Below are positions 1 to 49,284 of a stretch of DNA of 49,284 bases, piece by piece; positions within the stretch are counted from its first letter, which is position 1, and every line of letters starts with the position of its first letter. Origin of the DNA: Gammaproteobacteria bacterium. Its GTDB lineage: Bacteria; Pseudomonadota; Gammaproteobacteria; SZUA-229. The translations under genes and the position numbers were made by a program. The stretch spans positions 1 to 49,284 of the forward strand of contig JAPHSS010000061.1 in assembly GCA_026195255.1 (NCBI GenBank), given 5' to 3'. Below the pieces are notes generated by a model. It ran no database searches. It saw only the letters and a list, made by a program, of their open reading frames with translations, and was not told the origin of the DNA.

Positions 1-1
1 T

Positions 2-184
2 AAATATCCTTTATCTCGTTTTTTATATGTTTATGTGAACAAGCATCCTAATAAAGAGCTTGCGCCTTTAGAAAAAGAGTTCGTTAAACTTATTTTATCC
101 AGGCAGGGTCAGGAAGTTGTAATAAAAGATGGTTATATTCCACTACCAGCTAATGTGGTTGAAAGGTATCTGTCTAATTTATAG
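2..184 (+). CDS. PstS-like phosphate-binding protein, C-terminal fragment
   Basis: Only the last 60 codons and the stop lie in the window. The tail contains [11 protein letters not shown], then an acidic/hydrophobic helix ([12 protein letters not shown]) and GYIPLP. This is the usual C-terminal pattern of PstS-type periplasmic substrate-binding proteins of phosphate ABC transporters, where the last helices close the second lobe. In the family these proteins bind phosphate in the periplasm and deliver it to PstCAB. No pst transport genes follow; the next stretch is a non-coding repeat and an opposite-strand receptor, so this is either the last gene of its operon or a stand-alone binding protein. 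Family assignment rests on a short tail and the exact ligand is not proven. Confidence 0.7.
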
Positions 185-224
185 AGATTATTTAAGATTC
201 CATAACTTAAAGCCGCAGTGATGT

Positions 225-319
225 CAGGCGTTAACTTAATCTGTTGATGTCATGTTTTTAGAAGTCTAAAGTCCCATTCCTGTATAGGTTGGGGCTTTTT
301 TATGCATTAGAAAATATCT
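225..319 (+). repeat. 95-nt structured repeat with intrinsic terminator, copy A
   Basis: This block matches 40432-40526 on the minus strand at about 84 of 95 positions in my ungapped hand alignment. It begins CAGGCGTTAACTTAATCTG, has a small palindrome TTTAGAAGTCTAAA near 258-271, and ends in a hairpin plus T-run (about 269-301). The hairpin has outer arms AGTCCCA and TGGGGCT and an inner CCT/AGG pair. Substitutions between the copies keep the stem paired: G-C here is A-T in copy B, and T-G here is C-G. It starts 40 nt after the stop of the PstS-like gene. It could be a 3'-UTR terminator element, a small RNA family, or a mobile MITE-like repeat that carries a terminator. Confidence 0.75.
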
Positions 320-634
320 GCTAGAAATATAATAAATACCAGGTTTCGTTTTCTTCTGTTTTAGCTTTTTCAGGCTGCTTAACTCAATACCCGTATTAAG
401 ACCCAGCTTAATTGATGATTTATTGTTAAAAATTAATTTTTCTAATAGAACGTAGAGTAGTGCTCGTAATAATTACGAAGTAGGTAAGTCTTTTTTAATT
501 TGAAGTTTATCAGTTTAGTGTTTGCATTTATTCGCGGTTTCTATACCTCTGGACAGTGAGGTGGCTTTTTTCTTTATATTATTTAAAAGCAATTTTTATC
601 TTAATCGATCAATTGAGTTTCTAGATGTATATAT
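320..634. other. non-coding gap with a second plus-strand terminator-like hairpin
   Basis: No convincing gene is seen here. A perfect inverted repeat TCGTAATAATTACGA lies at 464-478. A hairpin with arms ACCTC and GAGGT at 545-562, followed by GGC and six T, looks like a plus-strand intrinsic terminator. It sits about 270 nt beyond the terminator of repeat copy A, and the gene to its right is on the other strand. It may therefore end a short non-coding transcript. A weak promoter-like pair is TTGTTA at 423 and TAATAG at 443, but its 14-nt spacer is short. Confidence 0.35.
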
Positions 635-2656
635 TTAAAAACTATATTGGTATTGAGCATATGTAGAAAAGCCTATACCACCTGGAACATCATTTACTCT
701 TCTTCTAACAGGTTCAGGGTAGGTATATCTTTCATCTGTAATATTATTAAAAATAAGTTTTACACTGTGTTGATCGATTTTATAATTGGTTATGAAATTA
801 ATTAATTGATAGCTGTCGAGTGTGCTGCGTTCACTGGTAATTGATGAGATGACATCTTTTTCGCCAACATATTGCGCGGTGAGTGTGGTGTTTAAATTTT
901 TAGTGATGTGATAGCTTAGTATGGTGTTAAGTGTTTTGTTGGCAATTAGTGGTGCATCCTTTTCATTAATTGATTTATCTTCCCCATCTACATATGCTGC
1001 ATTAATAATCAGCTCTAGTTGTTTATTTAAAATTGATTTCCATTCAATTTCAAGACCGTTCATTTTTTTACCTTCACCATTTTCATAAAAGGTGGCCTGG
1101 CTTGGAGCGGGTAATGGAACTCTCAGTATTTCATTTTCCAGATTTAGTGTGTATACAGCTAATTGAAGTTTGTTTTGCTCGTTTATTTGCGAATCTATAC
1201 CAATTTCAAATGTTTTTATGGTTTCTCTTTCGAGGTCCGGGTCTCCCATTAATACATTATTGAGATTGACATACCTTTCTATGAACATAGGTGATCTAAA
1301 GGCTTCACTATAAAGAACTTTAATATAAGTCTCAGGCATTAACTGATAGGTTAAGCCGAGTTTTGGCATAATACCGCTACCTGCATTTTCTGAATTGTTT
1401 TCAGCTCGTACACCCGCAATAAATAGTGTGTTGTCATTCATCTGATATTTTATTTGAGTATAAATTGCAGCTGTATTTGTTTCATGGTTTTCAGCGAAGG
1501 CATCTGATGTCGTGCTGCCATCTAAATCTGATGTAAATAATAATGGAGTTGATTTCTGTTGTTCTATGGTTCCACCAACTATATAGTTTAAACTTTCAGT
1601 AATCTTATCTTTGAACTGAGCTTCCAGGCTATATCTTTCTACTTTATTTATAACTGTAGATGCATTACTTAAAGAATCATCACATGAGCCAGCGGGTGTT
1701 GGTATTGATATGTTGAATGCAGAACAATCGGCTGAGCTTGCAGGGAACGGAAATTGATTAACATGTATGTCTTTATCGCTAAGATCGTATCTTAGCCAGA
1801 AATTTAATTCTCCAGTTTTAATATTATATTTTTTATTGGCATCAAGATAACCAACAAAGTTTTCAAAAGTTCCGTTTTGCCATGTCCAGGGGTTGATGCC
1901 ATACATCGCTTTTTCACGATCAAAGATTGCGCCATGTATACGCCAGTCATCTCCAAAGCTATCAACAAATACATTTTCAATATCATAGCGATAATCGAGA
2001 TCTACGGCATTGCCAAATTCATCGTTTGTTGCGCTGTAATCATATCCATCATCACGTTGTACACTGGCGGCCATGCTAAAGTTTTCACTATGGTGTACAA
2101 GGCTACCGTAAATATGTGAATTGCTACCGGCCCTGAATGTTAGCTGGTCATTGTTCTCTTTGCCCTGCCTGGTTATGATGTTTATAACACCGCTTATAGA
2201 GTTTGTGCCGTAAAGAACAGAGGCAGGGCTACGAACAACTTCTATGCGTTCAACTATTTCTATTGGCACATAATCAAGCAGGGTTGAACCAAACAGGCTT
2301 TCGTATGAGGGGTGGCCGTTAATCAGATACAGGGATTTGTTATTGAATAAGCCAGGTGTGACGCCCCTGAATGTTTGCGTGGTTTGGCCAATATATGTTT
2401 CGCTTTTAACAATGCCTGGTAATAAACTAATAGCATCGTGGATATTAGTAATGCCCCATTCCTGAATCTGTTGTGCTGTAATGATAGAGATAGCGGCGGG
2501 TGATCTTGCGACTTGTTCATTTTCCTGCGAGGCGGTATAAACTTCTACCTGCATTAGCTCAGTTAAGGACATCGAAAAAAAGTCCAGATCATCAGCAAAT
2601 ACGTTTGTTATATTTAATAAACCGATAATGAGCACCGGGCTAGCCTTAATTAACAC
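635..2656 (-). CDS. TonB-dependent outer-membrane receptor
   Basis: A 673-aa outer-membrane beta-barrel transporter. The first ~21 residues form a signal peptide ending near VFA-DD. A plug domain follows at roughly 45-160, with the family hallmarks SPAAISIITAQQI, LLPGIV, VVRSPASVLYGTNSISGVINI. A long barrel then runs to a terminal Phe (QYQYSF), the C-terminal signal recognised by the BAM machinery. The family imports siderophores, haem, cobalamin or similar ligands using TonB energy. The start is GTG at 2656, with an AGGTG ribosome-binding site 8 nt upstream. No transport partners lie next to it, and I see no clear Fur box or cobalamin riboswitch upstream, so the ligand is unknown. It diverges from aroA across a ~257-nt AT-rich gap. 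Confidence 0.9.
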   Translation of the reverse strand: MLIKASPVLIIGLLNITNVFADDLDFFSMSLTELMQVEVYTASQENEQVARSPAAISIITAQQIQEWGITNIHDAISLLPGIVKSETYIGQTTQTFRGVTPGLFNNKSLYLINGHPSYESLFGSTLLDYVPIEIVERIEVVRSPASVLYGTNSISGVINIITRQGKENNDQLTFRAGSNSHIYGSLVHHSENFSMAASVQRDDGYDYSATNDEFGNAVDLDYRYDIENVFVDSFGDDWRIHGAIFDREKAMYGINPWTWQNGTFENFVGYLDANKKYNIKTGELNFWLRYDLSDKDIHVNQFPFPASSADCSAFNISIPTPAGSCDDSLSNASTVINKVERYSLEAQFKDKITESLNYIVGGTIEQQKSTPLLFTSDLDGSTTSDAFAENHETNTAAIYTQIKYQMNDNTLFIAGVRAENNSENAGSGIMPKLGLTYQLMPETYIKVLYSEAFRSPMFIERYVNLNNVLMGDPDLERETIKTFEIGIDSQINEQNKLQLAVYTLNLENEILRVPLPAPSQATFYENGEGKKMNGLEIEWKSILNKQLELIINAAYVDGEDKSINEKDAPLIANKTLNTILSYHITKNLNTTLTAQYVGEKDVISSITSERSTLDSYQLINFITNYKIDQHSVKLIFNNITDERYTYPEPVRRRVNDVPGGIGFSTYAQYQYSF

Positions 2657-2913
2657 TGGTATATCACCTGTTATAATTTAAATTCTGAATTAATAATTGT
2701 TATATTTAAAGAAAATTTCTATATGTTTAAGGGTTAATTCGTAACTGACTCATAACTATTATAGAAGCCAATTTCATTAATTTCAGTTATGAATATCCTT
2801 TATATTGTTTAACAGCTATAAAAAAGTCTGGAAGTTCCCCTGATGGGAAGCTAATATCCCTATCTCTCAAATTTCAACATAGAATTATGGGTTACTAGCT
2901 CAAAGTGGAAGAT

Positions 2914-4227
2914 ATGTCTCAAACAGATTACATCGTTAAACCAGGCGGACAGCTTAATGGCGAGTTCCGTGTGCCGGGTGATAAGTCTATATCACACAGG
3001 TCAATTATGTTCGGTGCAATCGCCGATGGTACTACTCATGTTACGGGGTTTTTGCAGGGTGAAGATAGTTTAAATACACTTCGTGCTTTTCGTGCAATGG
3101 GTGTAGAAATTGAAGGCCCAAATGACCAGGGTGAAGTTACAATACAGGGTGTGGGTATAGATGGTTTAACTGCGCCTGCGCAGCCTATAGAGCTTGGAAA
3201 TTCAGGCACCTCAATTCGTTTGATGTCAGGTTTGCTATCAGGCCAGACATTTGATGTGGTATTGAGTGGTGACCGGTCTTTATCTAAAAGACCTATGAAG
3301 CGTGTTACAGAGCCTTTAGCGCTAATGGGTGCTAAAGTTGATACTGATGAGGGTGGTCGTCCACCTTTAAAAATTAATGGTGGGTCCACATTAAAAGGTA
3401 TCGATTACATTATGCCTATGGCAAGCGCACAGGTTAAAAGCTGTATATTACTGGCGGGTATGTATGCGCAGGGTAAGACCTGTGTGACAGAACCGGCCAC
3501 TACACGTGATCATACGGAGCGTATGTTAAATGCATTTGGCTACCCGGTTGAAACTAATGGTAATAAGATGTGTATTGAGGGTGGTGGGCGACTCACCGCC
3601 TGTGATATAGACGTTCCAGCAGATATTTCATCCGCTGCATTTTATATGGTGGGTGCCAGCATTGCTGAAAATTCTGACATCACATTACAACATGTTGGTG
3701 TAAACCCGACGCGCACTGGAATCATCGATATTCTTAAGTTAATGGGGGGGAATATCGAGTTACTAAATGAACGTATAGTGGGTGGTGAGCCCGTCGCTGA
3801 TATTCGTATTAGAAGTGCAGGTCTCAAAGGAATAAACGTACCTGAACACCTTGTGCCACTCGCTATAGATGAATTTCCCGTATTGTTTGTAGCAGCAGCG
3901 TGCGCTGAAGGTAAAACAGTTGTTAGCGGTGCTGAGGAGCTACGTGTAAAAGAGTCTGACCGTATACAGGTTATGGCGGATGGTCTTCAGGCAATTGGTG
4001 TTGATGCAGAACCAACACCTGACGGTATGGTTATTAATGGTGGGCCTGTTAAAGGTGGCAAGGTTCACAGCCGTGATGATCATCGCATTGCAATGGCATT
4101 TACAATGGCTGCATTGAGATCTGATTCAGATATAATCATTGAAGACTGCGAGAATGTGAATACCTCATTCCCTGATTTTATTGGTCTTGCTAACCGAGCG
4201 GGAATTACGGTTTCAGTAGTAAAATAG
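2914..4227 (+). CDS. aroA: 3-phosphoshikimate 1-carboxyvinyltransferase (EPSP synthase)
   Basis: Sixth step of the shikimate pathway: joins phosphoenolpyruvate to shikimate-3-phosphate in the cytoplasm. Near the N-terminus is PGDKSISHRS (Lys24/Ser25 in substrate binding), then LGNSGTSIRLMSG (PEP-binding loop) and, late, KESDRI and DDHRIAMAF, all family signatures. Length is 437 aa, as usual for the monofunctional enzyme. I start at ATG 2914, giving MSQTDYIVKPGG, which aligns with known N-termini. An in-frame GTG at 2905 would add three residues and neither start has an ideal ribosome-binding site. It heads the conserved aroA-cmk-rpsA-ihfB block; here a 192-nt spacer with a strong hairpin separates it from cmk. 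Confidence 0.95.
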   Translation: MSQTDYIVKPGGQLNGEFRVPGDKSISHRSIMFGAIADGTTHVTGFLQGEDSLNTLRAFRAMGVEIEGPNDQGEVTIQGVGIDGLTAPAQPIELGNSGTSIRLMSGLLSGQTFDVVLSGDRSLSKRPMKRVTEPLALMGAKVDTDEGGRPPLKINGGSTLKGIDYIMPMASAQVKSCILLAGMYAQGKTCVTEPATTRDHTERMLNAFGYPVETNGNKMCIEGGGRLTACDIDVPADISSAAFYMVGASIAENSDITLQHVGVNPTRTGIIDILKLMGGNIELLNERIVGGEPVADIRIRSAGLKGINVPEHLVPLAIDEFPVLFVAAACAEGKTVVSGAEELRVKESDRIQVMADGLQAIGVDAEPTPDGMVINGGPVKGGKVHSRDDHRIAMAFTMAALRSDSDIIIEDCENVNTSFPDFIGLANRAGITVSVVK

Positions 4228-4253
4228 CAGACACTGCTATGATGCTTAATGCT

Positions 4254-4290
4254 CGGGGACTGAGCGCCGCCTTTTGGCGCTCTATCCCCT
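4254..4290 (+). other. strong hairpin between aroA and cmk
   Basis: Nested inverted repeat: GGGGA pairs with TCCCC at the base, and GCGCC with GGCGC above it, around the loop GCCTTTT. There is no T-run after it, so a classic intrinsic terminator is unlikely. It could stabilise the aroA 3' end, act in Rho-dependent attenuation before cmk, or be a REP-like element. Confidence 0.5.
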
Positions 4291-4419
4291 TAATTGATAC
4301 CACCCGGAGTTAATAGAGTAGATAGTCGACTCTGTAACGTCCTTAACTGTTTCACAACTGGCTTCAGAGCGGAAAAACACCGATCTGAACCCGAGTAAAA
4401 TTTGCTGATGGAAACTGAT

Positions 4420-5100
4420 ATGACTTCGAAAGTTACTCCAGTAATCACTATAGACGGACCAAGCGGCGCGGGTAAGGGCACCATAGCCCAGAACCTGGCA
4501 ACTGCTCTGGAATTTCACATACTTGATAGTGGCTCGTTATACCGCTTAACGGCGCTGGCAGCACGGGATGATGGTATTGACCTGTCTGATGAATCAAGAA
4601 TTGCGGATTTAGCACTTAATTTACATGTTGAGTTCATTCCAACAGATACAGGTTTACAGGTTCTATTAAGAGATGAAGATGTCACCGAGGCGATTCGTAA
4701 AGAAGAGGTAGGCATGGATGCTTCAAAAGTGGCCGCATTACCCAAAGTGCGTAAAGCGCTATTAGAGCGCCAGCGCAGCTTTTCAGATCAGCCCGGGCTG
4801 GTTGCAGATGGACGTGATATGGGTACTGCTGTGTTTCCGCATGCCTTGTTGAAAATATTTATGACGGCCTCCCTGGAAGAACGCGCCGAACGGCGTTATA
4901 AGCAGTTGAAAGCTAAAGGAGTTAATGTTAATATCGCCGCCCTCGTAAAAGACTTAAAATTACGAGATAAGCAGGACGCAAATCGAGCTGAATCTCCGCT
5001 TAAACCAGCAGAAGACGCTATCTTACTTGATACCACTACAATGACTATTGAGGAAGTAACGCAAAAGGTGCTGGAGCTGGCGAAACAACGATTAGCGTAA
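4420..5100 (+). CDS. cmk: cytidylate kinase
   Basis: Phosphorylates CMP and dCMP to the diphosphates in pyrimidine nucleotide recycling. The P-loop GPSGAGKG is at residues 13-20, followed by LDSGSLYR and later VADGRDMGTAVFP, typical of bacterial Cmk. At 226 aa it is essentially E. coli length (227). I start at ATG 4420 because GGAA lies 6 nt upstream and MTSKVTPVITIDGPSGAGKG matches the family N-terminus. A TTG at 4402 and an ATG at 4408 in the same frame would only add unconserved residues. It lies between aroA and rpsA in the classical gammaproteobacterial order. Confidence 0.96.
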   Translation: MTSKVTPVITIDGPSGAGKGTIAQNLATALEFHILDSGSLYRLTALAARDDGIDLSDESRIADLALNLHVEFIPTDTGLQVLLRDEDVTEAIRKEEVGMDASKVAALPKVRKALLERQRSFSDQPGLVADGRDMGTAVFPHALLKIFMTASLEERAERRYKQLKAKGVNVNIAALVKDLKLRDKQDANRAESPLKPAEDAILLDTTTMTIEEVTQKVLELAKQRLA

Positions 5101-5109
5101 TGTTCGGTA

Positions 5110-5129
5110 GGTGCGAATTTATTCGCACC
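5110..5129 (+). repeat. REP-like perfect palindrome after cmk
   Basis: GGTGCGAATTTATTCGCACC is a perfect inverted repeat with 9-bp arms, 9 nt after the cmk stop. It has no T-run. Short GC-capped palindromes of this type are often dispersed as REP elements in gammaproteobacteria. No second identical copy was noticed in this window, so dispersal is inference. Confidence 0.5.
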
Positions 5130-5161
5130 CACACAAAACGTGTTTAAGGCCACAATGGTCC

Positions 5162-5225
5162 TTAAGCTTAATTTAACTCTAACCCTGTAATCTGCGCCCT
5201 CGCTACTACGTGTTTTACGTAAGTA
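5162..5225 (+). promoter_or_regulatory. rpsA promoter candidate and leader hairpins
   Basis: A -10-like TGTAAT at 5186-5191 follows a weak TTAAGC at 5162-5167 (spacer 18). It is followed directly by CTGCGCCC, a GC-rich discriminator typical of growth-rate or stringently controlled promoters. In the leader, TAC-TACGT and ACGTA-A-GTA (5204-5225) form a hairpin around GTTTT. Just upstream, TTAAGGCCA and TGGTCCTTAA (5144-5165) form another stem. S1 in E. coli represses its own translation through a structured leader; a similar role here is inference. Confidence 0.45.
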
Positions 5226-5272
5226 ATGTTGATAGGGTAATCCACCAGTTTACAGTTATATTGGAAAGTATT

Positions 5273-6946
5273 ATGTCTGAATCATTTGCAGAACTATTTG
5301 AACAAAGCTTGCAAGAAACCGAAATGAATGCCGGTACCATTGTCATGGGTACTATTGTTGATATTTCTAACGGTTATGTAACAGTAGCAGCGGGCCTTAA
5401 ATCTGAAGGCGTTATCCCTGAATCACAATTTTTAAGCAACGGCGAAGTTGAAGTTAAAATCGGCGACGAAGTTGAAGTTGTCCTTGAAGCGGTCGAAGAC
5501 GGCTGGGGCGAAACACGTTTATCTCGCGATAAAGCGAAACGTGCTAAAGCATGGATTGTTCTTGAAGCTGCACACGAAGCAGAAGAAATCATCACAGGCA
5601 TTATCACTGGTAAGGTTAAGGGTGGTTTCACTGTTGAGCTTGGTGATATCCGTGCATTCCTACCGGGTTCATTAGTAGATGTACGTCCAGTACGTGATAC
5701 ATCGTATCTGGAAGGTAAAGAATTAGAATTTAAGGTAATAAAGCTAGATCAGAAGCGTAACAACGTTGTTGTTTCTCGTCGTGCTGTTGTTGAGTCTGAG
5801 TACTCTGCCGAGCGTGAAGAGTTACTGGGTAGCCTGGAAGAAGGTAAATCTGTTAAAGGTATCGTTAAAAACCTTACTGATTACGGCGCATTCCTTGATC
5901 TTGGCGGTATTGACGGTCTTCTACATATCACTGATATGGCATGGAAACGTGTTAAGCACCCATCTGAAGTGGTTGAAGTGGGTTCAGAAATTGAAGTTGT
6001 TGTGCTTAAGTTTGATAAAGAGCGTAACCGTGTTTCTCTTGGCCTTAAGCAGCTTGGCGAAGATCCATGGGCAGCTATCGCAAACCGTTACCCTGAAGGT
6101 TCACGCCTGCAAGGTAAAATCAGCAACATTACTGATTACGGCTGTTTCGTTGAAGTTGAAGATGGTGTTGAAGGTCTTGTACACGTATCTGAAATGGACT
6201 GGACTAACAAGAACGTTAACCCTGCTAAAGTTGTAGCACTGGGTGATGAAGTTGAAGTTATGATTCTGGACATCGACGAAGAGCGTCGTCGTATTTCTCT
6301 TGGTATGAAGCAATGTATTGCTAATCCATGGGATGAGTTCGGTGCAACACGTAACAAAGGCGACAAAGTTAGCGGTAAGATCAAATCTATTACTGATTTC
6401 GGTATATTCGTTGGCCTTGACGGCGGTATTGATGGTCTTGTTCACCTTTCTGACCTTTCATGGGACTCTACAGGTGAAGATCTTGTGCAAAACTACAGCA
6501 AAGGTGACGAGCTGGAAGCGGTTGTATTGTCTATTGATCCTGAGCGTGAGCGTATCTCTCTTGGCGTTAAGCAGATGGAACAGGACCCGTTCTCAAACTT
6601 TGTAGCAGCAAACAGCAAGGGTGCTTTAGTTAAAGGCACAATCAAGGAAGTAGACGCTAAAGCAGCTATCGTAGATCTGGGTGATGGTATTGAAGGTACA
6701 TTACGTGCTTCCGAGCTTTCTCGTGACCGTGTTGAAGATGCACGCACAATATTAAAAGCGGGTGAAGAGATTGAAGCCAAGTTCCTTGGTGTAGATCGTA
6801 AGACTCGCACTATCACTTTATCTATTAAAGCGATGGATGCGGATGAAGAAGCAGCAGCGATTAAAGAGTACTCTTCAGACGTGGAACCTGCATCAACTAC
6901 ACTTGGCGACTTGCTAAAAGAGCAAATGGATGCTAAAAATAGTTAA
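5273..6946 (+). CDS. rpsA: 30S ribosomal protein S1
   Basis: Binds mRNA on the 30S subunit and helps unfold and load structured leaders. Six S1/OB-fold repeats can be followed by their repeated patterns (V-x-G-x-[28 protein letters not shown]), at roughly 21-87, 105-171, 192-260, 277-347, 364-434 and 451-520. Length is 557 aa, the same as E. coli S1. The longest open frame starts at 5210, but [13 protein letters not shown] at ATG 5273 is the conserved N-terminus and has GGAAAG upstream. It follows cmk and precedes ihfB, as in most gammaproteobacteria. Codon use is more GC-rich at third positions than in neighbours, as expected for high expression. Confidence 0.98.
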
Positions 6947-7036
6947 TATGTAGTAATATTTCGAAAAACGCCTGATATATCAGATGGATGTAGGCTATTT
7001 CAGGTAATTTTTCGAGATAATAACAATAAATTGCAG

Positions 7037-7056
7037 TTGGGTCATGGATGACCCAA
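7037..7056 (+). promoter_or_regulatory. perfect palindrome in the ihfB leader
   Basis: TTGGGTCATGGATGACCCAA has 9-bp perfect arms around GG. The pairing extends outward as CAG/CTG with a small AA bulge. It ends 13 nt before the GGGGAA ribosome-binding site of ihfB, so it can be either a protein operator or an RNA hairpin controlling translation. A wider inverted pair TCGAAAAA/TTTTTCGA (6961-7016) lies upstream. Confidence 0.5.
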
Positions 7057-7081
7057 AACTGTATTAACTGGGGAACATCGT

Positions 7082-7402
7082 ATGTCGGGCGAAGTAGTAT
7101 CAAGATCAATGATGAAATCTGAGCTAATTGAGCTGATGGCGCGCAAGCAAAATCATCTGGCTTATAAAGATGTAGAGTTAGCCGTAAAAAGTTTATTAGA
7201 ACAAATGTCTGAGGCTCTCGCTACGGGTGATCGAATTGAAATTCGTGGATTTGGTAGCTTTAGTTTGCATTTCAGACCCCCAAGAGCAGGGCGTAACCCT
7301 AAAACCGGTGATGCGGTTTCATTACCAGGAAAATACGTGCCTCACTTCAAACCAGGTAAAGAGCTTCGCGAACGTGTTAACGAAACACTAAAAAATAGTT
7401 AA
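7082..7402 (+). CDS. ihfB: integration host factor subunit beta
   Basis: One half of the IHF heterodimer that bends DNA by about 160 degrees at specific sites. The DNABII fold is clear: [19 protein letters not shown], then [10 protein letters not shown] on the DNA-wrapping arm with its intercalating Pro, and [17 protein letters not shown]. It is 106 aa, about 10 longer than E. coli IhfB at the N-terminus. The start at 7082 has GGGGAA six nt upstream, but the internal Met codons at 7109/7112 match the usual start better, so the first nine or ten residues are uncertain. The rpsA-ihfB-lapA linkage is conserved. Confidence 0.95.
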
Positions 7403-7465
7403 TGTTAGCATTTAAGTGACTGATAACGCTTTTAATAAAGCAATTAACAATAGCTGATTTAACAA

Positions 7466-7753
7466 ATGATTCGATTTATAAGTCTGCTAGTATCCCTGCC
7501 CATAATTATACTGATTAGTGCATTTGCATTTAATAATCCACAATTAGTTTTAATTGATCTATTTACGTCTACTATAGAGCTACCATTAGCTGTCGCATTA
7601 TTAATATCGTTGCTGATAGGTGTGGTTATTGGCTTTGTATTTAATTTGCTTAGCTTATATACACAAAAGAAAAAGTACTTAAGGCTTAAGCATAAAAAAG
7701 AAACCTTAAATGGATTATCTGAGGTTTTAGATAAAGCTAAAAATGATAAATGA
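7466..7753 (+). CDS. lapA: lipopolysaccharide assembly protein A (LapA domain)
   Basis: A small inner-membrane protein of 95 aa with two hydrophobic segments (about 5-25 and 40-65) and a charged, likely coiled C-terminal tail (TQKKKYLRLKHKKE). This is the architecture of the LapA/DUF1049 family. In E. coli LapA works with LapB (YciM) to control LpxC turnover and LPS amount. The gene lies directly between ihfB and lapB, which supports the call more than the sequence alone. The stop is 12 nt before the lapB start, so the two are very likely cotranscribed. Confidence 0.88.
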   Translation: MIRFISLLVSLPIIILISAFAFNNPQLVLIDLFTSTIELPLAVALLISLLIGVVIGFVFNLLSLYTQKKKYLRLKHKKETLNGLSEVLDKAKNDK

Positions 7754-7765
7754 ATAAATGTATAA

Positions 7766-8932
7766 ATGACTGAATATCTGGATATAAGCATTTCATCCCA
7801 ATGGACCATCTATCTATTACCTGTATTAGGGTTTTTACTGGGTATTTTTTTAGCTCGTCGCCGTTTTAAGAAACAGAAAAAACAACTGCGTTTTTCCAAT
7901 GATTATTTTCAGGGCTTAAACTACTTATTAAATGACGAGCAGGACAAGGCGCTCGATATATTTATCAAGTTAGTTGAAACTGACTGGGAAACAATTGATA
8001 CCAGTTTAGCGCTAGGTACAATTTTTCGACGTAATGGTGAAATAGATAAAGCCATAAAACTTCATCAAAATTTACTTGCCAGACCATCACTACCTGCAGA
8101 ATATAAAGCCACAGTTTTAATCGCACTAGCTAAAGATTATTTACAGGCTGGCTGGTTAGATAGAGCAGAGTCTTTATTTAAAGATGTTGTGGGTGACGCT
8201 GAATTTACAAGTGAAGCGCAAAAATGCTTAATGAGTATTTATGAGCAAGAGCAGGAGTGGGAAAATGCAATCAATATAGCCCGTCGTTTTCAAAGCAGGG
8301 GGGCTAAATCATTATCGGCAACAACTGCACAATATTACTGTGAGTTAAGTTTGCAGGTATTTAATCAAAACGATTTAAAAGAAGCCGAAGTGCTAGCAAC
8401 ACAGGCTTTAACAGTTAATAAAGACTGTGTGCGTGCCTCTATGTTACTTGCAGATATTGCGATAACGCGTGGTCGTTATCAAAAGGCGATCCGTTTTTTA
8501 CATCAGGTTGAAATACAGAATATTCAGTTGTTCCCATTAGTGGTTGAAAAGCTGGTATTGAGTTATCGTAACACTTCAAATTTAAATAAAGCCTTGAGTT
8601 ACTTAAGAAACCTCGACCAGAAATATCAGGAAGTATCACTTGTTCCTGTCATTACATCTTTAACAAGTGAAATGTTTGGTGAAGAAGATGCTTTACAGTA
8701 TTTATCCGAAGCTGTTTTAAGAAAGCCATCACTGAAATCACTGAGTACGCTATTAAAATTACAAACGACAGAAATTGATCAATTTGATAACTTAATATCC
8801 ACAGTCGTTGAAGCAATAACCTCAAAAAACTATGATTTCCAATGTGAACGTTGTGGATACTCAGCTAATACACATGTGTGGTTGTGTCCATCATGTCATG
8901 GCTGGAGTAGTATGATTCCTAAAGTCCACTAA
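7766..8932 (+). CDS. lapB: lipopolysaccharide assembly protein B (TPR, rubredoxin-like)
   Basis: 388-aa membrane-anchored TPR protein. One N-terminal membrane helix (about 14-30) precedes a basic stop-transfer [13 protein letters not shown]-type helices follow to ~350, and the C-terminus is a rubredoxin-like zinc knuckle with Cys360, Cys363, Cys374 and Cys377 (CERC...CPSC). In E. coli LapB brings LpxC to FtsH, lowering LPS synthesis; the metal site is essential there. Length and domain order match. Upstream lapA and downstream pyrF reproduce the E. coli order. No strong ribosome-binding site is seen, so translational coupling to lapA is plausible. Confidence 0.94.
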
Positions 8933-8961
8933 AAATAGAAAAACAAAAGAGAATACGCAGT

Positions 8962-9654
8962 ATGTCAGGCCCCAAAATTATAGTAGCACTGGATTACCCT
9001 ACTGAATCTGAAGCACTCAATTTAGTCGACCAGCTGGATTCTAAACTATGTCGTTTAAAGGTCGGTAAAGAAATGTTTACTCATCTAGGACCTTCATTTG
9101 TTGAAAAAATACAAAATAAGGGTTTTGATGTTTTCCTGGATCTAAAATACCACGATATACCTAATACCGTGGCAAAAGCTTGTGGAGCGGCTGCAGACTT
9201 AGGCGTATGGATGCTTAATGTACATGCTAGTGGTGGTCGCAGAATGATGGAGGCTGCCGCTAATGTTGTAGCAAATCATCAAAACAGACCTTTGTTAATT
9301 GGGGTTACCGTTTTAACCAGTATGTCGCAACAGGACCTTAATGAATTAGGTGTCACTAATACACCGGCAGAGCAGGCATTAAATTTAGCAACACTTGCTC
9401 AAGAGTCAGGCCTTCACGGTGTTGTCTGCTCTGCTCAGGAAGCTCCGTTAATGAGAAATAACCTGACAAAAGATTTTCTTCTTGTTTCCCCTGGTATAAG
9501 ACCTGCGGGTAGCAAGGCAGACGACCAGAGGCGTATCATGACGCCACTGGATGCAATAAATGCGGGATCTAACTATCTTGTAATCGGCCGTCCCATTACT
9601 AAATCTGACAAGCCAATAGATACTTTACGTACAATAAACTCAGAAATTTCCTAG
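8962..9654 (+). CDS. pyrF: orotidine 5'-phosphate decarboxylase
   Basis: Last step of UMP synthesis: decarboxylates OMP. The catalytic array [10 protein letters not shown] is at 60-69, giving the charge network Asp60-x-Lys62-x-x-Asp65. The phosphate-gripping C-terminal part VSPGIRP and YLVIGRPIT is also present. Length 230 aa is standard for the bacterial type 1 enzyme. It lies 29 nt after lapB, the same linkage as in E. coli (lapB-pyrF), and probably belongs to that operon. RBS AAAGAGAA is upstream. Confidence 0.97.
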
Positions 9655-9728
9655 TTGCCTTTTAACACTTTCATATATTAGTGTATGCGCTCCTATCCAA
9701 TAATGGATTAAAACAAGGAGTCAACGTA

Positions 9729-10001
9729 ATGAAAATAATGAAAGCGGTTGTTTTAAGCGTGATGATGTTTTGTGTAGTTCCGTTCTTTACCGGTGCGGCT
9801 ATGGCTGGTGAGGTAAATATTAATAGTGCTGATGCACCCACCCTGGCAGCGGAGTTACAAGGTATAGGTGAAAAAAAAGCACTGGCGATTGTCGCTTATC
9901 GTGAACAAAATGGCCCGTTTGCTTTAATTGAAGATCTACAGAAAGTTAAAGGGATTAGTGCTAAAACGATAGAAAAAAATAAAGATAATTTAAATTTATG
10001 A
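9729..10001 (+). CDS. ComEA-like helix-hairpin-helix secreted protein
   Basis: 90 aa with a signal peptide (about 1-24, ending AMA-GE) and one helix-hairpin-helix DNA-binding unit: INSADAPTLAAELQGIGEKKALAIVAYRE, then FALIEDLQKVKGISAKTIEKN. This is the ComEA family. In competent bacteria ComEA binds incoming DNA in the periplasm; short stand-alone forms are widespread and not all are proven competence factors. The start ATG 9729 has AAGGAG 8 nt upstream. It sits after pyrF and ends at its own terminator, so it may be read from the pyrF transcript or alone. Confidence 0.9.
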   Translation: MKIMKAVVLSVMMFCVVPFFTGAAMAGEVNINSADAPTLAAELQGIGEKKALAIVAYREQNGPFALIEDLQKVKGISAKTIEKNKDNLNL

Positions 10002-10037
10002 TTTAAGTTTAAAATTAAACTTTATATTTTCTATAAA

Positions 10038-10071
10038 AATACTCCATGAGAATATCGTGGGGTATTTTTTT
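10038..10071 (+). terminator. intrinsic terminator after the comEA-like gene
   Basis: Twelve-bp stem AATACTCCATGA / TCGTGGGGTATT with two G-T wobbles, then seven T. Points downstream of the plus-strand gene. Confidence 0.85.
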
Positions 10072-10111
10072 GTTCATTTACCTTATAATTGATTGAATCA
10101 TTGGAGCATTA

Positions 10112-10771
10112 ATGGAGATTGAATTTTGGCAACAGCGCTGGGACCTGGATCAAATTGCCTTCCACTTGCCGACAGTTAATCCTCATTTAGTATCATTTCT
10201 AGAAAAATTTAATATCAGTCCATCATCTCAGATATTTATACCTCTGTGTGGTAAAAGTTTAGATATTACCTGGCTTGCATCTCATAATTATTCAGTCATT
10301 GGTATTGAGTGTAGTAATAAAGCCATAGTTGATTTTTTTCAGGAACAAGGTATTGAATCTGAAACAAAAGATGTTTCTAAATTTATATCTCATCAAGCTA
10401 AGAATATACAATTGTTGCAAGGTGATTTTTTCGATCTAGATCAAAAATTACTAAAAGATATTTCACTTTTATATGATCGAGCATCTTTAATAGCGTTGCC
10501 ATTTGATAAACGCAAACAATACGTGAACCTGTTAAGTAATATATTACCCAGTGATTCTCAGATATTATTAATTACGCTGGAATATGATCAAAATATTATG
10601 TCAGGCCCACCATTTTCTGTATCTAATAATGAAGTTAAAGCCTTATACGAGGACAAATATAATATCGATATACTCCATGAAGATGATGTAATAGAAGGGT
10701 ATAAAACGTTTAAACAAAGAGGGCTTGGAAGCCTGGTTGAGAGAGTGTATAAATTAAGCTTAAAAATTTAG
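10112..10771 (+). CDS. tpm: thiopurine S-methyltransferase family protein
   Basis: 219 aa, the usual bacterial TPMT length. The N-terminal pattern EFWQQRWDLDQIAFH is the family start, and IFIPLCGKSLDITWLA is the SAM-binding motif I. The later CGKS/LYDRASLIALP region also fits. The family transfers a methyl group from S-adenosylmethionine to thiol, and in some bacteria to selenium or tellurium compounds. The natural bacterial substrate is generally unknown. It is a single gene between a terminator and the cNMP-rhodanese gene. Low GC and plain codon use do not set it apart from its neighbours. Confidence 0.92.
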   Translation: MEIEFWQQRWDLDQIAFHLPTVNPHLVSFLEKFNISPSSQIFIPLCGKSLDITWLASHNYSVIGIECSNKAIVDFFQEQGIESETKDVSKFISHQAKNIQLLQGDFFDLDQKLLKDISLLYDRASLIALPFDKRKQYVNLLSNILPSDSQILLITLEYDQNIMSGPPFSVSNNEVKALYEDKYNIDILHEDDVIEGYKTFKQRGLGSLVERVYKLSLKI

Positions 10772-10883
10772 CGTTTTTTCAACCCTTCAGCATAAGATGA
10801 GTTCGCTTGCTTGAACTTGCGTTTAGTCAAATTTAGGCTACATACAGTAGTATAAATAAAATGTACTGACACAGGTGTTAATT

Positions 10884-11942
10884 ATGATAAGCGTTAAAAT
10901 GGAAAGGGTTTTAGATACCCTTACAACTCACTACATGCCTTTTACCTTGCTCTCTCAAGAGCGTATGCCAGAAGTTGTCAATACTGTCCGTTTTATTGAA
11001 ATGAGAGAGGGCGAAATATTCCAGATGACAGGCGGAGAAGGTAAAGATTATCTGTTTGTCATTGAGGGTGCTTTAAATGTGATTACCGACGGTGAAGTCC
11101 GTTGTGTTGATGGCCCGGAAGAAACTCGTAAATCACCTATTGTTTTGAACACTAAGCCATCTACAAGTACCATTGTAGCGAGATCTAATTGCATTATCTG
11201 TCATGCAGACAGGGAAATGTTAGATGAGCTAATCTCGTGGGATGAGATAGTTCATATGATGGAAGAAACTAATGAAGAGCTTGCAAGTCAGTTAGATAGA
11301 ATTAGAAACTCCCTTGTTTTCAGGCGTCTTCCTTCTGAAATGGTTGAACTCGCCTTTTCTAAAATGCGCACAATTAAGGTTGCTAAAGGAGAAGCCGCTG
11401 TAGAGCAGGGTGGAGATGGTGATTCTTATTACATCATCACAGAAGGTTCAGCAGAGGTATATTCAATAACGTTATATGATGATGAGCCTCAAAAGATAGC
11501 CGAGCTGGTTGAAGGTGATGCCTTTGGCTGCGAGGCGCTAATATCTGGTGGTACCCGCTCTGAAACAGTAGTTATGAAAGAAGATAGTGTTTTATCGGTG
11601 CTGGATAAAGAAGATTTTGAAGAGATTATTAAAAATCCATTGATTAAAACAGTCAATCAAACCATTGCAAAATCAATGTTAGATACGGATTACGTACCAA
11701 TAGATGTTCGATATGCAGAGGAGTATGATGATTCTCATATTCCTGACGCTATTTTAATGCCATTATTCGAATTGAGAAATCGTATAGATGAGCTGGATAA
11801 AAGTAAAAGATATGTCGTGTATTGTCATGCGGGAAGTCGAAGTTCAGTGGCAACACTGGTGTTAGCACAGAACCAGTTTGATGTTGTTAGTCTCGAAGGT
11901 GGCATCAGAGATTGGGCGCATGAAACAAATTCTGTCGATTAA
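10884..11942 (+). CDS. double cyclic-nucleotide-binding domain protein with C-terminal rhodanese
   Basis: 352 aa in three parts. A first cNMP-binding-like beta roll spans about 20-120 and a second about 145-250 (GEAAVEQGGDGDSYYIITEGSAEVY, then GDAFGCEALISGGTRSETV). A rhodanese domain spans about 268-352 with the active loop CHAGSR, Cys314. The second roll keeps a phosphate-binding-cassette-like segment; the first is more diverged and may not bind nucleotide. No DNA-binding domain is present, so it is not a CRP-type regulator. Family proteins may couple nucleotide binding to sulfur transfer, but their role is not established. Start ATG 10884 has ACAGG 8 nt upstream; a GTG at 10875 is possible. 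Confidence 0.88.
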   Translation: MISVKMERVLDTLTTHYMPFTLLSQERMPEVVNTVRFIEMREGEIFQMTGGEGKDYLFVIEGALNVITDGEVRCVDGPEETRKSPIVLNTKPSTSTIVARSNCIICHADREMLDELISWDEIVHMMEETNEELASQLDRIRNSLVFRRLPSEMVELAFSKMRTIKVAKGEAAVEQGGDGDSYYIITEGSAEVYSITLYDDEPQKIAELVEGDAFGCEALISGGTRSETVVMKEDSVLSVLDKEDFEEIIKNPLIKTVNQTIAKSMLDTDYVPIDVRYAEEYDDSHIPDAILMPLFELRNRIDELDKSKRYVVYCHAGSRSSVATLVLAQNQFDVVSLEGGIRDWAHETNSVD

Positions 11943-11991
11943 TAAACACACATTATAAGTATAAGATATAATATCAATATCTTGAAAGTAG

Positions 11992-12026
11992 AAGAGCCGG
12001 TGAATACACTGGCTCTTCTTCTTTTT
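11992..12026 (+). terminator. intrinsic terminator after the cNMP-rhodanese gene
   Basis: AAGAGCC-GGTG pairs with CACT-GGCTCTT around AATA, followed by CTTCTTTTT. It separates this gene from the 12050 operon. Confidence 0.8.
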
Positions 12027-12049
12027 GCTCAATTAATATTGATATCCCT

Positions 12050-12373
12050 ATGAAAAATAGCTTTAATATTACTCTAAATGAAAAGATAATTTATTCTTAT
12101 GCGGCTAAACCTGCACCAGCACGCCTGCGTCGATATTTTGATGAAATTGATAATAAAATGTCTGATGGTATTCAGCTAGGTGAGCACTACGAGAAGCAAC
12201 CTTCGTTAATGCAAAAGTTACAATATGTTTCATTAAAATTATTTGATGCAATAGAAAGAAAAGATAATAATTTAATAGAACTATTATCAGCTTATTTAAT
12301 GAGCCGAAGTCCTGATCTAAAAAATATTTTAATCACTGAAATTGATGATTTAATAAACCTTAAGTTAATATGA
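12050..12373 (+). CDS. 107-aa protein of unknown function
   Basis: I do not recognise a family. The protein is mainly helical and charged, with no signal peptide, membrane helix or metal-binding cysteines. A basic segment (KPAPARLRRYFDEIDNKM, residues ~21-38) is followed by amphipathic helices rich in Leu and Ile. It is the first gene after a terminator, and its stop overlaps the start of the FMN reductase by 4 nt (ATGA), which makes cotranslation likely. That linkage suggests a role with the reductase and the MBL hydrolase that follows, but nothing in the sequence says what it is. Confidence 0.7.
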   Translation: MKNSFNITLNEKIIYSYAAKPAPARLRRYFDEIDNKMSDGIQLGEHYEKQPSLMQKLQYVSLKLFDAIERKDNNLIELLSAYLMSRSPDLKNILITEIDDLINLKLI

Positions 12374-12993
12374 GTAAAAATATGAAAATAGCTATTATTA
12401 GTGGAAGCCATCGAGAAAACTCTCAAAGTAGTAAGGTAGCCAGACATTATCAAAAAGTAATGTTAGACGGTATTTGTGATGAGGCGCCTATTATAGACCT
12501 GGCCAATAATCCACTACCTCTTTGGGATGAGGGTATCTGGGATGGCGACGAAAAATGGACCACATTATTAACACCTTATCGTGAGTTGTTATCTAGCAGC
12601 GATGGTTTTGTTGTAGTTACACCTGAATGGCATGGTCAGGTACCTGCCGGGTTAAAAAACTTCTTTCTCATATTTGGTAAAAATGAATTAGGCAATAAAC
12701 CTGCAAAAATTGTTTCAATTTCTTCAGCTGATGGTGGTGCTTATCCGGTTGCAGAGTTACGCATGAGTAGTTATAAAAATAGTCGTTTATGTTATATACC
12801 AGAGCAGATAATTATTCGGAATGTAGAAAATGTTTTGAATGATAATGCAGATGATAATGATGAATCAGCTGATGGTTATTTTAAAGAAAGAATTATATGG
12901 TCATTAAATATTCTTAAACAATATGTCATAGCTTTAAAGCAGGTTCGTGAAAGTGGTGTAACTGAGACAGATAAATTTGGTAACGGAATGTAA
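12370..12993 (+). CDS. NADPH-dependent FMN reductase family protein
   Basis: 207 aa with a flavodoxin-like fold. The FMN phosphate-binding loop is SGSHRENSQSSKVA near residues 11-24, after the first beta strand KIAIIS. TPEWHGQVPAGLKNFF (about 89-104) is the second flavin-contact loop typical of the NADPH-dependent FMN/azoreductase family. Such proteins reduce flavins, quinones, chromate or azo dyes using NAD(P)H; the substrate cannot be read from sequence. It overlaps the preceding gene by 4 nt and ends 3 nt before the MBL gene, so the three form one operon. Confidence 0.9.
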   Translation: MSKNMKIAIISGSHRENSQSSKVARHYQKVMLDGICDEAPIIDLANNPLPLWDEGIWDGDEKWTTLLTPYRELLSSSDGFVVVTPEWHGQVPAGLKNFFLIFGKNELGNKPAKIVSISSADGGAYPVAELRMSSYKNSRLCYIPEQIIIRNVENVLNDNADDNDESADGYFKERIIWSLNILKQYVIALKQVRESGVTETDKFGNGM

Positions 12994-12996
12994 CTA

Positions 12997-13629
12997 ATGC
13001 TCCGCTATACAACTATACCTGTTACCAGTTTTCAGCAAAATTGTTCGTTACTCTGGTGTGATCAGACTAATGATGCGGTACTTGTCGATCCTGGTGGTGA
13101 TGTTGAGTTATTACTTAAGACGGTTGAAAGCACAGGTGTTAATCTTAAAGAGATATGGTTAACACATGGTCATCTTGATCATGTTGGTGCAAGTGCCGAA
13201 TTAAAAAAACAGTTAAATTTACCAATAATTGGGCCACATATAGAGGATGAGTTTTTAATTAATGCCTTACCCATGCAATGTGAAATGTTCGGCTTTTCAC
13301 CGGTTGAAGGTTTTACGCCTGATCGCTGGTTGAATGAAGGGGAGAGTCTGAAAGTAGGTAATGAAGTTTTAACTGTCATTTACTCGCCTGGCCATACACC
13401 TGGCCATATTGTATTGAAACATGCAGGGCAAAAGTTACTATGGGTTGGTGATGTCTTATTCAGGCATTCAATTGGACGCACTGATTTCCCCCGTGGAGAT
13501 CATCAGCAGTTATTGACTTCGATCAAGCATAAGCTATTAACACTAGATGATGACTATCGGTTTATACCAGGCCATGGGCCTGAGTCTACAATCGGTGAAG
13601 AACGACTACACAATCCTTTTCTTCTATAG
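12997..13629 (+). CDS. metallo-beta-lactamase fold hydrolase (YcbL/glyoxalase II-like)
   Basis: 210 aa with the full MBL metal set: THGHLDHVG (His57, His59, Asp61, His62), SPGHTPGH, WVGDVLF and the late FIPGHGP. Size and motif spacing match YcbL-type small glyoxalase II proteins, which lack the C-terminal substrate domain of GloB. Related enzymes hydrolyse S-lactoylglutathione or oxidise glutathione persulfide (ETHE1 type). The neighbouring rhodanese and FMN reductase make a thiol or persulfide substrate thinkable, but this is inference. A weak hairpin without a good T-run follows at about 13648-13673. Confidence 0.9.
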   Translation: MLRYTTIPVTSFQQNCSLLWCDQTNDAVLVDPGGDVELLLKTVESTGVNLKEIWLTHGHLDHVGASAELKKQLNLPIIGPHIEDEFLINALPMQCEMFGFSPVEGFTPDRWLNEGESLKVGNEVLTVIYSPGHTPGHIVLKHAGQKLLWVGDVLFRHSIGRTDFPRGDHQQLLTSIKHKLLTLDDDYRFIPGHGPESTIGEERLHNPFLL

Positions 13630-13766
13630 AATATGTTTATCAATGGATGCTTTTAGTGTTTTGAGCACTAAAGTGATATTGTTTTATACGTATATTAAAA
13701 AAACTGAATACGAGCCAGTTTTTCATCATGTTATATTAACAGTTAATAATAAACTCAGGAATTCTT

Positions 13767-14927
13767 ATGTCATCTGGTCCGCGTCAAATTATTACACCCT
13801 TCAGGCCAATTCCACTTGATGTGCCAGAAGGCATGGCTGCTAATGAATTCTTTAACAGCACTGAAAACCTTAATGATCTGATAAATAATAACGGTCTGTT
13901 AGAGAATCCGGAAGGTCTTTTGCTTTATAGAAAGGCTCTGGGGCATTCAAATATATTTGACACATCTATTATTTACAATACATCTAAATCAGTTTTAAAC
14001 CCTCTTGGAAGACCAGTAAGACGCACTCAGGTTCCCAGTCATGTTAAACGTGACTGGAACAGAATGAATCAAATCATCATTGAGTATATGATTGAAAAAT
14101 TCCCTGATCCATCTGAACATCTTGTGTTAGCGGGTGAGGCCAGTTTAGATGCAACCTGGCCATTAACCTCTCCCGGTGTGCCCAGTATTCGCATGTTACA
14201 TAATCATTTTATTGTTTTTGATCAGCTACAATTACAAAAAGCAGCCCCTGCAGATCCTGCAAATCCAAATTTAACTGATGGGGGTCAACATAGCCTCTTT
14301 CAATCATATATGAAAGATGTATACCGTGATTTTCTGTCACAACTTGATCTGGAAATTTTAAAACCTGTAAGTAGCAGCGAGTCTACATTGAAATTAACCG
14401 GCTATCCACAGGGTCTGCCAAGCTGGAAAATACAGGGTGGGGTAGAGGCGCTTAAAGATATTCGTTTCTGGAAAGAGTACGATGAGGTTCTAAAAGGCTT
14501 TATTGATTTCTATCGTGCGTTCTTTTCGCAGGTCTCATCACGTAATTCCCCTGTACCAAAAGATGCATATTTTCCTGATCAAATTGAATCTGTATTATTG
14601 TTTAATAACGATTTTTTAGGTGCGGCTAAAAAAGTCAGAGAACAATGTATTCTGGATCCCAAATATTCAAATTCAATACGTTGGCAACCGGCATTTAAGC
14701 AGCTAATTTACAGAAATGACCAGAATGATCTTATAGTAACTATAAGTCAAAACTCAATAGGTAATGCAATTACAGAGTTATTGGGCGTGGTTGTAAAACG
14801 TGCGCCAGATGCTGAAGCTTACGAAAAATCTGAACCTGAGTTACTAGAGAAGTTACTGGATGTAAGAAGTCGTTTAATTAAGGCTGATTTAGGGCAGGGA
14901 ATTGCAACAGCCCATTGGGGTGCATAG
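13767..14927 (+). CDS. 386-aa protein of unknown function
   Basis: I do not recognise the family. The protein is soluble, with no signal peptide or membrane helix. A region at about 115-155 reads LVLAGEASLDATWPL, then RMLHNHFIVFD. The H-N-H-F-I-V stretch resembles the H-x-H-phi strand of HIT/GalT-type nucleotide enzymes, but the rest does not confirm that fold. Other conserved-looking parts are PQGLPSWKIQGG (about 213) and YFPDQIESVLLF (about 268). Start ATG 13767 has AGGAATT upstream. It stands alone between the MBL gene and a terminator for the opposite strand. No nearby gene suggests its function. Confidence 0.75.
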   Translation: MSSGPRQIITPFRPIPLDVPEGMAANEFFNSTENLNDLINNNGLLENPEGLLLYRKALGHSNIFDTSIIYNTSKSVLNPLGRPVRRTQVPSHVKRDWNRMNQIIIEYMIEKFPDPSEHLVLAGEASLDATWPLTSPGVPSIRMLHNHFIVFDQLQLQKAAPADPANPNLTDGGQHSLFQSYMKDVYRDFLSQLDLEILKPVSSSESTLKLTGYPQGLPSWKIQGGVEALKDIRFWKEYDEVLKGFIDFYRAFFSQVSSRNSPVPKDAYFPDQIESVLLFNNDFLGAAKKVREQCILDPKYSNSIRWQPAFKQLIYRNDQNDLIVTISQNSIGNAITELLGVVVKRAPDAEAYEKSEPELLEKLLDVRSRLIKADLGQGIATAHWGA

Positions 14928-14930
14928 TAT

Positions 14931-14961
14931 AAAGAAAAAAGCACCCACAATGTGGGTGCTT
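14931..14961 (-). terminator. strong terminator for the DUF1631 gene (minus strand)
   Basis: AGCACCCACA/TGTGGGTGCT is a perfect inverted repeat. On the minus strand it is followed by TTTTTTCTTT, a proper T-run; on the plus strand the tail is only TTAATAAG. It serves the minus-strand gene ending at 15002 and may act weakly for 13767-14927. Confidence 0.85.
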
Positions 14962-15001
14962 AATAAGCGCTGATACTCATCCTTTTTTATATTAGTTTTA
15001 A

Positions 15002-16459
15002 TTATGTAGCATTCTTTGAGATACTTGAAATTACCTGGCTCAAAGCGTGATCAAAAACTGAATGATCTTCTAGAAGCTGTGACTTATTGTTGAGTAATTC
15101 GTTAGTGAATTTAAGCGCATCTTTTTCAATTACCATCGTGCCTTTTCTATCAACAAAGACTAACCTAGCATTTTCAGGTGTAATTAACGAAAGTTTAAGT
15201 CTGCGAGGTGGCGTGTCATCACCAGTGTAGATTTTGAACCAGACATCTGGTTTTACAAATACGGGAAGCTCAGCAATAATTTCTTCAGATGTTTTTGCTT
15301 TTACTTCTATAGGGCTAGGCTTATCCTTACTCTTATCTGCATATATAGAGTCCTTTAACGATATTTCTTCAGCCTGTACTAAAGCTTTTTCTTCGAAGAA
15401 TTCAGAACTGTTAATTGTTCTTTCATAATGCCTTTTAAGGTTAGCAGTCGCCATAAAAGACTTTTCTTTGTTTTGTTTGGTTGTAGCTAGTTTAGTTGTA
15501 ATAGTGGTGATAATTTCTTCATAATTATTCTTTAAGGCTACCCACTCATTACGATTTTTAACAGGTGTTAGTGATTTAGTAATGATTTTAAGAATATCAA
15601 TCGATTCCTGCCACTCATAACTACTCTTACCAAATTTTAAATAACATGAAAACATATATGTAGACCAGTTATTTAAAAGAACAGGCTGTATAGGTTTAGC
15701 CAGTTTTATGTTCATTGTGTGATACTGCAACTCAGATAAAACGAGTTGTCTGGCGTGCTCTTTTACAATCTGCACTCGAGTTACATCTTCATTCTGTTTA
15801 AGTTTTTTTGTTTCAATTGTTTTTAAACGTTGTAAAGAAGTTAGAGCGGTGCGGAAACTAACCGTGTTTTTATCAAAACTTCGTAGAAGTTGATCTAGAA
15901 TTAAATTAATCGTTTGATAGACGGTATTGTTTTCTTCCTCAATACCTATGCCAAGTTGAGCAACAGTGTCTAACAGGTTTCTTGCAGGGTGTTTGTTGTC
16001 GTAGAAAAAATTGTGATCAATAAGAGAGGTTTTAATAACAGGTATTTGTAATCTGAGTAATAAGCCTTTAATAGCATCAGAAATGTTAGCGTCACGTAAA
16101 AAGGCGCCAAAAATCATCTCTACAAAATCAATGGTTCTACCATCTATTTGATTCATTGATTTTGGGATTGAAACGTTATTCATCTTTGCCATGCTGTTTA
16201 GTAAAGATGTTTTAAATTTTTCAGTGTTTATATTTACCTGTTGACCAGAAATATATTTGGTTTTATAGGTCAGCTGGATATTTGTAAGTGCTTTTAATAC
16301 GTCTTCACGGTTGAAGAAGTTTTTACCTGATGCGCTACTACGCAGTGCAGCGCCGCCACCAGATGATTCTTTTACATAATCATTAATAACTTTAGAGAGA
16401 TACTCTTTATCGTTAAGATTGTTTGAAGCTATTTTAACTGTACTGTCAAAGGCGCTCAT
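15002..16459 (-). CDS. DUF1631 family protein
   Basis: 485 aa. Family hallmarks are LRLQIPVIKTSLIDHNFFYDNKHPARNLLDTVAQLGIG in the middle and, near the C-terminus, DVWFKIYTG...RRLKLSLITPENARLVFVDRKG. The latter looks like a PilZ-type beta barrel often found at the end of DUF1631 proteins. PilZ domains can bind cyclic-di-GMP, but the canonical RxxxR motif is not obvious here. The longest frame begins at 16516, but ATG 16459 (MSAFDST) has AGGAAG five nt upstream and is preferred. It is shorter than many family members, which often exceed 700 aa. A CRP-like site lies about 225 nt upstream of the start. Confidence 0.8.
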   Translation of the reverse strand: MSAFDSTVKIASNNLNDKEYLSKVINDYVKESSGGGAALRSSASGKNFFNREDVLKALTNIQLTYKTKYISGQQVNINTEKFKTSLLNSMAKMNNVSIPKSMNQIDGRTIDFVEMIFGAFLRDANISDAIKGLLLRLQIPVIKTSLIDHNFFYDNKHPARNLLDTVAQLGIGIEEENNTVYQTINLILDQLLRSFDKNTVSFRTALTSLQRLKTIETKKLKQNEDVTRVQIVKEHARQLVLSELQYHTMNIKLAKPIQPVLLNNWSTYMFSCYLKFGKSSYEWQESIDILKIITKSLTPVKNRNEWVALKNNYEEIITTITTKLATTKQNKEKSFMATANLKRHYERTINSSEFFEEKALVQAEEISLKDSIYADKSKDKPSPIEVKAKTSEEIIAELPVFVKPDVWFKIYTGDDTPPRRLKLSLITPENARLVFVDRKGTMVIEKDALKFTNELLNNKSQLLEDHSVFDHALSQVISSISKNAT

Positions 16460-16858
16460 CTGCACTTCCTGTTTACATAATAATTCTGTATAAATACACA
16501 AAAGTACACATAACATTGAGATGAGGAGTTTAATCCAGCATAACCGAAGAGTTTATTCGTTAGTGCACATTCTTCTAAGCAAGATTGACTCTTGCCGGTG
16601 CTTTTAACATTTGGTGGACTGCATTGTAGGTAAATCTATGTACAACCACGTATGTAATATTAATCCCCTAAAGAGGGTAATATTGTGATCTGGTTCACGA
16701 ACTGAGATTATACAATTACATTAACTATAGGTTAATTAGAGGATAAATCAATTTATATTCAGTTTTTACAGTAGTTATTAGTGTCTTTTTAGATAACTAT
16801 TACCAGTTCATCCTTGGGTTTAAATCCTGTTTTTCTGTAACTGACTGATTTTATTGGT
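16460..16858. other. 399-nt gap upstream of the DUF1631 gene, with a CRP-like site
   Basis: No gene is seen. It holds a CRP-type box at 16684-16699, TGTGATCTGGTTCACG, which matches 9 of 10 conserved positions of TGTGA-N6-TCACA. Directly beside it is an imperfect inverted repeat around TCCCCTAAAGAGGG (about 16657-16685) with AATATTA/TAATATT arms. Both lie upstream of the minus-strand DUF1631 gene and downstream of DUF3025, so they most likely control the former or end the latter. Confidence 0.5.
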
Positions 16859-17635
16859 TTATCTGAAATATTCAGTATTTTCGTAAAATGAGGCATTTTG
16901 TTCAGGCCAGTAGCCAGGTATACCTAAAACTGGAAGTGCATTTAATTTAAGAGGAGATTTTGATATCTTATTTTTCCATATATCCATAATCTTCTCGTCT
17001 ATATTCGAAAAATCTTCATTTTTTATATCTTCCAGTAATTCGTGACTTTCTAATAACAGGCAATGGCAGGTCATACCAATATAAGGGTTTAATGATTTTT
17101 CAAATATCGCATGACCAAATATTACACATTTTATATTTTCTTCAAATTCCTTTTTATTCTTTATAAATAACTCTTTCCACTGGTGATTTTTTATAAGGTC
17201 TAATAGTTTCTTATTATTAGTTATAATAATTGCACCACATTCGTCGAATTGTGTGATTCTGTTTTCAAGTGTAGATCGGTTGCTACCCTTTTTACGCTGT
17301 TTAGCTTGTGTGAAGTGTAAAGTGTTTAGCATTTTTTTAGTCTTAGGGAATTTTAACCAGATAATAGCATTAAAGAAATCATGCCAATTTTGAGTTCTGG
17401 TTTGTAATTCGCCCTTTAAGTAAACGCGAGGCTCGTATTGATCTTCAAATTTATCAATAACAGTAGATTGAGCAACCGGGATAATTTTATTTTGACATTT
17501 TTTAAAGATGTCGGCATATACCGAAATATCTGGCCAATCAGATAAATGCTTAAATAAATCTGTATAGGTCCGTAACTGTTTAATGATCTGTGAGTCATTA
17601 AACAGTGAAACGTCCCATTTATCATTACTTGCCAT
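16859..17635 (-). CDS. DUF3025 family protein
   Basis: 258 aa, last gene of a four-gene minus-strand operon. The family signature is the central YEPRVYLKGELQTRTQNWHDFFNAIIWLKFPKTKKMLN, followed by TLENRITQFDECGAIII. GHAIFEKSLNPYIGMTCHCLLL and LPVLGIPGYWPEQN near the end are also conserved in DUF3025. Function is not known for the family. Its start lies 3 nt from the stop of the DsbA-like gene, so the two are probably cotranslated. No signal peptide is present, so a cytoplasmic location is expected. Confidence 0.85.
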   Translation of the reverse strand: MASNDKWDVSLFNDSQIIKQLRTYTDLFKHLSDWPDISVYADIFKKCQNKIIPVAQSTVIDKFEDQYEPRVYLKGELQTRTQNWHDFFNAIIWLKFPKTKKMLNTLHFTQAKQRKKGSNRSTLENRITQFDECGAIIITNNKKLLDLIKNHQWKELFIKNKKEFEENIKCVIFGHAIFEKSLNPYIGMTCHCLLLESHELLEDIKNEDFSNIDEKIMDIWKNKISKSPLKLNALPVLGIPGYWPEQNASFYENTEYFR

Positions 17636-17637
17636 AA

Positions 17638-18261
17638 TTATATAAGGCTTTTAATGTGATCAAGAATAATATCGGCATTATTGTAATCAAGAACTACAGG
17701 CTGATATGTATCTTCTTTCTGTAGATATAAAGAGGGAAAACTATCAGCGCCTATGGATCTACACTGTTGAATTTGAGACATTAATTCATTATTAATAACG
17801 TCAGAGTGAATATCAATTATAAACTGATTATGGTCTAAATTTAATTGTTTTGATAGCTCATAAAGTACTTCATAATCTGAGGGGTTTCTAGCTTCCAGGT
17901 AGTAAGCTTGCTGTATTAGATTAAGCATGTCCATTTGAAGATTAATGTCCTGTTTAGCTGCTGCTAGTATTGCCCTGCAAGCAGGATAGGTTGATCTTCT
18001 TGCTACACAACTTGTCCAGAACTCATAATTAAATTTTATACCTGGAATTGTTTTTTCAATTGTACGCCAGTTTTGTTTAATCTGATTTTGCATGTCTACT
18101 GGCATAGGCTGGTTGTTGTCGCTAGCCAGCCCTCCTAATAGATAGTGTATTTCAATAACACCAGTTAGCTCTTTATGTAAAGTTTCTAAAACGGGTTTGA
18201 ATCCATAACACCAACTACACATAGGATCGTGAATATATAAAAGTTTATTATTCATTATCAT
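17638..18261 (-). CDS. DsbA-family protein (FrnE/2-hydroxychromene isomerase-like), CSWC
   Basis: 207-aa thioredoxin-fold protein with the redox motif DPMCSWCYGF (Cys15/Cys18 counting from the first Met). A helical insert follows (VARRSTYPACRAILAA). The cis-Pro loop is SFPSLYL near residue 172. No signal peptide is visible, so unlike DsbA it is probably cytoplasmic, as is common in the FrnE-like branch. These proteins are thought to act as disulfide reductases or isomerases. The gene overlaps rluA by 4 nt and is followed 3 nt later by DUF3025. Two starts (MIM) are possible; the first overlaps the rluA stop. Confidence 0.88.
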   Translation of the reverse strand: MIMNNKLLYIHDPMCSWCYGFKPVLETLHKELTGVIEIHYLLGGLASDNNQPMPVDMQNQIKQNWRTIEKTIPGIKFNYEFWTSCVARRSTYPACRAILAAAKQDINLQMDMLNLIQQAYYLEARNPSDYEVLYELSKQLNLDHNQFIIDIHSDVINNELMSQIQQCRSIGADSFPSLYLQKEDTYQPVVLDYNNADIILDHIKSLI

Positions 18262-18923
18262 AAAAAATCGACAGGGCAGTGTATATTAATGTTTTTTTTA
18301 GTTAGTGGATCAATAAATGAAACGTTTTCTGCATGTAAGAGCAAACGAGAACTTTCATTTCTAGTTTGATAAGTACCATATAATTCATCTCCTAATATTG
18401 CATGACCAAGTGATGACATATGCACACGTAACTGATGACTTCTGCCGGTAATTGGTTGCAATTTTACTAAACTGTTTTTACCTTCAATTATAGACAACAG
18501 TGTATATCGGGTTTGTGATGGTTTGCCTTGTTTATAATCAATCTTTTGCCTGGGTCTATTAATCCAGTCAGTAATTAAAGGTTGGTTTATAATGCCACTG
18601 GTTTCCTTCAAAACGCCATGAACTTTAGCAAAATACTCTTTAGAAATTAATTTATTTTCAAATAGTTTTCCCATGAGCTTTTGGGTGTTTTTGTTTCTAG
18701 CAAACACAATAATACCTGAAGTTGGCATATCTAAACGGTGTATTACAAGTGCCTCAGGAAACTCAATTTGTAGACGTGATAACATGCAGTCCTGTTTGTC
18801 TTCTCCTCTACCGGGTACAGATAAAAGTCCAGCAGGTTTGTTTAATGCAATTAAATTATTATCCTGATAAAGAATATCAAGTTTAGTATGTACTGGTGGA
18901 GTGTAATCAACGGGCTGTAACAT
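18258..18923 (-). CDS. rluA: dual-specificity RNA pseudouridine synthase RluA
   Basis: 221 aa, very close to E. coli RluA in length and pattern. The N-terminus has ILYQDNNLIALNKPAGLLSVPGRG, the catalytic motif is HRLDMPTSG (Asp65), then NRPRQKIDYKQGKPSQTRY and QPITGRSHQLRVHM. In E. coli this enzyme makes pseudouridine 746 in 23S rRNA and 32 in several tRNAs. The LSVPGR loop and short length separate it from RluC/RluD, which carry an extra S4 domain. It is the second gene of the operon, starting 4 nt after DUF3820 and overlapping the DsbA-like gene. Confidence 0.94.
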   Translation of the reverse strand: MLQPVDYTPPVHTKLDILYQDNNLIALNKPAGLLSVPGRGEDKQDCMLSRLQIEFPEALVIHRLDMPTSGIIVFARNKNTQKLMGKLFENKLISKEYFAKVHGVLKETSGIINQPLITDWINRPRQKIDYKQGKPSQTRYTLLSIIEGKNSLVKLQPITGRSHQLRVHMSSLGHAILGDELYGTYQTRNESSRLLLHAENVSFIDPLTKKNINIHCPVDFL

Positions 18924-18927
18924 GTTA

Positions 18928-19200
18928 TTATTTGTTTATATTGCTAGCAGGTTTCATTTTCATTAATGGTTTAAAAAGGTCTTCCAGGCCATTAACCTTT
19001 ATTTCATAAGTGATTCCTAACATACGACCTAGCTCGCCATTAGGAAAACCTTTATTATGAAACCACACTACATATGGCTCAGGTAAATCGATAAGCAATT
19101 GCCCTGCATGTTTGCCAAATGGCATTCTATAATTTGCCAATAGAAGGATGTCTGCGTGAGCTAAGGTTTTATCGAGTGAGCTTGTTTCGTTGTTCGTCAT
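18928..19200 (-). CDS. DUF3820 family protein
   Basis: 90 aa. The conserved core MPFGKHAGQLLIDLPEPYVVWFHNKGFPNGELGRMLGITYEIKVNGLE is the DUF3820 signature. The family is sometimes annotated as a quorum-sensing-regulated virulence factor, without firm evidence of activity. The aromatic/Gly-rich core and absence of any signal peptide suggest a small cytoplasmic protein. It heads the operon DUF3820-rluA-DsbA-DUF3025, and its start is 87 nt from the divergent hotdog gene, so the two promoters share that short gap. Confidence 0.88.
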   Translation of the reverse strand: MTNNETSSLDKTLAHADILLLANYRMPFGKHAGQLLIDLPEPYVVWFHNKGFPNGELGRMLGITYEIKVNGLEDLFKPLMKMKPASNINK

Positions 19201-19287
19201 ATATATATTATAAATTCAAATGTGTATCCATTATAACACTATAATATCTATAGCTTTCTCTGAAAACGACAACACTAAGTGAAATTC

Positions 19288-19755
19288 ATGCAAATTACTG
19301 ACATATACGGATATTGGCAAAAATTAGAGCATAATGTAATTGGTCGCTGGCTCTTTAACCTTCTAATTCCTGTTGTGAATCCATATACAGGTTCATTAAA
19401 GGCGAATGTAATTGATTTGAACAGGGGTTATGCGCGAATTGAACTTAAGGATCGCAGGGCTATTCGTAATCATCTGAACTCCATACATGCCATCGCATTA
19501 ACCAATCTGGGAGAGTTTACCAGTGGTCTCGCATTAATATCTGTATTCAAGGAGAATATGCGTGGTATTCCCATAGAAATCAAAATTAATTTTATTAAAA
19601 AAGCCCGTGGTACCTTAACTGCAGAATGTACAACCCAATTACCAGATTTTGATGATCAACTGGAACATACCGTGGTGGCAATTATTAAAGATATTGATAA
19701 TGATGAAGTCGCGAGGATAAAGGTAGTATGGAAACTCGGCTTTAAAAAGGATTGA
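19288..19755 (+). CDS. DUF4442 / hotdog-fold thioesterase-like protein
   Basis: 155 aa. The pattern LKANVIDLNRGYARIELKDRRAIRNHLNSIHAIALTNLGEFTSGLAL fits hotdog-fold proteins of the DUF4442 type. In them the central helix after N-H-L-N-S-I-H packs against the sheet and carries the acyl-CoA-binding and catalytic surface. A thioesterase activity is likely but untested. The later IKINFIKKARGTLTAEC strand is also typical. I start at ATG 19288; a GTG at 19279 in the same frame is possible. The stop is 3 nt before the nitronate monooxygenase start, implying an operon. Confidence 0.85.
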   Translation: MQITDIYGYWQKLEHNVIGRWLFNLLIPVVNPYTGSLKANVIDLNRGYARIELKDRRAIRNHLNSIHAIALTNLGEFTSGLALISVFKENMRGIPIEIKINFIKKARGTLTAECTTQLPDFDDQLEHTVVAIIKDIDNDEVARIKVVWKLGFKKD

Positions 19756-19758
19756 GAG

Positions 19759-20727
19759 ATGTCAGATAGTAATTTATTTCTAAAACACACCGGCATAGAG
19801 CACCCGATAATCTGTGGTCCCATGTATCCCTGCAGTAATCCGGAGCTGGTCGCTGCTGTTTCTAATGCGGGTGGTATCGGTATTATACAACCCATATCTT
19901 TAACTTATGTTCATGGTTATGATTTCGAATCCGGTATTAAATATATTAAATCGCTAACAGATAAACCTGTTGGTATGAATTTATTAATTGAAAAAGGCTC
20001 AAAAAAATATCATCAACGTATGCAGGTCTGGTTAGATAAAGCACTTGAGATGGATATTAAATTTTTTATTACTTCCTTAGGTAAACCGGACTGGGTGGTA
20101 GAAGCTGCACATAAAGCAGGTGCTTATGTATATCACGACGTTACAGAGGCTAAATGGGCGCATAAGGCAACCGATGTTGGTGTAGACGGACTGATAGCTG
20201 TAAATAATAAAGCAGGTGGACATGCAGGTACTTATTTAGATAATGATTTATTATTACAGCTGCAATCATTTGAACTACCTGTTGTCTGTGCTGGTGGTAT
20301 AGGTGATGCAGAAGCCTATCGTCATGCGCTTAAGCTCGGTTATCAGGCTGTTCAAATGGGAACTCGATTCATTGCATCAGAGGAGTGCAGTGCCCATATA
20401 AGTTACAAGCAGGCAATAATTAACTCTCAAGCATCGGATATTGTTTTAAGTGAAAGAATTACCGGTGTACCAGTTTCTGTTATTAATACACCATACATCC
20501 AGAGGCAGGGCTTAAAACCAAACTTGCTGGAAAGCTGGATGTTAAATAATGAAAAGTTCAAGCACTTTATGCGTACTATTATGGCCTTAAAATCTTTAAG
20601 GTCACTAAAACATGCACTATTAGACCAGACAGGTGATGTGGATTACTGGCAGGCTGGTAAAAGTGTTGAAACCATAAACTCAATACTTCCAGTTAAAGAT
20701 ATAATTAATCAATTTACAGCTCAGTAA
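19759..20727 (+). CDS. nitronate monooxygenase family flavoprotein
   Basis: 322-aa TIM-barrel FMN enzyme. Motifs: PIICGPMYPCSNPELVAAVSNAGGIGII at the N-terminus, VNNKAGGHAG for the FMN phosphate region, PVVCAGGIGDAEAYRHALKLGYQAVQMGTRFIASEE as the phosphate-binding loop. These match the NMO/2-nitropropane dioxygenase family. A close alternative is FabK-type enoyl-ACP reductase, which shares the fold; FabK usually lacks the extended C-terminal helices seen here. In the family nitronates or related toxic nitro compounds are oxidised. It is cotranscribed with the hotdog protein. Confidence 0.88.
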   Translation: MSDSNLFLKHTGIEHPIICGPMYPCSNPELVAAVSNAGGIGIIQPISLTYVHGYDFESGIKYIKSLTDKPVGMNLLIEKGSKKYHQRMQVWLDKALEMDIKFFITSLGKPDWVVEAAHKAGAYVYHDVTEAKWAHKATDVGVDGLIAVNNKAGGHAGTYLDNDLLLQLQSFELPVVCAGGIGDAEAYRHALKLGYQAVQMGTRFIASEECSAHISYKQAIINSQASDIVLSERITGVPVSVINTPYIQRQGLKPNLLESWMLNNEKFKHFMRTIMALKSLRSLKHALLDQTGDVDYWQAGKSVETINSILPVKDIINQFTAQ

Positions 20728-20762
20728 TTTTTTCAATAAGGTAAAAAATATAACTGACTAAT

Positions 20763-20787
20763 TAGATTAATAAATATTATTAATCTA
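20763..20787. terminator. AT-rich palindrome between convergent genes
   Basis: TAGATTAATAA and TTATTAATCTA are perfect 11-bp arms around ATA, overlapping the last codons of the minus-strand gene at 20780. No T-run and little GC, so termination is possible but weak. Confidence 0.35.
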
Positions 20788-21340
20788 TTAAAGTAAGATA
20801 ATCCTCGGGTTTTAGCATAATAGCGTCATACTTTAGATCGTCGATATCAATGCAGTCGAGCAGTGATAATTTTTCAATATTACGCTCGGGTGTTATTATT
20901 TCATAATCAGGGTATTCATGGCTTTTAATTAAGCCTTTCATATGATGTCGATCAGAATAAAAGTGCCGTAGATAGTTTTTCGCTTTTATTACTTTAATCA
21001 TTGGCTTATATGAATCAGCTAAATTGACATTAGCAGGGAAGGTGTTATTAAAGTACTTATTAATATTTACCGGAAAATCACATTTACTATCAAAATCATA
21101 TACAACGATTGAACTCTCTAGCTGTGCGGTTAAAATTACATGATAGTCCCAAACGACGGCTTGTTGGTTTATTGAGCGTTTTTGATTAAATAATGCAATA
21201 CTACCTGATCTGTTGATGATGAATAAAACATGCATGGGGTTTGCTCTCTTATTCAGATATAATGCTTTACTCAGCTTCCATATGTTTTCCTCACAGAATA
21301 GAGGAGTGTATAGGTAATTATTTATGTCGAAGTTTATCAT
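20780..21340 (-). CDS. protein N-terminal glutamine amidohydrolase (NTAQ1-like)
   Basis: 186 aa with a clear match to the NTAQ1 (WDYHV) family. Residues 9-23 read YLYTPLFCEENIWKL, then VVWDYHVIL at 62-70, VVYDFDSKCDFPVN at 79-92, and AKNYLRHFYSDRHHMKG. The transglutaminase-like catalytic triad is intact: Cys16, His67 and Asp82, corresponding to Cys28, His81 and Asp97 of the human enzyme. In eukaryotes it converts N-terminal Gln to Glu, feeding the Arg/N-degron pathway. Bacteria lack that pathway in this form, so the role here is unclear. It is convergent with the NMO gene and divergent from the DUF3301 gene, 15 nt away. Confidence 0.9.
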   Translation of the reverse strand: MINFDINNYLYTPLFCEENIWKLSKALYLNKRANPMHVLFIINRSGSIALFNQKRSINQQAVVWDYHVILTAQLESSIVVYDFDSKCDFPVNINKYFNNTFPANVNLADSYKPMIKVIKAKNYLRHFYSDRHHMKGLIKSHEYPDYEIITPERNIEKLSLLDCIDIDDLKYDAIMLKPEDYLTLID

Positions 21341-21355
21341 ATAGGTTTATTTACA

Positions 21356-21691
21356 ATGAACATAACTGATTTATTGATTATCATGACCCTGTCACTGCTT
21401 ATCTGGTTCTGGCTTGACTCAATGAAAATTAATGAAACAGCCAGAAAAATAGGCGCTAAATTATGCCAGAAAAACAATGTGCAATTTCTGGATGAAACTG
21501 TACATATGGCGTCTATGCGTTTTGGTAAAAATCATCATGGTCAGATAAAATTACTACGTAAATATAAATTTGAATTTACAAATAGTGAATATCATCGCTA
21601 TAGTGGTAATTTAACATTAGCAGGTCATTCTTTACAAGACTCGCATATGGATGTCTATCGTTTGAGCGATGCAGATAACAATATATATTGA
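21356..21691 (+). CDS. DUF3301 family membrane-anchored protein
   Basis: 111 aa. A single membrane helix (about 5-20, LLIIMTLSLLIWFWLDSM) leads into ARKIGAKLCQKNNVQFLDETVHMASMRFGKNHHGQIKLLRKYKFEFT, which is the DUF3301 signature. The C-terminal part is basic and aromatic and probably cytoplasmic. No function is known. It starts 15 nt from the divergent NTAQ1 gene, so the two promoters must overlap the coding ends. A 73-nt gap separates it from the CopD-like gene. Confidence 0.85.
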   Translation: MNITDLLIIMTLSLLIWFWLDSMKINETARKIGAKLCQKNNVQFLDETVHMASMRFGKNHHGQIKLLRKYKFEFTNSEYHRYSGNLTLAGHSLQDSHMDVYRLSDADNNIY

Positions 21692-21764
21692 AAAGTATTG
21701 TTACTGTTATTTTAATTAGGTGTATTATTGGCGTTAATATAAATAAATTTAAAAGATCAGAATT

Positions 21765-22229
21765 ATGTTAAGTATTTATAGTTTACTACATGTTATCGCT
21801 GTTGTTGTCTGGGTAGGAGGCATGTTTTTCGCATATAGTTTTTTACGTCCAGCTGCTGCAGAAACTCTTGAGCCTCCAGCAAGACTTACGCTCTGGGCAG
21901 GCGTTTTCTCTAAATTCTTCCCCTATGTATGGGCTTCAGTTATTTTGCTGCCACTAACCGGTTATCTAATGATATTTAGTCGTTGGGATAGTATTGCCAA
22001 TGCACCATTATATGTTCACATAATGAACGGTTTAGGTGTTCTTATGATACTAATATATATGCATGTGTTTTTTGTGCCCTTTAAACGCCTTAAATCAGCA
22101 GTTACGGAACAAAGATGGCCTGATGGCGGGAATGCACTCGCTCAGATTCGTATGCTTGTGGCTATTAATACGATACTAGGAATGCTGGTAATTATTATCG
22201 CAAGTGGAGGACGTTTTTTTGTATATTAA
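21765..22229 (+). CDS. CopD-family integral membrane protein
   Basis: 154 aa with four predicted membrane helices (about 3-25, 45-70, 80-102, 127-150). LLHVIAVVVWVGGMFFAY at the N-terminus is the CopD-domain pattern, with the conserved His and Trp-Val-Gly-Gly. CopD proteins are linked to copper uptake or haem-containing membrane redox; small members like this often occur without copC and may bind haem. No copper genes lie close by. The gene ends at a strong terminator at 22253-22293. Confidence 0.85.
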   Translation: MLSIYSLLHVIAVVVWVGGMFFAYSFLRPAAAETLEPPARLTLWAGVFSKFFPYVWASVILLPLTGYLMIFSRWDSIANAPLYVHIMNGLGVLMILIYMHVFFVPFKRLKSAVTEQRWPDGGNALAQIRMLVAINTILGMLVIIIASGGRFFVY

Positions 22230-22252
22230 CTATTAGTTAACATCTTCTAGAT

Positions 22253-22293
22253 AAACTAACCCTGTTGTTCAAAAATGGCCAGGGTTAGTTTTT
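22253..22293. terminator. shared terminator between convergent genes
   Basis: AACTAACCCTG / CAGGGTTAGTT, 11-bp perfect arms, followed by TTT on the plus strand. On the minus strand the tail is AGTTTATC, which is weaker. It serves the CopD gene and probably also the EAL-HDOD gene. Confidence 0.85.
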
Positions 22294-22296
22294 GTA

Positions 22297-23505
22297 TTAA
22301 TCAAGTAATGCCTGCATGCTCTGGTCTGCCCAGTTTACAGATGTTAAATAAGCCTGAATAAACTCATCCGCATTAATATCTGATTCATTCAATTCTTGCC
22401 AGTTGCTCTTTTCATACTGTAATACATATTTATATATCTTGCCTTGATTGCCTGCAAAATCCAGAAGAGCTAATTTAATATCAGTGCTTAATATTACGCT
22501 ATCAAGTAAATCGATTAAAGGTTGATCCATTAAAGCGTCTAAAACTGAAAACAGGCCAATAATGAACATTTGGTGCGATATTTCAGGATGATTTTTTTGA
22601 GCCAGTATCTCACACATTTTACCTCTTATCATGCCAGTAATAATGAGCTCAGTTGGTTTGCTCTCTATTATTTTAGACATCATAATTAATGATACCCAGT
22701 TTTTTAGATTATTTATGCCTACTAAAACAATAGCATCTTTTATAGAGTCAACTTCACGCCTCAAACCAAACGAGGCACTATTAATATATCTTAATAACTT
22801 ATATGTAAGTGTAATATCCTGTGCTAATATTTCTTCTAATTCATTTGACTCAATTTGAGGATTCTGTAGTTTCTGGATTAAATTTAAGACTACCAGTTTA
22901 TTGCTGGGTAAGGATTTCTTTTTTAACATTTCCGGGTAACAAAAGAAATAACCTTGAAAAAAATCAAAACCTAACTCGTAACAAACCTGGTATAACTCAT
23001 GACTTTCAATTTTTTCAGCAATTAATTTAACATTATATTTTTTACATTTTTCAAATTGCTGAATAAGTTCACATCTCGAAAGGGCGTGTATGTCGAATTT
23101 TATATAATCGGCTAGTTCTACAAAAGGTTTATATTCATCTTTAAATAAAAAATCATCCAGGGCAATTTGATAACCTTCATTTTTAAGGCGCTTAATTCCG
23201 TTTATAACAGCTTCATCAGGTTTAATGTCTTCTAATATCTCTAATACAGCCTGTTCATTGAACATGGGGGTGAGCTGATCATTAACAATGAATTCTCTGG
23301 GAAGATTAATGAAGGCAAGGGCGCTACCAGCAATATTATCTATACCTATGTGCATAAAGGTATTTAAAATGGTTTCACATGATGCAGTATCACCATCCGT
23401 TATAGCCGCATGATTTTGTGAGCTATTGCGGTATAGTAATTCATAACCCATTACAGCTTTATTTCGGTCATATATGGGTTGACGAGCAATAAATAGGTGA
23501 TCCAT
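22297..23505 (-). CDS. EAL-HDOD signalling protein (YuxH/CdgJ-like)
   Basis: 402 aa. An N-terminal EAL-like domain (about 3-195) is followed by an HDOD domain (about 200-395, EILAQDITLTYKLLRYINSASFGLR). The EAL motif reads GYELLYRN (Glu22). Other metal and catalytic positions persist (LEILED, ALDDF at 115-119, IKFD, AEKIE, QGYFF), but the loop-6 DDFG is changed to DDFLFKDEY. The domain may therefore bind rather than cleave cyclic-di-GMP. The family regulates motility in Vibrio and relatives. The start is ATG 23505 (MDHLFIARQPIYD), with AGGA upstream, rather than the longer 23547 frame. It diverges from sprT. Confidence 0.9.
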   Translation of the reverse strand: MDHLFIARQPIYDRNKAVMGYELLYRNSSQNHAAITDGDTASCETILNTFMHIGIDNIAGSALAFINLPREFIVNDQLTPMFNEQAVLEILEDIKPDEAVINGIKRLKNEGYQIALDDFLFKDEYKPFVELADYIKFDIHALSRCELIQQFEKCKKYNVKLIAEKIESHELYQVCYELGFDFFQGYFFCYPEMLKKKSLPSNKLVVLNLIQKLQNPQIESNELEEILAQDITLTYKLLRYINSASFGLRREVDSIKDAIVLVGINNLKNWVSLIMMSKIIESKPTELIITGMIRGKMCEILAQKNHPEISHQMFIIGLFSVLDALMDQPLIDLLDSVILSTDIKLALLDFAGNQGKIYKYVLQYEKSNWQELNESDINADEFIQAYLTSVNWADQSMQALLD

Positions 23506-23575
23506 AATTATCCTGCTATTATATTTATCAAATATATACCATCTCAAGCCCTAACGATATGCTAAAACGCAATAA

Positions 23576-24091
23576 ATGAAGCAGTTTTTATTAAATCAAA
23601 GTCAGATTAAGCAGGTTGAAGAGAAGACATCTCATTATATCGAGCTGGCAAATCAACAGCTTCAGCTAAATTTAAGTAATATACAGATAGATTTTGACCT
23701 CAAGGGACGCACCTCAGGAATGTTTGTGGTTAGCCGAGAGTTAATTCGTATTCGCTACAATCAAATGATTTTCTCAAAATATTTTGAAGATACTTTAATT
23801 AATACAGTTGCTCATGAAGTAGCGCATTACGTAGTGCATTCAATCTGGGGGATTAAAAAGGTTAAACCACATGGTAAAGAGTGGCAGCAGGTAATGGCTT
23901 TATTTGGCGTCAAACCTGATGTAACCAGCAACTACGATGTAACAGATTTGCCGCTGCGTCGTCAAAAGCAATTTAAATATACCTGTGATTGCATGATTCA
24001 TCAATTATCTACTACTCGACATAATAAAGTTCAAAAGAAAAAAGTAATTTATAAGTGTCGAAAGTGTTTTAAGTCCTTAAGTATTGCTTAA
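23576..24091 (+). CDS. sprT: SprT family zinc metallopeptidase
   Basis: 171 aa. The zinc site HEVAHYVVH (His80, Glu81, His84) is followed by the third ligand in KPHGKEW (His99), the SprT arrangement. The C-terminus has a zinc-ribbon-like Cys pattern (CDC ... CRKC). Human SPRTN cleaves DNA-protein crosslinks; bacterial SprT is presumed related, but its substrate is not established. The start is 70 nt from the divergent EAL-HDOD gene. A 26-nt gap follows to the convergent rapA. Confidence 0.9.
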   Translation: MKQFLLNQSQIKQVEEKTSHYIELANQQLQLNLSNIQIDFDLKGRTSGMFVVSRELIRIRYNQMIFSKYFEDTLINTVAHEVAHYVVHSIWGIKKVKPHGKEWQQVMALFGVKPDVTSNYDVTDLPLRRQKQFKYTCDCMIHQLSTTRHNKVQKKKVIYKCRKCFKSLSIA

Positions 24092-24117
24092 GTAAACACT
24101 ATGTTATTAGATATTTT

Positions 24118-26961
24118 TTATGTTGTAATTATTAACCTAATTGAATCCAGGTGACTGACTGGATTCTGCATAGCAATTTTAAACACTTCTAGTTGTGATT
24201 CAAAAAAAGCGATCTCTTCATCTCTTACCTGAGGATTAACTGTCTTTAATGTTATTAATCTATCAATTTCATTCTCAAGAATCAAAATATTAGTTGAATA
24301 GTGTGACTGCAGGTATTCAGTAGCGTGTTCAGAAATATCTTTAGATATTTTTGATAGTGAGTCTTTAATTACAGTTTCTTTTAACTGAACAATTTGCCTG
24401 GCAATATTTTTAGCCACTGATTTAAATTTATATGACTTGAATTCTAAACTTATATCTTCTCCGCTTTCTGTAAGCGTGCTAAGTATTGGTAATGCCTGTA
24501 ACTGATCAGCAGTAAGATCTAGCTGATGCTCTGCCGGGATCTCTATATTTAAGATATGTACTGTTTGAATTAATAGTTGTCCGGGCTCGTAATCATTCGA
24601 CTTTATACTGCTTACAGATGTATTTCCCATTTCATGGCTTAGTAACATATCTATGCCATTTAATACCATAGGATGATCCCAGCTTAAAAAGTGCATGTCA
24701 TCGTTGCTTAAGGCAACGTTTCTATCAAATGTAATAGTCATAGCGTCCTCACTTAACCCCGGGAATTGACCAACCATATGTTCAGCGGGGCTTATGATGT
24801 AACTACCTAATTTATGTTCTTCTATATTAACCCCATAACAATCGAATAAATCATTCATATAGGGTTTTAATTGTGAGCTCTGCTCAAAGTTCTCAATTTT
24901 AGATTGTAACTTTCGAGCTATGTCTGTACGACAGGAGCTGTATTCGAGTAATCGATCCCGTCCATCATGCATTGCCTGATTTAATTCATTATAATCTTCT
25001 TTGCAGCGCTCGATGAAAGCTTCAAATGTATCATTATCACAATTAGACACATCTAATATATTTATCAATTCATCTTTATATTTACTAAAGATTTCTGCGC
25101 CAGCAGGGCAGGTGTTATTAAATGCATTTAACGCAATATCATACCAATGATATAAACGCTCCTGCGCTGATGACTTAAAGCAGGGAACATGTATGTTTAT
25201 TGTTTGAGTTTGACCTATTCGATCTAGTCTACCTATACGTTGTTCAAGTAAATCCGGGTTTAGTGGTAAATCAAATAACACCAGATGATGAGAGAATTGA
25301 AAATTGCGACCTTCACTACCAATTTCTGAACACATTAATACTTGCACACCGCTTTCATAATCAGCAAAATCAGCTGCTCGTTTATCTCGATCTACGATAC
25401 TTAATTGCTCATGGAAAACAGAAGAAGCAATACCAAATTGAGTTTTTAAGGCACTGGATAGTTCAATAGCGGTTTCTGCATAATGTGTTATTAGCAGTAT
25501 CTTTTCATTTTTAAATTGATTTAATAAATCTACCAGCCATTTAACTCTTGGGTCAAATATTGTCCATTTTACTGTTTTAGATACAAGCCTTTCCGGGTGC
25601 AAACTATCAATAACAGATGAATCAGACAGTGACTTATATTGTTCAGGAGTGTCTAGTGAATAAGAGGTAACTTTCCTTTGAGGGAAGCCTTTTATAGCTG
25701 CGCGAGTATTTCTAAATAAAACACGTCCTGTTCCATGGCAATCAAGTAAATGATGAATGATACTGTTTTTTTCTTTATCTGATAAATTGCCGCTTTTAGC
25801 TGAGTCTACATTTATATTACTTTCTAAAGATAACAGATGAGTTATATAACTATCGGATAAGCTCTCATTAGCACTAATTTTTTCAATAAGGTCTGCAATA
25901 ATCTGATACTGGTTTTCCTGTTGTACAAAACTGTCGTAATCACTAAAACGATCAGGGTCTAGTAATCGTAATCTTGCAAAATGACTTTGTTTACCAAATT
26001 GTTCAGGTGTTGCTGTTAGTAATAACAAACCTTTGGTAGTAGTAGACATTTTCTCTACCAGTTTATACTCTTCACTTACGTGATCAGTGCTCCATAACAG
26101 ATGGTGCGCTTCATCTATAATTAATAAATCCCACTCAGTGTTAATGACCTGTTCAAACCGTTGAGGATTTTCTAAAAATAAATTGAGGCTACATAAAATT
26201 TGTTGTTCCGCATTGAAAGGGTTAGAAAAATTACTGCTTTCAGTGATAGCAAGGCAGCGTTCCTCATCAAAAATACTAAAATATAAATTAAAACGACGTA
26301 ATAATTCGACTAACCATTGGTGAATTAGTGCATCAGGTACAATAATTAAAACCCGGTTCGCACGGCCTCTGGTTATTTGTTGATGTAATATTAAACAGGC
26401 TTCTATTGTTTTGCCGAGTCCGACTTCATCAGCGAGTAATACACGGGGAGCATAACGACTGGCAACTTCATTAGCTATATACAGCTGGTGTGGTATTAAG
26501 CTTGTTCTTGCCCCGGTCAGGCCACTAACATCGCTATTATAATTTTTTAACAGGTTTTGCCAGGTCTGATATCGTAAGTCGAACCATTTGTTTTTATCTA
26601 CCTGGCCACTAATTAACCGATCTAATGGTTTATTTAGCTGGATAGAGGTATCCAGGTCACGCTCTTCTAGTAATTCTAAATTATTATCAGTTGTTTTAAC
26701 CTGATAAATAATAAGGGAGTCTTCTTCAATCACATCTTCAACGATGAGACTGCGTTTATGAATGTCGCTAATCTGATCACCGATATTAAACCGAATACGG
26801 GTAAGCGGTGCTGACTCTTTAGCGTAAGTACGGCTTTCACCGGTTGCATGAAATAACATACTAACTGTTCGGTGTTCAACCGCTAGAACAGTACCCAGGC
26901 CCATCATCAATTCAGCGTCACTAATCCAGCGTTGACCAATTACAAATTCAGACACACACAT
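24118..26961 (-). CDS. rapA: RNA polymerase-associated protein RapA
   Basis: 947 aa, a Swi2/Snf2 ATPase that binds RNA polymerase and helps recycle it after termination. The N-terminal Tudor-like part has VIGQRWISDAELMMGLGTVLAVE. Walker A is DEVGLGKT at 178-185, DEAH at 283-286, and the helicase C lobe includes CSEIGSEGRNFQF and QRIGRLDRIGQT. Slightly shorter than E. coli (968). The annotated ATG at 26961 has its GGGAAG too close; the in-frame GTG at 26955 gives V-S-E-F-V-I-G-Q-R, which suits both spacing and family alignment. Adjacent efpL is divergent across a 59-nt gap. Confidence 0.95.
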   Translation of the reverse strand: MCVSEFVIGQRWISDAELMMGLGTVLAVEHRTVSMLFHATGESRTYAKESAPLTRIRFNIGDQISDIHKRSLIVEDVIEEDSLIIYQVKTTDNNLELLEERDLDTSIQLNKPLDRLISGQVDKNKWFDLRYQTWQNLLKNYNSDVSGLTGARTSLIPHQLYIANEVASRYAPRVLLADEVGLGKTIEACLILHQQITRGRANRVLIIVPDALIHQWLVELLRRFNLYFSIFDEERCLAITESSNFSNPFNAEQQILCSLNLFLENPQRFEQVINTEWDLLIIDEAHHLLWSTDHVSEEYKLVEKMSTTTKGLLLLTATPEQFGKQSHFARLRLLDPDRFSDYDSFVQQENQYQIIADLIEKISANESLSDSYITHLLSLESNINVDSAKSGNLSDKEKNSIIHHLLDCHGTGRVLFRNTRAAIKGFPQRKVTSYSLDTPEQYKSLSDSSVIDSLHPERLVSKTVKWTIFDPRVKWLVDLLNQFKNEKILLITHYAETAIELSSALKTQFGIASSVFHEQLSIVDRDKRAADFADYESGVQVLMCSEIGSEGRNFQFSHHLVLFDLPLNPDLLEQRIGRLDRIGQTQTINIHVPCFKSSAQERLYHWYDIALNAFNNTCPAGAEIFSKYKDELINILDVSNCDNDTFEAFIERCKEDYNELNQAMHDGRDRLLEYSSCRTDIARKLQSKIENFEQSSQLKPYMNDLFDCYGVNIEEHKLGSYIISPAEHMVGQFPGLSEDAMTITFDRNVALSNDDMHFLSWDHPMVLNGIDMLLSHEMGNTSVSSIKSNDYEPGQLLIQTVHILNIEIPAEHQLDLTADQLQALPILSTLTESGEDISLEFKSYKFKSVAKNIARQIVQLKETVIKDSLSKISKDISEHATEYLQSHYSTNILILENEIDRLITLKTVNPQVRDEEIAFFESQLEVFKIAMQNPVSHLDSIRLIITT

Positions 26962-27020
26962 ACTTCCCGTTCAAAAAGCGTTATTATACGTGACAATTAA
27001 AAGAAAATTAGACAAAAACT

Positions 27021-27584
27021 ATGAAAGCAAACGAAATAAAACGGGGTTCCTTTATTCATTTTGAAGGTCAAAATATTGTAATAAAGAGTGTTTTTTGCCA
27101 AACAGCCTCATCTCGTAGTGGTAATACCATTTACAAAGTTAAAGGTCAGGTGCTGGTAACAAAGAAAAAATTTGAACATGGCTTTCTTGGTGATGAAAAT
27201 GTTGATGTAATTGATGTTACAAAGTGCGCTGTTCAACCTCTATATCGAGAAGGCGATGCCTGGGTATTTATGGATAATGAGAGTTATGAGCAATACACAT
27301 TGTCAGACGAAGACATAAGAGATGAACTGCCTTTTCTGATGGAAGGCATGCAAGGTATAGATGCCCTGATAGTTGAGGATCAAATTATGGGTATTGAGCT
27401 GCCCGCAAATATAGTTATGACAATAGAGGAAACGACCCCGGCAATTAAAGGTGCATCCTCATCTGCACGTACTAAACCAGCAACGTTAACTACTGGGCTG
27501 GTAGTTCAGATACCGGAGTACCTGACTCAGGGTAATGCCATAAAGATTAATACTGAAACACTGGAATATGTATCTAAAGCATGA
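27021..27584 (+). CDS. efpL: elongation factor P-like protein EfpL
   Basis: 187 aa, three EF-P domains. Close to E. coli YeiP throughout: ANEIKRGSFIHFEG, then KSVFCQTASSRSGNTIYKV where domain I presents its loop, YVFMD-like WVFMDNESYEQYTL, and ETTPAIKGASSSARTKPATLTTGLVVQIPEYL. EF-P proper carries a modified Lys or Arg in a tight loop; EfpL has a longer loop with Arg, here SSRSG. It is thought to relieve stalling at some proline-rich stretches. The call is strong because KPATLTTGLVVQIPEYL is diagnostic. It overlaps the GIY-YIG gene by 4 nt. Confidence 0.93.
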   Translation: MKANEIKRGSFIHFEGQNIVIKSVFCQTASSRSGNTIYKVKGQVLVTKKKFEHGFLGDENVDVIDVTKCAVQPLYREGDAWVFMDNESYEQYTLSDEDIRDELPFLMEGMQGIDALIVEDQIMGIELPANIVMTIEETTPAIKGASSSARTKPATLTTGLVVQIPEYLTQGNAIKINTETLEYVSKA

Positions 27585-27865
27585 GCTGGTATGTCTATTT
27601 ATTAAGGTGTGATGATGATTCTTATTACACAGGTATCACTACAGACCTTAAACGCAGGCTTTATGAGCATAATAACGATAATAAAAAAGCCGCGAAATAC
27701 ACACGGGCCAGGAGGCCGTTAAATATAGTCTACTTTGAGTTGTGTCAATCGCGATCAGATGCAGGTATAAGAGAATATGAAATTCGCAAGCTAAATAGAA
27801 AGAAAAAGAATGAGCTGGCTAACTCGATGTTATCTGATATACCAGAAATGATAACTAAAGCTTAA
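27581..27865 (+). CDS. GIY-YIG domain protein (UPF0213, YhbQ-like)
   Basis: 94 aa containing one GIY-YIG domain: SWYVYLLRCDDDSYYTGITTDLKRRLYEHN, with Arg of the catalytic helix, and a conserved Glu in IREYEIRKL. Short UPF0213 proteins of this kind are found widely; E. coli YhbQ has nuclease activity in vitro, but the cellular role is not clear. The gene starts inside the efpL stop (ATGA overlap), suggesting translational coupling. It is not linked to a mobile element here. Confidence 0.9.
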   Translation: MSWYVYLLRCDDDSYYTGITTDLKRRLYEHNNDNKKAAKYTRARRPLNIVYFELCQSRSDAGIREYEIRKLNRKKKNELANSMLSDIPEMITKA

Positions 27866-28023
27866 ATACGAAATGCTTATCCAGGCCGGTATAATCTATT
27901 CGACAGGTAAGTAACGGTTAAATTATGCCTCGATTTATACAAAATTATACTTATGGCGCGATAAAGTATTCAAACCGAGCTTGATAGTAAATTGGTGTAT
28001 TATGCTTGCAGAAATTTAGGTAT

Positions 28024-28044
28024 CTGATGGCTCGTGCCCATCAG
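28024..28044 (+). promoter_or_regulatory. leader hairpin upstream of adk
   Basis: CTGATGG and CCATCAG are perfect 7-bp arms around CTCGTGC, ending 34 nt before the adk ATG. Probable 5'-UTR structure; function unknown. A 213-nt gap with no gene precedes adk. Confidence 0.4.
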
Positions 28045-28078
28045 GTCTGAAAACACTTTTATAAACAGAGGAATAAAT

Positions 28079-28723
28079 ATGAAATTGATTCTATTAGGCG
28101 CACCAGGCGCAGGCAAGGGCACAGTAGCTAAATTATTAACAAAAATGGATGGTTCTGTACAAATTTCAACGGGTGATATTCTAAGAGCCGCAGTTGCTGC
28201 GGGTACGGAATTAGGCAAAAAAGCTGAAGCTGCAATGAAAGCTGGTGATCTTGTATCTGATGATCTAATTATGGGAATTATGGGTGAACGCCTTAAAGAA
28301 GACGATTGTAAAGCAGGTTATTTACTAGACGGCTTCCCACGTACTATTCCTCAGGCTGAAGCACTTAAAGTATTAATGGCTGATATCGGTGAAGAGCTTG
28401 ATATGGTTGTTGATATTCAGGTTCCCCGCGAAGTTATTCTAGATCGTTTAACAACTCGTCGTACATGTACTGATTGTGGTGAAATCTACAATGTTAAGTC
28501 TAACCCGCCTAAAGAAGAAGGTAAGTGTGACAAGTGTGGTGGCCCTGTTGTGCAGCGTGATGATGAAACAGAAGAAGCAATTAGTAACCGTTTAGATGTA
28601 TTTAACGAACAAACTGCACCATTAGTTGGCTTCTATGAAAAAGAAGGTAATCTGGTTTCTGTTGATGCAACAACCAGCCAGTCTGTAATTGATGCAATCA
28701 CAGCACGTTTAAAGAGCAAGTAA
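28079..28723 (+). CDS. adk: adenylate kinase
   Basis: Interconverts AMP + ATP and 2 ADP. 214 aa, the E. coli length. P-loop GAPGAGKGT at 7-15, DGFPRT at 84-89, and a LID domain that carries a four-Cys zinc site, Cys130, Cys133, Cys150 and Cys153 (CTDC...CDKC). E. coli Adk lacks these cysteines, so this belongs to the zinc-bearing LID type common in Gram-positives and present in some Proteobacteria. Start ATG 28079 has GAGGAA upstream; the longer 28034 frame is not needed. It is followed by a strong terminator. Confidence 0.97.
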   Translation: MKLILLGAPGAGKGTVAKLLTKMDGSVQISTGDILRAAVAAGTELGKKAEAAMKAGDLVSDDLIMGIMGERLKEDDCKAGYLLDGFPRTIPQAEALKVLMADIGEELDMVVDIQVPREVILDRLTTRRTCTDCGEIYNVKSNPPKEEGKCDKCGGPVVQRDDETEEAISNRLDVFNEQTAPLVGFYEKEGNLVSVDATTSQSVIDAITARLKSK

Positions 28724-28760
28724 GTAAAGAATAGCGATCTGTTAAATTAATAGAAAGCGG

Positions 28761-28798
28761 AAAAGGCCTGATCTCACACTCTGAGATCAGGCCTTTTT
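28761..28798 (+). terminator. intrinsic terminator after adk
   Basis: GGCCTGATCTCA / TGAGATCAGGCC, 12 bp and perfect, loop CACTC, then five T; flanked by AAAA on the left. Confidence 0.92.
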
Positions 28799-28922
28799 AA
28801 TTTGTATCGTTTAAATTGTCAAAGAAACGGGCTACTGCGCAGTCCAGCCCTAACGATCAACTATGCCCCGATGCCTGACCAGGCCATCTACTTGAGGCAT
28901 ATCAACAACCCTGTAATGCTGA

Positions 28923-28940
28923 TATAATCCGCGCCCTTCA
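28923..28940 (+). promoter_or_regulatory. -10 element with GC-rich discriminator, upstream of sulP
   Basis: Perfect TATAAT (28923-28928) followed by CCGCGCCC, the kind of discriminator seen at growth-rate controlled promoters. No good -35 is seen at 16-18 nt. The same TATAATCCGCGCC string occurs in front of fusA2 on the minus strand. Confidence 0.5.
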
Positions 28941-28975
28941 AAACCGGTAAATCAATAAATTAAAGAGTCAAATCT

Positions 28976-30502
28976 ATGTTCAGCTTGGGATGTGAAAATC
29001 GTGTATGTGTGCAAAATGAAGTCCTCTCAGGCTTAACAGTTGCTTTAGCGCTTGTCCCGGAAGCTATCGCGTTTGCTTTTATTGCGGGCGTAGAACCGCT
29101 TGTTGGTTTATATGCTGCCTTTATGGTGGGATTATTAGCGGCTATCTTTGGGGGACGACCAGGCATGATCTCCGGCGCCACAGGTGCTATGGCTGTTGTT
29201 ATGGTGGCTCTGGTTGCGGATAACGGGGTCGAGTATCTATTTGCTACTGTTGTGCTAACCGGTTTGTTACAAATACTGGCAGGAGTGCTTAAATTAGGTA
29301 AATTTATTCGTATCGTGCCGCATCCGGTTATGCTGGGTTTTGTAAACGGGCTGGCGATCGTTATTTTCCTTGCCCAAATGAAGAGTTTTCAAGTTGATGT
29401 GGACGGTGTAAGCCAGTGGATGACGGGTGGGCCATTAATGATTTTTGGCAGCTTAATTGTATTAACAATGGTCATTATTCACTTCTTACCTAAACTAACG
29501 ACAGTAATACCATCATCGCTTGCCGCGATAGTGGTTGTTTCTCTACTGGTAATTGGTCTTAATATTGATACCAACACAGTAGGGGATTTAGCATCAATCA
29601 AAGGTGAACTTCCTCAGTTTCATATACCTCTTGTGCCATTTAACCTGGAAACCTTAAGAATTATATTTCCTTATGCAATTGTTTTAGCGGCCATCGGCTT
29701 AATTGAATCATTACTCACACTGACTCTGATTGATGAAATAACGAATACACGCGGACGTGGTAATCGTGAATGTATTGGACAGGGCATTGCAAACACCGCA
29801 ACCGGTTTTTTTGGTGGTATGGGCGGCTGTGCAATGATTGGGCAAAGCATGATTAATGTAAACTCCGGCGGTCATCAACGATTATCAGGTATATCAGCGG
29901 CCTTATTCCTGTTAGCGTTTATTCTGTTTGCGTCAAATCTTATAGAGCGGATTCCTATGGCTGCATTAGTAGGCGTTATGTTTATTGTTGTAATAGGTAC
30001 TTTTGAATGGTCAAGTTTTCGTATATTTGGAAAAATACCTCGTCATGATGCATTTGTGATTGTTCTGGTTTCAGGTGTAACGGTCGCAAGTGATTTAGCA
30101 GTCGCCGTCGTTGTGGGCGTTATTGTTTCTGCCCTGGTATTTGCATGGGAGCATGCAAAACATATTCATGTAATCGATTACCTTGATGATAAGGGTTCAA
30201 AAGTTTATGAATTAAATGGTCCATTATTTTTTGGATCGGTTAAAAACTTCGGCGAATTATTTACACCAGAAAATGATCCGGAAGACGTAATAATTGAATT
30301 TAAAAACTCACGTGTCTCAGATCACTCTGCAATAGAAGCGATTGATAACCTGGCAGAGCGTTATATTAAAGCAGGTAAGAAAATACATTTGCGTCATTTA
30401 TCAGCAGAATGTAAACAGTTGCTCGATAAAGCAGGGGATATGGTTGAGGTTAATAGACTTGAAGATCCAAGTTATCACGTTGCTGATGATAAACTGGCTT
30501 AA
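28976..30502 (+). CDS. SulP family anion transporter with STAS domain
   Basis: 508 aa inner-membrane transporter. About 10-12 hydrophobic segments span residues 15-395, with the family motifs [42 protein letters not shown] and [29 protein letters not shown]-terminal STAS domain covers about 405-490 ([27 protein letters not shown]). SulP proteins carry sulfate, bicarbonate or other anions with Na+ or H+; the substrate cannot be told from these motifs. RBS AAAGAG is 8 nt upstream of ATG 28976. It stands alone between two strong terminators, so it is a monocistronic unit. Confidence 0.93.
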
Positions 30503-30530
30503 AACATAGTCTTAAGTTATAGGTCAAAAT

Positions 30531-30561
30531 AAAAGCGGCATCCCTCGGGATACCGCTTTTT
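30531..30561 (+). terminator. intrinsic terminator after sulP
   Basis: AAAAGCGGCATCCC / GGGATACCGCTTTTT around TC, with one mismatch. Strong on plus; the A-run on the left allows some minus-strand activity for 30585-31013. Confidence 0.88.
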
Positions 30562-30584
30562 AAACTTAAAACGTCTGGCAACTG

Positions 30585-31013
30585 TTAATATAAGACGGGT
30601 AAATGGGCCTTAATATCTTTTATATTATGCCTTACCAGGTTCTTATCAACTTCAGATATTACAAATTTATTAGTTTCATTACTTAGATTTTTTCTTAAAT
30701 CACCTAAAAACCTGGGGGCTGACATGAGTATCAGTTTATTGAATTTTCCCTTGTTTCTTGCACTATTTAAATGCTCACCAATAGTTCGGGCAAACTCAAC
30801 TCTTTCATGATCTTTGTGTGTATCAAGTGAGGTGGTTAAAAGCGAGTGTCGGCTTTCTTTTTGAAGGTTACCCGAAAGTTGCTGTTTATGGCTTCTGCTT
30901 ACAGAGTGAGTGAAACCCGTCAGCTCTCTAAGTGTTTTTTTTGAATCATTTTTATCAACTTCATATATTTTTGCGCGGCTGCTTTCTGCAACCACAATCC
31001 AGGTTTTAGACAT
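30585..31013 (-). CDS. host attachment protein family (PF10116-like)
   Basis: 142 aa. The start SKTWIVVAESSRAKIYEVD is the family signature: a short beta strand, then S-R-A-K-I-Y/F. Residues HKDHERVEFARTIGEHLN and KLILMSAPRFLGDLRKNL complete it, and a Rossmann-like nucleotide-binding fold related to eRF1 domain 1 is likely. The name comes from Agrobacterium work; general function is not settled. The gene is convergent with sulP and is followed upstream by a 630-nt gap. RBS ACGGAG precedes ATG 31013. Confidence 0.85.
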   Translation of the reverse strand: MSKTWIVVAESSRAKIYEVDKNDSKKTLRELTGFTHSVSRSHKQQLSGNLQKESRHSLLTTSLDTHKDHERVEFARTIGEHLNSARNKGKFNKLILMSAPRFLGDLRKNLSNETNKFVISEVDKNLVRHNIKDIKAHLPVLY

Positions 31014-31643
31014 AGATTAACTCCGTTAAGATTGACTATGACCGCAATACCTCTATAGAAGAATGAATAACTACAGCAAGTAAGGCGGATGTAAGATTGT
31101 CTTATTTCCTCTATTTGTAGTAATACACAAACCATGTATAAGTCGTCAGCCCACACTTAGATAATTGAATATACTTATAAAGACTATTATCAAATTTTAT
31201 AGGTAATGCTTTTCTTAATAAATTAACCAAGTGTTATTGTGAAAGTGATATCTTGTTAATTTAAGTATCTGATTCATATCTGAAATTTGTCTGAGCCAAT
31301 TGTTATATTACTGCATTGTTATTAGCTAATATTATGTAAAACTGCTATATTAGTATTTAATTATTTAGACGAACGGTATCTGAGAAAATAAAATTCCATA
31401 AACTATAGTGAATTACCTGAACTAACAAAAACAAGTTGTAACTATTACTCTGTGCCACTTCGGCAATGTTTTTTGTGATGAACGCTGGTAAAGGTTATGA
31501 TTGTTTTGCTGTAACTCGAAAGACAATTTTAAATGATATAACAGAAACTGGAAAAGGATTACAATAGGTTCATATTATGGATTCTGTATTCCTCAATTTA
31601 TAGCGCTTCACAATAATTAATGATTTAATATCACGGTGTAAAT
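31014..31643. other. 630-nt AT-rich gap, no confident gene
   Basis: The divergent gap between the host-attachment gene and sixA. It is AT-rich and free of strong terminators. The only coding-like piece is a 33-codon frame at 31466-31567 starting MFFVMNAGKGYD and ending in a stop, which could be the remnant of a longer gene. Nothing else on either strand rises above background, and no tRNA-like cloverleaf was found by eye. Confidence 0.4.
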
Positions 31644-32135
31644 ATGAAAACAGTGCTTTTTGCCAGACATGCTAAATCTAACTGGAATGAACCCGGTGTA
31701 AGTGATTTTAATAGACCGCTTAATGAAAAGGGTAAAAATGATGCCCCGTTAATGGCTACATACCTGCAACAGTGTGGTTATATTATTCATCAAATAATTA
31801 GTAGTGATGCAGCACGTGCACTTGCTACTGCTGAAGAATATAAAAAATATTTAACTCCGGACAAACCAGTAATACAAAACCATATAATCTACATGGCGTC
31901 GCATCTTGATATTGTTGATATTATAAAACAGCTACCAGATAAACAATCGACCGTAATGATAGTCGGGCATAATCCGACTATGACTGAAGTGGTAAATTAT
32001 TACACTAGAGACGGTGTAAGTGATATGCCAAGTTGTAGTGTTGCTATTGTTCAGTTTGAGGCAAATAACTGGAGTGATATTAAACGCGAGCATGGTGATT
32101 TACTGGCTTTTGAGTATCCTAAAAAACATAACTAA
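31644..32135 (+). CDS. sixA: SixA-type phosphohistidine phosphatase
   Basis: 163 aa histidine-phosphatase fold. RHAKSNW at 8-14 (Arg8, His9 as nucleophile) and VGHNPTM with His109 as the second catalytic His. Length and the absence of larger inserts fit SixA. In E. coli SixA removes phosphate from the HPt domain of ArcB and/or NPr of the nitrogen phosphotransferase system. No ptsO-like gene is nearby. ATG 31644 has no strong ribosome-binding site. It is convergent with the 63-aa gene, 31 nt away. Confidence 0.92.
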   Translation: MKTVLFARHAKSNWNEPGVSDFNRPLNEKGKNDAPLMATYLQQCGYIIHQIISSDAARALATAEEYKKYLTPDKPVIQNHIIYMASHLDIVDIIKQLPDKQSTVMIVGHNPTMTEVVNYYTRDGVSDMPSCSVAIVQFEANNWSDIKREHGDLLAFEYPKKHN

Positions 32136-32166
32136 AGGCATAAAATAAACGTAATTAGATAGAGTT

Positions 32167-32358
32167 TTAAGCTTTATCTTCATAAACCGCCATTATAGAT
32201 TTAAGTTCCTTTTCTAATTCTTTTATCTCATCCTCTGAAAAATCCTCAGTTCCTTCAACTTTATTGCCCATTTCTAAGGTTATAATAATAGCCTTTACAG
32301 TTGTACACCCCATACTGCATATATTTTCGATCGCCTGAATAACTCTTTTTTGATTCAT
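32167..32358 (-). CDS. 63-aa protein of unknown function with a CxxxC pair
   Basis: Small acidic protein with the core QAIENICSMGCTTVKAIIITLEMGN (residues 9-33), then a Glu-rich helix (EDEIKELEKELKSIM). The two cysteines are four residues apart (Cys14, Cys18). I do not recognise a named family, but the core looks like a conserved motif. Its start is 2 nt after the stop of the two-thioredoxin gene, so the pair is cotranscribed and may act together in thiol chemistry; that is inference. No signal peptide is visible. Confidence 0.75.
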   Translation of the reverse strand: MNQKRVIQAIENICSMGCTTVKAIIITLEMGNKVEGTEDFSEDEIKELEKELKSIMAVYEDKA

Positions 32359-32360
32359 TG

Positions 32361-33404
32361 TTACTTTACACTCGTATTATTCTTGCGTATTTCATGTAGC
32401 CATGCCTGAAACGTCGGGTAATTATTATATTCCTTACCAATGACATAACGTAAGACATTATTTAACCGATAAAATCTTATAACAGATTCTACCCGTAATA
32501 TTTCTTTTCCTGATTCATCAAAAAACACCATACTGGGAGCAAAAGTTAAATTTAAATCTTCGGCCCACTGTTTTGCTGTTGTCTGTTTACCATCGGGCGT
32601 AATTACAGGGGTGTTATCCATAGTGTTTAATTGCACAACATCAAGTTCAAAAAGTTGGGTAGTTACCTCAGGGTTACTTAAAGTGTCACCGTGTAAAATA
32701 TCGCAGGCATGACAGCGTGGGTGTTCAAAAAAAACAACAAGCGGGTTAACTTGAGATTTTTTGCGTTTTTTATCTTTTCGTCGAAGGTCGTAAGGTGGTG
32801 ACATGAAAACTTCATGTTCATTAAGCTCTTCTAAACCGAAACTTAATGCTGCTTCCGCTCGCGTTAGATAATCGCGAAATGATTCGCGCTGATAATGTGC
32901 ATCAGCAACATATTCTAAAGCGGCTCTAAATTGATACTTTGGACGATAGCCAGGCAGTTTTAATGCGAGCTGACTTTTTGAGTTATAAAATAATAAAGAG
33001 GGGGTGAAGTTTGTTTTTCTATGTGCCGAAAAGCTCTTTTCAGACCATGTTTTACCACTGAAGTCAGTGACTACACGATCACCACGAACATCAATTGCTA
33101 TCACGTTAAAATGCTGCTGAGTAAACTTTATAATTACAGGGTCACCCCAGTTTACTTCAAGTAGCGATTTGCAGTAGGCGCAATCTTTACGTCCAAAATA
33201 AAGAATAATGCCCTTTTTGCCATCTTTTATTGCTTCATCTAAACTATCTTGTAAGTCTAAAAAACTGAGGCTAAACCAGTCAGGTAAATGAAGGTCTTCC
33301 TTTAGGGGGGTATCATCGAATATGAGGCTATCTTCAATATCCTGCGTATTAGCTAATGACGAAGCACCAACTAACAGTAAAATAGATGTAATTAAAAAAC
33401 GCAT
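32361..33404 (-). CDS. periplasmic protein with two thioredoxin-like domains
   Basis: 347 aa. The first 18 residues look like a signal peptide ending SLA-NT. Domain 1 (about 50-170) has CAYC at 75-78 in IILYFGRKDCAYCKSLL, and a TPSLLFY cis-Pro loop. Domain 2 (about 210-335) has CHAC at 231-234 and APSMVFF. Both thus keep a redox pair and a cis-Pro. Tandem periplasmic thioredoxins act as disulfide reductases, and the CxxC/TPSLLFY style resembles SoxW and related proteins in sulfur oxidisers. No sox genes are in view. The gap to zapE is 75 nt. Confidence 0.88.
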   Translation of the reverse strand: MRFLITSILLLVGASSLANTQDIEDSLIFDDTPLKEDLHLPDWFSLSFLDLQDSLDEAIKDGKKGIILYFGRKDCAYCKSLLEVNWGDPVIIKFTQQHFNVIAIDVRGDRVVTDFSGKTWSEKSFSAHRKTNFTPSLLFYNSKSQLALKLPGYRPKYQFRAALEYVADAHYQRESFRDYLTRAEAALSFGLEELNEHEVFMSPPYDLRRKDKKRKKSQVNPLVVFFEHPRCHACDILHGDTLSNPEVTTQLFELDVVQLNTMDNTPVITPDGKQTTAKQWAEDLNLTFAPSMVFFDESGKEILRVESVIRFYRLNNVLRYVIGKEYNNYPTFQAWLHEIRKNNTSVK

Positions 33405-33479
33405 AATATTTAAAATGTCTAGTACCTACATGCCAACTGACTAAAGTTTAACGGGTTAAAATAGTACTTAACGTCTATT

Positions 33480-34589
33480 CTAACTTATTTTGTGAGGTCT
33501 TTGCATATATTCGTGACTGCGCATTTCCTGTAAGCGACTAATCGTGCGTTTAAACTCAAAAGCATATTGCTTACCGGTATATAATAATTCGGGCTGAGAT
33601 TCCGCGCTACTTAGTAAATTAACGTTGCGATCATAAAACTCGTCAATCATATTTATAAAACGTCTGGTTTTATCATTCTGTGCGTCATCCATAACGGGGA
33701 TATTGCTAATAAATACAGTATGAAACTGTCTGGCAATTTCAATATAATCTGCTGAACCACGATTATCGCCACAAATTATATAAAAATCTAACCATATAAT
33801 GTCGTCAGTATAGAGAATGCTTTGAATAATTCGGTAGTTGATATGGATTTTATAATTACGTTGGGCCGGGCAGGTTATAAGTTCAATAAATCGGGATTCC
33901 AGTAGTTTATTGCTGTTATCTGATATTAAATGCCAGGTATCGGCCTTTTCAAGTAAACGTAAACGGTGATCAACTGCTCCATTAAGTTCAACAATGTGGC
34001 AATGTTGTTTAAGTAGCTTTATTGCGGGTAAAAATCGTTCTCTTTGTAAGCCGTTTTTATACAGATTGTCGGGTATCTGATTTGAGGTGACAACCAGAAT
34101 AACCCCTTCTTTTAATAAAGTTTCAAGTAATCCATATAAAAGCATCGCGTCTGTAATATCTGAAACATGAAACTCATCAAGGCAAATTAATTGATAACGA
34201 CTGGCAAATGATCGGGCTATAAAATCCAGAGGTTTTTTTTGGTCGTCTATTAAACTTAGCTGATCATGTATGGCTTGCATAAAATGCTGAAAATGCAGTC
34301 TTATTTTGCGTTCTTTAATTAAAGAATCGCTGTCGAAGCTGTCAAAAAACATATCCATTAACCAGGTTTTACCCCGACCCACATCTCCCCAGATATAACA
34401 ACCAGATACACCGGGTAGGGGGAGTTTTAATAATGCCTTCGCTTTATAAACAAATGTTTGCTTCTGCTGTAAAAGATGACTGATATCCTGTTGTAATTGG
34501 GCAAGTTTCTGCACAGCAGAAACTTGTTCTGCATCAGTTTGGTAGCTCTTATTTTCTAATTGCCTGTTGTATTCGTTAATTATGCCCAT
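33480..34589 (-). CDS. zapE: cell division protein ZapE (AAA ATPase)
   Basis: 369 aa. Walker A GDVGRGKT at 68-75, Walker B LICLDEF at 134-140, and sensor-like VTSNQIPDNLY. QRERFLPAIKLLKQHCHIVELNG is the family's signature. E. coli ZapE is needed for division under stress and low oxygen, promoting FtsZ ring dynamics. The length matches (375). It is preceded on its own strand by the unrelated pyrG leader region, so it has its own promoter in the 354-nt gap. Confidence 0.94.
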   Translation of the reverse strand: MGIINEYNRQLENKSYQTDAEQVSAVQKLAQLQQDISHLLQQKQTFVYKAKALLKLPLPGVSGCYIWGDVGRGKTWLMDMFFDSFDSDSLIKERKIRLHFQHFMQAIHDQLSLIDDQKKPLDFIARSFASRYQLICLDEFHVSDITDAMLLYGLLETLLKEGVILVVTSNQIPDNLYKNGLQRERFLPAIKLLKQHCHIVELNGAVDHRLRLLEKADTWHLISDNSNKLLESRFIELITCPAQRNYKIHINYRIIQSILYTDDIIWLDFYIICGDNRGSADYIEIARQFHTVFISNIPVMDDAQNDKTRRFINMIDEFYDRNVNLLSSAESQPELLYTGKQYAFEFKRTISRLQEMRSHEYMQRPHKIS

Positions 34590-36580
<1,991 letters not shown>

Positions 36581-36581
<1 letters not shown>

Positions 36582-37414
36582 TGGATTTATGCGGATTCAA
36601 AGTTGGTCTGGATCAACCCTTATTTCTCCTTGCAGGCCCATGTGTTATTGAGTCAGAAGCCATGGCGCTTAGCACTGCAACAGAATTGAAACAAATTACT
36701 GATAAACTGGGTATTCCGTTTATCTATAAATCATCATTTGATAAAGCAAATCGTTCATCAATTGATAGTTTTCGGGGTTTGGGCATGGCCGAGGGCCTGA
36801 GAATTCTGCAAAAAATTAAAGACGAAGTGGGTGTGCCGGTAATAACCGATGTTCATGAAGACACACCAATGGACGAAGTCGCTGAGGTGGTCGATGTTAT
36901 CCAAACCCCGGCATTTCTATGTCGACAAACTAACTTCATCCTGAAAGCTGCAGCAGCGGGTATCCCGGTTAACATTAAAAAAGGCCAGTTTATGGCACCC
37001 TGGGATATGAAAAACGTCGTAGATAAAGCCAGAACTACTGGAAATGAACAGATCATGGTTTGTGATCGGGGTGTTTCCTTTGGTTATAACAACCTGGTAT
37101 CTGATATGCGTGCCCTGGCGGTTATGCGTGAAACCAATTGTCCGGTGGTATTTGATGCTACTCATTCGGTGCAGTTGCCAGGCGGCCAGGGTGCAACATC
37201 GGGGGGGCAGCGAGAGCATGTGCCGGTTCTGGCTCGTGCGGCAGTAGCCGCTGGTGTTTCAGGTGTGTTTATGGAAACCCACCCTGATCCAGCAAATGCG
37301 TTAAGTGATGGCCCAAATGCCTGGCCTTTAGGTAAAATGGCGGCTTTATTAAGTCGCTTAAAAGGTATTGACGAGTTAGTTAAATCTTCAGCATTTGAAG
37401 AGACTGAACTTTAA
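36581..37414 (+). CDS. kdsA: 3-deoxy-D-manno-octulosonate 8-phosphate synthase
   Basis: Condenses arabinose-5-phosphate with PEP to give KDO-8-phosphate, for LPS inner core. 277 aa TIM barrel: [55 protein letters not shown] and [10 protein letters not shown] are all present. The fifth motif has the usual Asn/Met-type metal-free or metal pattern; I do not assign metal dependence. Overlaps pyrG by 1 nt. A small hairpin TCCCGA/TCGGGA at about 37447-37467 lies in the gap to eno but has no T-run. Confidence 0.97.
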
Positions 37415-37624
37415 ACGACCCGGTGGTTAACAAAATAACTCATTATTCCCGAATGCTTTTATCGGGATTCCAGTTATATAAAAAGCTGGATAAACTGTCA
37501 CGCTATGTTATCTAATTGGCTTAAACAGAAAAAAGCATAACTATGTAACAACATATTATTAAGTTAATGGTTATAAGAAAACAAGCAAAAACAAACTAGA
37601 AACCAAGTAAGAAAATAAACATAA

Positions 37625-38929
<1,305 letters not shown>

Positions 38930-38947
38930 TAACCCGGGTTAAAATTT

Positions 38948-39226
38948 TTGAAATGGTTACTGTCATTACTCATGGTTCTGTTTCTGCTACTGCAGTACAA
39001 ACTATGGGTGGGTGATGGAGCTGTTCCTGAAGTTATGCATCTGGAGCAGGAAATAGAAAAAAAGCAGTTAGAAAAAAATAAACTCGAAGAGCGTAATGCT
39101 TCTCTGGCTGCAGAAGTTAAAGACTTAAAACAGGGAAAAGACGCTATAGAAGAACGAGCTCGTAGTGAGATGGGTATGATAGGTAAAGACGAAACCTTCT
39201 ACCAGATAATTCAGTCATCCAAATGA
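38948..39226 (+). CDS. ftsB: cell division protein FtsB
   Basis: 92 aa, bitopic membrane protein of the divisome. One membrane helix (about 3-19, LLSLLMVLFLLLQYKLW) then a coiled coil (about 27-70, EQEIEKKQLEKNKLEERNASLAAEVKDL) and the conserved end AIEERARSEMGMIGKDETFYQI. It partners FtsL and FtsQ. The start codon is TTG at 38948; the residues MKWLLSLL before the first ATG align with E. coli FtsB, which supports it. It lies 18 nt from eno and 12 nt from ispD. Confidence 0.93.
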   Translation: MKWLLSLLMVLFLLLQYKLWVGDGAVPEVMHLEQEIEKKQLEKNKLEERNASLAAEVKDLKQGKDAIEERARSEMGMIGKDETFYQIIQSSK

Positions 39227-39238
39227 GCTGGTTTCCTA

Positions 39239-39958
39239 ATGCAAAATAAACAATTCTGGGCCATTATTCCCGCGGCAGGCGTTGGCAAACGTATGTTAGC
39301 TGACAGACCAAAGCAATATTTAAAACTTCAAGATAAAACCGTTATTGAGCACACTTTAGATAAATTATTAAACATGCAGGAAGTTACCGGTGTTGTGTTA
39401 TCTATTAGTGATACGGATGAGTATTGGCCAGATTTAAACTATCAAAGTAAAAAGCCATTATTAGTAGCCAGCGGTGGTCAAGAAAGAAGTGATTCTGTGT
39501 TAAACGCACTCACATTATTAAATCATCAGAATTCTGAAACAGAAAACACCTGGGTATTAGTGCATGATGCGGCTCGTCCTTGTGTGCGCGGTGAAGACAT
39601 ACAAAATCTAATCAGGCTGGCTAGTCAAAAGGATGATGGCGGTTTACTTGCCTTACCCGTCAGAGACACCATGAAGCGAGCACAACATGCAAAACATGAT
39701 CAGCCAAACAACGTTAATGAAACCGTAGACCGTGATGGTTTATGGCATGCGTTAACGCCGCAAATGTTTAAACTGGATCTATTGTTAAACGCTTTAACCG
39801 AAGCGCAAAAAAATAAATCAAGCATTACCGACGATGCATCAGCAATGGAACTAATGGGTTATCAGCCCACGTTAGTTGAAGCACACGAAGATAATATAAA
39901 AATCACCCGTGCATTTGATCTACAACTAGCAGCGCTTTTTTTAAAAAACCAGTCATAA
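39239..39958 (+). CDS. ispD: 2-C-methyl-D-erythritol 4-phosphate cytidylyltransferase
   Basis: Third step of the MEP isoprenoid route. 239 aa with the nucleotidyltransferase loop IPAAGVGKRMLADRPKQYL, HDAARPCVR and the LTPQMFK / ITDDASAMEL segments, all IspD landmarks. The preceding ftsB is usual. In E. coli ispF follows directly, often overlapping; here no ispF follows and the next 599 nt are non-coding. IspF must therefore be elsewhere. RBS is weak; the start follows ftsB by 12 nt. Confidence 0.95.
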   Translation: MQNKQFWAIIPAAGVGKRMLADRPKQYLKLQDKTVIEHTLDKLLNMQEVTGVVLSISDTDEYWPDLNYQSKKPLLVASGGQERSDSVLNALTLLNHQNSETENTWVLVHDAARPCVRGEDIQNLIRLASQKDDGGLLALPVRDTMKRAQHAKHDQPNNVNETVDRDGLWHALTPQMFKLDLLLNALTEAQKNKSSITDDASAMELMGYQPTLVEAHEDNIKITRAFDLQLAALFLKNQS

Positions 39959-40030
39959 AAAAACTGTTTTTGTTAATTAAATACCTGCACTCTTTAATGT
40001 CCATAAACTGGCATATTCAATAGCAGCCGG

Positions 40031-40284
40031 CTAGTGATGGTGATTAGTGTTTTCTATAACACCTGCTTTTTCATCGGCTACATCAATCATCATTATCGAT
40101 TCATTGAGATGTAAGGCTTCTTTAAACTCATCAGGATGACATGGGGTATATACCTTACAAAAAAATTAGCCGCAGCAAAACTGAAAATCAAGAGAAGAGG
40201 AAAACGCGAATGAACGCAAATATTAAATTGATAAGTATCTTTTCTGGTTAATCCAGACACCCATGTTAACAGGTTGAGGCACAT
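40031..40284 (-). pseudogene. possible frameshifted small secreted protein
   Basis: On the minus strand one frame gives a signal-peptide-like run FPLLLIFSFAAANFF. A second frame, starting just after a run of seven T, gives CKVYTPCHPDEFKEALHL and continues to NHHH then stop at 40031. One extra T in that run would join them into a single protein with a Cys pair and a His-rich tail, suggestive of a metal-binding secreted peptide. No good start codon is seen in the first frame near its signal-like part (the longer frame's ATG is at 40284). The frameshift may be a real mutation, a sequencing slip or chance. Confidence 0.25.
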
Positions 40285-40398
40285 CTACATCGGGGGAAAG
40301 ACCGTCGCTGTTTGGCGCTCTGACCCTTAAACCTATACCACCAGAAGATGTTCGGTGTATAAAAGCTAATCCATCGAGCCTTATCCAGATATACATAA

Positions 40399-40428
40399 CT
40401 CGTTCCCACGCAGGAGCATGGGAACGAG
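40399..40428. repeat. REP-like palindrome
   Basis: CTCGTTCCCA pairs with TGGGAACGAG (10 bp perfect), then a C-A mismatch and GC/GC around AGGA. This CTCGTTCCC...GGGAACGAG hairpin is a well-known dispersed REP type in many bacteria, usually spread by RAYT transposases. It abuts repeat copy B within 4 nt. Confidence 0.7.
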
Positions 40429-40431
40429 ATA

Positions 40432-40526
40432 AGATATTTTTTAAGGCATAAAAAAACCCCAACCTATACAGGAATGGGGTTTTAGACTTCTTGAACCATA
40501 ACATTAACAGATTAAGTTAATGCCTG
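40432..40526 (-). repeat. 95-nt structured repeat with intrinsic terminator, copy B
   Basis: Minus-strand counterpart of 225-319. Reads CAGGCATTAACTTAATCTG, then ends in a fully paired hairpin AACCCCA / TGGGGTT (inner CCT/AGG) and seven T. It begins 31 nt after the fusA2 stop and so is the fusA2 3' end. The terminator function is supported by position and structure. The conserved first half, which lies outside the hairpin, is not explained by termination. Confidence 0.75.
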
Positions 40527-40557
40527 GTTATAGGAGGCGGTTTTTAAAGTAATTAAA

Positions 40558-42642
40558 TTACTTGTTTGCTTTACGTTCTTGAGCTTCTTTAATAACTTCT
40601 TCCGAAACATTTTTCGGACAAGGGTTGTAGTGTGAGAACTCCATAGAGAACTGACCACGACCTGAAGTCATTGTACGTAAGTCACCAATGTAACCAAACA
40701 TTTCGCTTAGTGGAGCATCAGCTTTAATACGCACACCCGTTGGACCAGCTTCCTGGCCCTGAATCATTGCACGACGACGGTTTAAGTCACCAATAACATC
40801 ACCAACGTGATCTTCAGGAGTGAAAACGTCAACTTTCATAATTGGCTCAATGATCTGTGGAGCGGCTTTAGGAATAGTCTGACGGTAAGCGCCTCTGGCT
40901 GCAATTTCAAAAGCAACAGCAGATGAGTCAACAGCATGGAAAGCACCGTCTACTAGCGTAAATTTCACGTCTAATAATGGGTATTCAGCTAAAACGCCTT
41001 TGTCCATCATGCTAGCGAAACCTTTTTCAACTGCAGGCCAGAATTCACGAGGTACATTACCACCGGTTACTTTTGACTCAAACTCAAAACCTGAGTTAGC
41101 TTCACCTGGTTCAACGATGTAATCAATCTTACCAAACTGACCAGAACCACCAGACTGTTTCTTATGTGTGTAACTGTCTTCAACTCTCTGCGTGATGGTT
41201 TCGCGATATGCTACCTGTGGTTTACCAACAGTAACGTCAACACCATGAGTACGTTTAAGAATATCAATTTTTATGTCCAGATGAAGCTCGCCCATACCAC
41301 GTAAAATTGTTTCACCAGACTCTTCGTCTGTGTTTACGTAGAAAGAAGGGTCTTCTGCAACCATCTTGGATAAAGCCAGACCCATCTTCTCAGAACCACC
41401 TTTATCATTAGGTGAGATCGCGATAGAAATAACCGGATCAGGAAATACCATTGGCTCTAATGTCGCTGGATCTTTTTCATCAGCTAAAGTGTGACCTGTT
41501 TGAACGTTCTTCAAACCAACGAATGCAACTATGTCACCAGCTCGACAGCTTGAAATTTCTTCCGCTTTATCAGCGTGCATCATAACCATACGGCCGATAC
41601 GTTCTTTTTTACCTGTGAAAGTATTTACTAAGGTATCACCTTTGTTAATTGTACCTGAGTAGATACGAACGAAAGTCAGGGCGCCGAAGCGGTCATCCAT
41701 AATTTTGAATGCTAATGCACGAACAGGCAGTGTCGGATCAACAATTGCAAACTTACCTGTTTCTACACCTTCTTCATCCACTTCTGGCTGAGGTGGTACG
41801 TCTGTCGGGCAAGGCAGGTAATCAACAACTGCATTCAGCACGGGTTGAACACCCTTGTTCTTGAACGCAGAACCGGCGTATGTAGGGAAGAAATCTAATG
41901 CGATTGTGCCTTTACGGATACAACGCTGAAGGTCTTCAATAGAAGGCTCTTCACCTTCCAGGTATTTTTCCATTAGTTCATCGTCTTGCTCAACTGCAGT
42001 TTCGATTAGTTTTTCACGCCATTCTTCAACGTCATCTACCATGTCAGCAGGCACATCTTCTAATGTGTAGTTTAATGGGTCGCCAGAATCGTCCCATATC
42101 CATGCCTTACGAGTTAACAGATCAACTACGCCCTGAAGGCTGTCTTCTGTACCAATAGGTAGAACCATAACAAGTGGGCGAGCAGCAAGAACGTCTTCAA
42201 TCTGTTTAACAACGCGGTAGAAGTCAGCACCGATACGGTCCATCTTGTTGATGAAAATAACACGTGCAACTTTAGATTCGTTTGCATAACGCCAGTTAGT
42301 TTCAGACTGAGGCTCAACACCGCCAGATGCACAGAAAACACCTACGCCGCCATCTAGTACTTTAAGTGAACGGTAAACTTCGATTGTGAAATCAACGTGG
42401 CCCGGTGTGTCTATGATATTAAACTGATGATCGTCCCAAAAACAGGTAGTCGCCGCAGACTGGATAGTAATACCGCGCTCTGCTTCCTGTTCCATGAAGT
42501 CAGTAGTCGTAGTGCCGTCATGCGTGTCACCGGCTTTGTGAATTTTACCAGTGAGCTTCAAAATACGCTCAGTGGTAGTCGTTTTACCCGCATCTACGTG
42601 TGCGAATATGCCGATATTTCTATAATGAGATAGATCTGTCAT
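40558..42642 (-). CDS. fusA: elongation factor G, EF-G2 type
   Basis: 694 aa. GTPase motifs: G1 AHVDAGKTT at 14-22, [15 protein letters not shown]; then domains II-V in the usual order to [11 protein letters not shown]. The sequence [28 protein letters not shown] is that of the second EF-G of Vibrio, Shewanella and relatives, not the str-operon FusA. It is not next to rpsL, rpsG or tuf. EF-G2 proteins may act in recycling or under special conditions; which here is unknown. The upstream gap (329 nt) holds a minus-strand TATAAT with GC-rich discriminator. Repeat copy B forms its 3' end. Confidence 0.93.
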
Positions 42643-42971
42643 GTTCTTACTCTTAAAAAGTTAAATTATTAGTTATTGATCGATCCATTTCGACCAATCG
42701 GGCGCTCTTGAAAAGACATTTTAAACAAAGACTTATAGAATAAATCTAAAGTTATTTAAGATTAAAAGCCAGGGCCTTTTTCAAGCAACACTAAATCTGT
42801 TTTAAACGAAGGCGCGGATTATACTAAAAATAGGGCCTAAAACATAGGAGTATATTAGAGAAAGTTTAAACTATTCACGGAGTTAGCTTTAGATTATAAA
42901 AATGCTAATAATATTTTTGTGTCAGCTAGAGCAAAAATACCAGGGTAATGCAGTAATAATTACGTGCTATT
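42643..42971. promoter_or_regulatory. 329-nt gap with the fusA2 promoter candidate
   Basis: On the minus strand TATAAT (plus positions 42818-42823) is followed by CCGCGCC, giving a leader of ~170 nt to the fusA2 start. The -35 at the right distance is poor. The same TATAATCCGCGCC occurs upstream of sulP and a close variant upstream of rpsA. Nothing else was found in the gap. Confidence 0.5.
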
Positions 42972-43667
42972 TCAGGTCTCATTCACAGACCAGTTGATCT
43001 CTGCGTGGCCATGTTTTGATAAAAAAGCGTTGATCTGAGAAAAAGGCCTGCTACCAAAGAAACCGCGATAAGCGGATAGTGGTGACGGGTGAGGTGAGCG
43101 GATAACCAGGTGTTTGTGCTCATCTATTATGCTGCCTTTCTTTTGCGCATAAGCACCCCAAAGCACAAAAGCGATTGCATGCTCACTGTTATTAAGTGTT
43201 GAGATAATTTTATCTGTAAATTTCTCCCAGCCTTTGCCTTGATGAGAATTTGCCTGACCGCTCTCAACTGTTAAAACACTATTGAGTAATAATACGCCCT
43301 GCCTGGCCCAGTTTTGTAAGTTACCATGGGGGTTGGTTAAACCCGTGTCAGTCTCAAGTTCTTTAAAAATGTTGATTAAAGATTTCGGTATGGGTTTTAC
43401 ATCCGTTTTAACTGAAAAGCACAAACCATGAGCGTGTCCTGGTGTTGGATAGGGGTCCTGCCCCAGAATAACAACCTTAACCTCATCTGGAGACGTGCTA
43501 TTTAAGGCATTAAACCAGTTTTCCTTCTCAGGTAAAATGACCTTTCCGTTATTAATTTCAGCTGTTAAAAAGGCTTCAAGGTCCTGCATATAGTCTAACT
43601 CCAGCTGCATCGCGAGACTGCTTTGCCAGCTTTCAGGGATTAATGGCAGTGAGCTGACTGTATTCAT
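42972..43667 (-). CDS. ung: uracil-DNA glycosylase
   Basis: 231 aa, family 1 enzyme that removes uracil from DNA. The catalytic water-activating motif GQDPYPTPGHAHGLCFS includes Asp71, and the Leu-loop HPSPLSAYRGFFG includes the catalytic His. Both are the exact family 1 signatures. Length is 229-231 in most gammaproteobacteria. It stands alone, divergent from the cyclase gene across 113 nt. The start ATG at 43667 is the only sensible one. Confidence 0.97.
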   Translation of the reverse strand: MNTVSSLPLIPESWQSSLAMQLELDYMQDLEAFLTAEINNGKVILPEKENWFNALNSTSPDEVKVVILGQDPYPTPGHAHGLCFSVKTDVKPIPKSLINIFKELETDTGLTNPHGNLQNWARQGVLLLNSVLTVESGQANSHQGKGWEKFTDKIISTLNNSEHAIAFVLWGAYAQKKGSIIDEHKHLVIRSPHPSPLSAYRGFFGSRPFSQINAFLSKHGHAEINWSVNET

Positions 43668-43780
43668 ATGTAATTACCTGATTATTTTATTTTGTTTTTC
43701 TATACTATATAAGACCTTTACAGGAATGCATATTATTTCAAATCGTTTAAAAACTTTTCTTAAAAGCAGGCTTTTAGTGC

Positions 43781-44680
43781 ATGGATAAAACACAGCAAAA
43801 TTACGCTGTTATGTTTGCAGATATAGCCGGTAGCACTCGTTTGTATGAGCGCCTTGGTGATCATATTGCAAATCAAATGATTAGTGGTGCCATGAAACTG
43901 GTTGCTGCTTTAATCAAAAATAATAAAGGGGTTGTAGTTAAACATATCGGTGATGAAGTGATGTGCCGATTTTCCAGTGCTGACCATGCCGTAAAATGCG
44001 CCTGTGAAATACATGAGATGATGGAGCTTCAGCCAGTTCAACACGGTATAGGTCTGGTGTTTCGAATTGGTATTAACTGGGGCCCGGCTATTTTACGTGA
44101 AGATGGTGATATATTCGGTGACGCAGTCAATCTGGCCGCACGAATGGCCGGGCTTGCTAAAGCACGTCAAATCATCACCACCGAAACTGTAAAGCAACGC
44201 TTAACCTCAATAGAGCTACTGCCTAAATGTCGCGAGATAGATTGCACTCATGTTAAAGGCAAGGTAGACGCCATATCTGTAATTGAGGTTATGTGGGAGC
44301 CAAATAATGTTACCCACATGTCGACCATTATTAGTAATAATGTCGCATTTACTAATGACAGCAAACCTTTATGTCTTTATTACCAGCAAAAAAAGCTGGA
44401 GTTAATCTCTGGCTCAGAAGCCTATACTTTCGGCAGAGATATAAGCTGTGATCAGATGATTGTCTCTACTTTAGCATCAAGAATACACGCTAAAATTGAG
44501 TACCGGCGAGGTAAGTTTGTGCTGGTAGACGAAAGCACTAATGGTACTTACCTGCAAGTGCATAATAACTCACCTATCTTCCTGCGCCGCGAAGAAGTTA
44601 TATTACAGGGAGAAGGGGTGATTAGTTTTGGTGAAAAAATTAACATCAACAGTGATTTCTTATTACGATTTAGTTTATAA
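43781..44680 (+). CDS. class III nucleotide cyclase domain fused to an FHA domain
   Basis: 299 aa. The class III catalytic domain covers about 7-170: VMFADIAGSTRLYERLGD (metal Asp14), HIGDEVMCRF (second metal Asp), and FGDAVNLAARM, the transition-state region. An FHA domain follows at about 195-295, with FGRD, S-R-I-H and STNGTYLQV, the phospho-Thr-binding pattern. No membrane or sensory part is present, so input likely comes through FHA binding to a phosphoprotein. Product (cAMP or cGMP) cannot be told. It is near cNMP-binding genes elsewhere in this window but not in an operon with them. Confidence 0.9.
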   Translation: MDKTQQNYAVMFADIAGSTRLYERLGDHIANQMISGAMKLVAALIKNNKGVVVKHIGDEVMCRFSSADHAVKCACEIHEMMELQPVQHGIGLVFRIGINWGPAILREDGDIFGDAVNLAARMAGLAKARQIITTETVKQRLTSIELLPKCREIDCTHVKGKVDAISVIEVMWEPNNVTHMSTIISNNVAFTNDSKPLCLYYQQKKLELISGSEAYTFGRDISCDQMIVSTLASRIHAKIEYRRGKFVLVDESTNGTYLQVHNNSPIFLRREEVILQGEGVISFGEKININSDFLLRFSL

Positions 44681-44857
44681 ATTAGCTTACTCACATCACA
44701 TACTATAAATACGAGTTTCTTTTAGTCAGGTTCTTAAGTTTCAGGCGTAAATAATACCAGTCTAACTTACCGATCTGCTTTACAGCTTATGTGTACTTAT
44801 CTTTATTTTAAGTGTCTTTTACAGTTACGAGCTTTCTCACTACCATAAATCAATATC
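44681..44857. other. gap before the hipB operators
   Basis: Nothing recognised in these 177 nt. Together with the operator block that follows, they make the 303-nt gap between the cyclase-FHA gene and the hipB-like gene. Confidence 0.4.
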
Positions 44858-44979
44858 TATTGACATTAAGATCAATAATGCTATATATATTTAGTTTATT
44901 GATTTATACATCAATTCATGTAATTGACATATATATCAATATACGCTAATATTAAGCTATCTATTGATGAAAAGGTCAA
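44858..44979 (+). promoter_or_regulatory. hipB promoter with four TTGA-N8-TCAA operators
   Basis: Four copies of TTGA-N8-TCAA: 44860-44875 (extended TATTGACATTAAGATCAATA), 44899-44914, 44924-44939 and 44964-44979, with starts 39, 25 and 40 nt apart. A near-consensus promoter TTGACA (44924-44929), 17 nt, TAATAT (44947-44952) uses operator 3 as its -35; operator 4 lies in the short leader. A second promoter-like pair, TTGACA at 44860 and TATATA at 44882 (16-nt spacer), overlaps operator 1. E. coli hipBA operators are TATCC-N8-GGATA, the same spacing. Confidence 0.75.
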
Positions 44980-44983
44980 GATT

Positions 44984-45226
44984 ATGAGCATTACCTCTCA
45001 ATTACTTGCACAGATTTTAGAGTTGGCTAAACGTAAAGGCCTTAAACAGAAAGATCTGGCAGAACGTGCTGGTCTCTCTGCCGAGTCTCTTTCAAGAGCT
45101 AAAAAGGCTGGTGACATGCATCTTTCCAGCCTGCAAAACCTGGCCAATATAGTGGGTCTTAAGCTCTGTCTGGGGCCTGATGAGCCACTTATGCAAAAGA
45201 TAAATAACGCTTCATTGTTTAAATAG
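44984..45226 (+). CDS. HipB-like XRE-family antitoxin/regulator
   Basis: 80-aa helix-turn-helix protein: ILELAKRKGLKQKDLAERAGLSAESLSRAKKAGDMHLSSLQNLANIVGLKL, a Cro/CI fold with recognition helix at SAESLSRAKKAG. I start at ATG 44984, with AAAGG 8 nt upstream, rather than at the 44924 frame start, which would lie inside operator 3. It precedes the HipA-like kinase by 19 nt, the usual antitoxin-toxin order. It very likely binds the four operators upstream and represses its own pair; this is inferred from the family and the palindromes. Confidence 0.88.
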   Translation: MSITSQLLAQILELAKRKGLKQKDLAERAGLSAESLSRAKKAGDMHLSSLQNLANIVGLKLCLGPDEPLMQKINNASLFK

Positions 45227-45245
45227 TTAAGCGCCAGACATCATT

Positions 45246-46634
45246 ATGCAAAGTATCGGCAATCAACGTGATAGACAGGCCGTCGTCTGGACACGTCAAA
45301 GCGGTAAACCCGTGAAAATGGGGCGTTTATATCTGACCGAGTCAGACTGTCGTTTCACCTATGAGCTCGATTACCTGTCATTACAACAGCCGGGTTTAGG
45401 TTTGTTATATGCCCCTGAGATCGTTCAGGAAAGCACCATTATTCGTCCACGAACAGAGTTCTTCGATTTTTTACCCCCAATACAATCATTAGTGCCACCC
45501 AAAGGTGAGCATAATTTTCAGCGTAAGCTGGTTTTAGCTTATCTGGCTAAAAAGGGTATCCAGCCTAATAATGGTTTAGAAGCCGATTGGGAAATACTCA
45601 AAATAGCAGGCCACGGGGCCATAGGTCATTTAGATGTATTTGAAAATGATGACAAAGCCCTGCAGTGGTATGCAACACCACCCGCCGCTGAATTATTTCA
45701 GGTAACAGAAGATCTGGGTTTCTCTTTAAAAGAAACCTTAAGCTGGTTAGATCAGGATGCCAGTGAATTAATCAATATCATAGGCCCGACCCCGAGTGTG
45801 GGCGGTGCCATTCCTAAAATATTATTGAGCATCCCCGATACGGGCTGGGATAACAGAATCGGTTTACCCAGTAGAGGGCCAGCACCACAAATGACCGATG
45901 TGGTTGTTAAGTTTGAGCAGAACACAGCGTACCCTGGCATTAATGAACTTGAAGCACTGGCGCTTGATATTCATAAAGAGGCCGGTTTTGAAGTGCCTAA
46001 TTACTGGTTATCAGATATGCGTGGCATACCCGTATTAGCTGTAGAGCGTTTTGATCGTAATACAGCCAATACCCCTGTTTTTACTGAAACGCTTTACTCC
46101 ATACTCGCCACCGGTGATGCCGATATCACTCATCATTATAGTTACAGTTATGACGCCATAGGCACCGCAATAGATAAAAGCCCAATGGATATTATTAGTC
46201 AGCGTAAACAGGGAAAAATTCAGTTAATGAAACGACTGGTTTTATCGTTGTTAACGGGTAACGGTGATTTACACCTGGAAAATTTGTCTGTAAAACTTAA
46301 CCAGGGTGAAGCAGAGTTCACGCCTGTGTATGATCCGACACCCATGCGCGCTTATGCAATACATAATATGATATCGGTAATGCCATTTGGTGATTATGGA
46401 GAAATGATAAACAACCGTGATGAACCGGTAGGTTTAACAGAATCGATACAAAACCTGGCAAAACATTTAGGCCTGACACCGAGTGAAGCAACAGAAGTAA
46501 TACATTTCAGTTTGCAGGTAACAGAAAGCTTTACAGAAAGAGTCTCGAATTTAAAAACCTTACCTGAATTAAATAAAAATAATTTAATAGATATAGTTAA
46601 TAAAGTAAGAGCTAGAATAAAACAGTCAATTTAA
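45246..46634 (+). CDS. HipA-like serine/threonine kinase toxin
   Basis: 462 aa, a protein kinase-like fold. N-subdomain to ~110, then the Gly-rich P-loop SVGGAIPK at 184-191 (aligning with the loop that holds Ser150 in E. coli HipA), VERFDR at 266-271, the catalytic loop GNGDLHLEN at 338-346 with Asp341 and Asn346, and YDPTP at 362-366 in the DFG position. All key residues appear intact. E. coli HipA phosphorylates GltX; other HipA/HipT proteins hit other targets, so the target is open. No clear ribosome-binding site precedes it, suggesting coupling to the hipB-like gene. Confidence 0.87.
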   Translation: MQSIGNQRDRQAVVWTRQSGKPVKMGRLYLTESDCRFTYELDYLSLQQPGLGLLYAPEIVQESTIIRPRTEFFDFLPPIQSLVPPKGEHNFQRKLVLAYLAKKGIQPNNGLEADWEILKIAGHGAIGHLDVFENDDKALQWYATPPAAELFQVTEDLGFSLKETLSWLDQDASELINIIGPTPSVGGAIPKILLSIPDTGWDNRIGLPSRGPAPQMTDVVVKFEQNTAYPGINELEALALDIHKEAGFEVPNYWLSDMRGIPVLAVERFDRNTANTPVFTETLYSILATGDADITHHYSYSYDAIGTAIDKSPMDIISQRKQGKIQLMKRLVLSLLTGNGDLHLENLSVKLNQGEAEFTPVYDPTPMRAYAIHNMISVMPFGDYGEMINNRDEPVGLTESIQNLAKHLGLTPSEATEVIHFSLQVTESFTERVSNLKTLPELNKNNLIDIVNKVRARIKQSI

Positions 46635-47112
46635 AATTGACTCTATAACTATCTTAAAATAAAAATAAGATTTTTAATCATCTGTTTGTCTATATAACAT
46701 CAAAAAATATCACTCTCGTGCATGTAACAAATTAAGCTTTTTTGTTTTTATTATTTAGTCAGTAAATGATCAAAACATGAATAAACTTTAATTAAAGTGA
46801 ATGTTAAACAGGCAATAATATTATCGTAATTGTCAATCGCTCGATATTTTTACCATTAGATTGACAGCTGAATTAGAACGAATAAAAGAATTGTAAAAGT
46901 TGTAAGCCTGATAATAAGTTTAATAAGAGTTTGGTTATAGATGTACCAAACAGGTTGCCTCGTTCGGGTTATGTTATTCATTAAATTCAGAAAAAACCAA
47001 TGAAATCTTCTTTTAAGTGACATATGTCACTTAAAATTCATTACTGATTCGGTTAAGTTTCCCGAATGGAGCTGTTTTAACAGGGAGTATACTTTTAAAG
47101 GGCTTTATAAAT
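46635..47112. promoter_or_regulatory. 478-nt gap with a perfect 26-nt palindrome and other inverted repeats
   Basis: No gene is seen. A perfect palindrome at 47011-47036 has half-site TTTTAAGTGACAT and its mirror, with core GTGA-N6-TCAC as in CRP-family sites. TTTGGT/ACCAAA lies at 46930-46950, and ACTTTAATTAAAGT, another palindrome, is at 46785-46798. The 26-nt palindrome is 76 nt upstream of the PAS gene start and is the best candidate operator. Confidence 0.6.
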
Positions 47113-47568
47113 ATGACTACAAAATGTAGCGAATATCAGTTAGAAATAGAAACTAATAAAACCAGAAATGCAGAAGACGAACCACTAACAAATATTATAA
47201 ATTCAATTTTTGATAACAGTAAAGATGCCGTTTTTGGTGTTGATGCCGGAGGTAATATAGGTTATCTAAATAAAAATTGCAGAGAGTTATTTGGCTTTCC
47301 TGAAAATGGCTCTATCGCAGGGCAGCATTGTTCAGACCTGTTATGTGGTGGCGATGATAAATGTGCGAGCACCTGCTGCACTGAATGTGCAATAAATCAT
47401 AATATGGAGTCAGAACAACAAATTAATGATTATGAATTAAGTATTAAACAGGCCAATGGAACTCAGTTAAAGGTAAACGTGGGCACCTGTTATTTTTATC
47501 AGAAAGATGATAAGGAGGTGAGTACGTATTTTAGTTTGCGAGAGGTTAAAGAAGTTGAAGAGGTTTAA
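47113..47568 (+). CDS. single PAS domain protein with a Cys-rich loop
   Basis: 151 aa. A PAS core runs from about 25 to 140: SIFDNSKDAVFGVDAGGNIGYLNKNCRELFGF, then the Cys-rich QHCSDLLCGGDDKCASTCCTECA and the closing beta strands LKVNVGTCYFYQ. Cysteines are at 5, 56, 73, 78, 84, 88, 89 and 92. PAS domains with this Cys loop are usually joined to a LuxR-type HTH; none follows here. It may act by binding another protein, or be a truncated regulator. The Cys set suggests metal, Fe-S or thiol sensing, as inference. It is controlled from behind the 26-nt palindrome. Confidence 0.8.
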   Translation: MTTKCSEYQLEIETNKTRNAEDEPLTNIINSIFDNSKDAVFGVDAGGNIGYLNKNCRELFGFPENGSIAGQHCSDLLCGGDDKCASTCCTECAINHNMESEQQINDYELSIKQANGTQLKVNVGTCYFYQKDDKEVSTYFSLREVKEVEEV

Positions 47569-47590
47569 CTTTTAAATCAGCTAAAGAATA

Positions 47591-47649
47591 TAAACCTGAT
47601 CGAATTTTTTATGGCATATTTAAAATGTTATAAAAATCGATCAGGTTTA
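47591..47649. repeat. long inverted repeat after the PAS gene
   Basis: TAAACCTGATCGA and TCGATCAGGTTTA are perfect 13-bp arms, and pairing goes on inward through A/T-rich sequence with one bulge, leaving a loop of ~16 nt. No T-run follows the right arm. It may be a bidirectional terminator between the convergent PAS and OmpA-like genes or a MITE-like remnant. Confidence 0.5.
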
Positions 47650-47770
47650 GTATTTATGAAAACTATAATTAGGCGTGTTATATTAATAAATGTCGATTTC
47701 TAACAAATCAATCAAACTAGCTCAACCGATAAATCAAAACCAAAAACTTAACGGCCTAGCTGGAGTTTAA

Positions 47771-48442
47771 CTACTCGGTAATCGGCAAAAGTGAAAGCTC
47801 AACACGACGGTTTAAAGCTCGGCCTTCAGCTGTTGTGTTATCAGCGATTGGGTTTTTCTCGCCAAAACCAACTACTTCAAAGCGTGCAGATTTAAGCTTT
47901 TTACTTTTCAGGTAACTGGCAACTGAATTAGCACGTTTTTCTGAGAGAGACTGATTATATGCATCTGAACCCTTACTATCTGTATATCCCGCAACAACAA
48001 TAATGGTTTTATCAAACTCTTCAAGAATTAAAGCAACAGAGTCGAGAACCTCATAAAAATCAGCTTTTAATGCATCAGCATTAGTTGGAAATGTTATATT
48101 TCCGGGCATTATCAGGTTAATATTATCTCCATCACGCTGAACACTGACACCTGTGCTGCGTAATTGTTTACGTAACTTTGCTTCCTGAGTATCCATATAG
48201 TAACCAGTACCGCCACCAACTATTGCTCCAATTCCCGCATCTCTTAACAGACGTTTTTTACGCTCACTGCTCGATTTATCCTTATTCGCCAGATATGACA
48301 AAACCATTGCCGCACCAGCGCCTATTCCAGCACCTTTCCCAGTATTAGTGGTTTTTTCTTCACCCGTGTAAGGGTCAAAAGTCGTGCATCCGCTTAGCGC
48401 AATGACACCAGTAAGAGATAAAGCTAGTAGGTAATTATTCAT
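47771..48442 (-). CDS. OmpA-family outer-membrane lipoprotein (YiaD-like)
   Basis: 223 aa. Lipobox LSGC with Cys19 as the lipidated residue. A glycine-rich segment (GKGAGIGAGAAMVLSYLA and DAGIGAIVGGGTGYY, about 36-82) resembles glycine-zipper motifs. The C-terminal OmpA domain (about 105-220) has INLIMPGNITFPTNA, VAGYTDSKGSDAYNQSLSEKRANSVASYL and GFGEKNPIADNTTAEGRALNRRVEL, the peptidoglycan-binding signature with its Asp/Arg. It anchors the outer membrane to peptidoglycan. Divergent from the small lipoprotein gene across 254 nt. Confidence 0.92.
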   Translation of the reverse strand: MNNYLLALSLTGVIALSGCTTFDPYTGEEKTTNTGKGAGIGAGAAMVLSYLANKDKSSSERKKRLLRDAGIGAIVGGGTGYYMDTQEAKLRKQLRSTGVSVQRDGDNINLIMPGNITFPTNADALKADFYEVLDSVALILEEFDKTIIVVAGYTDSKGSDAYNQSLSEKRANSVASYLKSKKLKSARFEVVGFGEKNPIADNTTAEGRALNRRVELSLLPITE

Positions 48443-48696
48443 TGTTGTTTCCTAACAAGGTAAATATATTCAGATAAATGTATGCATCCATAAAATTAGT
48501 TCAATACAAAACGAACCTTACAACATACGACTATGATGCCCGTCATTATAGAGTGAAATTTAGAGTAATTGCAGATTGAATTGTTAAGAAGTGTTAACTA
48601 ACACGTAAATTATATTAACTTTATAGATAAAAGCCAAATGCGCCTTTATACTACGCGTCACTAAAGTGCATCATATTCTAAAATTAAAGGTCAATT

Positions 48697-49035
48697 ATGA
48701 AAACATCTATCCACATATTATTTGCATCTCTGCTTTCAATTTCATTAGCAGGTTGTCTCGATATGGCTAAAGTATCAAATGATAGCCAGAATAGCGTTCT
48801 AGTTAGTCAGGTTGTATCTGTATGTGGAGCCCTTGTAGGTGACCAGGCAGAACAACGCATTAACCAGGAGTGGAGCAAGTACCCTGAAGCAAACGCCAAT
48901 CGTAATATAATTGAAACCATGGCAGAAGTACTGCTTAATGACCCGACGGCTACAGAAGCTCAAAGCACCAGTAACTATAAAAAATATCTATCCTGTGCAA
49001 CTGGGCTATTAGTAACTAATGGCCTTGTAAAATAA
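48697..49035 (+). CDS. small lipoprotein of unknown function
   Basis: 112 aa. Signal peptide of type II with lipobox SLAGC (Cys20) and Asp at +3 after Leu. The mature part has two further cysteines (VVSVCGALVG, YLSCATGLL) and is otherwise helical and polar, without a named family that I recognise. It ends at a strong terminator and probably has its own promoter in the 254-nt gap shared with the OmpA-like gene. Confidence 0.8.
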   Translation: MKTSIHILFASLLSISLAGCLDMAKVSNDSQNSVLVSQVVSVCGALVGDQAEQRINQEWSKYPEANANRNIIETMAEVLLNDPTATEAQSTSNYKKYLSCATGLLVTNGLVK

Positions 49036-49038
49036 GGG

Positions 49039-49077
49039 TTAATTAGTGCCATTCTGCTCTGGCACTAATTAATTTTT
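49039..49077 (+). terminator. intrinsic terminator after the small lipoprotein
   Basis: TTAATTAGTGCCA / TGGCACTAATTAA, 13-bp perfect arms around TTCTGCTC, then five T. Confidence 0.9.
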
Positions 49078-49209
49078 ATCTCATCAGTGATTTAACTGCA
49101 GGGCAGTCCCAAGTTTTATTCAAGGTAATTTCAGCTGCTTTCTTTAATATTGAATAGCACTTTTTCGGAACTAAGCACTTATATTAAGACATATATGGAC
49201 GCCCCTCTA

Positions 49210-49284
49210 ATGTCAACAAAGACTTCCCCTCACCGCGCATTAATCGCAATGATGTTTTTATGTTTATTGCCATACACCCGCATA
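49210..49284 (+). CDS. start of an unknown membrane or secreted protein (cut by window end)
   Basis: 25 codons remain. ATG 49210 begins MSTKTSPHRALIAMMFLCLL, a positively charged N-terminus followed by a hydrophobic run, so a membrane anchor or signal peptide. GGA upstream is a weak ribosome-binding site. Function cannot be told. Confidence 0.4.
   Translation, partial: MSTKTSPHRALIAMMFLCLLPYTRI

Follow-up and report, generated by a model that had tools for sequence, protein, structure and literature searches.

A 95-nt sequence found twice in a 49,284-nt stretch of gammaproteobacterial DNA (hereafter the window) is probably a young, lineage-restricted, non-coding interspersed repeat that supplies replacement transcription terminators and belongs to a larger mosaic of intergenic repeats. 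The element would consist of a first hairpin followed by an intrinsic terminator, and its terminator-bearing copies stand at the 3' ends of mutually unrelated genes, where, at the native terminator or replacing it, they would do its work. On leaving such a gene, polymerase would transcribe hairpin 1, then the G+C-rich hairpin and the T tract, and then stop; termination at these T tracts is what we infer. The original prediction had proposed either a small RNA family or a mobile element carrying a terminator. The second reading, which the dispersed copies with a terminator-like hairpin and their absence from the orthologous sites of relatives suggest, is the better supported, and the small RNA family gained no positive support.

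Two copies, each folding into two hairpins

The match between copy A (225–319, plus strand) and copy B (40432–40526, minus strand) holds as first reported, with 84 of 95 positions identical and no gaps (88% identity; blastn E = 3.9e-29 with the whole own genome searched). Similarity drops sharply upstream, where 9 of 40 positions agree, and ends sharply downstream, where 10 of 60 are alike. Copy A starts 40 nt past a TAG (182–184) and copy B 31 nt past the fusA TAA (40558–40560), as had been noted. The length of 95 nt stands as the extent common to A and B, and not as that of the element at large: A, two further copies (C9 and C25; Table 1) and the htpG copy of a second genome of the genus, G002, share extra downstream sequence. 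The end of copy B is a junction with another repeat.

The predicted fold of either copy has two hairpins (z = −3.56 for A and −3.72 for B, with 1 of 200 shuffles equally stable in each case). The first half, supposed to lie outside the hairpin, is itself a hairpin with a 9-bp stem and a 7-nt loop, so the earlier argument from conservation outside the hairpin fails. The second hairpin (−14.5 kcal/mol in A, −14.8 kcal/mol in B) is followed directly by 6–7 T, and this G+C-rich hairpin with an adjoining T tract is a predicted intrinsic (Rho-independent) terminator. Its stem is interrupted near the loop, and a simple terminator scan left it unflagged in both copies, marking hairpin 1 and a site at 544–563 instead at A, and the hairpin of a neighbouring repeat, M2, at B.

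Table 1. Features of the window and copies elsewhere in the same genome
Feature	Position	Strand	Basis or remark
Copy A, two-hairpin unit, CAGGC to end of T tract plus ATG	225–304	+	blastn, fold
Copy A, hairpin 1, loop UUAAUCU, −10.0 kcal/mol	227–251	+	fold
Copy A, terminator hairpin and T tract, −14.5 kcal/mol	268–304	+	fold; missed by simple terminator scan
Start of the tail common to other copies	300–336	+	sequence match between copies
Repeat module M1 match, downstream of copy A	347–407	+	repeat search
Repeat module M3 match, other than behind copy B	4253–4327	−	repeat search
Repeat module M3, downstream of copy B	40266–40359	−	repeat search
Palindromic repeat module M2, abutting copy B	40396–40431	−	repeat search, terminator scan
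Copy B, two-hairpin unit behind fusA (elongation factor G)	40447–40526	−	blastn, fold
C9, behind htpG			Pfam HSP90, NCBIfam HtpG
C25, behind VPLPA-CTERM protein gene			
C68, behind gene of protein with N-methylation motif			
C67, terminator half only, behind ATP-sulfurylase gene (sat)			
SPOR copy, seventh and diverged, behind SPOR-domain gene			orthologue in G002

Two paired changes between A and B had been called compensatory: G-C to A-T is indeed two-sided, and T-G to C-G is one-sided only. Across six full copies, pairing is kept in 96.6% of cells, and two base pairs have changed on both sides (the second being C-G/U-A), which preserves the terminator stem; 47 of 500 shuffles reach that number, so that covariation in this set is modest. 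With the two SPOR copies added, four pairs are two-sided, which 17 of 500 shuffles equal, and the covariation score lies above all 500 shuffles; both controls lean towards structure, the sequences being related and the structure having been drawn on one of them. RNAalifold alone recovers the same two helices. The loop UUAAUCU is identical in A, B, C9, the G002 htpG copy and both SPOR copies, where the stem differs, and is altered in C25, C68 and the G002 locus L008. Most full copies have a common start near CAG. An imperfect direct repeat, TTATGCmTTAGA, stands on both sides of the terminator and is single in L008, and the terminator has therefore been either gained by the unit or lost from it.

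Copies, their distribution and the native terminators

The two copies first reported are both real, and they are part of a larger set: a blastn search of the own genome, G000 (3.56 Mb), matches six places, namely A, B, C9, C25, C67 and C68. In all, this genome holds five full copies, one copy with the terminator only, and the SPOR copy as a diverged relative. The host genes are unrelated to one another; the one preceding A is present as a C-terminal piece of 60 residues, which the PstS family model scores at 46.9 bits, below its cut-off of 206.6, and for which Pfam gives no match. Every one of the seven terminator-bearing copies in G000 comes after a same-strand stop codon, at gaps of 40, 31, 94, 42, 39, 19 (C67) and 41 nt.

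A covariance-model search had been proposed earlier as a check. The model, R1, was built from the six full copies and the two SPOR copies, whose scores are thus high by construction. Among 54 family genomes, with stricter filters and E ≤ 0.001, it matched two, G000 at seven places and G002 at two, both loci being common with G000; a first blastn search had matched 2 of 40 genomes, G000 among them. In five genomes of the genus the independent matches are weaker, namely C67 (38.7 bits, E 8.5e-4) and L008 (33.6 bits, E 0.006), followed by L168 (24.9 bits, E 0.55) and L165 (23.3 bits, E 0.74), both chance-level by the model. L165 was accordingly left out of the copy count; L168 was retained, as it resembles hairpin 1 plus tail by eye and has an orthologue, L100 (blastn E 7.1e-4), and a search with its unit as query yielded no further clear copy. 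L008 and the orthologous pair L168/L100 (in G000 and G002) carry hairpin 1 and lack the terminator, which is therefore not part of every copy. L008 lies between ferredoxin-like and gamma-glutamyltranspeptidase genes and L168/L100 between DsrC-like and 4Fe-4S protein genes, antisense to both neighbours in each case.

In the relatives G001, G003 and G004 the element is absent behind fusA, where plain single hairpins stand, behind the pstS-like gene, where G001 and G004 have a short plain terminator and G003 a longer region whose terminator lies further along, and behind htpG. Behind sat the same three genomes have plain terminators, and G000 has the element's terminator and tail. G002 is 74% complete, and there the fusA, sat and pstS-like sites do not allow comparison because the latter two genes have no match and fusA only a remote one. 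An RNA structure ancestral to the genus is rejected, since inspection of the SPOR 3' regions in G001, G003 and G004 showed no TTAATCT hairpin.

Some features of these neighbourhoods are recorded for their own sake. In G001 and G004 an aroA-like gene directly follows the pstS-like gene, and at window positions 184–2904 a TonB-dependent receptor gene (635–2656, minus strand), together with copy A and repeats, separates the two. Positions 3–98 of another G000 contig, C66, duplicate the first 32 codons of the window (2–98), which makes a junction of the two contigs within the pstS-like gene probable. In a further relative (L011, 2181–2270), an unrelated fusA terminator is followed by TTTTTTATGTCTTTAGAAAAATAT, which is like the element's TTTTTTATGCATTAGAAAATAT.

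The element's landing inside a native terminator is documented at htpG only. The native terminator folds at −19.0 kcal/mol in G001 and −19.7 kcal/mol in G004, and the equivalent stretch in the element-bearing lineage at −4.9 (G002) and −3.4 kcal/mol (G000). In both of the latter the native left arm and loop are kept and the element then starts; it begins inside the native terminator, which is broken. About 490 nt of repeats in G000 stand in place of about 51 nt of native sequence (G001) before homology resumes; as regards a target-site duplication, the site is not a clean insertion, these 51 nt being gone, and the element has no defined 3' end. In the MAFFT alignment the far end of the repeats bears a weak T-rich likeness to the native right arm; this stretch is read as repeat because part of it is also present behind copy B. 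A remnant of a native left arm before every copy is not upheld as a general rule, as orthologues document htpG only; hairpins at the 5'-flank junction are no more stable than shuffles at most loci (p 0.03 to 0.65).

This one locus suggests selection on the terminator, which between the G000 and G002 htpG copies shows 0 differences in 37 positions, against 21 in 158 in the remaining flank (p = 0.016), three indel columns being left aside. Hairpin 1 differs at 1 of 25 positions (p = 0.32, not significant), the spacer at 2 of 15, and a large upstream hairpin of the htpG 3' UTR at 5 of 51. At the SPOR locus the parts differ at 3/25, 3/20 and 3/34 positions against 19/135 in the flank, with no excess conservation anywhere. 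The large htpG hairpin (L003 1421–1471, with an orthologue in L007) lies upstream of the element and is kept in G000 and G002; G004 was seen on inspection to have a different hairpin at that place. The htpG locus thus combines a broken native terminator, a repeat-borne one beside it, and close relatives for comparison.

The repeat mosaic and competing explanations

In 449 kb, comprising the window and 20 stretches of which several were picked for holding copies, repeat searches at E ≤ 1e-3 matched M3 21 times, M2 17 times and M1 9 times. For the parts of the element itself the counts were 6 (terminator), 4 (hairpin 1) and 3 (tail); among the terminator matches, C8 only looks alike and lacks the other parts. 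M2 and M3 follow copies B and C9 downstream in the same order. M3 has two nested stems and often forms adjacent inverted pairs at many G000 loci, reminiscent of REP doublets, and the M2 palindrome, CTCGTTCCC...GGGAACGAG, occurs at many loci, often downstream of other repeats. An inverted-repeat search of three regions (A, C9 and L008) found no terminal inverted repeats such as define MITEs, the ends of the element being uncertain; it returned the terminator and a single 13-nt pair that extends from the T tract into a neighbouring repeat. Transposition or recombination is what we infer to have spread the copies; the analysis established neither a transposase nor terminal inverted repeats nor a target duplication for the element. 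A plasmid origin is rejected so far as searched, with no plasmid match, and so is a phage origin, with two phage matches at E = 0.09; two patterns searched in viral contigs gave no exact match.

A bolder version of the replacement-terminator reading, conceivable though improbable, makes the element a specialist of host terminators, which would land in them and break them, its own terminator rendering the landing harmless, and would so rewire the 3' ends of unrelated genes within a single lineage; hairpin 1 might then be a landing signal or a cap that stabilises the new 3' ends.

It is unlikely that the copies are inert debris of a decaying repeat mosaic, found behind genes as 3' regions tolerate insertions and carrying a fortuitous or redundant terminator. 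The density of M1, M2 and M3 and the occurrence of terminator-less copies are in keeping with such decay, but the same-strand placement of 7 of 7 copies and the identity of the htpG terminator between species argue against it, as does the break in the native htpG terminator, which means that another is needed there.

It appears quite unlikely that the copies form a family of regulatory RNAs derived from 3' UTRs, in which processing before hairpin 1 would release a two-hairpin fragment acting in trans, for example via the loop UUAAUCU. A stem-loop followed by a terminator is the usual layout of 3'-UTR-derived RNAs, the element shares that layout, its fold is stable, and the loop is constant across six copies although the SPOR stem differs. 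Against this stand the restriction to 2 of 54 family genomes, hairpin 1 without significant constraint, the changed loops of C25, C68 and L008 and the unrelated host genes. A scan for one consensus type found no sigma-70-like promoter near A or B. Rfam 15 gave 0 matches in the whole window at gathering thresholds, and a known Rfam RNA is rejected, a lax search of positions 180–420 having returned chance-level matches only (Spot 42, E 0.81, at 16.1 bits where the cut-off is 80; IS009, E 0.97). Structure, several copies and paired changes behind genes do not by themselves make a small RNA family.

Convergence of independent native terminators is very improbable: many unrelated terminators of the genus do have the shape AAAAGCCCC...GGGGCTTTTTTATG, and for C67 the idea may hold, but 88% identity over 95 nt, first half included, and the common start of most full copies speak against it.

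Relation to known systems

Terminator-like repeats are already known from other bacteria, and the interspersed repeat proposed here is SPRITE-like in kind, with dispersed terminator-bearing copies near gene 3' ends (7 of 7 in G000). The pneumococcal SPRITE, described as one 18-bp duplex with a long U-rich tract (PMC3049150), is likewise a small interspersed repeat with an intrinsic-terminator-like fold, enriched near gene 3' ends and clustered with other repeat families (PMC10969869). The present element lies outside that structural definition, having two hairpins, a 9-bp first stem, a short terminator stem and terminator-less relatives, and it belongs to a gammaproteobacterial lineage. Class C group II introns are also mobile units associated with host terminators, and are described as inserting downstream of intrinsic terminators (PMC3522654); they are large ribozymes that act by reverse splicing, none of which was seen in the Rfam scan of the window, and they leave the terminator before them intact, whereas at htpG the native hairpin has been broken.

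REP/REPIN and MITE repeats (PMC3116915; MITEAba12, PMC6382973; Coxiella QMITEs, PMC5896051) resemble the element as short, dispersed, intergenic hairpin repeats. It differs from them in that no terminal inverted repeats or target duplications were found for it. For MITEAba12, ARNold is reported to have predicted no terminator (PMC6382973), and two QMITE families are described as having given rise to small RNAs (PMC10969869). The paired DNA uptake sequences of Neisseria, cited as acting as terminators (in PMC2267715 and PMC3049150), offer another case of a repeated sequence doubling as a terminator; those terminators are built from two words of about 10 bp, whereas the element described here is an 80-nt unit present in a handful of copies.
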